NCBI GenBank assembly: GCA_024681435.1
Contig: JAILAV010000090.1
Span: 1-44,930, forward strand
DNA length: 44,930 bases
Direction: 5' to 3'
Source: Pseudobutyrivibrio sp.
Lineage (GTDB): Bacteria; Bacillota; Clostridia; Lachnospirales; Lachnospiraceae
Shown here: positions 1 to 44,930 of the stretch, one piece after another
Layout: each line of letters starts with the position of its first letter
How positions within the stretch are numbered: position 1 is the first letter of the stretch
Made by a program: the position numbers and the translations under genes
Notes under the pieces: generated by a model
The model's database searches: none
Told to the model about the DNA's origin: nothing
What the model saw: only the letters and a program-made list of their open reading frames with translations

Positions 1-1
1 C

Positions 2-2167
2 AAAGCAGCATCCATGGTGTTAGAAGACTTATTTGATAGTGATATTGATGAAAATATAAGGGGTATCTTAAAAAAGGATGCTTACTTATGGAGTCGAGAA
101 GAGGCATATTTAGTTTCAAGACGCTATGCAAAAGCTGTTAAGGCTCATAATGTTGAGGCTATAAGTGATTTTTATAATAGCCTATTAGTAGTAAATAACA
201 GTGATATATACGATATCGATGAGCATGGACGTAAGGTTTATTACAGCAATGCTTATCTTGATAAAAATAAAGCTTTTGTCATACTGGCAAATCTAGAGGC
301 GATGGATGGAGTAAATACCGAAGCCTATCAAACTTTGCTTGAACTTACAGCGGGAGAGTTTAGCTATGCTGAAAAATCGAAGCTGAAATTAACCTCAAAG
401 ATTAATATTAGTAAAAATGAGCAAGGCTTTGTCATTGATTGGAAAACATCAATGGATGGTAAGCAAAGAGATTCACATCAAACAATGTTATTTTTTGATG
501 ATGGTTTATCAATGAGGCAAAAGTATCGATTAATCGATAATATTGATGGTGTGAATTCATACAAGTTAGGATTGAAAGCGACTATCACTAATCAAGAACT
601 TGAAAAATATCAATCGGTAGAAAGTAAGTCTGATTTTAAAAAGCTAAGTAAATATATTGAGGAAGAACGAGAATTTAAATGGATTACAATTGAGACGCCT
701 ACTAATTATAAAGAGAGTGACGTATACAGATACATAAATGATGAAACATCAAGGCTTGAGTACATCGAAGGCAATCGAGATTTTGTTGGTGATCATTATG
801 AATTATTGAGTGATAAACAGAAGTCTGTATATAATTACTTATATCAAAAGGATAAAGTAAATCACACAAATAAAGCTGAGAAATATCGAAGAACACTTAC
901 TCCGTTTTTACGAGACCAATTTGCGGATAACACAGTCGATAATTCTAATGATTTTGAAAAAGGATTATTGGGAACAATGGTTGGCTTGGACCGTGTGGAA
1001 AATAATGTTAAACACTGGTCAGGTATAGGCAATCAAGCAAATATTGATTCATTAGGCGAACAGATACAAACCGCTGTAGGAATGATGGATCCGAAAATTG
1101 ATTCTTCGCTGACGGGAGGATGGCATACATTTTATAATGTAAATAAACTTGTGGGTGCAAGTATTCCAGGAGTAGCTGTAGGAGCATTAACGGGAGGAGG
1201 TGGTACTGTTGCAGAAATAATAGGTGCCGGCAGTGCTGCAACTATCTACGGAGGTAGTGCATATGGTAACAGTATTGGATATGCTGAACAGAATGGATAT
1301 AGTGATAGCCAAGCAAAAGCTTTTGCCACAAAAACAGGTATAAATGAAGGTTGTAAAACACTATTATTTTATGGTTTACTTAAAGGAACGGGAGCTGCAT
1401 CATCAGCAGGATATATGTCAGCAGGCGAATCCGCAGCAGTATCTGCAGCAGGTGGTTTTGGTATTGAGTTTTTAGATGAAACTTCAGTCAAACCAAACAT
1501 TCAAGAAAGTATTCTTGGCGAAGATGTTGATGTAGACTATAAAAGAGCATTAGAAAATGCAGCTGTCGCAGGTCTTATAACTGGTGCGGCAGCATATGTA
1601 TATTCAAAGTCAAATGCGGAATCAGTAAGTGGTGAGCAGCAGAATATATATGAGAATGCGCATGTGCTGGATAAATTGGATGGTTTTGAACAACTGAAAA
1701 ACGAAGTCGTAGCCGGTAGTCGAAAGGTTGAAATTGATTATAATAGTGGTGTAAACACGGAGACAACAATAGATTATTCTTATAAATTTGATAGAGAATT
1801 AATTAATTTTAATGATGACTATGAAATAATAACAACTGTAGATAAAGATTTAATATTGGTTCAGTACAGTTCTGACGCTCCTGATGCTTCCTTGAGTTAT
1901 TGGACTACTATCGATGAAGCAAATGGAATTACAACTATAGAAGAATATATGGATAAGTTGGCACTATCAAAAGAGTGGGGAAACAGGGATGTTGTAAAAG
2001 TTGCTAGAATTCCTGCAGGTACAAAGGTTAAATATGCAGTAGGAACAGCAAGGGAGCAATTATTGCTCGAAGATCCTAGACCTGGCGGTGGAGTTCAATA
2101 TTTATTTAATAAATTTGATACAGATTGGATAACAGAAATTAGAGGTTTTCAAATTAAAGGAGATTAA
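2..2167 (+). CDS. Polymorphic-toxin-like large protein, 5' end outside window
   Basis: The reading frame is open to the left edge. The first ATG (position 14) has no ribosome site, so the gene probably starts upstream and about 720 C-terminal residues are seen. The N-terminal 350 residues are charged and unrecognised. Around residues 380-470 lies a Gly/Ala-rich, glycine-zipper-like stretch (VGALTGGGGTVAEIIGAG) of the sort used for membrane insertion or as a pre-toxin region. The last 110 residues form a distinct module with the motifs SYWTT, YMDKLALSKEWGNRD, ARIPAGTKVKYAVGTAREQ and RPGGGVQYLF. Such C-terminal modules on long scaffolds are typical of contact-dependent polymorphic toxins. The enzymatic class is not identified; an ADP-ribosyltransferase- or NADase-like fold is only a guess. 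A small gene follows 4 nt downstream, as expected for immunity. Confidence 0.6.
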   Translation, partial: KAASMVLEDLFDSDIDENIRGILKKDAYLWSREEAYLVSRRYAKAVKAHNVEAISDFYNSLLVVNNSDIYDIDEHGRKVYYSNAYLDKNKAFVILANLEAMDGVNTEAYQTLLELTAGEFSYAEKSKLKLTSKINISKNEQGFVIDWKTSMDGKQRDSHQTMLFFDDGLSMRQKYRLIDNIDGVNSYKLGLKATITNQELEKYQSVESKSDFKKLSKYIEEEREFKWITIETPTNYKESDVYRYINDETSRLEYIEGNRDFVGDHYELLSDKQKSVYNYLYQKDKVNHTNKAEKYRRTLTPFLRDQFADNTVDNSNDFEKGLLGTMVGLDRVENNVKHWSGIGNQANIDSLGEQIQTAVGMMDPKIDSSLTGGWHTFYNVNKLVGASIPGVAVGALTGGGGTVAEIIGAGSAATIYGGSAYGNSIGYAEQNGYSDSQAKAFATKTGINEGCKTLLFYGLLKGTGAASSAGYMSAGESAAVSAAGGFGIEFLDETSVKPNIQESILGEDVDVDYKRALENAAVAGLITGAAAYVYSKSNAESVSGEQQNIYENAHVLDKLDGFEQLKNEVVAGSRKVEIDYNSGVNTETTIDYSYKFDRELINFNDDYEIITTVDKDLILVQYSSDAPDASLSYWTTIDEANGITTIEEYMDKLALSKEWGNRDVVKVARIPAGTKVKYAVGTAREQLLLEDPRPGGGVQYLFNKFDTDWITEIRGFQIKGD

Positions 2168-2171
2168 TAGT

Positions 2172-2462
2172 ATGGATAAAAGTCAAAACTTATTGGAAAA
2201 ATTGTATTTACTAGTACAGGAAATTGATAAAGCTAAGGAAATTGTGGATGAAGAAAAAGTACAATATTTATGTAATTATGAAAATAGAATTGAAAATCTA
2301 ATAAAAAGAATTCAGGACGGTACATTGCCTCCTTCAAAAGGTGGGATTATTGGCACAATGAGAGGGATTTCAGAATATGATAGTTTGGCTGCAATAAAAG
2401 AGTTGTATGATGCAGCAGCTGATGTGGATTTATTCTACAGTAAAGAGTGTCAGTCTTGGTAG
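2172..2462 (+). CDS. Probable immunity protein for upstream toxin-like gene
   Basis: A 96-residue acidic, mostly helical protein without signal peptide or membrane segment. Its C-terminal half has the motif PPSKGGIIGTMRGISEYDS followed by ELYDAAADVDLFYSKEC. The ATG is 4 nt after the stop of the toxin-like gene, so the two are co-transcribed and probably translationally coupled; no good separate Shine-Dalgarno is visible. By position and size it is the best candidate for an antidote that binds the toxin module in the cytoplasm. The assignment rests on context, not on a recognised immunity family. It could also be an unrelated small protein. Confidence 0.55.
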   Translation: MDKSQNLLEKLYLLVQEIDKAKEIVDEEKVQYLCNYENRIENLIKRIQDGTLPPSKGGIIGTMRGISEYDSLAAIKELYDAAADVDLFYSKECQSW

Positions 2463-2478
2463 GGAAAAAAGGATTTTA

Positions 2479-2874
2479 ATGAAAAGCACAATGAATTTAT
2501 CAAAAATACATCATATAGCAATTATCGTATCTGATTATGAGCGAGCAAAAGAATTTTACGTGGATAAGCTTGGATTTGAAGTGATTCGAGAAAATTATAG
2601 GCCTCAGAAGGAAGACTGGAAGCTAGACCTTAGGGTGAACGATTCCACAGAGCTAGAGATATTTGCTCCAAAGAATCCACCTAAGCGCCCTTCATTTCCA
2701 GAGGCATGTGGCTTGAGACATCTAGCATTTCATGTAGAAAAGATAGAGGAAGTTATATCAGAACTCCAGACTTTAGGAATAGAATGCGAGCCTGTTAGAG
2801 TAGATGAGTTCACCAATAGAAAGATGACGTTCTTCTTTGATCCGGATGGATTGCCACTTGAATTGCACGAGTAA
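2479..2874 (+). CDS. VOC-family glyoxalase-like protein (YaeR/GloA2 type)
   Basis: A 131-residue vicinal-oxygen-chelate protein. Likely metal ligands follow the family pattern: His in KIHHIAI near the N-terminus, Glu in TELEIF, His in GLRHLAFHV and Glu in GLPLELHE. The segments RPSFPEACGLRHLAF and FFFDPDGLPLELHE closely match what I recall of E. coli YaeR, a glyoxalase I homologue of uncertain substrate. I placed the start at 2479 because AAGG lies just upstream and the protein then begins right before the first beta strand; a frame extension back to 2407 would overlap the preceding gene. It may detoxify a small aldehyde or thiol adduct; the substrate cannot be inferred. Confidence 0.85.
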   Translation: MKSTMNLSKIHHIAIIVSDYERAKEFYVDKLGFEVIRENYRPQKEDWKLDLRVNDSTELEIFAPKNPPKRPSFPEACGLRHLAFHVEKIEEVISELQTLGIECEPVRVDEFTNRKMTFFFDPDGLPLELHE

Positions 2875-2885
2875 ACTACAGATGC

Positions 2886-4091
2886 TTATTTCCAATCAAT
2901 AAGCATCTGCACTCTATTGAAATAGTTTTGCTGGGAGCCGCTGTGGTCGATTTCTGAGCAGGTGATAAATCCTTTGCCAGCTAGGTCGCGGCTGAGCTTA
3001 GTATAGATGCCTTTGCCGCAGGTTTGCATAGGCATGCAGCCAAAGCTTTGTACGGCCATTACTTTAGGACATCCTTCTAGAATGTGGCCTGCGCACTCTG
3101 CGCCAACAAGCCATCCATCACCTATATTAAAACCAAAACTTATATAAGGACTTACCTGTTCCTTTAGACTAAAGAAATCATCCATGGTATAGAAGCCGTT
3201 TTTGCGAATGGCTCTTATCATGGATTTTTGCATATTCCCAAAGAACTTTTGAGCTAAAGAATACATAGGGCTGAGTAATGTTTTCTCTGACAAAAGATGA
3301 GTATCTACGTAGTACATCAAATACCAAGAGACACCATTAGTGTGTGATTCACAGCCTTGGTCTTCCAGATATTTAATGAGATTCCAGTTGCCGAGATGGC
3401 TGAATTTATGAAAGATTTCCCCAACAATACCAATTCTTTGCTTATTTATATTATTGATGGGTATCTGAGCAAAATCATCTGATATTTCAATGAATCTTCT
3501 TTTGATTTTATGGATAGATAGATTTCGTCCCTCTCTCAAGTCATTTGAAATGAGATTAATCCATTTATCGTATATACGATATGTATCCCCTTCATTTAAT
3601 TCATATGGATGAATATGATTTAGAAGTAGCATCAAAATATCACCGTAATAAATCGATGCAATGGCACGTTTTGCCATGCCAATAGATACAGGAAGAGTCT
3701 CAGACTTTTCGATGCCTCGCACATTGATATTTACAACAGGCACATCTTCAAACCCTGCCTTCTTTAAGGCTCTTTTGATAGTTGTAATATAATTTGAGCC
3801 GCGGCAAGCGTCACCTGCTGTAGCCATAAGAACTCTAACTCGTTTTAAATCATATTTGCCAGATTGCAATGAGGCAACGATTTGTCCTACATTACATATT
3901 GCAGGATAGCACATATCGTTATTTACATATTTTAATCCAGTATCAATGATTCCATCTTCGTTATCTAAAATAATAGGTCGATAATCCTTGGAATAAAAAG
4001 CATACTTCATCAAAGGAAAATGAAAATCTAACATTGATGGAATGAGTAATATATATTTTTCTTTGTCAATCTGTTCGTTAATTTTGTACAT
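2886..4091 (-). CDS. Orphan 2-hydroxyacyl-CoA dehydratase-like Fe-S protein
   Basis: A 401-residue cytoplasmic protein resembling the C-terminal dehydratase-like part (HGD-D type) of the large acyl-CoA dehydratase activase-related proteins of clostridia. Diagnostic stretches are YVNNDMCYPAIC, ATAGDACRGSNY, GDGWLVGAECAGHI and FGCMPMQTCGKG. The conserved cysteines in these segments probably bind an iron-sulfur cluster. The usual fused N-terminal ATPase (BadF/BadG type) is absent here and in the neighbouring genes, so this is either a stand-alone variant or needs an activator encoded elsewhere. It is convergent with the glyoxalase-like gene, and the ATG is preceded only by a weak GGGG. The reaction is unknown; amino-acid fermentation enzymes in this superfamily are distant relatives. 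Confidence 0.7.
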   Translation of the reverse strand: MYKINEQIDKEKYILLIPSMLDFHFPLMKYAFYSKDYRPIILDNEDGIIDTGLKYVNNDMCYPAICNVGQIVASLQSGKYDLKRVRVLMATAGDACRGSNYITTIKRALKKAGFEDVPVVNINVRGIEKSETLPVSIGMAKRAIASIYYGDILMLLLNHIHPYELNEGDTYRIYDKWINLISNDLREGRNLSIHKIKRRFIEISDDFAQIPINNINKQRIGIVGEIFHKFSHLGNWNLIKYLEDQGCESHTNGVSWYLMYYVDTHLLSEKTLLSPMYSLAQKFFGNMQKSMIRAIRKNGFYTMDDFFSLKEQVSPYISFGFNIGDGWLVGAECAGHILEGCPKVMAVQSFGCMPMQTCGKGIYTKLSRDLAGKGFITCSEIDHSGSQQNYFNRVQMLIDWK

Positions 4092-4175
4092 TATTCCCCG
4101 AAACCCCTTGAATATATACTTTAATTATATAGATTAATTAATTAAACATACAGAGGAGATTTGTGTACCGGTTAT

Positions 4176-4184
4176 TGGTATAAT
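4176..4184 (+). promoter_or_regulatory. Extended -10 promoter
   Basis: TGGTATAAT is a perfect extended -10 element, 33 nt upstream of the GTG of the lipoprotein gene. No strong -35 is seen at the usual distance, which is tolerated with an extended -10. Confidence 0.5.
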
Positions 4185-4217
4185 AAATTTATCGTGTGTT
4201 AAGAGGGGGATGATAGA

Positions 4218-5288
4218 GTGAATATACGAAAGAAAATAATAAAAATTATTCCAATTTTGCTTATATCATTTTCGTTATGTGGCTGTGGCTATTCACCTAG
4301 TGAGTTGGCTACTATTGAGAAATATAAAATCCAAGGGAAGATTAATGCTGGAAGGTATATAAAGGAAAAGTATGGATTTGAGCCAACAGTAATAAACGTA
4401 AAAAATAAATATGATCCAGGCGGACCTATTCCAGATTTTAGTCCTATGCCAACTGGAATAGTAATTGCTACCATGGAGTATCGTGGGAAGAAGTTTGAGG
4501 TTAAAATATCTGGTGCTAGCCAAAATACTGATGGTGCAGATAACTATCAAAAAGACGAGATAATAAAATATCTAGAGGATTACGTGATGGATGCCTACCC
4601 AGAGGTTGATGGAGCGGCTTTCCCACAGTTAGAGGATGAGTATAGTTATTTCGAAGAATATTTTACAGGTGATAACTTCTTTGATTACGTTGATGAAGAT
4701 GATTACAATAGCCATATAGTAGTGAAGCTTTGTAATAAGGATGTAAAAGATTTTCCGATTGATGATTTTTTGGAGAATATTCCATGTTATGCATTGTCGG
4801 TAATAAATTATAAATCTAAGGAAGTGATGCCAACTCCTGAGTATTTCGGATTTTTTAGTGATAGTCAATTGGCTGGGATTTTGCCATACATTACTCAGTA
4901 TCGGTACTATAGCCAGTTTTATGCAGAGGATCACGAACCTGAGATGTTTGAGATTTATTCAACTACATATGATAATTTGACTATCTGTAGTCCGGAAAAT
5001 GAACCGATTACTATTGAAAAAATGGATAAGGCTACACCAGATGAGATGGCAGAGAAAGGATATTTAATGTCGTATCATCTGCAGACTAATGCGGATGACG
5101 TTTATGTCTATATGCCAAAAACTCTTGTAAATAAAGATTCGACAATTAAAATCAAAGCAGGAAAATATGAAGAACTTACATACGAGAACGAGGAGTTTGT
5201 GTATTTTGATAATTTAACAGTGCGGGATGATACTGAGGATTATGAGACATCTTTTCGTTTTTCTATATTTGAAAAAATAAATAAATAG
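4218..5288 (+). CDS. Hypothetical lipoprotein
   Basis: A 356-residue secreted lipoprotein of unknown function. The N-terminus is a classical signal peptide (MNIRKKIIKIIPILLISFS) ending in the lipobox LCGC, so the mature protein would be anchored to the outer face of the membrane at Cys24. The mature part is acidic and Tyr-rich, without a recognised domain. The start is GTG, chosen because GAGGGGG lies 8 nt upstream and the signal peptide begins directly there. The gene has its own promoter-like extended -10 and is divergent from the dehydratase-like gene. It is followed closely by a drug/metabolite transporter gene, but no functional link is evident. Confidence 0.75.
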   Translation: MNIRKKIIKIIPILLISFSLCGCGYSPSELATIEKYKIQGKINAGRYIKEKYGFEPTVINVKNKYDPGGPIPDFSPMPTGIVIATMEYRGKKFEVKISGASQNTDGADNYQKDEIIKYLEDYVMDAYPEVDGAAFPQLEDEYSYFEEYFTGDNFFDYVDEDDYNSHIVVKLCNKDVKDFPIDDFLENIPCYALSVINYKSKEVMPTPEYFGFFSDSQLAGILPYITQYRYYSQFYAEDHEPEMFEIYSTTYDNLTICSPENEPITIEKMDKATPDEMAEKGYLMSYHLQTNADDVYVYMPKTLVNKDSTIKIKAGKYEELTYENEEFVYFDNLTVRDDTEDYETSFRFSIFEKINK

Positions 5289-5387
5289 AAGTCATTAGTG
5301 AAGGTGAAAAATGATAAAGGTATAGCTGTTGAATATGTGGGGAGAGCACAGGGACTTGTAGTATTGATGGTAAAGGATGTTAGTTAC

Positions 5388-6293
5388 ATGAAGCTTACAA
5401 ACAAAATCGTGGTATGCCTGTTGGCAGTATTATGTTGCATACTTTGGGGGAGTGCTTTTCCAAGTATTAAAATAGGCTATCAGTTATTTGAAATTGGTTC
5501 ACATGATAGTATGTCGCAAATATTATTTGCAGGACTGAGATTCTTTTTAGCAGGAATACTTGCGATAATTTTCGGAAGTTTATTGCAGAAAAAAGTACTA
5601 TTTCCGAAACGTGAATCATGGAAAATGGTTTGTACACTGAGTGTATTTCAGACTGTCTTACAATACTTTTTCTTCTATATGGGATTAGCACATGCATCAG
5701 GTGTAAAGTCATCCATTATAAATGGTATGAGCACCTTCTTTGCAATCCTTCTAGCATCACTAGTTCGCAAGCAAGAACAGATGACAATTAGAAAAATTAT
5801 TGGCTGCATTTTAGGGGCTAGTGGTGTGATTATAGTTAGTCTTTCAGGAGGCAACATCGGAGATGGATTTGCATTGAATGGCGAAGGGTTTATCTTGATA
5901 GCATCAATTTCATATGCGATTTCTTCTGTGCTTATCAAAGAGTATTCAGCTAAAGAAAATCCTGTTACACTTAGTGGATATCAGTTTGTGATAGGTGGAA
6001 TCATTATGATGATAGTTGGTTTTCTGTTTGGAGGAAGACTACATATGACATCACATTTAGGAATTCTACTAATTATATATATGGCACTAATATCATCAGT
6101 AGCATATTCAATATGGGGAATCCTGCTCAAATATAATCCGGTATCATCGGTTACAATTTATGGTTTCACAAATCCTATTTTTGGAGCTATTCTATCGGCT
6201 TTATTTTTATCAGAGTGGAAGAGTATAACAATTCAATACTTGATAGCGCTTGTGTTAGTAAGCATCGGAATATATATCGTAAATACGAAATAA
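5388..6293 (+). CDS. EamA/DMT-family transporter
   Basis: A 301-residue integral membrane protein with ten predicted hydrophobic segments and two EamA repeats. The first repeat opens with LLAVLCCILWGSAFPSIKIGY, typical of the drug/metabolite transporter superfamily; the second contains SYAISSVLIKEYSAKENP. Members export amino acids, metabolites or drugs; the substrate cannot be read from sequence. I start it at ATG 5388, preceded by AAAGGA at good spacing and leading straight into the first membrane helix. The frame extends to a GTG at 5298, but those 30 polar residues look non-coding. It lies about 100 nt after the lipoprotein gene on the same strand. Confidence 0.85.
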   Translation: MKLTNKIVVCLLAVLCCILWGSAFPSIKIGYQLFEIGSHDSMSQILFAGLRFFLAGILAIIFGSLLQKKVLFPKRESWKMVCTLSVFQTVLQYFFFYMGLAHASGVKSSIINGMSTFFAILLASLVRKQEQMTIRKIIGCILGASGVIIVSLSGGNIGDGFALNGEGFILIASISYAISSVLIKEYSAKENPVTLSGYQFVIGGIIMMIVGFLFGGRLHMTSHLGILLIIYMALISSVAYSIWGILLKYNPVSSVTIYGFTNPIFGAILSALFLSEWKSITIQYLIALVLVSIGIYIVNTK

Positions 6294-6320
6294 TAATACT
6301 CGATGTTATAAAATTGGCCC

Positions 6321-6349
6321 TTGCTGCAAAATGAATTGCATTATATAAT
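6321..6349 (+). promoter_or_regulatory. Sigma-A promoter for the 58-residue gene
   Basis: TTGCTG and a perfect TATAAT are separated by 17 nt, 49 nt upstream of the small gene. The leader contains a short hairpin, ATCTATT/AATAGAT, near 6352-6370. Confidence 0.65.
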
Positions 6350-6397
6350 GCTATCTATTGAAAAAATAGATGTTGTTATGAAAAGGAATGGTTCACA

Positions 6398-6574
6398 ATG
6401 AGAATTAAAGATTTTATGAATGTATTAAACCAATTTGACCCAAACACGGAACTTGTTATTGATGTAGATGGTTCTTTTGTATCACCTATAGTGAAGCGAG
6501 ATATTGTGTATTACAAGCACAAATATTCTGGAATAGCGTTTACAGACGAAGCAATTGTTTTATCGGAAAAATAA
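6398..6574 (+). CDS. Small hypothetical protein (58 residues)
   Basis: A small cytoplasmic protein beginning MRIKDFMNVLNQFDPNTEL with the acidic core VIDVDGSF. AAAGGA precedes the ATG, a good promoter lies upstream and a strong terminator downstream, so it is a plausible monocistronic gene. Family and function are not recognised. The reading frame stops in an A-rich run (GAAAAATAAAAAGG). In the next frame the sequence continues as KKVKIDGGCEKVEVEIQ before a stop at about 6626, a peptide that looks like genuine coding sequence, so the present C-terminus may result from a frameshift. Confidence 0.6.
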   Translation: MRIKDFMNVLNQFDPNTELVIDVDGSFVSPIVKRDIVYYKHKYSGIAFTDEAIVLSEK

Positions 6575-6631
6575 AAAGGTTAAGATAGATGGCGGATGTG
6601 AAAAAGTAGAAGTTGAAATTCAATAAGTGAT

Positions 6632-6674
6632 ATAAAATAGGCCCTCAGAATAATAATCTGAAGGCCTATTTTAT
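6632..6674. terminator. Bidirectional intrinsic terminator
   Basis: An 18-bp stem with one mismatch (ATAAAATAGGCC ... GGCCTATTTTAT) around a 7-nt loop, with A/T-rich flanks that give a U-tract on either strand. It separates the convergent small gene and the lipoprotein gene. Confidence 0.85.
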
Positions 6675-6695
6675 AAGTACCACAAGTCAAAATTC

Positions 6696-7532
6696 TTATG
6701 ACCAAATTCCTATTTCTGTAGCCACGCCGTTTTCGATGGTAATATCAAGACCGAGGCCTGAGCCCATACACAGCTTAATATAATCGCCAAATTCTGCAGC
6801 ACTCATGTTTGTAGGGGCTTCTTCGCCACCACCGCTAAGAAATTTAGTGTTACTATCAATTGCGATAGTATATTGTTTCTTTTCAAAATTAGTTTTGTTA
6901 GAGTAATCTCCATTTTCAACTCTACTGAATGATGCATCGACAACAATACAGTCAGCTTTCAATTCAAATGATGTTAAGTATTCTGGCATGTATTGAGCTG
7001 GCTCGGTTAAAAGATTTGTGAAGTATGATCCATCATCTAAGTCAGAAGAAGCTGTTGGCTCATCTTCATCCTCGCTTGCTGTAGCAAAATCAGAATATAC
7101 TGTATCGTTTTCTAAGTATTCCCAAGTACTATCTATAATCTTTATTGAGTACGAGTCATCACTGTCATTACAGAAAGAAAGTTCTAAAGGATTTCCGCTA
7201 GGATCAATTGTCTTAAAAATGACGCCTTCTGAAGAAGCACTAACTTCGCCTTCATCAAAAGATGCGAGTCTATATAATTCTACTGTCATAGAATAATTAT
7301 CGTCATTTTTACTTATAGTTACTTCATCTAAATTTTCGTCAGTATAGTGACCAACATAATCATCAAGATTTACAACTTTCTCATCGGCTACATCTTGATT
7401 TGTAGTTGTATCTTCTGAAGTGTCAGAAACAGGAGTTTCAGTAACTTCAGGAGTGTTTACTTCTGGTTCTTCTTTGCCGCATGCTGTAGCAGCCAATGCG
7501 AATGTACATAAAAGTACTAATAGCTTTTTCAT
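6696..7532 (-). CDS. Hypothetical lipoprotein
   Basis: A 278-residue secreted protein with signal peptide MKKLLVLLCTFALAATAC; Cys18 is the probable lipidation site, although ATAC is a weak lipobox. It is followed by a Glu/Thr/Pro/Asp-rich linker of about 35 residues and then a calycin-like or small beta-rich region (VGHYTDENLDEVTISKND). The C-terminal 90 residues are a second compact segment ending LGLDITIENGVATEIGIWS. No catalytic motif is visible. It has its own terminator shared with the convergent small gene and is divergent from the acetyltransferase gene. The function is unknown; a cell-surface role is inferred from the anchor only. Confidence 0.75.
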   Translation of the reverse strand: MKKLLVLLCTFALAATACGKEEPEVNTPEVTETPVSDTSEDTTTNQDVADEKVVNLDDYVGHYTDENLDEVTISKNDDNYSMTVELYRLASFDEGEVSASSEGVIFKTIDPSGNPLELSFCNDSDDSYSIKIIDSTWEYLENDTVYSDFATASEDEDEPTASSDLDDGSYFTNLLTEPAQYMPEYLTSFELKADCIVVDASFSRVENGDYSNKTNFEKKQYTIAIDSNTKFLSGGGEEAPTNMSAAEFGDYIKLCMGSGLGLDITIENGVATEIGIWS

Positions 7533-7725
7533 AATTCTTTACCTCGTTATATTTTTCCTGCTTTTTATAAGCAAAAACGATTTTATCACTTTCATATATT
7601 GTTGTAACCAAAAATGTTAATGCAAATTTGTATATACACGCAGAAAGTGCTTGCGTTTATTATCTGACAGTTTCATAATGATTTAACGACAATTAATCGA
7701 AAAGACAATAGTTGGAGACATAATT

Positions 7726-8178
7726 ATGGAACACAGAATAGCAACACTTGATGATATAGATATTCTTGTAAAGACAAGAATAGAAGTTTTAAGAGCAGCT
7801 AATAAACTTGATGATAGCGTAGATATGATAGAGGTCGAAATAGAGTCTAGAGCTTATTATTCACGTGCTCTAAAAGATGGTAGCCATACAGCTATACTTG
7901 TTTTTGATGATGACAAATTTATAGGAGCTGGAGCGGTTAGTTATTACCAAGTAATGCCTACTTTTCATAATCCGAGCGGAAAGAAAGCATATATTATGAA
8001 TATGTATACATCCCCTGACTATCGTAGACAGGGGATTGCGTATAAAACTTTGGATATACTAGTGAAGGACATTAAGGCCAAAGGAATAACTGATATCACT
8101 TTAGAGGCCACCGAGATGGGGCGACCTTTATATGAGAAATATGGATTTAAGCAGCTGGAGAATGAGATGGAATTATAG
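7726..8178 (+). CDS. GNAT-family N-acetyltransferase
   Basis: A 150-residue single-domain GNAT enzyme. Motif A, the acetyl-CoA pyrophosphate-binding loop, is visible as MYTSPDYRRQGIAYKTLDIL (consensus R/Q-x-x-G-x-A). Motif B is EATEMGRPLYEKYGFKQLE, with the usual Tyr that acts as general acid. The N-terminal helix pair (RIATLDDIDILVKTRIEVLR) is typical of the small-molecule acetyltransferase group. It would move the acetyl group from acetyl-CoA to an amine; the acceptor is unknown. GGAG lies upstream of the ATG, and the gene is followed by a strong terminator just before proC. Confidence 0.85.
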   Translation: MEHRIATLDDIDILVKTRIEVLRAANKLDDSVDMIEVEIESRAYYSRALKDGSHTAILVFDDDKFIGAGAVSYYQVMPTFHNPSGKKAYIMNMYTSPDYRRQGIAYKTLDILVKDIKAKGITDITLEATEMGRPLYEKYGFKQLENEMEL

Positions 8179-8221
8179 AATGGAGTAGAGGTGGAAAGTA
8201 ATCAACCTTTGATTGTTGTAC

Positions 8222-8270
8222 AAAAAAGCCCTAAATGATACACTTAGTGTGTTATTTACGGGCTTTATTT
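8222..8270 (+). terminator. Intrinsic terminator directly before proC
   Basis: AAGCCC/GGGCTT, TAAAT/ATTTA and ACAC/GTGT form a coaxial stem, followed by TTTATTT. It ends only 17 nt before the proC ATG, so it either ends the acetyltransferase transcript or acts as an attenuator in a proC leader. Confidence 0.75.
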
Positions 8271-8287
8271 AATTGGAGGAAATCGAC

Positions 8288-9082
8288 ATGAAAATTGGTT
8301 TTATTGGAACAGGAAATATGGGTAGCGCTATGATGGGCGGAATTATTTCTGCTGGAATGGTAGCTTCTGAAGATGTTATGGCTAGTGATATTTTCCAGAG
8401 CGCTTTAGATAAGGTGGCTGAGGAATTTGGTGTTAAAACTAGCACAGACAATAGAGATGTAGTAAATTTTGCTGACGTTGTTTTTCTCGCGGTGAAGCCT
8501 CAGTTCCTTCCAAAGGTAGTTGATGGTATCAAGGATATGGATTACAGCGATAAGCTTGTAGTAAGCATTGCAGCAGGCCAGTCATTGGAGCGCCTCACAG
8601 GTTTATTTGGAAAAGAGCTAAAGCTTATTAGAGTTATGCCAAATACACCAGCTTTAGTTGGAGAGGGAATGAGCGCTCTTAGCCCAAATTCTTTAGTTTC
8701 AGATGATGAGGCTGACAAAGTTCTTAAGCTTTTCGAATCATTTGGTCAGGCTGAAATTGTTCCTGAGAGATTACAGGATGCAGTAGTTGGTATTAGTGGT
8801 TCTTCACCTGCATATGTTTATATGTTTATTGAGGCACTTGCTGATGGTGCAGTTGCAGAGGGAATGCCTAGAGCGCAAGCCTATAAGTTCGCTGCGCAAG
8901 CAGTTCTTGGTTCTGCGAAGATGGTCCTTGAAACGGGAGAGCATCCAGGAGTATTAAAGGATGCTGTTTGCTCACCAGGTGGTACCACCATTGAGGCTGT
9001 GGCTACCCTAGAAGCATTAGGTTTTAGAAATGCTATTATCGAAGCAGAGCGTGTCTGCGTTGATAAATCTAGAGAATTGTAA
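8288..9082 (+). CDS. proC: Pyrroline-5-carboxylate reductase
   Basis: ProC, 264 residues, reduces 1-pyrroline-5-carboxylate to L-proline with NAD(P)H, the last step of proline synthesis in the cytoplasm. The Rossmann dinucleotide-binding loop is at the N-terminus (MKIGFIGTGNMGSAMMGGI). Family signatures follow: VMPNTPALVGEGMSAL, and the dimerisation/active-site region GSSPAYVYMFIEAL with SPGGTTIEAVATLE. The start at ATG 8288 follows TTGGAGGA at good spacing and begins exactly at the first beta strand. There is no proA or proB nearby. Transcription must cross or start close to the terminator that ends 17 nt upstream. Confidence 0.95.
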   Translation: MKIGFIGTGNMGSAMMGGIISAGMVASEDVMASDIFQSALDKVAEEFGVKTSTDNRDVVNFADVVFLAVKPQFLPKVVDGIKDMDYSDKLVVSIAAGQSLERLTGLFGKELKLIRVMPNTPALVGEGMSALSPNSLVSDDEADKVLKLFESFGQAEIVPERLQDAVVGISGSSPAYVYMFIEALADGAVAEGMPRAQAYKFAAQAVLGSAKMVLETGEHPGVLKDAVCSPGGTTIEAVATLEALGFRNAIIEAERVCVDKSREL

Positions 9083-9099
9083 TTAAATAAGTGCAATAA

Positions 9100-9138
9100 A
9101 AAACTAGGCAATCCAATCAAATGGATTTGCCTAGTTTT
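9100..9138. terminator. Bidirectional intrinsic terminator
   Basis: AAAACTAGGCA-ATCC pairs with GGAT-TTGCCTAGTTTT, followed by TATTTTTTT on the plus strand and an A/T-rich flank on the minus strand. It sits between convergent proC and the phosphofructokinase gene. Confidence 0.85.
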
Positions 9139-9144
9139 ATTTTT

Positions 9145-10356
9145 TTATCTAGTAACGTATACAGGTAATCCTGACTCAAACTCAAGCTTTGGCTCGCCTT
9201 GAATTAAAGGCTTCAAGTATTCAATCATTTCATTAGTTACCCAGTTGTGTGAACTGTTAATCCACTCCTGTGGAACTTCTTTTGCTTCGTTTGCAATGTC
9301 ATGAATTTTAGCGTAATCATATTCAACAGTGTATGGCTCATTGCTTGTACGCTTAACAATTACCATTGCGCCAGTAACTCCTGACTCTGCAAATTTAACA
9401 CCATTTTTTCCAAGAGCAACAGATTCTTTTATATCAGTAGAAGAGCTGATATGTGCAGCGGCACGCTGTAGAACATTTACTTCAATGGAGCGAACCTTTA
9501 CACCTAGTCTTTCTTTTACAAGGTATTCCAAAGTCTTGCCGGCTCCTGATAGCTGAGCATGGCCAAAGTTATCAAGAGTTCCAGTTGAAGCTGAAATATA
9601 TTCTCCGTTAGCATCGCGAATACCTTCAGAAACTGCAACCACGATATTAGTTTTTTCTTTAAGTAGACGAGACAAATCGTTTACAAAAATCTCTGTATTG
9701 AATGGTACCTCTGGAAGATAAATTAAATCTGGACCAGGGCAATATTCATTTCTGGCAAGTGATGTTGCTGCTGTAAGCCAACCAGCGTCACGGCCCATAA
9801 CCTCAATAATAGTAACACTTGGTGAATTGTAAATCTGTGCATCATAAATTACTTCCATAGTGGTGGTTGCGATGTATTTTGCAGCAGAACCAAATCCAGG
9901 TGTGTGGTCTGTTACGCATAAATCGTTGTCGATAGTTTTTGGAACACCAACAAATCTTATGTGTGACTCAATTTGTTTAGCATAGGCAGAGAGCTTATCA
10001 ACTGTATCCATGGAATCATTTCCACCGATATAGAAGAATGCGTCAATGTCATACTTTTTGAATTGTTCAAATAATGTGTTGTAGATAGGGTCTTTCGAGT
10101 CGACATTTGGAAGTTTGAATCGACAAGAGCCAAGATACATGGCTGGAGTTAGTTTGAGTTTTTTAAGAAAATTTGGATCAGAATTTGCAACTTGACCTAA
10201 ATCAATGATATTATCATCTTTGATTCCCAGGATACCGTTGATTGATCCGTAGATTTTGTCATATTTGGAAGCAAGGGCTCCCTCGATGACTCCAGCAAGG
10301 CTGGCATTGATTGCAACAGTTGGTCCTCCCGACTGTGCTACAATTACGTTACCCAT
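9145..10356 (-). CDS. pfp: 6-phosphofructokinase, probably pyrophosphate-dependent
   Basis: A 403-residue PfkA-superfamily enzyme that phosphorylates fructose-6-phosphate in glycolysis. The phosphoryl-donor loop is AQSGGPTVAINAS; the substrate loop is PKTIDNDL, where Lys in place of the Gly of ATP enzymes marks the PPi-using clade. MGRDAGWL corresponds to the conserved MGRxAG motif, with Asp instead of the common His. The donor-selecting motif is GGNDS; ATP enzymes have GGDGS and most PPi enzymes GGDDS, so the Asp at the second position supports PPi, while Asn at the first is a variation. GGGAGGA precedes the ATG. The donor remains an inference until assayed. Confidence 0.88.
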   Translation of the reverse strand: MGNVIVAQSGGPTVAINASLAGVIEGALASKYDKIYGSINGILGIKDDNIIDLGQVANSDPNFLKKLKLTPAMYLGSCRFKLPNVDSKDPIYNTLFEQFKKYDIDAFFYIGGNDSMDTVDKLSAYAKQIESHIRFVGVPKTIDNDLCVTDHTPGFGSAAKYIATTTMEVIYDAQIYNSPSVTIIEVMGRDAGWLTAATSLARNEYCPGPDLIYLPEVPFNTEIFVNDLSRLLKEKTNIVVAVSEGIRDANGEYISASTGTLDNFGHAQLSGAGKTLEYLVKERLGVKVRSIEVNVLQRAAAHISSSTDIKESVALGKNGVKFAESGVTGAMVIVKRTSNEPYTVEYDYAKIHDIANEAKEVPQEWINSSHNWVTNEMIEYLKPLIQGEPKLEFESGLPVYVTR

Positions 10357-10421
10357 AAATTGTCCTCCCTTGTTTTTTCGAACGAGTTTCTTGGGATTAT
10401 TCTACCATAAGGAGACCGGTG

Positions 10422-10817
10422 ATGAATACTTTTTTATACGCGATTTTAGATTTTGTAAATTATATGCATACATATATCCTGTCATGGAATGATGCATACG
10501 AAGCAAACCTTACTGACAAGCAGCTTCATTTTATAGTTATTGGCTGCCTTGGCATGGCAATGATTTTTATTGTTCAGCCAATATTTACATTACTAGCCAA
10601 GCGAGGCCATGTGCTTGTGATTAGCTGGATATACGTATTTACGTTAATTCTTATGCTGACATTTGCTATAGAAATCGAGCAGAAGATAACAAAGAGCGGT
10701 GTAATGGATTTTGATGATATTCTATTTGGCGTATGGGGCTTTATGCTGATGTTTCTCATATATGCCGTCATACGAGGAATAATAATAGGAATATATCACC
10801 TGATAACCCGCAGATAA
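10422..10817 (+). CDS. VanZ-like membrane protein
   Basis: A 131-residue integral membrane protein with four hydrophobic segments. The pattern TDKQLHFIVIGCLGM, later FAIEIEQK and then MDFDDILFGVWGFM resembles VanZ-type proteins, which share D-K-x-x-H-F, E-x-x-Q and D-x-x-D-x-x-x-N-x-x-G. The usual Asn is not conserved here. VanZ itself affects teicoplanin resistance by an unclear mechanism; homologues are mostly uncharacterised. The start is ATG 10422 behind AAGGAGA; an overlapping GTG three nt earlier is less likely. The stop codon directly abuts the stop codon of the convergent 94-residue gene, with no terminator visible between them. Confidence 0.6.
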   Translation: MNTFLYAILDFVNYMHTYILSWNDAYEANLTDKQLHFIVIGCLGMAMIFIVQPIFTLLAKRGHVLVISWIYVFTLILMLTFAIEIEQKITKSGVMDFDDILFGVWGFMLMFLIYAVIRGIIIGIYHLITRR

Positions 10818-11102
10818 TTAGATATAATTAAGGAAAAGCCTGTTGAAGTCTCGTTCTTCTAGTAAGTCGAGAACGCGACGGGCTTTTGAATATTGAGTAC
10901 GACTAATTGAAATGACGTAGAACTGTGAGGCGCCCTTATAGCGTCCACGCATGAAAAAAGGTATACGTCTAAATGACTTAGAAAAAGCTACTGATTGCTC
11001 TAAAAGCAAATCAGATGTACGATTTGATACAACTCTATTTGTAGTTTTGCAAAGAACTACATCTTTGCAAACGTTCTTTGATAATTTTGGTTTCTTTTTC
11101 AT
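10818..11102 (-). CDS. Small basic protein next to XRE regulator
   Basis: A 94-residue, strongly basic protein (MKKKPKLSKNVCKDVV ... LFLNYI) of unknown family. A central segment, SKSFRRIPFFMRGRYKGASQFYVISIS, is predicted as beta strands, followed by a basic helix SKARRVLDLLEERDFNRL. It starts 12 nt after the stop of the XRE regulator, so the pair is one operon controlled by the palindromic operator upstream. The arrangement of a DNA-binding protein first and a small basic protein second is compatible with a toxin-antitoxin or similar addiction pair, but no toxin motif is recognised. It could equally be a co-repressor. Confidence 0.55.
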   Translation of the reverse strand: MKKKPKLSKNVCKDVVLCKTTNRVVSNRTSDLLLEQSVAFSKSFRRIPFFMRGRYKGASQFYVISISRTQYSKARRVLDLLEERDFNRLFLNYI

Positions 11103-11114
11103 AATTATTTCCAG

Positions 11115-11360
11115 CTAATTTAAATGAATGTCTAAATTTTTCCCCATTGAATTTGCAACCTTCACAAGAAAGTCCAATGACGGATTATATTTTCCGCTTT
11201 CCATTCGACAGATATTGGACTTCTTAGTCCCGACCCTGTCGGCTAAGACCTCTTGGGTAAGATTGAGCGAATGTCGAGTGTCACGAAGCTCTCGAGCTAT
11301 GGATTGTCTAGCCGCCTGAGCCTGGGGCGTGACAACTCCATCGAGATATCGATCCTTCAT
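11115..11360 (-). CDS. XRE-family HTH transcriptional regulator
   Basis: An 81-residue protein with one Cro/C1-type helix-turn-helix: ELRDTRHSLNLTQEVLADRVGTKKSNICRMESGKYNPSLDFLVKVANSMG, with the classic LTQEVLADRVG and SNICRMESGKYNPS recognition helices. The C-terminal DIHLN is short, so it has no sensor domain. It resembles antitoxins of HigA type and small phage-like repressors. GGGG precedes the ATG at suitable distance. A perfect 18-bp palindrome overlaps the -10 of its promoter about 30 nt upstream, so it is probably autoregulated. The small basic protein gene follows 12 nt downstream. Confidence 0.85.
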   Translation of the reverse strand: MKDRYLDGVVTPQAQAARQSIARELRDTRHSLNLTQEVLADRVGTKKSNICRMESGKYNPSLDFLVKVANSMGKNLDIHLN

Positions 11361-11390
11361 GCTTTACCCCTATTTTCTTTCCACTATTAA

Positions 11391-11408
11391 GTTATCATAT
11401 ATGATAAC
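11391..11408. promoter_or_regulatory. Palindromic operator, probable XRE autoregulatory site
   Basis: GTTATCATATATGATAAC is a perfect 18-bp palindrome that overlaps the -10 hexamer of the regulator's own promoter. Cro/C1-type dimers bind such sites; the assignment to this regulator is inference from position. Confidence 0.6.
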
Positions 11409-11429
11409 ATATGACAATACAGTTCACAA
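11401..11429 (-). promoter_or_regulatory. Promoter of the XRE operon
   Basis: On the minus strand TTGTGA (11429-11424) and TATCAT (11406-11401) are 17 nt apart, with the -10 inside the palindrome. Confidence 0.55.
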
Positions 11430-11472
11430 CATTTTCATACCCATTACTAGTTGGTTCATAATGGGGGAAATA

Positions 11473-11481
11473 TGGTATAAT
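11473..11481 (+). promoter_or_regulatory. Extended -10 promoter of the GH5 operon
   Basis: TGGTATAAT, a perfect extended -10, lies 56 nt before the 70-residue gene that heads the operon. The -35 region (TTGGTT at 11451) is weak and spaced 19 nt from the TATAAT hexamer. Confidence 0.55.
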
Positions 11482-11536
11482 GGTCTCTAAATAGGGGTGG
11501 AAGGAATTCGACCGCGGAAGATATGAAAGGAATAAG

Positions 11537-11749
11537 ATGACTATGTACGATTTAACAGGAAAAACTATTATAGAAATTAAGGATTATGTTAACTCTCTTA
11601 GTAATGAGGAGCTTGATAAGTTTATTGAAGAGGTGGATTTTGCGGAGTATGACTTCGATTTAGAGGCAATTGATTTGCTTAGTAGTTCACGTCTTTATGA
11701 CTATATTCAGTATTCACATAATGGAGAAGCAGAAATTACATTTGACTAA
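11537..11749 (+). CDS. Small acidic hypothetical protein
   Basis: A 70-residue very acidic cytoplasmic protein (LSNEELDKFIEEVDFAEYDFDLEAIDLL) with no recognised domain. AAGGA precedes the first ATG (11537); a second in-frame ATG follows two codons later. It is the first gene behind the extended -10 promoter and ends 18 nt before the endoglucanase gene, so the two are probably co-transcribed. Its function is unknown. Confidence 0.6.
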   Translation: MTMYDLTGKTIIEIKDYVNSLSNEELDKFIEEVDFAEYDFDLEAIDLLSSSRLYDYIQYSHNGEAEITFD

Positions 11750-11767
11750 TTAATAAGGAGACAGACT

Positions 11768-13096
11768 ATGATTTCAAAAAAGCAGAAGTTTAAAACAGTT
11801 GTTTTTGTACTGATTTTTGCCTTGGCAATTGTCGGTGGAGTTTTTGGAATTAGTTATTATAAGGGGATTCTTACATTTCCATGGGAGCTTACTGTCAATC
11901 AGGTAGAAGATACTAAAAAGGTTGAACAGCCAGAGGTTATAGAAGAAAAGGTGGAGCCTGTAAAGGAAGAGGTTAAGGAAGAACCAAAGCCTGAGGTTAA
12001 GCCGGAGGAACCTGAAGAAGAGATTGAAGAGTCAGAAGAAGTTGAGCCTGAATCGACAGTTGCAAACACAGGTGTTCAGCTTGATTATTATGGCGCACTT
12101 CATGTTGAAGATGGAAATCTTGTAGATGCTGATGGCGAGATTGCTCAGCTTACAGGTGTTAGCTCACATGGTTTGAGCTGGTATCCAGAATATGTTTCAG
12201 CAGAAACAATCAAATCTCTTAGAGAGAATTTGGGAATTAATGTTATCAGACTTGCTGTTTATACCAGCGATTACAATGGATATTGTGTTGGTGGTGACGA
12301 GGTTCAAAGCGTTATCAAAGAGAATATCGATAATGCTGTTAAGGCCGCCACAGATGAAGATATGTATGTAATCATCGATTGGCATATCTTAAATGATAAT
12401 AATCCAAATGAGTATAAGACTGAGGCTATTCAGTTCTTTGGCGAGATGGTTCGTAAATACAAGAAAAACGAAAATGTTATTTATGAAATCTGCAACGAGC
12501 CTAATGGCGACACAACATGGGATGACATTAAGAAATATGCAAAGGAAGTTATTCCTGTAATCAGAAATGTAAATCAGGATGCTTTGATTCTTGTGGGTAC
12601 ACCAGAGTGGTCAAGCGATATTAGCGCTGCAGTTGATGATCCGCTTGAGTATGACAATATCATGTACACATACCACTTCTATGCAGGAAGCCATAAAGCA
12701 AGCGCTCGTATCTCTCTTGTATCAGCATTAGAGGATGGCTTGCCAGTATTCATTTCTGAATACGGACTTACAGCAGCAAATGGCGATGGTGAAATCGACA
12801 AAAAGGAAGCTTCAAAGTGGCAGGAGATTATTGATGACTATCAGCTTTCAAGCTGCATCTGGAATCTCTCAAACAAGGATGAAGGTTCTGCACTTATTAA
12901 CAGCGACTGCGATAAGAAAGCTGACTTTGAATATGAGGATTATTCAGAGCAGGGACAATATTTCTTCGATTTATTAAAGAAGCATGATGCTAAGGATAAA
13001 TCAAAAGAAGACTCTGCTAAAGAGAAAGACAAAGAAGATACAGACGAAGAAGAGACAGAAAAAGAAAGTAATACCAGGGAGACTAAAAAGAAATGA
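11768..13096 (+). CDS. Membrane-anchored GH5 endoglucanase
   Basis: A 442-residue glycoside hydrolase of family 5, probably an endo-beta-1,4-glucanase. Residues 10-30 form an uncleaved membrane anchor; residues 45-100 are a Glu/Pro/Lys/Val-rich spacer with repeats such as EEKVEPVKEEVKEEPKPEVK. The catalytic barrel follows: INVIRLAVY, the acid/base Glu in YEICNEPNG, a substrate-binding His/Tyr in MYTYHFYAG and the nucleophile Glu in VFISEYG. The last 45 residues are a highly charged Lys/Glu/Asp tail. It would act outside the cell while tethered, cutting beta-glucans. AAGGAGAC lies before the ATG. The stop overlaps the ATG of the aminopeptidase gene (ATGA), so their translation is coupled. Confidence 0.88.
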   Translation: MISKKQKFKTVVFVLIFALAIVGGVFGISYYKGILTFPWELTVNQVEDTKKVEQPEVIEEKVEPVKEEVKEEPKPEVKPEEPEEEIEESEEVEPESTVANTGVQLDYYGALHVEDGNLVDADGEIAQLTGVSSHGLSWYPEYVSAETIKSLRENLGINVIRLAVYTSDYNGYCVGGDEVQSVIKENIDNAVKAATDEDMYVIIDWHILNDNNPNEYKTEAIQFFGEMVRKYKKNENVIYEICNEPNGDTTWDDIKKYAKEVIPVIRNVNQDALILVGTPEWSSDISAAVDDPLEYDNIMYTYHFYAGSHKASARISLVSALEDGLPVFISEYGLTAANGDGEIDKKEASKWQEIIDDYQLSSCIWNLSNKDEGSALINSDCDKKADFEYEDYSEQGQYFFDLLKKHDAKDKSKEDSAKEKDKEDTDEEETEKESNTRETKKK

Positions 13097-14886
13097 CAAC
13101 AAATGAGAAAATAGAGAAGCTCAGAGACTTGATGAGAGAAAGAGGTATAGATATGTATCTTATACCTACAGATGATTTTCACTCATCAGAGTATGTGGGT
13201 GAGCATTTCAAAGAGAGAAGCTTTATTACAGGATTTACAGGTTCAGCTGGAACAGCGATTGTTACCTTAGATGAAGCTCATCTTTGGGTTGATGGACGCT
13301 ACTTCGTTCAGGCTGCAAAGCAGATTGCAGGCTCAGAAGTAATTCTTGAGAGAATGGGAGAGCCTGGAGTTCCAGAAGTGGAAGAGTTCATCGAAAAACA
13401 TTTTCCAGAGGGAGGCTGTCTTGGCTTCGACGGAAGATGTGTTTCAGCTAAGAATGCTTCTAAGTACTTTGATATTTCTCAGGAAAAAGGCGGAGAATTA
13501 TTTACATCAGAGGATTTAGTAGACATTATTTGGGAAGATAGACCAGTTCTTCCAAAGGCCACAACATGGGTACTTGAGGATGAATACTCAGGTGAAAGCA
13601 TGCAGGCTAAAATCTATCGCATCCGCGAAAAGATGAAAAAGAAAAAGGCAGATGCACACTTGGTATCAAGTCTTTATGACATTGCCTACATCTTAAATCT
13701 TAGAGGAAATGATATTGCAAACGTTCCAGTTTTCCTTTCATTTCTACTTATCACAGACGATAGTGTAATTTTATTCACAGATACAACAAATTGGCCTGAA
13801 GAGGCTATGAGATATTTAAACGACAACAGCGTGAAGCTTTACCCATATGATATGGTTTATCATTACATGCAGAGTGCAGATTTAGCTGACCGCAGAGTTC
13901 TTTTAGATCAGAGCATTGTTAATTACAATCTTGTAAAGGCTCTCAAAGGAGCTGCTAAGATTATTGATGGAAAGAACCCATCAGAGCTTATGCGTTCAAT
14001 CAAGAACGAGACAGAGATTAAGAATACAAAGCTTGCTCATATCAAAGATGGTGTTGCTTGTACAAAGGCAATTAAGTACGTTAAGGAAAATATTGGCAAG
14101 GTGCCAATGACAGAAATTACAGTTTCTGACTACTATGAGGCACGCAGAAAAGAGCAGGAAAACTACGTAGATCTTTCCTTTAACACAATCTCAGCTTATG
14201 GACCAAATGCGGCTATGATGCACTACAGCGCAAAGCTAGGTTCAGAGGCAACACTTGCGCCAGAAGGATTCCTTCTTGTAGATTCAGGTGCGCATTATCT
14301 TGAGGGTACCACAGATATCACAAGAACTATTGCACTTGGACCACTTACACAGCAGATGAAGGAGTACTATACAGTAGTTTTACGTTGCCATCTTAGATTA
14401 CTTGCAGCTAACTTCCCTAAGGGGGTTACAGGAGCAAATCTTGATGTATTATCACGAGGCCCAGTTTGGGATATGGGACTTGATTATCGTTGTGGAACAG
14501 GTCATGGTGTTGGCCACATCCTCAATGTTCACGAGGGACCAAATAACTTCCGTTGGAGAGTGCCAAAGGGAACAAATGCAGCAGAGCTTGTTCCTGGTAT
14601 GATTACAACTGACGAGCCAGGACTTTACATTGAAGATGGTTTTGGAATTCGTATTGAAAATGAGCTTCTTTGCGTAGCAGGCGAGACAACAGAGTACGGC
14701 GATTTCCGCCACTTCGAGGCTATTACATATTGCCCAATCGATCTTGATCCTGTTATCCCAGAAATGATGACAGAAGCGGAAAAGAAGACACTTAACGAAT
14801 ATCACGCAATGGTTCGTGAAACATTGAAGCCATACCTCACCGCAGAGGAGTATGCTTGGCTTGAGAAAGAAACTAGGGAGATATAG
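13093..14886 (+). CDS. M24B aminopeptidase (Xaa-Pro aminopeptidase type)
   Basis: A 597-residue metallopeptidase that would remove N-terminal residues preceding proline in peptides. It has the three-domain layout of the long aminopeptidase P group: two creatinase-like N-terminal domains (MRERGIDMYLIPTDDFH; then SLYDIAYILNLRGNDI) and the C-terminal pita-bread domain. Dinuclear metal ligands are visible in order: Asp in LLVDSGAHY, Asp in GTTDITRT, His in GTGHGVGHIL, Glu in TTDEPGLYIE and Glu in RIENELLC. There is no signal peptide, so it is cytoplasmic. Its start overlaps the GH5 stop by 4 nt. It is followed at once by a long hairpin before polA. Confidence 0.92.
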   Translation: MTTNEKIEKLRDLMRERGIDMYLIPTDDFHSSEYVGEHFKERSFITGFTGSAGTAIVTLDEAHLWVDGRYFVQAAKQIAGSEVILERMGEPGVPEVEEFIEKHFPEGGCLGFDGRCVSAKNASKYFDISQEKGGELFTSEDLVDIIWEDRPVLPKATTWVLEDEYSGESMQAKIYRIREKMKKKKADAHLVSSLYDIAYILNLRGNDIANVPVFLSFLLITDDSVILFTDTTNWPEEAMRYLNDNSVKLYPYDMVYHYMQSADLADRRVLLDQSIVNYNLVKALKGAAKIIDGKNPSELMRSIKNETEIKNTKLAHIKDGVACTKAIKYVKENIGKVPMTEITVSDYYEARRKEQENYVDLSFNTISAYGPNAAMMHYSAKLGSEATLAPEGFLLVDSGAHYLEGTTDITRTIALGPLTQQMKEYYTVVLRCHLRLLAANFPKGVTGANLDVLSRGPVWDMGLDYRCGTGHGVGHILNVHEGPNNFRWRVPKGTNAAELVPGMITTDEPGLYIEDGFGIRIENELLCVAGETTEYGDFRHFEAITYCPIDLDPVIPEMMTEAEKKTLNEYHAMVRETLKPYLTAEEYAWLEKETREI

Positions 14887-14889
14887 CGA

Positions 14890-14975
14890 GTCGGTAGCCA
14901 TCAAGCTCTTAGGATTCTCAAGTGAACCATTCTAAGGTGAACGGAGAATCACTAAGGCTTGTAGGCGTAACCGAC
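14890..14975 (+). repeat. Long intercistronic hairpin, copy 1
   Basis: An 86-nt imperfect hairpin begins 3 nt after the aminopeptidase stop. Helices from outside in: GTCGGT/ACCGAC, GCC/GGC, CAAGC/GCTTG, CTTAG/CTAAG and GATTCTC/GAGAATC, with one-nt bulges and a 24-nt apical loop. There is no U-tract, so it is not a simple terminator. The helix pattern parallels the two hairpins at 35537 and 37262, although the sequence differs. Confidence 0.7.
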
Positions 14976-15003
14976 GGGCTTATTGTAACTAGCGGAGGAT
15001 TAG

Positions 15004-17709
15004 ATGAGTAAATTACTTTTGATTGATGGCCATAGTATTGCAAATCGTGCATTTTATGGCGTACCAGATCTCACAAATAGCGCCGGAGAACATACTGGCG
15101 CCATTTTTGGTTTTTTAAATATGATGTTCAAATTCATCGATGACGAGCAGCCGGATAATCTTGCTGTTGCCTTCGATGTTCACGCACCAACCTTTAGACA
15201 CAAAATGTTTGAAGGCTATAAGGGTACTAGAAAGCCTATGCTTCCAGAGCTTAAGGAGCAGATTCCTCGTATTCAAGAAATGCTTAAGGCTATGGGGATT
15301 CCAGTTATCACTCTAGAGGGCTGGGAGGCTGATGATATTTTAGGTACCCTTTCTAGAATCGGCGAAGAAAAGGGCTTTGATGTTACTATTGTTTCAGGAG
15401 ATCGTGATTTACTTCAGCTTGCTACAGACAAGGTTAAGATTTCTATCCCTAAGACAAAAAAAGGTGGAACAGAAATCGAAAATTACTTTGCAGCTGATGT
15501 AAAGGAAACCTATGGAGTTACTCCAAAGCAATTCATCGATGTAAAAGCTCTTCAGGGCGATTCATCTGATAATATCCCAGGAGTTGAAGGAATTGGACCA
15601 AAGACAGCAGAAAAGTGGATTGCTGAATATGGTTCCATTGAAGAGTGCCATGCTCATATTGATGAGATGAAAAAAGGCAAGATTCTTGATAATTTCATTG
15701 CTCAGTGGGATATAGCAGTTCTCTCAAAGGAGCTTGCTACAATTAACGTCCATGCTCCAATTGAGCTTGAGGAAGGCAGTACAAAACTTGATAATATCTT
15801 TACAGAAGAAGCCTATGTTTTGTGCAAACGTTATGAGCTTAAAAAGCTTTTACCTAAGTTCGAAAATACGGATACAACTAAGGTAGAGGACAATACAAAA
15901 GAAACCTTTAAGTGCATAACTGAGTTTTCTGAAGTGGATAACTTCTTTTCGGAATTGATGAAAAGTGGAAAAGACTTCGTTGGCGCAAGCATTATGGCCT
16001 CAGCTGATAAGTCAATTAAAGGCGTGGCTTTATCCACTGGCGAATCTACTATATATATTGAATGTCAGGGATTGGCATCACCGGATTATTTGGGACACAA
16101 GCTTGTTGAAGTCAGCAAATCAGGTGTTAACCTTTGCTTCTGGGATATGAAAAATGCGATGCACCTTATTTATGACTTGATGTCAGAGCAGGAAAAGGCT
16201 GATGTATTAAATAATGGTGGTAATGCAGAGATATTCCCTACAGCATGTGATGTTGCAGTGGCAGCATATCTTTTGAATCCAACTAAGAATGCATACACAG
16301 CAGATGATGTGGCAAATGAAATGCTTGATATCATGATTCCAGCTGCAGCAGATTTGTTTGGAAAGAAAAAGCTTGAGGCTGCTCTTGAGGACGACAGCTT
16401 AATCGAGGCTGTTACTACATATGCATGCTACAACGCTTATGTTGCTTATGCGGCATTCGAAAAGGTAATAGCACAGATAAAAGAAGAAGGCATGCTTCGT
16501 ATATACGAAACCATCGAGATGCCTCTTGTTTATACATTATTTGATATGGAAATTGCTGGTATTGCCATGGATGCTAAGGCTTTATCAGAGTTTGGCCAAA
16601 AGCTTGCAGTTCGTATAGGCGAATTAGAGCAAAGCATATACAAGCAGGCAGGTGAGGAGTTTAATATTAATTCTCCAAAGCAGCTAGGTGTTATCTTGTT
16701 TGAAAAGCTTGGAATACAGGGCGGCAAGAAAACAAAGACAGGTTATTCAACTGCGGCAGATGTTCTAGAAGAACTTTCTGCCACAAATCCGATAATATGT
16801 GATATATTAGAATACAGGCAGCTAGCAAAGCTAAAGAGTACTTATGCAGATGGTTTGGCTAATTGTGTTGATTCAGATGGCAGGGTTCGTTCTACATTTA
16901 TGCAGACCGTCACTGCAACTGGTCGAATCAGTTCCACAGAGCCAAATTTGCAGAATATTCCAATTCGTATGGAACTTGGCAAAGAGATAAGAAAGGTATT
17001 TCATCCAAAAGAAGGATGTGTATTTATTGATGCCGACTATTCTCAAATCGAGCTTCGAGTTCTAGCTCACATGTCAGGTGATGAAAATCTTATCGGCGCT
17101 TTTAAAGCAGGACAGGATATTCACCGCTCAACAGCATCATTGGTGTTTAACACTCCATTTGATGAGGTTACTGATTTGCAGCGTCGCAGAGCTAAGGCGG
17201 TTAATTTTGGAATCGTATATGGCATAAGTGCATTTGGTCTTGCAAAAGATATAGATGTTTCCAGAGGAGAAGCGCAGGAATACATTGATAATTATTTTAT
17301 GGCATATCCTGCAATGCATGAATTCCTTGAGGGGCTGAAAGCTGATGCAAAGGAAAAAGGATATGTCACCACAATGTATGGAAGAAGACGTCCTATTCCA
17401 GAGCTTGCATCTTCAAACTTTATGACTAGACAATTTGGAGAGAGAGTGGCTATGAATTCACCAATTCAGGGAACAGCCGCTGATATCATAAAGATTGCTA
17501 TGGTGAGAGTTCATGACAGACTCCTATGTGAACATTTAGAATCTAAGCTGTTGTTACAGGTTCATGATGAGCTTTTGGTTGAAACGGTGGAGGCTGAGCA
17601 GACAAGAGTTGAAGAGCTTATCAGGGATGAAATGGAAAATGCCGCAAAGCTTTCTGTTGATTTAGAGATTGATATGAAATCAGGAAAGAATTGGGCAGAT
17701 GCACATTAA
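15004..17709 (+). CDS. polA: DNA polymerase I
   Basis: PolA, 901 residues, fills gaps and removes RNA primers and damaged strands in replication and repair. Residues 1-290 are the 5'-3' exonuclease/flap domain (LLIDGHSIANRAFYG; GWEADDILGTL; VSGDRDLLQLAT; GDSSDNIPGVEGIGPKTA). Residues 300-490 correspond to the 3'-5' exonuclease fold but lack the acidic metal ligands (GASIMASAD where the Asp-x-Glu would be), so proofreading is probably lost. Residues 500-901 are the polymerase: TATGRISSTEPNLQNIP, motif A DADYSQIELRVLAHMS, motif B RRRAKAVNFGIVYGIS and motif C QVHDELLVE. AGCGGAGGA precedes the ATG. The DUF975 gene begins 11 nt after the stop. Confidence 0.97.
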   Translation: MSKLLLIDGHSIANRAFYGVPDLTNSAGEHTGAIFGFLNMMFKFIDDEQPDNLAVAFDVHAPTFRHKMFEGYKGTRKPMLPELKEQIPRIQEMLKAMGIPVITLEGWEADDILGTLSRIGEEKGFDVTIVSGDRDLLQLATDKVKISIPKTKKGGTEIENYFAADVKETYGVTPKQFIDVKALQGDSSDNIPGVEGIGPKTAEKWIAEYGSIEECHAHIDEMKKGKILDNFIAQWDIAVLSKELATINVHAPIELEEGSTKLDNIFTEEAYVLCKRYELKKLLPKFENTDTTKVEDNTKETFKCITEFSEVDNFFSELMKSGKDFVGASIMASADKSIKGVALSTGESTIYIECQGLASPDYLGHKLVEVSKSGVNLCFWDMKNAMHLIYDLMSEQEKADVLNNGGNAEIFPTACDVAVAAYLLNPTKNAYTADDVANEMLDIMIPAAADLFGKKKLEAALEDDSLIEAVTTYACYNAYVAYAAFEKVIAQIKEEGMLRIYETIEMPLVYTLFDMEIAGIAMDAKALSEFGQKLAVRIGELEQSIYKQAGEEFNINSPKQLGVILFEKLGIQGGKKTKTGYSTAADVLEELSATNPIICDILEYRQLAKLKSTYADGLANCVDSDGRVRSTFMQTVTATGRISSTEPNLQNIPIRMELGKEIRKVFHPKEGCVFIDADYSQIELRVLAHMSGDENLIGAFKAGQDIHRSTASLVFNTPFDEVTDLQRRRAKAVNFGIVYGISAFGLAKDIDVSRGEAQEYIDNYFMAYPAMHEFLEGLKADAKEKGYVTTMYGRRRPIPELASSNFMTRQFGERVAMNSPIQGTAADIIKIAMVRVHDRLLCEHLESKLLLQVHDELLVETVEAEQTRVEELIRDEMENAAKLSVDLEIDMKSGKNWADAH

Positions 17710-17720
17710 GGGAGGTAAAG

Positions 17721-18608
17721 ATGTTTCCAAGAAAAGAAATAAAGAAAAACGCACGCGCAGCACTTAAGGCAAATTATTGGCCAGTAGTAGGATGGCCATT
17801 TCTCTTAGAACTTATATTAAATGCTGTAGTTATTACAGTTATTGTAGCTATTCTTATTGGCTCATTAGGCGCAATTGCTTTTTCATCTTTGTCAGGTTTA
17901 CGAGCTGCATTAGATAGCAGTATTAGTACATTATTATTATTAGAAGTCGTACTTATAGTATTATGCTTGTTCTTGAATGTATTAAGCGCAGGCCAGTGCT
18001 ATTTCTTTTATAAATTCTATAGTGGAGAAAAAGCTTCGTTTGGCACATTTTTTGAAGGATGCAAAGACGGTAGATTCTGGCATGTATTTGGCGGAATGGC
18101 TCTTATGACTTTATATGTTATGCTTTGGACATGGTTATTTGTTTTGCCAGGCGCTATTTTGATGGGTGCTAGTGTTAACTTCTATCTTAATATTGGATTA
18201 ATGGTTGCAACATTTATTATAGGATTGGTTCTTTACATAATTGGTATTATATTTGCATTTGTAAAGGCTTATCAGTACAGCATGATTCCATTTTTACTTA
18301 TTGACAAAGATGAGTTAACAGTAAAAGAGTGCTTCAAGGCTACAAAGGCAATGACAGCTGGTAATAAGTTCAACTTATTTGTATTAGATCTTTCATTTAT
18401 AGGATGGGGAATCTTAGCAATGATTACATGCGGATTACTTTCAATATTCTTTGTTAATCCATACATGAATCTTGCAGTAGCAGGTGCTTACGATTATCTT
18501 AAGAGAACACGTTTGGCTAATCCTGAGGTGGTAGATGAAAGCGCTTCAGAAGAAGCATTTGAGACTGAGGCTAAGACATCTACAGATGATTCAATGTTTG
18601 AAGAATAA
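17721..18608 (+). CDS. DUF975-family membrane protein
   Basis: A 295-residue integral membrane protein with about five to six hydrophobic segments. The N-terminal cytoplasmic stretch MFPRKEIKKNARAALKANYW followed by a membrane helix is characteristic of DUF975 proteins. SMIPFLLIDKDELTVKECFKATKAMTAGNKFNLFVLDLSFIGW is the conserved C-terminal block. The last 40 residues are acidic and polar. Its function is unknown. The start is ATG 17721, behind AAGGGAGGT; the frame is open further back into polA but without a ribosome site. The coaE gene begins 3 nt after the stop, indicating one operon. Confidence 0.8.
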   Translation: MFPRKEIKKNARAALKANYWPVVGWPFLLELILNAVVITVIVAILIGSLGAIAFSSLSGLRAALDSSISTLLLLEVVLIVLCLFLNVLSAGQCYFFYKFYSGEKASFGTFFEGCKDGRFWHVFGGMALMTLYVMLWTWLFVLPGAILMGASVNFYLNIGLMVATFIIGLVLYIIGIIFAFVKAYQYSMIPFLLIDKDELTVKECFKATKAMTAGNKFNLFVLDLSFIGWGILAMITCGLLSIFFVNPYMNLAVAGAYDYLKRTRLANPEVVDESASEEAFETEAKTSTDDSMFEE

Positions 18609-18611
18609 AAT

Positions 18612-19208
18612 ATGAGATTTATAGGAATTACAGGGGGCATCGGGGCTGGAAAGAGCACGGTGCTCTCTTTGCTAAGAGACAATTTTAATTGCAAGGTATT
18701 ACTTGCAGATGAGGTGGCGGCAGAGCTTATGACTGCCCCAAATAAATGTTTTGATGAGGTTGTGGCTTTGCCATGGCCAGAAAGTATAGTGGGACAAGAT
18801 GGGCAAATCAATCGTCCGCTTATGGCAAAGTACATGTTTGCTGATGACAATTTAAGAGTTCAGGTGAACAACATAGTTCATCCTGCTGTGGAGAAAGAAG
18901 TACTAAATCAAGTAGAAAAAGAGCGAGGACTATACAAGATAGAGTATTTTTTCTTTGAAGCTGCATTGCTCATAGAATGTGGTTATGGTAAACTTGTGGA
19001 TGAGATGTGGTATATCTATGCCAGCGAGGATGTGAGAGTACAGAGACTTATGGAATCCCGCGGATATTCAAAGGAACGAATAGAAAACACTATCGCATCT
19101 CAGCGAAGCGATTCAAGCTTTAGAGAACATGCAGATAGAGTTATTGATAATAGTGGCGATAAGGAGCAGACGCTCAGACAACTTCGCCAAATATTAATAC
19201 ATAATTAG
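18612..19208 (+). CDS. coaE: Dephospho-CoA kinase
   Basis: CoaE, 198 residues, phosphorylates the 3'-hydroxyl of dephospho-CoA, the last step of coenzyme A synthesis. The P-loop is GITGGIGAGKST at residues 5-16. LLADEVAAELM carries the conserved Asp of the catalytic pocket (usually DAD), NNIVHPAV is the CoA-binding helix and YIYASEDVRVQRLMESRGYS includes the lid. The family's usual length is about 200. It begins 3 nt after the DUF975 gene, and the FtsA-like gene follows 20 nt downstream. PolA followed by CoaE in the same operon is a common arrangement in Firmicutes. Confidence 0.95.
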   Translation: MRFIGITGGIGAGKSTVLSLLRDNFNCKVLLADEVAAELMTAPNKCFDEVVALPWPESIVGQDGQINRPLMAKYMFADDNLRVQVNNIVHPAVEKEVLNQVEKERGLYKIEYFFFEAALLIECGYGKLVDEMWYIYASEDVRVQRLMESRGYSKERIENTIASQRSDSSFREHADRVIDNSGDKEQTLRQLRQILIHN

Positions 19209-19228
19209 TATTCTAAGGAGTATGAATA

Positions 19229-21319
19229 ATGGAGACTAAGGATATTGTATTTGGACTAGATATTGGTACCAGAAATGTAGTTGGTACAGTTGGATATTTA
19301 GACGGAGATGAATTCCACGTTATTGCCCAGGATTTAAAGGAACATGACACAAGAGCCATGCTAGATGGTCAGATTCATGATATCGGCCGTGTGGGTGGTA
19401 CATGTGATGAAGTTAAAAAGGAATTAGAGGCCAAGACAGGGCTTAATCTTACAGAAGTATGTATAGCTGCCGCTGGTCGTGTTCTTCGTACAATTACAAC
19501 CCATGTTGAGTTGGAATTCCCAGAGGAGACAATAGTTACAGGCGAAGATTTACATACTCTTGATATGATGGGTATCGAGCAGGCTGGTAAAGAAATCAAA
19601 GGTGACGAGGACAACAAATACAAGTTCTTCTGTGTTGGTTATTCTACAGTTAAATATTATTTAAATGGTGATGTATTTTCATCTCTTGAAGACCACAAGG
19701 CTGATGTTATCGGCGAGGATATCATTGTTACATTCCTTCCTGAGGATGTAGTTGATGGTCTTTATTCGGCTGTTGGAAAGGCTGATCTTTCTGTAGCTAA
19801 TCTTACATTGGAGCCTATTGCTGCTATCAATGTAGCTATCCCACAGAATTTCAGAATGTTAAATATCGCACTTATAGATGTAGGCGCGGGTACGTCCGAT
19901 ATTTGTGTTACTAGAGACGGAAGTATCATTGCTTATGGTATGATTCCTATGGCAGGCGATGAGCTTACAGAAGTATTGGTTCATGAGTTCTTGGTTGATT
20001 TTGCAACAGCAGAACAAATCAAGCGTTCATCTACAGAGGGTGGCGAAATCACATACGAAGATATTATGGGTCTTAGCCACACAATCAAATCAGAGGATGT
20101 TTGGAAGCTTACAAATCCTGTAATGGAGAAAATCGCTAAGGAAGTATCTTCTAAGATTCAGGAGCTTAACGGTGGCAAATCTGTTTCAGCAGCATTTGTA
20201 GTCGGAGGTGGTGGTAAAATCCACGGTTTCACAGAGGCTCTTGCAAAGGATTTAAAAATCGTTCCTGAGCGTGTAGCTCTTCGTGGCGAAGAGGTAATGA
20301 AAAAAATCGTTTTCGAAGAGGAAGATGTTAAGAAGGATTCTTTACTGGTTACACCAATAGGAATCTGCTTAAATTACTATGAGACAAAGAACAACTTCAT
20401 TATGATTCACTTTAACGGTGAGATGATGAAGCTTTATGATAATGGACAGCTTACTATTGTAGATGCTGCTATGCAGGCAGGCTTTTCTGCTGAGCAGTTG
20501 TTCCCACGTCGTGGCCGTGAGATTAATTTCACAGTCAATGGTGTGTCGCGTATGATTCGTGGTACTGAGGGTGAATCTGCTGTTGTTACTATGAACGGCA
20601 AACAGGTAGGTATTAACACTCCACTTGAGTTTAATGCTGATGTTACTCTTGTTCCATCTACTGTCGGAGCTGGTGGAACAGGTACTATTGCAGATTTATC
20701 AGAGTTTACTACAGAGTACTTATATTTCAATGTATGTGGACACAGAGTAAAATGTCCAAAGTTTGTTGAGGTTAACGGTTCCATGGAGCCACCTACATAT
20801 TCTGTTAAGGAAGGTGATGTTATTGAGACACGCCCATTCTATACTGTAGGTCAGTTGGCAGAGTTCATGGATGTTACTATAGATGATAGATATGAAATCC
20901 TTGTAAATAATCGTCCATCAAGTGTGGATTCACTTGTTTATGAGAATTTCGTTATTGATTGGACCACTACAAATCAAATTGCCTATGGCGCAGAATACCT
21001 TGTTGATAATGAGGAAGGATTGCCAGAGGATTATGATGTACCAGCGGTTGAGCCAGAACCAGTGGCAGATGCTCGTACAAGAATGAAAATTGAAACTGTA
21101 GAAATTCCAATCAAGGTTAACGGAAAAAATATGATGCTTGCTGGTAAGCGAGATTATATTTTTGTTGATATATATAACCTAATTAATTTTGATCCATCAA
21201 CAGGAAACGGTCGTCCTCTTGTTATTAAAATCAATGGAGAAAAATGTGGTTATGCAGATGCTCTTCACGCAAACGACGAGGTCGAGTGTTATTGGGAAGA
21301 ATTAAGTGTTAAGGAATAA
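19229..21319 (+). CDS. FtsA/PilM-like actin-fold ATPase with C-terminal extension
   Basis: A 696-residue cytoplasmic protein of the actin/Hsp70 superfamily. The N-terminal 370 residues hold the nucleotide-binding motifs: FGLDIGTRNVVG (phosphate 1), LIDVGAGTSDICV (phosphate 2) and SAAFVVGGGGKIHGF (adenosine), with the SHS2-like insertion typical of FtsA. Residues 390-696 are a long extension with several ubiquitin-like/SLBB-like segments (INFTVNGVSRMI; YEILVNNRPSS; IPIKVNGKNMML). The extension distinguishes it from canonical FtsA of about 420 residues and lacks a clear amphipathic C-terminal membrane helix. A role in cell division or envelope assembly is inferred from the fold only. It starts 20 nt after coaE, behind TAAGGAG. 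Confidence 0.75.
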   Translation: METKDIVFGLDIGTRNVVGTVGYLDGDEFHVIAQDLKEHDTRAMLDGQIHDIGRVGGTCDEVKKELEAKTGLNLTEVCIAAAGRVLRTITTHVELEFPEETIVTGEDLHTLDMMGIEQAGKEIKGDEDNKYKFFCVGYSTVKYYLNGDVFSSLEDHKADVIGEDIIVTFLPEDVVDGLYSAVGKADLSVANLTLEPIAAINVAIPQNFRMLNIALIDVGAGTSDICVTRDGSIIAYGMIPMAGDELTEVLVHEFLVDFATAEQIKRSSTEGGEITYEDIMGLSHTIKSEDVWKLTNPVMEKIAKEVSSKIQELNGGKSVSAAFVVGGGGKIHGFTEALAKDLKIVPERVALRGEEVMKKIVFEEEDVKKDSLLVTPIGICLNYYETKNNFIMIHFNGEMMKLYDNGQLTIVDAAMQAGFSAEQLFPRRGREINFTVNGVSRMIRGTEGESAVVTMNGKQVGINTPLEFNADVTLVPSTVGAGGTGTIADLSEFTTEYLYFNVCGHRVKCPKFVEVNGSMEPPTYSVKEGDVIETRPFYTVGQLAEFMDVTIDDRYEILVNNRPSSVDSLVYENFVIDWTTTNQIAYGAEYLVDNEEGLPEDYDVPAVEPEPVADARTRMKIETVEIPIKVNGKNMMLAGKRDYIFVDIYNLINFDPSTGNGRPLVIKINGEKCGYADALHANDEVECYWEELSVKE

Positions 21320-21327
21320 TTTGTTTT

Positions 21328-22128
21328 ATGGATTTTTTTAGTATTGCAAGCGGTAGCAGTGGAAACTGCATCTGTGTAGGAGATGACAGCACACATGTCA
21401 TGATAGATGCAGGTATTTCGGGAAAGCGCATAGAAGCTGGAATGAATGAATATGATTACACTACAGCTGATATGGCAGGACTTTTAGTTACACATGAGCA
21501 TTCTGACCATGTGGCAGGGCTAGGAGTGATTTCTCGCAAATATAAAATTCCAATTTACGGAACTGCTGCTACTCTTAAGGCAATACGTTCAATGAAGAGC
21601 CTTGGGGCAATAGATGACCAGTTATTACACGTTATTGAGCCCGACAAGGACTTTGTCTTAGGTAGTCTAACAATTCATCCATTTCATATCAGTCACGACG
21701 CGGCTGACCCAGTTGCATATCGTATAGAAAATCATAATTCTAAGGTTGCAGTCTGCACTGACTTGGGTTATTATGACAACTATATTGTTGAGAACCTTAA
21801 AGGGCTAGATGCTATGCTTTTAGAGGCTAATCATGATATTCATATGTTGGAGGTTGGAGCTTATCCATACCCATTAAAGCAACGTATTCTTGGAAATTAT
21901 GGTCACCTTTCAAACGAAGCAAGCGGCAAGCTTCTTAGCCAGGTCTTGCATGATAATGTTAAACATGTCTTTTTGGGACATCTTAGCCATGAAAATAATT
22001 ATCCTGATTTGGCATATGAGACAGTTCGCTTAGAGGTGACAATGGATGACAGCACTCCATATACGGGGGCAGATTTCGATATCACTGTAGCATCACGCAG
22101 CGAGGTTTCGCAGCGCATAGTAATATGA
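21328..22128 (+). CDS. MBL-fold hydrolase, WalJ/YycJ-like
   Basis: A 266-residue metallo-beta-lactamase-fold protein. It opens with FFSIASGSSGNCICVGDD, a signature of YycJ/WalJ proteins. The metal-binding motif is THEHSDHVAGL; further ligands are His in FHISHDAADPV, Asp in AVCTDLGYY and His in LGHLSHENN. YycJ-like proteins act on DNA or in coordination of cell-wall and division processes downstream of WalRK in bacilli; no walRK genes are present here. It starts 8 nt after the FtsA-like gene without a strong ribosome site, so translation is probably coupled. Confidence 0.85.
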   Translation: MDFFSIASGSSGNCICVGDDSTHVMIDAGISGKRIEAGMNEYDYTTADMAGLLVTHEHSDHVAGLGVISRKYKIPIYGTAATLKAIRSMKSLGAIDDQLLHVIEPDKDFVLGSLTIHPFHISHDAADPVAYRIENHNSKVAVCTDLGYYDNYIVENLKGLDAMLLEANHDIHMLEVGAYPYPLKQRILGNYGHLSNEASGKLLSQVLHDNVKHVFLGHLSHENNYPDLAYETVRLEVTMDDSTPYTGADFDITVASRSEVSQRIVI

Positions 22129-22150
22129 TTTATTAGTGAAAGGAGACACA

Positions 22151-22426
22151 ATGGAGGATAAAGTTATTATTACTGTAGTTGGAAAAGATACTGTAGGTAT
22201 TATCGCACGCATTTGCACATATTTAGCGGATAAAGGTGTTAATGTTTTGGATATTACACAGACAATCGTTCAGGGCTTTTTCAATATGATGATGATTGTA
22301 GATATTAATGATAGCAAGTGCAGCTTTGGTGAGCTTCAATCAGCATTAGAAAAGCTTGGTGAAGAAATCGGCGTTCAGGTTAAGGCTCAAAAAGAAGCAA
22401 TCTTTGATGAGATGCACCGTATATAA
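22151..22426 (+). CDS. ACT-domain protein (UPF0237)
   Basis: A 91-residue single ACT domain: KVIITVVGKDTVGIIARICTYLADKGVNVLDITQTIVQGFFNMMMIVD. ACT domains bind small ligands, usually amino acids. AGGAGA precedes ATG 22151. The DUF711 gene follows 36 nt downstream; this gene pair occurs together in many Firmicutes, and streptococcal members are called GcvR-like, but a regulatory role is not established. The upstream neighbour is the WalJ-like gene 22 nt before. Confidence 0.9.
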   Translation: MEDKVIITVVGKDTVGIIARICTYLADKGVNVLDITQTIVQGFFNMMMIVDINDSKCSFGELQSALEKLGEEIGVQVKAQKEAIFDEMHRI

Positions 22427-22462
22427 TGAGTGTTACTTTCCCGCATAGAAGAAGGAGAATAT

Positions 22463-23827
22463 ATGGTTAACTTAAATGAAGTAATCGAAACAAATAAAAT
22501 GGTAGAAGAGCAGACGTTGGATGTTCGTACTATCACTATTGGTATCAGTCTTTTAGAGTGTATCGATTCAGATTTAGATGCTGTAAATAAAAAGGTATAC
22601 GATAGAATCACAACCGTTGCAAAGGACCTTGATAAGGTTGCAAAGGAGATTGAGAGAGACTATGGTATTCCTATTGTAAATAGACGTATTTCAGTTACTC
22701 CAATTGCACTTATTGGTGGTGCAGCATGTAAGTGTCCAGAGGATTTTGTTACACTTGCACATACTCTTGATAAAGCCGCAGCTCAGGTCGGCGCTAATCT
22801 CATTGGTGGCTATTCTGCCCTTGTCTCTAAAGGTATGACCACAGCAGATGAGATGCTTATTCGTTCTATTCCACAGGCTCTTTGCGAAACAGAGAGAGTT
22901 TGTAGTTCAGTTAATTTGGCTTCCACAAAAACAGGTATTAATATGGATGCGGTTCGTCTTATGGGCGATATCTTACTTCAGGTTGCAGACCGTTCAAAGG
23001 ACAGAGATTCTGTTGACTGCATGAAGCTTGTTGTATTCTGCAATGCGCCAGATGATAATCCATTTATGGCTGGTGCTTTCCACGGTGTAACAGAAGCAGA
23101 TGCTATTATTAATGTTGGTGTTTCTGGCCCTGGTGTTGTTAAGAAAGCTCTTGAATCTGTTCGTGGAGAGAGCTTTGAGGTTCTTTGTGAGACAATCAAG
23201 AAGACAGCTTTTAAGGTTACACGTGTAGGTCAGCTTGTTGCTCAGGAAGCATCAAAGAGACTTGGTATTCCATTTGGTATCATAGATTTATCTCTTGCAC
23301 CAACCCCAGCAATTGGCGATTCAGTTGCTGATATTCTTTGCGAAATTGGTCTTGAATACGCAGGTGCTCCAGGAACAACAGCAGCCCTTGCAATGCTTAA
23401 CGACCAGGTTAAAAAGGGCGGCGTTATGGCAAGCTCTTACGTAGGAGGACTTTCAGGTGCATTCATTCCTGTATCAGAGGATCAGGGTATGATTAATTCT
23501 GTTGAGGCTGGAGCAATCACTCTTGAAAAGCTTGAAGCTATGACATGCGTATGCTCAGTAGGTCTTGATATGATTGCAATCCCAGGTGACACACCAGCAA
23601 CTACAATCTCTGGTATGATTGCTGATGAAATGGCACTTGGTATGGTTAACCAGAAGACAACAGCCGCACGTCTTATCCCTGTTATTGGAAAAGGTGTTGG
23701 CGACACAGTAGAGTTTGGTGGATTATTCGGTTATGCACCAATCATGCCTGTGAATAAGTTCTCATGTGCTGATTTCATCAACCGTGAGGGACGTATTCCT
23801 GCTCCGATCCATTCATTTAAGAACTAG
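22463..23827 (+). CDS. DUF711/UPF0210 family protein
   Basis: A 454-residue protein of the PFL-like DUF711 (UPF0210) family, of unknown biochemical function and partner of the ACT-domain gene just upstream. Characteristic segments are [30 protein letters not shown] near the N-terminus (in two parts), [51 protein letters not shown] and the C-terminal [16 protein letters not shown]. The glycine-rich C-terminus resembles the pyruvate formate-lyase fold, but no glycyl-radical motif is obvious. GAAGGAGAA precedes ATG 22463; the frame extends back to about 22430 without a better start. It is the last gene before an 80-nt gap. Confidence 0.9.
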
Positions 23828-23907
23828 TACATTGTATAAAATTTTTCACATCTTTATGCTAAGATATGACTCACGAAGATAATTAATCCGTTAATAAGGA
23901 GGAGATT

Positions 23908-24540
23908 ATGGCATATTTTCCAATGTTCGTAGATTTAACAGATGCTAATTGTCTTGTGATTGGCGGAGGCAAAGTGGCATATCAGAAGGTAAAGGTATTG
24001 CTAGATTTTGGTGCTAAAGTTCATGTTATCGCGAAGGAAATATCGCTGGATTTAGCAGCGTTATCAGAGGAAACAGACCATTTATTATTAGATCAAAAAG
24101 AGTTCACTCCATTTGACTTGCAGGATAGAAAGTTAGTTGTTGCAGCTACAAGTGATGATGAATTAAATGGTCAAATTTCAATGATGTGCAAAGAAGGCGG
24201 CATTCCTGTTAACGTGGTTGACGATAAAGAAAAATGTTCTTTTATATTCCCTTCTTATGTCAAAGAGCAGAATTTGGTAGGAGCTTTTTCCAGCGGTGGA
24301 AATAGCCCTGCCCTTACTCAGTATTTGCGTAATAAAGAAAAAGAAGTTCTTACACCTAGATTAGGAGAATTAAACGAGATGCTAGGACGCTGGAGACAGC
24401 CGATAGTAGAGTTATTTCCATTGGAGGAAAGCCGAAAGAGTGCCTTTGAGCAGTTGATTGATTATGCTCTTTGCTACGATGGCATTCCTACTGACGAGGA
24501 AGTGGAGGAGCTTCTTGGAGCCATCAGTATGACTCTTTAA
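23908..24540 (+). CDS. Precorrin-2 dehydrogenase/ferrochelatase-like (Met8p/SirC type)
   Basis: A 210-residue NAD-dependent dehydrogenase of the siroheme branch that would oxidise precorrin-2 to sirohydrochlorin. The N-terminal FPMFVDLTDANCLVIGGGKVAYQKVKVLLDFGAKVHVIA is the Rossmann fold with GGGxVA. VVAATSDDELNGQI, NVVDDKEKCSFIFPSYV and GAFSSGGNSPALTQYLR are the family blocks, including the Asp in VVDD that is thought to be catalytic. The C-terminus has the small helical domain seen in Met8p. No hemA-D or cobalamin genes are adjacent. AAGGAGGAG lies just before the ATG, and the S66 peptidase gene begins 21 nt after the stop. Confidence 0.88.
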   Translation: MAYFPMFVDLTDANCLVIGGGKVAYQKVKVLLDFGAKVHVIAKEISLDLAALSEETDHLLLDQKEFTPFDLQDRKLVVAATSDDELNGQISMMCKEGGIPVNVVDDKEKCSFIFPSYVKEQNLVGAFSSGGNSPALTQYLRNKEKEVLTPRLGELNEMLGRWRQPIVELFPLEESRKSAFEQLIDYALCYDGIPTDEEVEELLGAISMTL

Positions 24541-24561
24541 AAATCTTATTAGGAGAATAAT

Positions 24562-25602
24562 ATGAAATATCCTGAGGGATTAAAGAAAAATGGAACTATT
24601 GGGCTTGTAGCGCCATCTTTTGGATGTACTTTTGAGCCTTATATAAGCTGTATGCAGGCAGCAATTGATAGATTCGATAAAATGGGCTATAGCATCATTG
24701 AAGGCCCTAATTGCCGCAAATCTGATGGTATAGGCATAAGCTCTACACCTAAGAATTGTGGTGGTGAACTGACAGAATATTATTGCAAGGATGATACTGA
24801 TGTATTGATAAGCTGTGGCGGTGGCGAGCTTATGTGCGAAATCTTGGACTATGTAGATTTTAATGCAATATCAAATGCAAAGCCAAAATGGTTTATGGGT
24901 TATTCCGACAATACTAATTTTACATTTTTGCTTAATACTATTTGTGATACAGCATCCATATATGGACCTTGCGTAGGTGCATTTGGAGCTAGAGAACTTC
25001 ATCCAGCGTTAAATGATGCGATTAGCGCAATCAAGGGGAAGTTGAATCGTGTTACAGGGTACGACATGTTTGAATTAGAGTCTCTTAAAGACGAAGATAA
25101 TCCATTGGTACCTTATAACCTTACAGAGGAAAAAGAACTGAAATTGTACATTGGAGACGCAGAAAAGAGCAGTCTTCCTGTAGTTGAAGGACGAATCACC
25201 GGAGGCTGTTTGGACTGTTTATCCAATATCGTAGGCACAAAATACGATAAGGTATCAGATTTTAATGCAAAATATAGTGACGATGGAATAATTTGGTTTT
25301 TAGAAGCCTGTGATTTAAATGTAATGTCAATCAGACGTTCATTATGGAATTTGGATAGAGCAGGATGGTTTGAAAATGCCAAGGCATTTCTCATAGGTCG
25401 TCCTCTTGCAGCATGGAAGCAGGAGATGATGGGGCTTAATCAGTATAATGCTGTTACAGGCATATTAGGTAAATACAATGTGCCTATTATTATGGATGCA
25501 GATATTGGTCATTTACCTCCAACTATGCCTATTATATCTGGTGCTAATGCATTGATTTCAACCAGCAATGATAATATTACAATCGAATACAAGTATGACT
25601 AG
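24562..25602 (+). CDS. S66-family LD-carboxypeptidase/MccF-like protein
   Basis: A 346-residue serine peptidase of family S66. The catalytic triad is visible as Ser in WFMGYSDNTNFTF, Glu in IIWFLEACDLNVMSI and His in DADIGHLPPTMPI. The N-terminal LKKNGTIGLVAPSFG and VLISCGGGELMCEIL complete the signature. Relatives either cleave the L,D-bond of murein tetrapeptides in cell-wall recycling or, as MccF, hydrolyse microcin C-type aminoacyl nucleotides to give resistance. Sequence alone does not separate these. There is no signal peptide, so it acts in the cytoplasm. It starts 21 nt after the dehydrogenase gene behind TTAGGAGAA. Confidence 0.9.
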   Translation: MKYPEGLKKNGTIGLVAPSFGCTFEPYISCMQAAIDRFDKMGYSIIEGPNCRKSDGIGISSTPKNCGGELTEYYCKDDTDVLISCGGGELMCEILDYVDFNAISNAKPKWFMGYSDNTNFTFLLNTICDTASIYGPCVGAFGARELHPALNDAISAIKGKLNRVTGYDMFELESLKDEDNPLVPYNLTEEKELKLYIGDAEKSSLPVVEGRITGGCLDCLSNIVGTKYDKVSDFNAKYSDDGIIWFLEACDLNVMSIRRSLWNLDRAGWFENAKAFLIGRPLAAWKQEMMGLNQYNAVTGILGKYNVPIIMDADIGHLPPTMPIISGANALISTSNDNITIEYKYD

Positions 25603-25631
25603 GAATTTTACTTTTTCTAAAGATTAATTTC

Positions 25632-25660
25632 TTGACGTTTATAGAGAGTTCTGCTAATCT
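25632..25660 (+). promoter_or_regulatory. Promoter for eno
   Basis: TTGACG and TAATCT are 17 nt apart, about 114 nt before the enolase ATG. The start of transcription would fall in the 5' arm of the long hairpin that follows. Confidence 0.5.
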
Positions 25661-25714
25661 ACACTTAGTTAGATGTTACTAACTAAGTGTAAATCATTGT
25701 AGAGCTCCTTTTTT
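25646..25714 (+). terminator. Terminator or leader attenuator before eno
   Basis: A perfect 13-bp stem (TACACTTAGTTAG/CTAACTAAGTGTA, 6-nt loop) sits inside an outer 7-bp helix (GAGTTCT/AGAGCTC, one G-U), followed by CTTTTTT. It may end the S66 peptidase transcript. It overlaps the eno promoter, so it may also affect the eno leader. Confidence 0.65.
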
Positions 25715-25770
25715 GTTAGGATTGCTACTCTTGACAATTAAGGACTCTACCATCTTTTAGGAGGATTTAA

Positions 25771-27072
<1,302 letters not shown>

Positions 27073-27128
27073 ATAGAGATATAAAGCATAGAAACATGAA
27101 TACATATAATTTGTATTACGTGTGATAC

Positions 27129-27218
27129 ATCCCCTTCAGCTGTATGTTAACTGATAAGTATCCCTTTTCTACATCAATAAGAAATGGGTTCATATCAAAC
27201 AGCAAGAAGGGGATTTTT
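27129..27218 (+). terminator. Branched terminator-like structure after eno
   Basis: ATCCCCTTC pairs with GAAGGGGAT (70 nt apart) and is followed by TTTTTAT. Inside it, GCTG/CAGC, GATA/TATC and CCCtTTTCT/AGAAAtGGG extend the structure. Together they look like a long, interrupted stem ending the eno transcript. Confidence 0.55.
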
Positions 27219-27402
27219 ATTGTTGTAATAAAAATTAAGGTGTATATGTTAAGAATCAGGGCATATATTTGCTTTGGAGGCTTTAGAATTCATTCGAATT
27301 ATTTAGCAATGCATAATTATGCATTGTGGTTGATATTTATACAGAGATTCTGTTATTTTAGTAAAATTGAAGCAAGAATTATTACTCGTCTATGTTAGTA
27401 TG

Positions 27403-27445
27403 GCACGCACATAAAAAGTATATCTATATGTGCGTGCTTATTTTT
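27403..27445. repeat. GCACGCACATA hairpin 1
   Basis: A perfect 11-bp stem, GCACGCACATA/TATGTGCGTGC with a 13-nt loop, is followed by TTATTTTT, so it could act as a terminator. The motif recurs in a further hairpin about 155 nt downstream. There is no gene between 27073 and 27771; the region is A/T-rich and made of hairpins and repeats. Confidence 0.65.
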
Positions 27446-27465
27446 GGGTGATTTTGTACTGGTGG

Positions 27466-27505
27466 ACACGTACATGCAGAGATATCATTGCATGCGTGTT
27501 TTTTT
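27466..27505 (+). terminator. Second intrinsic terminator after eno
   Basis: ACACG-(TA)-CATGCA pairs with TGCATG-CGTGT and is followed by seven T residues. It is a strong intrinsic terminator on the plus strand, far from any plus-strand gene end (eno stops 394 nt upstream). Confidence 0.65.
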
Positions 27506-27558
27506 GAGTGCATAAGTACTACGAATTATGTATTATGAGTATTAAAATATAAAATTGA

Positions 27559-27593
27559 GCACGCACATAGAATAGAGTGCGTAGATTGCGTGC
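27559..27593. repeat. GCACGCACATA hairpin 2
   Basis: GCACGCA pairs with TGCGTGC over a 21-nt spacer that itself contains GTGCG. The left arm GCACGCACATAGA repeats the arm of the hairpin at 27403, pointing to a repeated element. Confidence 0.5.
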
Positions 27594-27642
27594 CTACATA
27601 GCTTTTTCAGTGCGGATAAATGCAATTGTTTATCAAAAACAG

Positions 27643-27740
27643 AGAAAACCCATCAGCAGATTATAGCCCCAATCCTATAAGAAGCAAAAATAGAAAACCC
27701 ATTAGCAGAATATAGCTCCAATGCTATAAGAAGAAAAAAG
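27643..27740. repeat. Two 49-bp tandem direct repeats
   Basis: Two adjacent 49-nt units (27643-27691 and 27692-27740) share AGAAAACCCAT and CTATAAGAAG and differ at about six positions. Each unit contains a short hairpin, TATAG/CTATA, extended to TATAGC/GCTATA in the second. They lie just beyond the terminator of the minus-strand GH43 gene. Their function is unknown; they are not CRISPR, as there are no spacers. Confidence 0.75.
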
Positions 27741-27763
27741 AAGAAGCCCATGAGGGCTTCTTC
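27740..27763 (-). terminator. Terminator of the minus-strand arabinoside operon
   Basis: GAAGAAGCCC/GGGCTTCTTC is a perfect 10-bp stem with a 4-nt loop. On the minus strand it is followed by TTTTTTCTTCTT, 8 nt after the GH43 stop. Confidence 0.85.
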
Positions 27764-27771
27764 AAGTTTGA

Positions 27772-28746
27772 CTAGTTGTAAGTAGGGGTTATAGTCTGGA
27801 TTGAACCATCTGGATTGTAGTTTAGTTCACAATATTTGACGGTTCTACGGTGGTTTATACCACCAGAGAGTTCACAGTCGTGGTAGAAAAGATACCATTT
27901 GCCGTGATACTCAACGATTGAATGGTGTGTAGTCCATCCAATGACTGGTTCAAGGATTTTTCCTTGATAAGTAAATGGTCCGAGAGGACTGTCGCCTGTT
28001 GCATATACAATGGTGTGGGTTGTTCCAGTGGAGTAGGAGAAATAGTATTTTCCATTGTATTTGTGCATCCAAGGATCTTCAAAATATCGTCTAGCTTCGT
28101 CGCCAGCAAGTAGTGGAGAACCGTTTTCATCAAGAATTACGATATCTTTAGGGGTTGCCTTAAATTCGGACATATCGTCTTTCATACTTGCGACTTTTGG
28201 CCATACGGCATGTTCGTCTTTATTTGGCTCAGTGCCGTTAGGATCGAAGGTGCCTGTACGATATTTTTCCAGTTGTCCTCCCCATAGACCACCGAAATAT
28301 ATATAGACCTCTCCGTCATCATCGATGAAGGAACAAGGATCTATGCTGAAACTTTCAGGAATACACTCTTTTCTTGGAGAAAATGGACCTTCAGGTTTCT
28401 CACTTTCTGCAATTCCAAGTCTAAAGTTTCCATCCTTATCTCTAGCTGGGAAGAAGAGGTAGTAAGTATTGTTCTTAAAAACTACGTCTGGTGCCCAAAG
28501 CTGTTCTGAGACCCATGGTATTTGATCTTGATGAAGTACTTCGCCATGGTCGATTACCTCATCACTTTTGTCATCTAGTGATAAGACGTGATAATCACGC
28601 ATTTGATACTCATCACCATTGTCATTATCCTCTCCGTTATGTGGAAAATCATGAGAAGGATATACGTAAATTCTGTCGTTAAAGACGTGCGCAGAAGGAT
28701 CTGCAGTAAAAATGTCTGTAACTAGAGGTGTGTTTTGTTGTTTCAT
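27772..28746 (-). CDS. Intracellular GH43 arabinofuranosidase/xylosidase
   Basis: A 324-residue glycoside hydrolase of family 43, a five-bladed beta-propeller. The three catalytic carboxylates are visible: base Asp16 in FTADPSAHVFNDRIYVYPSHD, the pKa-modulating Asp in FSIDPCSFIDDD and the acid Glu in ARRYFEDPWMHKYNGKYYF. HHSIVEYHGKWYLFYHD carries the conserved His. There is no signal peptide, so it would cleave imported alpha-arabinofuranosides or xylosides in the cytoplasm. It is the last gene of the transporter operon, 16 nt after the second permease, and next to araA-araD, which argues for arabinose release. GGAG lies before the ATG. The exact linkage is not predictable. Confidence 0.88.
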   Translation of the reverse strand: MKQQNTPLVTDIFTADPSAHVFNDRIYVYPSHDFPHNGEDNDNGDEYQMRDYHVLSLDDKSDEVIDHGEVLHQDQIPWVSEQLWAPDVVFKNNTYYLFFPARDKDGNFRLGIAESEKPEGPFSPRKECIPESFSIDPCSFIDDDGEVYIYFGGLWGGQLEKYRTGTFDPNGTEPNKDEHAVWPKVASMKDDMSEFKATPKDIVILDENGSPLLAGDEARRYFEDPWMHKYNGKYYFSYSTGTTHTIVYATGDSPLGPFTYQGKILEPVIGWTTHHSIVEYHGKWYLFYHDCELSGGINHRRTVKYCELNYNPDGSIQTITPTYN

Positions 28747-28762
28747 TTAAATCTCCTTAGGC

Positions 28763-29596
28763 TTAACCCTTTACTGCTCCGGCGGTTAGACCATCTACAA
28801 TCTGGTTAGAGAATGCGCAGTAAACGATTATAGTAGGGATGATTGCAATGATGATAGCTGCAAACATCTGTGAGTAATTGGTGTTGTAAGGTCCAACGAA
28901 TTTTGAAAGGGAAACAGGAAGTGTTTTCTTCAAATCGTCGGAAATAAATACCATGGCAAGTAAGAGCTCGTTCCAGTTTGCGATAAAAGTCATAAGACCT
29001 GTAACAAAAAGACCTGTTTTTCCAAGTGGAAGACAAACCTTAAAGAAGATTTGATAGATGGTAGCACCATCGATACAAGCACTTTCAATTAGTTCATTAG
29101 GCATACTTTCGAAGAAACCAACCATGATAAATATTGTGATAGGTAAAGCAAAAGTAAGGTAAGGTAAAACCAGACCTACAAGGCTGTTTGTAAGGCTAAC
29201 CTTTGCAAAACGAGTGAAGAGTGGAATCAACACACAGTGCACAGGAATCATCATTCCAAGTAGGAAATAAGTAAGAGATAACTTAGCTAATTTCCAACGA
29301 AGTCTAGCGATTCCGAAGGCAGCCATTGAGCCGATAACCATGCTTAAAATAAGTGTGATAACGCAGACAAGGAATGAGTTGAGGGTAGCAATTCCAAGTT
29401 TTCCTGCTGTCCATGCAAAAGTAAAGTTGTCAATTGTTGGAGCTTTTGGCAATGCGAATGGAGCAGTGAAAATTTCTGCATTAGTTTTAAATGAAACATT
29501 AAATACCCAGAACAATGGCGCAAGATAAAGTACAGCCATAAATACTAGGAATATGTATATAATTATTGTAATTGGACTAGTTTTTTTCATATCCAT
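28763..29596 (-). CDS. Sugar ABC transporter permease (MalG/AraQ type)
   Basis: A 277-residue inner-membrane permease with six transmembrane segments and the conserved ATPase-contact loop (EAA motif) as ELIESACIDGATIYQIFFKVCLPLGKTGL. It ends with the typical ...QIVDGLTAGAVKG tail of the MalG group. It pairs with the preceding permease to form the channel of a CUT1 oligosaccharide importer. The second Met (29590) fits the AAAGGAG site better than the first, so the protein may be two residues shorter. The gene lies 24 nt after the first permease gene. No ATPase gene is in the locus. Confidence 0.9.
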   Translation of the reverse strand: MDMKKTSPITIIIYIFLVFMAVLYLAPLFWVFNVSFKTNAEIFTAPFALPKAPTIDNFTFAWTAGKLGIATLNSFLVCVITLILSMVIGSMAAFGIARLRWKLAKLSLTYFLLGMMIPVHCVLIPLFTRFAKVSLTNSLVGLVLPYLTFALPITIFIMVGFFESMPNELIESACIDGATIYQIFFKVCLPLGKTGLFVTGLMTFIANWNELLLAMVFISDDLKKTLPVSLSKFVGPYNTNYSQMFAAIIIAIIPTIIVYCAFSNQIVDGLTAGAVKG

Positions 29597-29620
29597 TAAC
29601 TCCTTTCGGGATAGCGCACA

Positions 29621-30505
29621 TTACATTTCGTATTGTTCTGTCTTTATTACTTTGTTAATAAATGCAGTAACAAGTAAACAAAGAATAAGCAAAAGAACAC
29701 CGATTGCGCTGGCATAGCCGTACTTAAAATACTTGAATCCCTGTTGATATAAGTGAGTAGCAAGAACTTCAGTCTTGTGGTTTGGACCACCTTCAGTCAT
29801 GTTGAAAATCAAATCAAAAAACTTTAATGAACCGATTGCATTTAGTGACATTGCGGTTGCAACCATTGGTCGAATTAGGGGTAGAGTGATGTAACGGAAA
29901 CTTTTTGCCTTGTTACAACCGTCAATGTAACTTGCCTCGTAAAGTGATTTACTAATACCTGATATCTGAGCCATGTAAAGCATCATAGACTGACCAACAT
30001 ACTGCCATAAAGCGACAAATGCAATAACCCACATTGGGAGAATAATGTAGCCTGATGTGTCCATGAGCCATAATGGGCCTTCGATACCAAACTTTATGAG
30101 CAACTGATTGATACCTAGCTTAGGGCTGAAAATAAACATCCACAAAAGACCTAAAGCTGCAGATGAAAGAACACAAGGAAGGTAGATAATATTTTTAAAT
30201 AGGTTTCTTCCTTTATCTATATTTGTGAGAAGGGCCGCTAGGAAAAGACCCATAATAAGCTGTGTTACACATGAAAAAATCAAAAAGAAAATTGAGTTTT
30301 TCAAAGCAATAATAAGAACTTTATCTGAAAGTAGAGTTTTGTAGTTCTCTAATCCAATGAATTTTGCTGGAGTGAGTGCATTATAGTCACAGAATGAGTA
30401 ATACACAGACTGGCAAATTGGAATGAACAAAATAAAAGTAAAAAGTATAAATGCTGGTGCCATAAATACAAATATGGCCTTTTTATTTCTCAATAATTTA
30501 TCCAT
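29621..30505 (-). CDS. Sugar ABC transporter permease (MalF/AraP type)
   Basis: A 294-residue membrane protein with six transmembrane segments, opening NKKAIFVFMAPAFILFTFILFIPICQSVYYSFCDYN as in UgpA/MalF-type CUT1 permeases. The EAA loop is SLYEASYIDGCNKAKSFRYITLPLIRP. The segment NMTEGGPNHKTEVLATHLYQQGFKYFKYGYASAIGVLL is the usual C-terminal signature. It lies after a terminator-like hairpin that separates it from the binding-protein gene, so it is probably transcribed by read-through at a lower level. Substrate inference (arabino-oligosaccharide) is from the neighbouring GH43 and ara genes. Confidence 0.9.
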   Translation of the reverse strand: MDKLLRNKKAIFVFMAPAFILFTFILFIPICQSVYYSFCDYNALTPAKFIGLENYKTLLSDKVLIIALKNSIFFLIFSCVTQLIMGLFLAALLTNIDKGRNLFKNIIYLPCVLSSAALGLLWMFIFSPKLGINQLLIKFGIEGPLWLMDTSGYIILPMWVIAFVALWQYVGQSMMLYMAQISGISKSLYEASYIDGCNKAKSFRYITLPLIRPMVATAMSLNAIGSLKFFDLIFNMTEGGPNHKTEVLATHLYQQGFKYFKYGYASAIGVLLLILCLLVTAFINKVIKTEQYEM

Positions 30506-30532
30506 AACGATTATTCCTTAAGAAAAATTTTC

Positions 30533-30563
30533 TAAAAAAATGGGAGTGCAGGAGAGCACTCCC
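30533..30563 (-). terminator. Intra-operon terminator after the binding-protein gene
   Basis: On the minus strand GGGAGTGC/GCACTCCC (6-nt loop) is followed by ATTTTTTT. It lies 30 nt after the binding-protein stop and before the permeases, so it probably gives partial termination. Confidence 0.75.
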
Positions 30564-30592
30564 AAACAATAGGGTATTGAAGAAAAAGAATG

Positions 30593-31876
30593 TTATCTGC
30601 AGTTAGCTGCGTAATATTCTTCCATATCTTTAGCTGCATCAGCTGGTGTCATATCACCAAGGAATACAGCAACCATTGTGTCATCAAAGTGTGAACCTGT
30701 CTCTGTTGTAGGCATTGACTCATTGTAGAATCCGAATGTACCCTTTGCATTTCCAAATACATCCATAACATATGCAAGCTGTGCTGGAGCCTTAGATGCA
30801 TCGTACTCAACCTTTGTTACAGGAATCTTTCCACCAACTTCTGCTGTGTACTTCTGAGCTGTATCATCTGTAAAGTACTTCATAAGAGCTACACAAGCCT
30901 CTGGGTGCTTTGTAGATGAGCTCATTGCAAGTGAATCTGACTTAGCGATGATCTTGTCTTCGCCTGGGAACTGGAATACACCACACTTAGACTCGAAGTC
31001 TGGGTTGTTACCATTAATCTGAGCGATAGCCCATGAACCCTGGATAAGGATTGCAGCTTCTTCATTGTAGAAGTTTGCTGTAGCTACGTCGTTTGTGTCA
31101 CCAGCAGCTGTAGGCTGGAAGTACTTAGAAAGCTCAACAAGCTTTGTTGCAGCTGACTCAAGTTTTCCATCTTCCCAAGAAGCACTACCATCAGCAAGAG
31201 CAGGTAAGTCAACGCCTTCGCAATCGCAAAGGTAACCAGCTACCATTGAAAGGCACCATGCTGTACCAGCTGAGATTGTGATTGGTGTGTAGCCTGCGCT
31301 CTGGAGCTTATCACAAGCCTTAATGAAATCATCATAATTTGTAGGAATATCTACACCAGCTTTTTCGAACATCTCTGTGTTGTAGAAGCAGCAAGCAGCA
31401 GCTGTGTTAAGAGGTACTGCGTAGATTTTTCCGTCGTATGTCTGCTGTGTAAATACTGCATCGCTTGTGAATGTATCTTTCCATCCATCCTGACCAAGAT
31501 AATCATCAAGTGGAGCAGCTACACCTGGCTCAACGTAATCTGTAAGGTTTGGACCTGGGCTTACGATGAATACATCAGGAGTTTCGCCAGCAGCAACAAG
31601 TGCGTTTAACTTTGCGTAATACTCTTCAAGGTTAGTTGTTACAACATTTACATGATACTGTCCTTCGTAATCAGCATTGAATCTGTCGATTACATCCTTG
31701 TAGCCAAGAGAAATAAGATCCTCTGTAGCGTTCAAGTCATCCCAGAACATCCATGTGATTTCTTCTACGCCATCAGCTGAAGCTGAATCAGAAGAAGAAC
31801 TTGATGAACCACATCCTACGAATAAGGAAGCGGCCATAATTGTTGAAAGTAGAGTAGCTAAAATCTTTTTTTTCAT
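30593..31876 (-). CDS. Sugar-binding lipoprotein of ABC transporter
   Basis: A 427-residue family 1 extracellular solute-binding protein. The signal peptide MKKKILATLLSTIMAASL ends in lipobox FVGC, giving a lipid-anchored protein outside the membrane; a Ser-rich linker follows. Binding-protein hallmarks are ITWMFWDDLNATED, TPDVFIVSPGPNLTDYV, YAVPLNTAAACCFYNTEMFEKAGVDIP and EEAAILIQGSWAIAQI. It captures the sugar for the two permeases downstream. AAAGGTA with GGAG precedes the ATG. The gene is divergent from an AraC-type regulator, which probably controls it. The strong hairpin after the stop favours its higher expression relative to the permeases. Confidence 0.92.
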   Translation of the reverse strand: MKKKILATLLSTIMAASLFVGCGSSSSSSDSASADGVEEITWMFWDDLNATEDLISLGYKDVIDRFNADYEGQYHVNVVTTNLEEYYAKLNALVAAGETPDVFIVSPGPNLTDYVEPGVAAPLDDYLGQDGWKDTFTSDAVFTQQTYDGKIYAVPLNTAAACCFYNTEMFEKAGVDIPTNYDDFIKACDKLQSAGYTPITISAGTAWCLSMVAGYLCDCEGVDLPALADGSASWEDGKLESAATKLVELSKYFQPTAAGDTNDVATANFYNEEAAILIQGSWAIAQINGNNPDFESKCGVFQFPGEDKIIAKSDSLAMSSSTKHPEACVALMKYFTDDTAQKYTAEVGGKIPVTKVEYDASKAPAQLAYVMDVFGNAKGTFGFYNESMPTTETGSHFDDTMVAVFLGDMTPADAAKDMEEYYAANCR

Positions 31877-31933
31877 TACCTTTCTCCTTTTTCTCTTATA
31901 TTTGATGAATTCCCCAACTCATCTGTTCTGTAA

Positions 31934-31962
31934 CTTAAATGTAGCACACAGAAAATTGACAA
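31934..31962 (-). promoter_or_regulatory. Possible promoter of the arabinoside operon
   Basis: On the minus strand TTGTCA (31962-31957) and TTTAAG (31939-31934) are 17 nt apart. The gap 31877-32191 is otherwise A/T-rich, with one short palindrome TTGATTATCAA at 31982. No other clear element is visible. Confidence 0.4.
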
Positions 31963-32191
31963 TCTTTAGAATTGTTGTTTGTTGATTATCAATTATTGCC
32001 GTGGTGAAATGTTGACTAGTAGTGGTATTGTATGGGATATACGAATTTAAGATTATATAATTGTGCTATTTTAACAAAAGAAGAAATGCGAAGGGTGAAA
32101 ATTAAAATATTTTACTTGATTTTTTAGACAATTAGAGCAAAAATTAATAGCGTACTATTTTTCTAATTGTTGCTTTAGAAGGGATGATGTT

Positions 32192-33076
32192 ATGATTGAA
32201 ACACTTGATGGCCTTTTTGAAACCGTAAATTGTAAGCAGAGTACAACATTAAAGTTATATGATAATGTTGAATATGAAGATTATCCGATGCACTGGCATC
32301 CAGCTATTGAAATAGTAATGCCTGTAGACAACGGTTATAAGATGAGATTTTCTAATTCAGAAGTCTTTCTTAGAGAAGGGGATATTTGTGTTGTATGTCC
32401 TGGATGTGTTCATTCTATAGAAGCCCCAGAGACAGGACGCAGAATTATATTTCAACCTAATACTACGTATTTACGTTTTATGCGTGATGTGGAAGTTCTC
32501 ATTTCTTTCATGTCTCCATATGCAATTATCACGCCGGAGGAGTATCCTACAATTCATAGTGATCTTAAAAAGAAACTTATTGAGATTAGAGACGAGTATC
32601 TTTCAGGATATCCTTTTTCGGAGGTTAGTATCTATAGCAAGCTTTTGGAGATGTTTATACTTATTGGAAAGAATTACTCTGTTAAGGAATCTGAGGCTAG
32701 TGATTACACAATGGCAACTAGAGAAGAATACGCAAATACGTTTATGGAGATTTGCGATTATATTAACTTACACTGCGCCGAAGATTTAAAGCTTGATGAT
32801 ATTGCAAATATGAGCGGATTCAGTAAATTCTATTTTGAGCGTTTATTTAAGCAGTTCACTGGAACAAGCTTCTATAAATATGTAAATCAAAAAAGAATTG
32901 CTAAAGCTCAGGAGCTTTTAATAGAGCCAGGCAACTCAGTTACTGATGTTGCGTTAAACTGTGGCTTTATGTCTATATCATCTTTTATTAGAATGTTTAA
33001 GCTTCAAAAGGGCTGCACTCCTACAGAGTTTAAGAGTATGTATTGGAGCTGTGAGCAAAAAGAAGTTGTTAGATAA
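32192..33076 (+). CDS. AraC-family transcriptional regulator
   Basis: A 294-residue regulator. The N-terminal 100 residues are a cupin sugar-sensing domain (YPMHWHPAIEIVMPVDNGYK; LREGDICVVCPGCVHSIE). The C-terminal 100 residues carry the two helix-turn-helix motifs of AraC/XylS proteins: LKLDDIANMSGFSKFYFERLFKQFTG and SVTDVALNCGFMSISSFIRMFKLQKGCTPTEFK. It is divergent from the arabinoside transporter operon and directly upstream of araA, so it most likely activates both in response to arabinose or an arabinoside. A pair of direct repeats 20 bp apart just after its stop is a candidate binding site. AGAAGGGAT precedes the ATG. Confidence 0.92.
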   Translation: MIETLDGLFETVNCKQSTTLKLYDNVEYEDYPMHWHPAIEIVMPVDNGYKMRFSNSEVFLREGDICVVCPGCVHSIEAPETGRRIIFQPNTTYLRFMRDVEVLISFMSPYAIITPEEYPTIHSDLKKKLIEIRDEYLSGYPFSEVSIYSKLLEMFILIGKNYSVKESEASDYTMATREEYANTFMEICDYINLHCAEDLKLDDIANMSGFSKFYFERLFKQFTGTSFYKYVNQKRIAKAQELLIEPGNSVTDVALNCGFMSISSFIRMFKLQKGCTPTEFKSMYWSCEQKEVVR

Positions 33077-33080
33077 TCAA

Positions 33081-33109
33081 AGTTGTACATGCATAAAACA
33101 ACTTGTACA
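33081..33109 (+). promoter_or_regulatory. Direct-repeat candidate operator upstream of araA
   Basis: AGTTGTACA and ACTTGTACA begin exactly 20 bp apart, about two helical turns, the geometry used by AraC-type monomers on direct half-sites. It lies just after the regulator gene and before the araA operon. Its assignment to the regulator is inference. Confidence 0.45.
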
Positions 33110-33146
33110 CACCTATAAACCTAGTGTTTAACTGAATATGATATTT

Positions 33147-33191
33147 TAAAAATACAACTTGTAACCTATGTGCTACAAGTTGTATTTTTTT
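33147..33191 (+). terminator. Terminator between the araC-type gene and araA
   Basis: AAATACAACTTGTA pairs perfectly with TACAAGTTGTATTT (10-nt loop) and is followed by a T run. It ends the regulator transcript 43 nt before araA. Its arms also contain the ACTTGTA half-site motif seen upstream. Confidence 0.8.
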
Positions 33192-33233
33192 ATTAGTTGA
33201 AAGTTGTAACTAAAATTGAACGGGAGGGTTTTT

Positions 33234-34733
33234 ATGAAGACACAGTTAAATTACAAGTTTTGGTTTTGTACAGGTTCTCAGGATTTGTACGGCGATGAGT
33301 GCCTTGAGCATGTTGCAGCTCATTCTAAGGAAATAGTAGAGTGCCTCAACAAATCAGGCCGTCTTCCATTTGAGGTTGTATGGAAGCCAACAATGATTAC
33401 AAATGAAGTAATCAGACGCACATTCAACGAGGCTAACAATGATGCAACATGTGCAGGTGTAATCACATGGATGCACACATTCTCACCAGCAAAGTCTTGG
33501 ATTCTTGGACATCAGGAATTCAGAAAGCCACTTTGCCATCTCCACACACAGTATAATCGTGAGATTCCATACGAAACAATGGATATGGATTTCATGAATG
33601 AGAATCAGGCAGCTCATGGTGACAGAGAGTACGCTCACATCCTTTCACGTATGGGAATTGAGAGAAAGACAATCGTTGGTTACTGGCAGGATGCAGAGGT
33701 TCAGGACAAGCTTGCTTCATGGATGCGCACTGCAGTTGGTATTGTTGAGTCTAGTCATATCCGTGTAATGCGTGTAGCTGATAACATGAGAAATGTTGCT
33801 GTTACAGAAGGTGATAAGGTTGAGGCTCAGCTTAAGTTTGGTTGGGAAGTAGATGCTTACCCGGTAAACGAAATCGCTGAGGCAGTAGCTGCAGTTGGCC
33901 AGTCAGATGTTAATGCGCTTGTCGATGAATATTATGGTAAATACGATATCTGCCTTGAGGGTAGAGATCCTGAAGAATTCAAGAAGCATGTTGCAGTTCA
34001 GGCACAGATTGAGCTTGGATTTGAGAGATTTTTGGAGGAGAAGAATTACCAGGCAATCGTTACTCACTTCGGTGATTTAGGTGCACTTAAGCAGCTTCCA
34101 GGTCTTGCAATCCAAAGACTTATGGAAAAAGGATATGGTTTCGGTGCAGAAGGTGACTGGAAGGTTGCTGCAATGGTTCGCCTTATGAAGATTATGACAA
34201 CTGGCATGAAGGATGCAAAGGGTACTTCAATGCTTGAGGATTACACATACAATCTTGTAAAGGGTAAGGAAGGAATCATTCAGGCCCACATGCTTGAGAT
34301 TTGCCCAACAATTTCTGAAGGACCAATTCAGATTAAGGTTCAGTCTCTTTCAATGGGTGATAGAGAAGATCCAGCTCGTCTTGTATTCCAGTCAAAGGAA
34401 GGCAAGGGTATTGCAACATCTCTTATTGACCTTGGAAATAGATTCCGTCTTATCATTCAGGATGTTGATTGCAAAAAGGTTGAGAAGCCACTTCCAAAGC
34501 TTCCTACAGCTATCAATTTCTGGACACCACAGCCAGATTTCTATACAGGAACAGAGGCTTGGCTTCTTGCTGGTGGTGCTCATCACACAGCATTTACATA
34601 TGACCTTACTGCTGAGCAAATGGGTGATTGGGCTGCAGCAATGGGCATTGAAGCTGTATTTATTGACAAAGATACAAAGATTCGCGACTTCAAGCGCGAC
34701 CTAGCTATTGGCAATATTGTATATGGTAAATAG
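33234..34733 (+). CDS. araA: L-arabinose isomerase
   Basis: AraA, 499 residues, isomerises L-arabinose to L-ribulose using Mn2+. Family blocks are present throughout: KFWFCTGSQDLYGDE at the N-terminus, CAGVITWMHTFSPAKSWI, PLCHLHTQYNREIPY, GYGFGAEGDWKVAAMVRLMK with an active-site Glu, MLEDYTYNLVKGKEGIIQAHMLEICP with another catalytic Glu, LDLGNRFRLIIQDVDC-like segments, and GGAHHTAFTYDL carrying a metal His. The start is ATG 33234, behind CGGGAGGG. It heads the araA-tal-araB-araD series, all on the same strand. Regulation is probably by the upstream AraC-type protein. Confidence 0.97.
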   Translation: MKTQLNYKFWFCTGSQDLYGDECLEHVAAHSKEIVECLNKSGRLPFEVVWKPTMITNEVIRRTFNEANNDATCAGVITWMHTFSPAKSWILGHQEFRKPLCHLHTQYNREIPYETMDMDFMNENQAAHGDREYAHILSRMGIERKTIVGYWQDAEVQDKLASWMRTAVGIVESSHIRVMRVADNMRNVAVTEGDKVEAQLKFGWEVDAYPVNEIAEAVAAVGQSDVNALVDEYYGKYDICLEGRDPEEFKKHVAVQAQIELGFERFLEEKNYQAIVTHFGDLGALKQLPGLAIQRLMEKGYGFGAEGDWKVAAMVRLMKIMTTGMKDAKGTSMLEDYTYNLVKGKEGIIQAHMLEICPTISEGPIQIKVQSLSMGDREDPARLVFQSKEGKGIATSLIDLGNRFRLIIQDVDCKKVEKPLPKLPTAINFWTPQPDFYTGTEAWLLAGGAHHTAFTYDLTAEQMGDWAAAMGIEAVFIDKDTKIRDFKRDLAIGNIVYGK

Positions 34734-34735
34734 TA

Positions 34736-34782
34736 AAAATTCTGACATCATTAAGTAATAAAAATGATTGAGGTCAGATTTT
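34736..34782 (+). terminator. Hairpin after araA, partial terminator or processing site
   Basis: AAAA/TTTT, CTGAC/GTCAG and ATCATT/AATGAT form an imperfect stem starting 3 nt after the araA stop. The following bases are A-rich, so termination would be weak; it may reduce read-through or stabilise the araA message. Confidence 0.5.
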
Positions 34783-34808
34783 AAAAGAATTAAAATCTTA
34801 GTTAAAGT

Positions 34809-34828
34809 GGGAACCAATTGGGGTTCCC
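34809..34828 (+). other. GC-rich hairpin upstream of the transaldolase gene
   Basis: GGGAACC pairs with GGTTCCC over a 6-nt loop, with no T run. It lies 46 nt before the transaldolase ATG and is followed by a small TGGC/GCCA hairpin. It could protect the 5' end of a processed message. Confidence 0.45.
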
Positions 34829-34873
34829 CGAGGGATTAAGAAATGGCATAAGCCAAGAAAGAAGGAGAGAAAA

Positions 34874-35530
34874 ATGAAGTTATTCGTTGATACTGGAAAA
34901 ATTGAGGACATTAAGAAGGCAAATGATTTAGGAGTAATTTGTGGTGTAACTACAAATCCATCTCTTATCGCAAAGGAAGGTGGACGTGCTCAGGAAGACA
35001 TCCTTAAAGAAATCGCTTCTATCGTTGATGGACCTATCTCAGGTGAGGTTAAGGCTACAACAGTTGACGCTGAAGGCATGATTAAGGAAGGCCGCGAAAT
35101 CGCAGCTATGCATCCAAACATGGTCGTTAAGATTCCTATGACAGCAGAAGGTCTTAAGGCTGTAAAGGTTCTTTCTTCTGAGGGCATCAAGACAAACGTA
35201 ACACTTATCTTCTCTGCAAATCAGGCAATCCTTGCTGCTAATGCAGGTGCAACATATGTTTCACCATTCTTAGGACGTCTTGATGATATCAATATGGCTG
35301 GTATCGACTTAATCCGCGATATTGCAGAGATTTTCGATATCTATGGCTACGAGACAGAAATCATTGCTGCATCAGTTCGTAATCCAATTCACGTTACAGA
35401 CTGCGCACTTGCAGGCGCTCACATTGCAACAGTTCCATACTCTGTAATCGAGACAATGATTAATCATCCTCTCACAACTGCAGGTATCGAGAAATTCCAG
35501 AAGGACTACATCGCAGTATTCGGAGAGTAA
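34874..35530 (+). CDS. tal: Transaldolase (MipB/TalC family)
   Basis: A 218-residue small-type transaldolase that transfers a dihydroxyacetone unit between sugar phosphates in the non-oxidative pentose phosphate pathway. The Schiff-base Lys is in [19 protein letters not shown]. Signatures include [67 protein letters not shown] and [34 protein letters not shown]. The closely related fructose-6-phosphate aldolases share this length; the phenylalanine in SPFLGR fits transaldolase, but the distinction is not certain. Inside the ara cluster it channels xylulose-5-phosphate-derived sugars into glycolysis. AAGGAGAG precedes the ATG. Confidence 0.93.
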
Positions 35531-35536
35531 AGGCTC

Positions 35537-35624
35537 GCTTATTACGGCCTCAATCCTATGATGTTACTCCGCTCAGCGTGGAATGCTTCGCTTGAGTAAC
35601 ACATAGAGATTGATGCCTACAAGC
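35537..35624 (+). repeat. Long intercistronic hairpin, copy 2
   Basis: An 88-nt hairpin 6 nt after the transaldolase stop. Helices from outside in: GCTT/AAGC, GGC/GCC, CAATC/GATTG, CTATG/CATAG and TGTTACTC/GAGTAACA, with a small AGCG/CGCT at the tip. The 72-nt core (35549-35620) differs at only two positions from the core of copy 3. There is no U-tract. Confidence 0.85.
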
Positions 35625-35652
35625 TATTTAAACACTATGGGGGAATTCAACT

Positions 35653-37248
35653 ATGAATATCAATGAAGTAATCGCAGAAGGTACACGCACAGCCCTTGGT
35701 ATTGAGTTCGGATCAACACGTATTAAAGCGGTTTTAGTTGATGGGGACAACAAGGTTCTTGCTCAGGGGGATCATGAGTGGGAGAACCATTTAGACAATG
35801 GCATCTGGACATATCCACTTGATGAGGTATGGGCAGGTGTTCAGGATTGCTATGCAAAGCTTAAGAAGGATGTAAGCGATAAGTATGATGTAAAGCTTAC
35901 AAAAATTGGTGCAATCGGCTTTTCTGCTATGATGCACGGATATCTTGCTTTCGACAAGGATGATAATCTTCTAGTTCCATTTAGAACATGGAGAAACACA
36001 ATCACTGGCGAAGCTGCAGCAGAGCTTAGCAAGGAACTTAATTTCAATATGCCTCAGCGCTGGAGTATTTCTCACTACTATCAGTGCATTTTAAATAAGG
36101 AAGAGCACGTTCCAAATGTAGCTTATTTCATGACACTTGCATGCTATGTTCACTATAAGATGACAGGCAAGAAGGTTGCAGGCGTTGGCGAAGCATCTGG
36201 TATGTTTCCTATTGATTCAAAGACATGCAAATATGATGCAGCCATGCTTGAGAAATTCAACAAGCTTGCGGCAGCACATGGCGTAACTACAAAGGTTGAA
36301 GACCTTCTTCCAGAAGTTCTTGTAGCAGGAGATGATGCAGGAAATCTTACAGAAGAGGGAGCAAAGCTTCTTGATCCAACAGGAGAGCTAGAGGCAGGTT
36401 GTCCACTTGCTCCACCAGAAGGTGATGCAGGTACTGGAATGGTTGCTACAAATGCCGTTTCAGTTGGAACAGGAAATGTTTCTGCTGGTACATCAGTATT
36501 TTCAATGGTTGTACTGGAAAAAGCTCTTTCAAAACCATATGAGGAAATCGATATGGTAACAACACCAACAGGTGAAGCAGTAGCCATGGTTCACTGCAAC
36601 AACTGTACATCAGACCTTAATGCTTGGGTTGGTATTTTTAAGGAATTTGCTGATGCATTCGGTGTTGATATCTCAATGAACGATATTTATGGCACACTTT
36701 ATCGCAAAGCTCTTACAGAAGATGCAAATTGCGGAGGAGTGTTATCTTACAACTATTTCGGCGGTGAGCCAGTGGTTGGTGTAAATGAAGGTCGTCCAAT
36801 GATTGTTCGTCAGCCTGATGCTAAATTTACACTTGCAAACTTTATGCGTTCAAACCTTTATGGTGCACTTGGCGTTCTTAAAATTGGTAATGATATTCTC
36901 TTGAAGCAGGAGAAGGTTAATATCAAGTCTATCACTGGACATGGTGGATTCTTTAAGACAAAGGGCGTAGGACAGTCTGTACTTGCAGCAGCCCTCAACG
37001 CACCAATTACAGTTATGGCCACAGCCGGCGAAGGTGGAGCTTGGGGTATGGCAGTACTTGCAAACTTCTGTATTCGCGATGACAAGTCACAAAAGCTTCA
37101 GAGTTACCTTGATGAAAAAGTATTTGCAGGACAGGAATCTACTACAATGGAGCCAGATCCAGTTATGGTAAAGGGCTACGATGAGTGGATTGCAGAATAC
37201 AAGAAAGCACTCAAAGCTGAGGCTGCAGCAGTAGACAACTGGAGATAA
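35653..37248 (+). CDS. araB: FGGY-family carbohydrate kinase, probable ribulokinase
   Basis: A 531-residue sugar kinase of the FGGY/actin fold. The first phosphate loop is TALGIEFGSTRIKAVLVDGD; the second nucleotide motif is VSVGTGNVSAGTSVFSMVV; the adenosine motif lies in KSITGHGGFFKTKGVGQSVLAAALNAPITV. It is longer than and clearly different from the E. coli AraB type, so the name rests on position between araA and araD, where an L-ribulokinase is required to make L-ribulose-5-phosphate. Xylulokinase is the main alternative. It is preceded and followed by almost identical long hairpins. GGGGGAAT lies upstream of the ATG, a mediocre ribosome site. Confidence 0.82.
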   Translation: MNINEVIAEGTRTALGIEFGSTRIKAVLVDGDNKVLAQGDHEWENHLDNGIWTYPLDEVWAGVQDCYAKLKKDVSDKYDVKLTKIGAIGFSAMMHGYLAFDKDDNLLVPFRTWRNTITGEAAAELSKELNFNMPQRWSISHYYQCILNKEEHVPNVAYFMTLACYVHYKMTGKKVAGVGEASGMFPIDSKTCKYDAAMLEKFNKLAAAHGVTTKVEDLLPEVLVAGDDAGNLTEEGAKLLDPTGELEAGCPLAPPEGDAGTGMVATNAVSVGTGNVSAGTSVFSMVVLEKALSKPYEEIDMVTTPTGEAVAMVHCNNCTSDLNAWVGIFKEFADAFGVDISMNDIYGTLYRKALTEDANCGGVLSYNYFGGEPVVGVNEGRPMIVRQPDAKFTLANFMRSNLYGALGVLKIGNDILLKQEKVNIKSITGHGGFFKTKGVGQSVLAAALNAPITVMATAGEGGAWGMAVLANFCIRDDKSQKLQSYLDEKVFAGQESTTMEPDPVMVKGYDEWIAEYKKALKAEAAAVDNWR

Positions 37249-37261
37249 TATACGCTGAGAA

Positions 37262-37349
37262 GCTGGTTACTGTCTCAATCCTATGATGTTACTCCGCTCA
37301 GCGTAGAATGCTTCGCTTGAGTAACACATAGAGATTGATACCTACCAGC
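37262..37349 (+). repeat. Long intercistronic hairpin, copy 3
   Basis: An 88-nt hairpin 13 nt after the kinase stop. The outer helix is GCTGGT/ACCAGC; then GT/AC, CAATC/GATTG, CTATG/CATAG and TGTTACTC/GAGTAACA. Its core 37274-37345 matches copy 2 at 70 of 72 positions. The outer helix has a different sequence from copy 2 but still pairs. Confidence 0.85.
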
Positions 37350-37400
37350 ATTTAATATTACAGCTATGCTTTCCAGTATTGGCTATACGAGGAGAAAAAA

Positions 37401-38096
37401 ATGTTAGAAGAACTTAAGAAACAGGTATATGAAGCAAACATGGAGCTTCCTAAGAGAGGTCTTGTTACCTATACTTGGGGTAATGTATCAGGTATCGACC
37501 GCGAGAGTGGAATCTTTGCTATCAAGCCATCAGGCGTTGAGTATGAAGATTTGAAGCCAGAAGATATGGTTCTTGTAAATCTTGAGGGTGAAGTTGTAGA
37601 GGGCAAGTACAGACCTAGCTCAGATACAGCCACTCACGTTGAGCTCTACAAGAAATATGAGAATATCGGTGGCGTAGTTCACACACATTCTACATATGCT
37701 GTAGCTTGGGCTCAGGCTGGTAGAGATATTCCTCTATATGGAACAACACATGCAGATTATTTCTGCGGAACAATTCCATGCACAAGAAACCTTACTCCAG
37801 AGGAAATTGATGAAGCTTATGAGGTTAACACTGGTAAGGTAATCATCGAGACCTTTGAGGAAAGAGGTATTAATACAAAATATGTGCCAGGTGTTATCTG
37901 CAAGAATCACGGCCCATTCACATGGGGCAAGGATGCAGACCAGGCAGTATACAATGCAGTTGTACTTGAAGAGGTTGCAAAGATGGCTCTCTTCACAGAG
38001 CAGGTTAACCCACAGGTAGAGCCAGCTCCAGATTGTATTCGCGATAAGCATTTCAATCGTAAACATGGTGCAAATGCATATTATGGACAGAATTAA
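37401..38096 (+). CDS. araD: L-ribulose-5-phosphate 4-epimerase
   Basis: AraD, 231 residues, converts L-ribulose-5-phosphate to D-xylulose-5-phosphate, completing arabinose catabolism. It is a class II aldolase-fold, Zn-dependent enzyme. Substrate-binding blocks are [22 protein letters not shown] and [15 protein letters not shown]; zinc ligands are the two His in [16 protein letters not shown] and His in [12 protein letters not shown]; the catalytic Asp/Tyr region is YGTTHADYF and the C-terminus ([10 protein letters not shown]). Length matches the family. ACGAGGAGA precedes the ATG. It is the last gene of the ara series and ends before a strong terminator. Confidence 0.96.
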
Positions 38097-38114
38097 TTTA
38101 TAGTTGGTTGGTTT

Positions 38115-38150
38115 AAAGCAGTCTAGAGAATTTCTCTAGGCTGCTTTTTT
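38115..38150 (+). terminator. Terminator of the ara operon
   Basis: GCAG-t-CTAGAGAA pairs with TTCTCTAG-g-CTGC and is followed by six T residues, 18 nt after the araD stop. Confidence 0.9.
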
Positions 38151-38177
38151 ATATGCGAGTTTTTTGAAATATAATAT

Positions 38178-38206
38178 TTGACAAATACCCCTAGAGGGTA
38201 TATCAT
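38178..38206 (+). promoter_or_regulatory. Promoter of the copper operon
   Basis: TTGACA and TATCAT are separated by exactly 17 nt. The spacer is occupied by the first CsoR-type operator. Confidence 0.8.
38185..38201. promoter_or_regulatory. CsoR operator 1
   Basis: ATACCCCTAGAGGGTAT is a near-perfect inverted repeat of the TACCCC...GGGGTA type recognised by CsoR proteins. It lies between -35 and -10, so binding would block RNA polymerase until Cu(I) releases the repressor. Confidence 0.8.
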
Positions 38207-38218
38207 ACATTTTAGATG

Positions 38219-38235
38219 ATACCCCAAGGGGGTAT
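38219..38235. promoter_or_regulatory. CsoR operator 2
   Basis: ATACCCCAAGGGGGTAT is a second inverted repeat of the same type, centred 34 bp (about three helical turns) downstream of the first, just after the expected transcription start. Confidence 0.78.
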
Positions 38236-38263
38236 ATCTGTCTTATGTAAAAGGAGATAAAAC

Positions 38264-38593
38264 ATGGGAAATAAAGAAGAGTTAATGGAAGAAAGTTGCG
38301 TGTGTTGCTGTTCAGGAAAACAGAAGAATCGCGAAGACAAAGAATATAAGGATTTAATGAACCGCCTAAAGCGAATCGAAGGTCAGGTTAGAGGCGTAGA
38401 GAATATGCTTGAGAAGGATGTATATTGTACAGATATTCTCATGCAGGTTTCTGCAATCACCTCTGCCCTAAATAGCTTTAATAAAGTTCTTCTTGCAAAT
38501 CATGTTAAGACTTGCGTAGCGGATAATATCCGTGAGGGCAATGACGACGTGGTTGATGAGCTTGTAGGTGTATTACAGAAGTTAATGAGGTAA
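38264..38593 (+). CDS. csoR: CsoR-family copper-sensing repressor
   Basis: A 109-residue all-helical repressor (DUF156/CsoR). RLKRIEGQVRGVENMLEKDVYCTDILMQVSAITSALN is the family core; the Cu(I) ligands Cys-His-Cys are Cys in VYCTDIL and His and Cys in LANHVKTCVAD. An extra N-terminal Cys cluster, ESCVCCCSG, precedes the core and may bind additional metal. It would repress its own operon and release DNA on copper binding. Both operators lie in the promoter just upstream. AAAGGAGAT precedes the ATG. copA begins 4 nt after the stop. Confidence 0.93.
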   Translation: MGNKEELMEESCVCCCSGKQKNREDKEYKDLMNRLKRIEGQVRGVENMLEKDVYCTDILMQVSAITSALNSFNKVLLANHVKTCVADNIREGNDDVVDELVGVLQKLMR

Positions 38594-38597
38594 TGAA

Positions 38598-41138
38598 ATG
38601 AAACAATACAACGTTACGGGAATGAGTTGTGCCGCGTGTCAGGCGAGAGTAGAAAAAGCAGTTTCGGCTGTGCCAGGAGTTGATAGCTGTGCTGTGAGTC
38701 TTTTGACTAATTCAATGGGCATAGAAGGTAATGCTGATTCATCAGAAATCATCAAAGCAGTTGAAAAAGCGGGATATGGAGCCTCGTTGAAAAATGATTC
38801 AACAAGCGAAGATGCCAGCGTAACTCCAAATTATGATGAAGAATTACAGGATAATGAGACACCTGTAATTAGAAATAGATTGATAGCGTCTTTGGTTTTA
38901 TTGATTCCACTTTTGTATGTATCAATGGGTCATATGCTATGGGATTGGCCTCTTCCAGGTTTCTTAGATGGCAATCATATAGCTATGGGACTATATGAGA
39001 TGTTACTGACTACAGGAGTAATGGTCATAAATCAGAAGTTTTTCATCAGTGGATTTAGAGGATTTATTCATAGAGCTCCAAATATGGATAGTCTAGTAGC
39101 ACTTGGTTCAGCAGCATCTTATGTATACAGTGTGTATGCTCTTTTTGCCATGACATTAGCTATGGTAGCTGGAGATATGGATAAAGTCATGAGCTACATG
39201 ATGGAGTTTTATTTTGAGACTGCAGCCATGATTCTTACTTTAATCACAGTTGGAAAGTTGCTTGAATCAATATCTAAGGGGCGCACAACAAATGCACTTA
39301 AAGATTTGATGAAACTAGCTGCTAAAACAGCCGTTGTAATAAAAGATGGTATAGAAGTTGAAATTCCAATTGAACAGGTTAAAGTTGGTGATAGATTTGT
39401 AGTTAGACCTGGCGACAATATCCCTGTGGATGGAATAGTTGTCGAAGGAACTAGCGCGGTTAATGAGGCGTCTCTTACAGGAGAAAGCATCCCGGTTGAT
39501 AAAAATATTGGCGATACAGTTTCAGCAGCTACAAATAATGAAAGTGGATATTTAGTTTGCGAAGCAACACGAGTTGGAAAGGATACAACCCTTTCTCAGA
39601 TTATACAGATGGTAAGTGATGCAGCTGCCACAAAGGCTCCTATTGCAAAGATAGCAGATACTGTTTCAGGTATTTTTGTGCCAGCAGTTATTATAATTGC
39701 AGCGATAACTTTTGTGGTTTGGATTTTAGTTGGACAAACATTTGGTTACGCTCTTGCAAGAGCAATAGCAGTGCTTGTAATTAGTTGCCCATGCGCACTT
39801 GGCCTTGCCACACCTGTTGCAATCATGGTTGGTAACGGAATGGGTGCAAAAAATGGAATCATGTTTAAGACTGCGGTTTCGCTTGAGGAAACAGGTAAGG
39901 TTCAGATAGTAGCTTTAGATAAAACTGGTACTATCACAAAGGGTGAGCCAACAGTTATAGGTATTTTTGAGGCAGAAGGTGTCGAAGATATAGATCTACT
40001 TAGAGTGGCCTATGCCATTGAAACAAAATCTGAGCATCCTTTAGCAAAAGCAATTGTAGAGTTTGGATTGTCTGAGGGAGTTGATCCAGCAGATGTTACT
40101 GATTTCAAAGCTTTAGCTGGCCATGGCCTTTCAGGCGTTGTTGATGGTGAAATCGCTTATGGTGGAAATCTTGAGCTGATTAGTAGTAAAGTTGAAGTAA
40201 GCCAGGAATCAAAGGAACTCGCCAATGAGCTTGCAATGAAAGGTGAAACACCATTATTCTTTGCAAAGGGCAATACCTTCCTTGGAATTATTTCTGTTGC
40301 TGATGTGATTAAAGATGATTCTGAAGAGGCAATTAGACATCTTAAGAACATGGGCATCCATGTGGTTATGCTTACTGGTGATAATGAAGTGACAGCTGAA
40401 GCTATTGCTAAAGAAGCAGGTGTAGATGAAGTTATCGCAGGAGTTAAGCCAGACGGCAAAGAAGAGGTTATCAGAAAGCTTCAGGAGCATGGTAAGGTTG
40501 CAATGGTAGGAGATGGAATTAATGATGCACCGGCACTTACGAGAGCAGATATAGGAATAGCCATTGGAGCCGGTACAGATGTTGCGTTAGATGCAGCAGA
40601 TGTGGTACTTGTAAAAAGTAGACTTTCAGATGTTTCCGCAGCAATTAGACTTAGTCGAGCAACACTTAAGAATATTCACGAGAATCTATTCTGGGCATTC
40701 TTCTATAATATAATTGGAATTCCTCTTGCAGCAGGGGCATACATCCATGCCTTTGGATGGACTCTTAATCCTATTTTTGGTGCAGCTGCAATGAGTCTTT
40801 CAAGTTTCTGCGTTGTTTCAAATGCTTTGAGACTTAATCTATTTAGAATGCATGACAATAGCAAAGATAAGGCAGGAAAAAATAGCCTTGGTCATGAACC
40901 ACTATTAGTTAATAATAAGGAGGAACAAAACAATATGGAAATTACAGTAAAAGGAATGATGTGCGCTCACTGCGAAGCACATGTAAAGGAAGCATTAGAG
41001 AAGGTCGCAGGAATTGATGAGGCAACCGCAAATCACGATGAGAACCTTGTAACACTTAAGACTTCAGCTGATGTAGCAGAAAGCGATATCAAAGCAGCGG
41101 TTGAAGCCGCTGGATATGAGTATGTTGGCATAAAATAA
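38598..41138 (+). CDS. copA: Copper-exporting P1B-type ATPase with C-terminal CopZ domain
   Basis: CopA, 846 residues, pumps Cu(I) out of the cell using ATP. Domain order: N-terminal metal-binding domain (GMSCAACQARV, residues 7-17); eight membrane segments; actuator loop SLTGESIPVD; the copper channel motif SCPCALGLATP; phosphorylation site DKTGTITKG; nucleotide-binding SEHPLAKA; hinge MVGDGINDAPAL. After the last membrane segment a 40-residue polar linker leads to a second metal-binding domain (GMMCAHCEAHV) from about residue 780. The linker contains a ribosome site and an in-frame ATG, so this domain may also be made separately as a CopZ chaperone. The gene lies 4 nt after csoR in a copper-induced operon. 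Confidence 0.95.
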   Translation: MKQYNVTGMSCAACQARVEKAVSAVPGVDSCAVSLLTNSMGIEGNADSSEIIKAVEKAGYGASLKNDSTSEDASVTPNYDEELQDNETPVIRNRLIASLVLLIPLLYVSMGHMLWDWPLPGFLDGNHIAMGLYEMLLTTGVMVINQKFFISGFRGFIHRAPNMDSLVALGSAASYVYSVYALFAMTLAMVAGDMDKVMSYMMEFYFETAAMILTLITVGKLLESISKGRTTNALKDLMKLAAKTAVVIKDGIEVEIPIEQVKVGDRFVVRPGDNIPVDGIVVEGTSAVNEASLTGESIPVDKNIGDTVSAATNNESGYLVCEATRVGKDTTLSQIIQMVSDAAATKAPIAKIADTVSGIFVPAVIIIAAITFVVWILVGQTFGYALARAIAVLVISCPCALGLATPVAIMVGNGMGAKNGIMFKTAVSLEETGKVQIVALDKTGTITKGEPTVIGIFEAEGVEDIDLLRVAYAIETKSEHPLAKAIVEFGLSEGVDPADVTDFKALAGHGLSGVVDGEIAYGGNLELISSKVEVSQESKELANELAMKGETPLFFAKGNTFLGIISVADVIKDDSEEAIRHLKNMGIHVVMLTGDNEVTAEAIAKEAGVDEVIAGVKPDGKEEVIRKLQEHGKVAMVGDGINDAPALTRADIGIAIGAGTDVALDAADVVLVKSRLSDVSAAIRLSRATLKNIHENLFWAFFYNIIGIPLAAGAYIHAFGWTLNPIFGAAAMSLSSFCVVSNALRLNLFRMHDNSKDKAGKNSLGHEPLLVNNKEEQNNMEITVKGMMCAHCEAHVKEALEKVAGIDEATANHDENLVTLKTSADVAESDIKAAVEAAGYEYVGIK
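40935..41138 (+). CDS. copZ: Putative internal CopZ chaperone, in frame within copA
   Basis: ATG 40935 is preceded by AAGGAGG (40917-40923) with an 11-nt spacer, stronger than the ribosome site of copA itself. Starting there, the 67-residue product is a complete heavy-metal-associated domain beginning MEITVKGMMCAHCEAHVKEA and ending EAAGYEYVGIK, the size and layout of free CopZ Cu(I) chaperones. The reading frame is the same as copA with no stop between, so the locus may give both a fusion and a free chaperone. It resembles two ancestral genes (copA, copZ) that became fused. Translation from this site is inferred, not shown. Confidence 0.55.
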   Translation: MEITVKGMMCAHCEAHVKEALEKVAGIDEATANHDENLVTLKTSADVAESDIKAAVEAAGYEYVGIK

Positions 41139-41154
41139 TCTGGGGACATAGTAT

Positions 41155-41622
41155 ATGAATATTCTGCTTGTAATTGATATACAGCAAAAATATCTTAAAT
41201 CTTACAAACCTACGCTTGTTGATAGGGTTAATACTAGAATTGAAGAAGCTTTGAAAAAGGATATACCAGTTGTATATGTGAAAAACATTGGCATATCAGG
41301 CAAAGAGGAGTATTTTGAGTTTGCTGATGAGCTAAAAATAGAGTCTGATTGTATCTTTACGAAAAGATTCCCTAGCGCATTTACAAATGAGGAATTTGTA
41401 GAGTTCTTGCAGAAGATGGATGTTGAGTTTATCAACGTAGTCGGAGTTGACGGCAGATGTTGCGTATACAGAACCGTCATGAATGCAATCAAGCGAGGGT
41501 ACAAAGTAAGACTTATGATGGATGCAATTGAGGCACATAATGATAAGTTCTACTTCAAAGAGCTTGTTGCTATGGAAAAGGCAGGAGCTGAGGTTAATTC
41601 AAATTTAGAAGAGTTGGTGTAA
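41155..41622 (+). CDS. Isochorismatase-family cysteine hydrolase
   Basis: A 155-residue cysteine hydrolase of the isochorismatase/nicotinamidase superfamily. The triad is visible: Asp in LLVIDIQQKYL, Lys in FTKRFPSAFTNEEF and the nucleophile Cys in VVGVDGRCCVYRTVMNA. There are two adjacent Cys residues; the first sits in the usual position after a short turn, though many members have Cys-Val. The substrate is unknown; members hydrolyse amides or vinyl ethers such as nicotinamide or ureidoacrylate. It follows copA by 16 nt and may be read from the copper promoter, but a functional tie to copper is not evident. Confidence 0.85.
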   Translation: MNILLVIDIQQKYLKSYKPTLVDRVNTRIEEALKKDIPVVYVKNIGISGKEEYFEFADELKIESDCIFTKRFPSAFTNEEFVEFLQKMDVEFINVVGVDGRCCVYRTVMNAIKRGYKVRLMMDAIEAHNDKFYFKELVAMEKAGAEVNSNLEELV

Positions 41623-41642
41623 TAATGTGGGGGAATTTTTTT

Positions 41643-42170
41643 ATGAAAAATAGCAAAAAGCTTATCATCGCTTTGCTTGCTGTAGCAATAATAATTATAT
41701 GTTTGCTTACAGCATATTTTATAGAGAGAAAAAAATGTTATGTTGAACCAACAGAAATAACTTATTCTGTTGGGGGAGGTGATATTTATTCCTATACTCT
41801 ATATTCAATTAAAAAGGATACTCTTACATATTATGATTTTACTCAATATGGCCTAGATCATGATTATAAGTTTAATTATTATACTGATCCATTACCACCT
41901 GAAGGGGATTATGAAATGAAAGAGTGGAAAATGAAGGATGGTTCATGGGATAAGATAGTAGCAACCCTTCAAAATAACCTATTTATTGAGTATCCAGATA
42001 CTGTAGGTCCTGTCGTTATGGATGGTGGATATACAGGGATTTGTGTAGTTACAGATGATGAAATATATCATAGCTCTGCATATGTAAATATGGATTCAAA
42101 GGGTCTTAGATATAACGGATTTAAGCGAATATGCAAAGTTATTACTGAAGCTATTGATGATGCAAATTGA
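41643..42170 (+). CDS. Membrane-anchored hypothetical protein
   Basis: A 175-residue protein with an N-terminal membrane segment (KLIIALLAVAIIIICLLTAYFIE) and an extracytoplasmic domain rich in Tyr, Asp and Gly (YSVGGGDIYSYTLYSIKKDTL; GYTGICVVTDDEIYHSS). No family is recognised. The start is ATG 41643 behind GGGGGAA; a frame start at 41625 lacks a ribosome site. The stop is followed by a strong terminator, so this is the last gene of the transcript that probably includes the isochorismatase-like gene. Its function is unknown. Confidence 0.7.
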   Translation: MKNSKKLIIALLAVAIIIICLLTAYFIERKKCYVEPTEITYSVGGGDIYSYTLYSIKKDTLTYYDFTQYGLDHDYKFNYYTDPLPPEGDYEMKEWKMKDGSWDKIVATLQNNLFIEYPDTVGPVVMDGGYTGICVVTDDEIYHSSAYVNMDSKGLRYNGFKRICKVITEAIDDAN

Positions 42171-42177
42171 ATAATGG

Positions 42178-42226
42178 TACTCCCCATTTATGAGAGCATA
42201 ATGCATAAAATGGGGAGTATTTTTTT
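42178..42226 (+). terminator. Intrinsic terminator
   Basis: TACTCCCCATTTATG pairs with CATAAAATGGGGAGTA (one bulge), followed by seven T residues, 7 nt after the stop of the membrane-anchored protein. Confidence 0.9.
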
Positions 42227-42261
42227 GTGTAGTATTTGAGCAAAACCTTAAGTAAAAATAT

Positions 42262-42291
42262 TTGACATACCATAATGGCTTGGTGTATTTT
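42262..42291 (+). promoter_or_regulatory. Promoter of the second sugar ABC operon
   Basis: TTGACA is followed after 18 nt by TATTTT. Transcription would start near 42298, just before the first LacI-type operator. Two TATAAT hexamers (42322 and 42330) downstream lack a good -35. Confidence 0.55.
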
Positions 42292-42304
42292 ATAAGCATA
42301 GAAA

Positions 42305-42324
42305 ATATGGAACGGGTTCCATAT
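42305..42324. promoter_or_regulatory. LacI-type operator 1
   Basis: ATATGGAACGGGTTCCATAT is a 20-bp inverted repeat with a near-symmetrical centre, the form bound by LacI/GalR-family repressors. It lies just downstream of the promoter. No lacI-type gene is seen in the window. Confidence 0.75.
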
Positions 42325-42336
42325 AATAATATAATG

Positions 42337-42361
42337 ACGCAGGACCGGGCTGCGTTTTTTA
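42337..42361 (+). terminator. Leader terminator between the two operators
   Basis: ACGCAG/CTGCGT with a 7-nt loop is followed by six T residues, giving a compact intrinsic terminator inside the 5' leader, 55 nt before the binding-protein ATG. Confidence 0.65.
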
Positions 42362-42371
42362 TTGAGGGGAC

Positions 42372-42387
42372 ATGGAACGGGTTCCAT
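42372..42387. promoter_or_regulatory. LacI-type operator 2
   Basis: ATGGAACGGGTTCCAT repeats the core of operator 1 exactly, centred 65 bp downstream (about six helical turns). This permits looping or a transcription roadblock just before the ribosome site. Confidence 0.75.
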
Positions 42388-42415
42388 ATATGTTTTTACA
42401 ATAGGAGGAGAAAAA

Positions 42416-43774
42416 ATGAAAAGAAAAATTCTTTGCTCAGTTCTTGCCATTATGATGGCATCATCTCTTATGGCGTGCGGGTCTTCACAATCTACAGGTG
42501 GAGATGACAGCACAGTTACTGAAGGCGCAACACAAGGTGATATGGACGATGCCGTAATTACTATTTGGTCACCAAGTGATAAAGAATCTATTGAGAATTG
42601 GTGGGCAGAAAAGATTGACGAATGGAACACAGCTCATCCAGACATGAAGGCAGCTCGTGAGGCAATTGATCGTTCAGATTCATATGCATATGATAATAAA
42701 ATCGCAACAGCTGTAACATCAAATAGCCTTCCTTCAATATTCTTTGTAGACGGACCACAGGTTTCATACTATGCAGCTAATGGACTTATTGTTCCAATCA
42801 CCGATTATTTTAGTGATAGTATTGATGATTTTGATCCTGCAACACAGGCTCAATGTACATATGAAGGTGAATTATATGCAATATCAGCAACACAGTCTGG
42901 TGTAGCATTCTACTACAACAAGGATTTGTTAAAGGAATGTGGTGTTGATACTGATGACTTGGATTCAAGAACTATTGATAATCCAATAACATGGTCAGAA
43001 ATGGCAGAAATTGCTGAGAAATGTACAACAGATAGCTATGTAGGAACACATATTATTATGGACCACGGCGAGGGTATTCCTTATGCTCTTGAGCCAATGT
43101 ATATTTCAGAAGGTAAGGACTATATTTCAGATGATGGAACTACAGCAGATGGCTATGTAAATAGTGACGAATCTGTAAAGACAACAGCATTTCTTGCAGA
43201 CCTAATTGCAAAGGGTTATGCAAATGTAGATCCTATTACAGATGAGTTCTTAAATGGCGCATGCGCTACTGAGTTAGGTGGTTCATGGGATGTAGCTACA
43301 CTTGAGGCTAATGCAACTTTCGATTGGGGCGTAACATATTATCCAGTTGCTGATGATACTCGTAAGGCTGTTTCTCCATGTGGAGACTGGTCAGCAGCTG
43401 TTTCAAAGGATTGCGAAAATGTAGAGGCTACAGGTGAGTTCCTTAAATGGTTAATGAATACAGAAAATGTTGCTTCTTATGCAGATGCAATTGCTAAGCC
43501 TGCAACTAGAGCATCAGCTTATGATGAGGAATGTATGGCTTCTTATGCAGAAGGACCAAGAGCTTTATTCGTAGAACAGCTTCAAAATTCAGCTGCTCCT
43601 CGTCCAAGAACCCCATCATATGCAACTTTCTCAACAGATTATGCAGAAGCAATGTCAAATATCTTCTCAGAAGCTGCTTCGACAAAAGCTGTTGATGAAT
43701 CATACATTAAAGAACAGTTAGATTCTGTAGCAGACAGTTTTGCTGAAGATTATAACACTTACTATGCAAATTAA
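42416..43774 (+). CDS. Sugar-binding lipoprotein of second ABC transporter
   Basis: A 452-residue extracellular solute-binding protein of the family 1 sugar type. The signal peptide MKRKILCSVLAIMMASS ends with lipobox LMAC, followed by a Ser/Thr/Gly-rich linker. Binding-protein features are ITIWSPSDKESIENWWAEKIDEWN, LPSIFFVDGPQVSYYAANGLIVPITDYF, LYAISATQSGVAFYYNKDLLKECGVD and ACATELGGSWDVATLE. The start is ATG 42416 behind AGGAGGAG; the frame runs further back only into the operator. Twin LacI-type operators imply sugar induction. A strong hairpin after the stop separates it from the permease genes. The substrate is unknown. Confidence 0.92.
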   Translation: MKRKILCSVLAIMMASSLMACGSSQSTGGDDSTVTEGATQGDMDDAVITIWSPSDKESIENWWAEKIDEWNTAHPDMKAAREAIDRSDSYAYDNKIATAVTSNSLPSIFFVDGPQVSYYAANGLIVPITDYFSDSIDDFDPATQAQCTYEGELYAISATQSGVAFYYNKDLLKECGVDTDDLDSRTIDNPITWSEMAEIAEKCTTDSYVGTHIIMDHGEGIPYALEPMYISEGKDYISDDGTTADGYVNSDESVKTTAFLADLIAKGYANVDPITDEFLNGACATELGGSWDVATLEANATFDWGVTYYPVADDTRKAVSPCGDWSAAVSKDCENVEATGEFLKWLMNTENVASYADAIAKPATRASAYDEECMASYAEGPRALFVEQLQNSAAPRPRTPSYATFSTDYAEAMSNIFSEAASTKAVDESYIKEQLDSVADSFAEDYNTYYAN

Positions 43775-43800
43775 TTAGTAAGGCTTGATGATACTATGTT

Positions 43801-43830
43801 AAAAGTCGCATCAATTATGGTGCGACTTTT
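43801..43830 (+). terminator. Intra-operon terminator after the second binding-protein gene
   Basis: AAAAGTCGCA pairs perfectly with TGCGACTTTT over a 10-nt loop, with the stem ending in a T run. It lies 26 nt after the stop and before the permease gene. Confidence 0.8.
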
Positions 43831-43887
43831 ATATAGCATAGCTAGTAGCTTAGCAGTAAAGGAATTCTAAAAATAGGAGCAATATCG

Positions 43888-44784
43888 ATGGCAAAAACAG
43901 AGCAAAAGTCTGGAAGAAAACGGGATGAACGAATTGCTGGATATGTTTTTTCATTGCCTGCAGTAGCATTACTGATAGCGTTTTTGGTTGTACCAATTAT
44001 ATATACAGTGTACTATTCAGTATTCCAGTATCAAGTTATGAGACCAAACGATATAACATTTATTGGTTTTGAAAACTATCATAAATTGATTACTGATTCT
44101 GACTTCTGGATTTCGTTAAAAAATACGTTTTATTTCACTATTATAGTTGTGCCAGTTCAATGTGCATTAGCATTGACATTGGCAATGTTAGTATCAAAAA
44201 AATTTAAAGGTGTATCAGTATTTAGAACAATGTATTTTAGTCCACAGTTAACATCTATGGTTGTAATTGCTGTTCTTTGGACTGTTTTATACAATTCTAA
44301 TCCTAATACTGGACTAATTAATGCGCTCTTAGTAAATCTTGGTCTAGAACCAATTAATTTTTTGACCAATGAGAGAACGGCGATGAATTCAATCATCTTC
44401 ATGTCTGCATGGCAAGGAGCAGGCTATCAGATGATGATCTTTCTTGCAGGCTTGCAAGGAATTCCAAGAGATCAATACGAAGCTGCATCAGTTGATGGGG
44501 CAACACCTTGGCAACAGTTTTGTTTTGTCACAATACCAAATCTTAAAGGAACAATTAAGTATGTCATTATGATTACTATGATTCAGGCGATGAAGTTATT
44601 CACACAGCCATATGTAATGACACAGGGAGGTCCAAGAAATTCCACAAAAACCATGGTGTATTACATCTACACCCAGGGATTTCAAAAAGGAAATTTTGGA
44701 TATGCCTGTTCAGTTGCAGCTGTATTCTTTGTGATTGTTGTGGCAATGTCATTAATTTTGCAAAAAATAACATCAGAAGAATGA
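43888..44784 (+). CDS. Sugar ABC transporter permease (MalF/UgpA type)
   Basis: A 298-residue inner-membrane permease with six transmembrane segments. It begins with a short basic cytoplasmic tail, then RIAGYVFSLPAVALLIAFLVVPIIYTVYYSVF, typical of UgpA/MalF. The EAA loop is DQYEAASVDGATPWQQFCFVTIPNLKGTI; TQGGPRNSTKTMVYYIYTQGFQKGNFGYACSVAAVFF is the C-terminal signature. TAGGAGC precedes the ATG. It forms the channel with the next gene, which starts 12 nt downstream. No ATPase is visible before the window ends. Confidence 0.93.
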   Translation: MAKTEQKSGRKRDERIAGYVFSLPAVALLIAFLVVPIIYTVYYSVFQYQVMRPNDITFIGFENYHKLITDSDFWISLKNTFYFTIIVVPVQCALALTLAMLVSKKFKGVSVFRTMYFSPQLTSMVVIAVLWTVLYNSNPNTGLINALLVNLGLEPINFLTNERTAMNSIIFMSAWQGAGYQMMIFLAGLQGIPRDQYEAASVDGATPWQQFCFVTIPNLKGTIKYVIMITMIQAMKLFTQPYVMTQGGPRNSTKTMVYYIYTQGFQKGNFGYACSVAAVFFVIVVAMSLILQKITSEE

Positions 44785-44796
44785 AAGGAGTAGCTT

Positions 44797-44930
44797 ATGA
44801 AATCTTTAAAAGCACAGAAGGCGCTTCAGAAAATTCTATTCTATGCTGGTAATACAATAATTGGAATTATCTTTGTTTCTCCTTTGATTTGGATGATTTC
44901 AGCATCGTTAAAACCAGAAGCAAAAATATT
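44797..44930 (+). CDS. Sugar ABC transporter permease (MalG type), cut by window end
   Basis: The first 44 codons of a second permease: a basic N-terminal tail (MKSLKAQKALQKIL) and the first membrane segment (NTIIGIIFVSPLIWMISASLKP). The SPLIWMISASLKPEAKI pattern is the standard start of MalG/UgpE-type permeases. AAAGGAG precedes the ATG. It continues beyond the right edge of the window. Confidence 0.85.
   Translation, partial: MKSLKAQKALQKILFYAGNTIIGIIFVSPLIWMISASLKPEAKI

Follow-up and report, generated by a model that had tools for sequence, protein, structure and literature searches.

The ara gene cluster and its hairpins

The window analysed here is a stretch of 44,930 nucleotides from Pseudobutyrivibrio sp. 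(assembly GCA_024681435.1, contig JAILAV010000090.1; genome G000 below). It carries an ara cluster with the gene order AraC-family regulator, araA, tal, araB, araD. The L-arabinose isomerase gene araA (33216..34733; Pfam PF02610, PF24856 and PF11762) is followed by tal, a gene of the transaldolase/F6P-aldolase family (34874..35530; PF00923, E 2.6e-62), by an FGGY-family kinase gene read as ribulokinase, araB (35653..37248; Pfam FGGY_N and FGGY_C), and by a class II aldolase-family gene read as araD (37401..38096; PF00596, E 3.4e-54), all on the plus strand.

A first-pass annotation, made from the letters of the window, had described two nearly identical 88-nt hairpins flanking araB. They are present at 35537-35624 and 37262-37349, with 92% identity over 88 nt. 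Copy 1, in the tal-araB gap, follows directly on the tal stop; the match to the covariance model described below (35529..35630, minus strand; cmsearch 103.1 bits, E 1.6e-30) overlaps the stop codon by 2 nt, and the core runs on the minus strand from GTAG at 35620-35617 to GTAAT at 35545-35541. Copy 2 lies in the araB-araD gap, where the match (37254..37355, minus strand; 100.4 bits, E 1.3e-29) starts 5 nt past the araB stop and the core runs, again on the minus strand, from GTAG at 37345-37342 to GTAAC at 37270-37266. Read on this strand, copy 1 is closed by a G.U wobble (GTAAT replacing GTAAC), and copy 2 has one broken pair in the helix next to the outermost one.

Stretches of 101 nt around the two copies folded with z-scores of -5.1 (copy 1) and -7.4 (copy 2) on the plus strand and -6.5 for both on the minus strand, relative to shuffled sequences. 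In each of these four folds, none of 200 shuffles was as stable. The compensatory change noted in the first pass was confirmed, C35548-G35615 in copy 1 being replaced by U37273-A37340 in copy 2, and the outermost helices indeed differ in letters while pairing in both copies. Neither copy is followed by a U-tract, as had been claimed, which speaks against a plain terminator at these two sites.

The window holds a third copy (14884..14983, plus strand; 99.4 bits, E 2.5e-29), between an M24-peptidase gene (called pepP here) and polA. Its GTAG strand is sense to both neighbours, and its inner stem has further double changes.

As a separate observation, the stretch at 38185-38238 contains two 20-nt direct copies of a near-palindrome (ATACCCC..GGGGTAT), 34 nt apart, immediately upstream of genes for a metal-sensitive repressor (PF02583) and a heavy-metal P-type ATPase. 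These are perhaps the operator of the repressor.

A hairpin family in Pseudobutyrivibrio

BLASTN with the hairpin core found 14 places in the source genome, 13 with an E-value no higher than 5.8e-6. The consensus of these copies, written for the minus strand of the window, is GTAG...CAAGC-T-CT...CTCAAGCGAAGC-loop-GCTGAGCGGAG...AGGCTTG...GTAAC. The unit measures about 76-78 nt from GTAG to GTAAC and, with the outer stem, about 100 nt overall, in five helices.

A covariance model of 101 positions, trained on the 14 copies, was run against the genome and its relatives, as proposed in the first pass. It gave 55 matches in G000 and many across the genus. Matches were found in 27 of 29 genomes of Pseudobutyrivibrio, a genus of gut bacteria, including all 21 of good quality, with 6 to 132 per genome where present; G015 and G016 had no match to the model. 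At most 140 candidates per genome were scored in this search, and divergent apices score weakly. One such member, in locus L063, received only 22.7 bits, so that the copy numbers per genome are probably underestimates and should be read as lower bounds. This member (G028, tal-araB gap, 3116-3184 of the locus) combines the usual base with a much longer, different apex, as does another G028 copy with 139 nt between the GT and AC of its base. The apex letters of these long members are partly shared.

Beyond the genus, under stricter filters, the only match in a sample of 150 genomes from 150 genera of the family was the source genome itself (none in 149 others), and the same was true for a class sample of 291 genomes (none in 290 others), the two samples overlapping in some genomes. 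The exact core was found in 30 stretches of a collection of 84,980 species, of which 29 are titled Pseudobutyrivibrio and one Butyrivibrio fibrisolvens 16/4. At the sensitivity used and in the samples searched, the hairpin family is confined to Pseudobutyrivibrio.

Comparison with Rfam, also suggested in the first pass, yielded no family for the hairpins: there were no matches in the window, and in five loci with copies only three weak ones (E 2.3-3.3), none over a hairpin. Among the matches listed in the open-licence literature, we found no report of such a repeat for Lachnospiraceae, Pseudobutyrivibrio or Butyrivibrio.

Structure is conserved over letters

Two copies alone are weak evidence for covariation, and it is the family that makes the evidence overwhelming. 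Already in the alignment of the first 14 copies, 13 of the 29 predicted pairs were doubly changed. Pairing statistics were computed from the 53 matches in 1.2 Mb of G028, the 22.7-bit match included. Here 96.8% of 1,479 cells were paired, 24 of the 29 pairs showed a double change, and doubly changed cells numbered 343, versus 83.8 in shuffles. With the partners shifted by up to three columns, pairing fell to 27-40% (maximum 40.4%). Fitting the alignment to the covariance model favours structure, but the contrast is far larger than that effect.

Other positions retain their letters. In the 53 rows, the tag has G at its first and T at its second place without exception, and G (50 rows) or A (3 rows) at its fourth; GTA of the tag was invariant in all 14 rows of the first alignment. 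The tag is paired, its G with C in 52 rows and with U in one, its T with A in all 53. Among unpaired features, the inner stem keeps GA on one side in 36 rows and on its other side in 38, a single-T bulge persists in 49, and GTA is found at the 3' base in 48.

Among 119 high-scoring copies, GT wobbles on the GTAG strand outnumber AC mismatches 61:11; the model scores GT above AC and the alignments are fitted to it, a bias that was limited by using high-scoring rows only. The excess suggests that it is the GTAG strand that folds. In the full set, the GT:AC counts were 80:14 for sense copies, 13:1 for copies in convergent gaps and 10:4 for antisense copies. Strong covariation alone does not prove a regulatory RNA.

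Gene context and orientation

We placed 171 distinct copies relative to genes called by a simple codon-score script, leaving out opposite-strand shadows and loci fetched twice. Of these, 131 lie between co-directional genes, 31 in convergent and 2 in divergent gaps, 6 at contig edges and 1 in an open reading frame. Of the 164 intergenic copies flanked by called genes, 2 thus fall in divergent gaps. Such gaps make up 13% of the usable intergenic length in the first 1.2 Mb of G028 and contain none of the 52 copies there (chance about 8e-4; 52 of the 53 matches, the 22.7-bit one dropped).

Between co-directional genes, the GTAG strand is sense in 97 and antisense in 34 copies. The ratio was 55:10 in G028, weaker in the source genome (15:9), and 27:15 elsewhere. 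Both ara copies have the antisense, that is, the minority orientation. In sense copies, several of which have an AGGAG ribosome site in their flank, a median of 19 nt separates the end of the model match from the start codon that follows; in antisense copies the match starts a median of 4.5 nt past the upstream stop. Where two copies form a close pair, the GTAG ends face each other on the inside (10 of 10). By a crude rule (outer stem of at least 7 bp and a T-rich tail on one side), 18 of the 160 copies that could be parsed out of 171 are terminator-like, 10 of them in convergent gaps.

Occupancy of orthologous sites and nesting

The first-pass reading depended on further copies and on pairing in orthologous ara clusters, and both were found. 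A counted copy is present in 20 of 27 ara loci, within 500 nt of araB in 19 of them, and both orientations occur. G010, for example, has a copy in the araB-araD gap with almost the same core as copy 2. The other 7 loci have no counted copy, and in some species the gaps are short and empty. The counts leave out 7 of 42 matches, namely 4 opposite-strand shadows and 3 weak matches (L063, L067 and L070); the latter are probably diverged family members.

Between pepP and polA, 7 of 28 readable gaps are occupied, and in 5 of the 28 the stop and start codons overlap. Some gaps keep short remnants of the hairpin base, as read by eye. Three proteins were used to build a quick tree, with 6 of 26 inner branches open; on it, occupancy changed 3 to 7 times for every one of the six site/orientation states scored.

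In the gap between an ABC gene and ftsH, readable in 27 cases, we read the terminator by eye from the sequence. The core is inside the terminator stem in 6, a plain stem-loop is present in 17, none is visible in 3, and one, G010, has another long apex. Of the filled terminators, those of G000, G028 and G022 carry the core antisense, those of G027, G001 and G026 in sense orientation; the apices of G022 (41 bits) and G026 (34 bits) are divergent. The sister genomes G012 (plain) and G022 (filled) have a common terminator stem, CAGCTTGT/ACAAGCTG. Four gaps fold with one hairpin in the loop of a second: two follow the L183 query gene (G022 and G003), and two lie between araB and araD (G006 and G008).

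Other repeats were seen in the same surveys. A second, G+C-rich palindromic intergenic element (with repeated letters such as GCGCGAG..AGGGCCC..CCGGCGGG) occurs in the same gaps in several species (beside araB in L055, L057, L059-L062, L064 and L066; also L314 and L316), and in G011 it apparently lies inside the base of a GTAG-tagged hairpin. Downstream of the query gene in L289 (G009), two almost identical whole hairpins with their flanks stand in tandem in one gap, which looks like a local duplication. In L273-L300, the gap downstream of the query gene often contains, in many of the genomes compared, a short stem-loop that recurs (CATCAAAGGCGATGC..GCATCG) ahead of the following gene. It looks like an attenuator or terminator, and the gene after it may code for a LivH-type permease.

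Core and outer stem vary in part separately

The two ara copies share the core and differ in their outer stems. Five G028 copies at unrelated sites likewise have 94-99% identity from GTAG to GTAAC and varied outer stems (GTTG/CAAC in two copies, one of them terminator-like, and GTCA/TGAC, ACTG/CAGT and GCTG/CAGC). We could parse 121 of the 171 copies for this comparison; in 93 of the 121, all four outer pairs are Watson-Crick. Among 25 non-orthologous near-identical pairs of copies, the rate of difference per site was 0.31 in the four outer pairs and 0.038 in the core; 16 pairs of copies differ in these outer pairs and 9 do not.

Near-identical copies thus often differ, in a compensated manner, in the stem outside GTAG...GTAAC, yet share letters farther out. 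Simple movement of one fixed unit is therefore insufficient, and gene conversion could explain the pattern. Such partial independence of core and outer stem would be expected if cores were inserted into hairpins already present, or if resident copies exchanged cores by gene conversion. A search of 1.6 Mb with three flank motifs for empty 'shells' found a single candidate, which retains a GTAAC end and is better read as a deletion remnant than as a pre-existing target. Empty shells as a general target are thus not supported, which makes the loop-target model less convincing where the outer stem has 6 bp. That model is best supported for the terminators and the nested cases.

Search for a Y1 transposase or autonomous element

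A search with Pfam Y1_Tnp (PF01797), which detected E. coli Y1 in a control, identified the Y1 (HUH) transposase domain in 10 of the 29 genus genomes. It was absent from 19, including G000 (81% complete) and G003, G011, G012 and G022, which are 96-99% complete and have more than 70 copies each. At 8 Y1 loci, the surrounding sequence (about 1.5 kb, less where the contig ended) held no hairpin copy. A strict REPtron mobilised by a RAYT is therefore unsupported. In 1.2 Mb of G028, we found neither an autonomous element with a gene between hairpin arms nor paired hairpin ends 200-3000 nt apart.

Comparison with known repeats

The hairpins have much in common with the GTAG-tagged REPs as characterised in PMC3733652. 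Those REPs occur chiefly between unidirectional and convergent genes. Shared features are a palindrome with GTAG at one of its ends, numerous copies in intergenic positions with a preference for co-directional and convergent gaps, and pairs in opposite orientation, our pairs with GTAG inside (10 of 10) corresponding to the TT type (PMC3733652). Imperfect stems and sub-families with complementary stem changes and GT pairs are common to both as well, and the GTAG-23 elements of T. roseum are described there as sitting within small palindromes (PMC3733652).

The differences lie in length, tag and enzyme. The REPs described there are 20-40 bp long, most with stems of 6-9 bp, and their tag is unpaired (PMC3733652), whereas the hairpins here have about 100 nt in five helices and the GT of the tag pairs with the AC of the 3' GTAAC. 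REPs are linked to Y1 (RAYT) transposases (PMC8266576, PMC3733652), in contrast to the 19 of 29 genomes that lack Y1 here. The main text of PMC3733652 contains neither 'Firmicutes' nor 'Clostridi'. E. coli-type (group 2) REPs, according to PMC8266576, are 20-50 nt long, and TnpAREP recognises the single-stranded REP but not its inverse. As in our hairpins, GTAG precedes an imperfect stem-loop in which an irregular zone is conserved (PMC8266576); they have TnpAREP, whereas none of the 8 Y1 loci here contained a hairpin copy. Because the length of 20-40 bp and the unpaired tag fail and the transposase link is lacking, we do not file the hairpins as REPs; they are a new variant of the GTAG-tagged REP kind.

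MITEs such as NEMIS, ERIC and RUP are 70-300 bp long, lie beside genes and form hairpins in mRNA. The hairpins described here resemble them in size, gene adjacency and hairpins in mRNA, but no terminal inverted repeats in common with an autonomous insertion sequence were found in the 1.2 Mb of one genome searched. In behaviour, we take the nearest Gram-positive parallel to be the bcr repeats of the Bacillus cereus group. NEMIS, ERIC and RUP are named as MITEs in PMC3733652. For bcr1-bcr18, PMC3446304 describes bcr1-bcr3 as MITE-like and present in UTRs and within operons, some families as having conserved secondary structure, and only bcr3 as correlated with the mRNA decay rate. Set side by side by description only, bcr repeats and the hairpins are both group-specific and intergenic (PMC3446304).

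Probable origin and possible effects of the hairpins

The hairpins form a dispersed family under structural constraint, with a bias to intergenic positions, varying occupancy, and locations in terminator loops and within each other. They are likely to be genus-specific, high-copy, GTAG-tagged, REP-like extragenic palindromes that are mobile or recombining, the ara copies being such insertions. The covariation reported in the first pass and its option of a REP-like or MITE-like element are supported by the many copies in genome and genus, the structure-preserving changes and the gain and loss at orthologous sites. Its ara-specific roles are not. Processing or segmental stability of the ara operon mRNA is disfavoured as the reason for the hairpins by the 7 of 27 ara loci that lack a copy, by the varying orientation, and by the antisense orientation of both copies in the window. 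A dedicated ara regulatory RNA also disagrees with the copies beside unrelated genes. In this reading, the ara copies are insertions antisense to the usual orientation of the family and not dedicated ara regulators.

The core would spread, or be exchanged, by a process that recognises the folded single strand, namely the one carrying GTAG, with the loops of hairpins or terminators as favoured landing places. In mRNA, the copies may act passively, as stable hairpins between cistrons, and might slow 3'-to-5' decay or sit before the ribosome site of the next gene. At ara, they could shield the message upstream or interfere with reinitiation by ribosomes, and effects on the ara mRNA are in this sense possible.

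The covariation and the sense bias could alternatively mean a selected RNA, that is, a cis-acting intercistronic element that folds on the sense strand and serves to stabilise or process the operon mRNA or to adjust how strongly the following gene is translated, with mobility incidental. Such an element would account for the 97 of 131 co-directional copies in sense orientation, the short distance to the next start codon with several AGGAG sites, the GT excess in sense copies (80:14), and the unpaired features that persist while helices change (GA and the single-T bulge). However, orthologous gaps are often empty, and at pepP-polA the genes even overlap in 5 of 28; antisense copies are common in G000 (9 of 24), and copies also lie within terminators and within each other. 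Selection on the transcript should moreover reverse the wobble bias in antisense copies, which show 10 GT to 4 AC instead, numbers too small to be firm. Overall, we consider this explanation unlikely.

Covariation could also arise without selection on structure, if fold-back template switching matched the arms of an otherwise inert repeat. The prevalence of fully Watson-Crick outer pairs (93 of 121) and their fast change between near-identical copies are in agreement with this, but such matching of the arms would be expected to remove unpaired features that most copies retain (bulges, the GA.GA opposition, the asymmetric basal loop), and the excess of GT over AC is strand-specific. As the same unpaired positions are retained in most rows, template switching is disfavoured as the sole cause, and we regard it as quite improbable. 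Least probable are ordinary intrinsic terminators or attenuators that resemble each other by chance: 18 of 160 copies are terminator-like by the crude rule, 10 of them in convergent gaps, but the other 142 are not, the ara copies have no U-tract, 131 of 171 copies lie between co-directional genes, and the core recurs as a specific sequence that was seen in a single genus.

Within the preferred reading of mobile or recombining REP-like palindromes, a more specific version is that a non-Y1 enzyme moves the folded GTAG strand into hairpin loops, those of intrinsic terminators and of its own copies, each copy taking its outer stem from the host hairpin. We put this forward tentatively, as doubtful but worth stating. 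If true, transposition of hairpin into hairpin would build nested structures and modify terminators across a genus.

The data set allows one site to be followed through 29 species in its empty and nested states and when filled in either orientation. REP-like spread without a Y1 transposase, hairpin loops as targets, and effects on operon mRNA thereby become testable.
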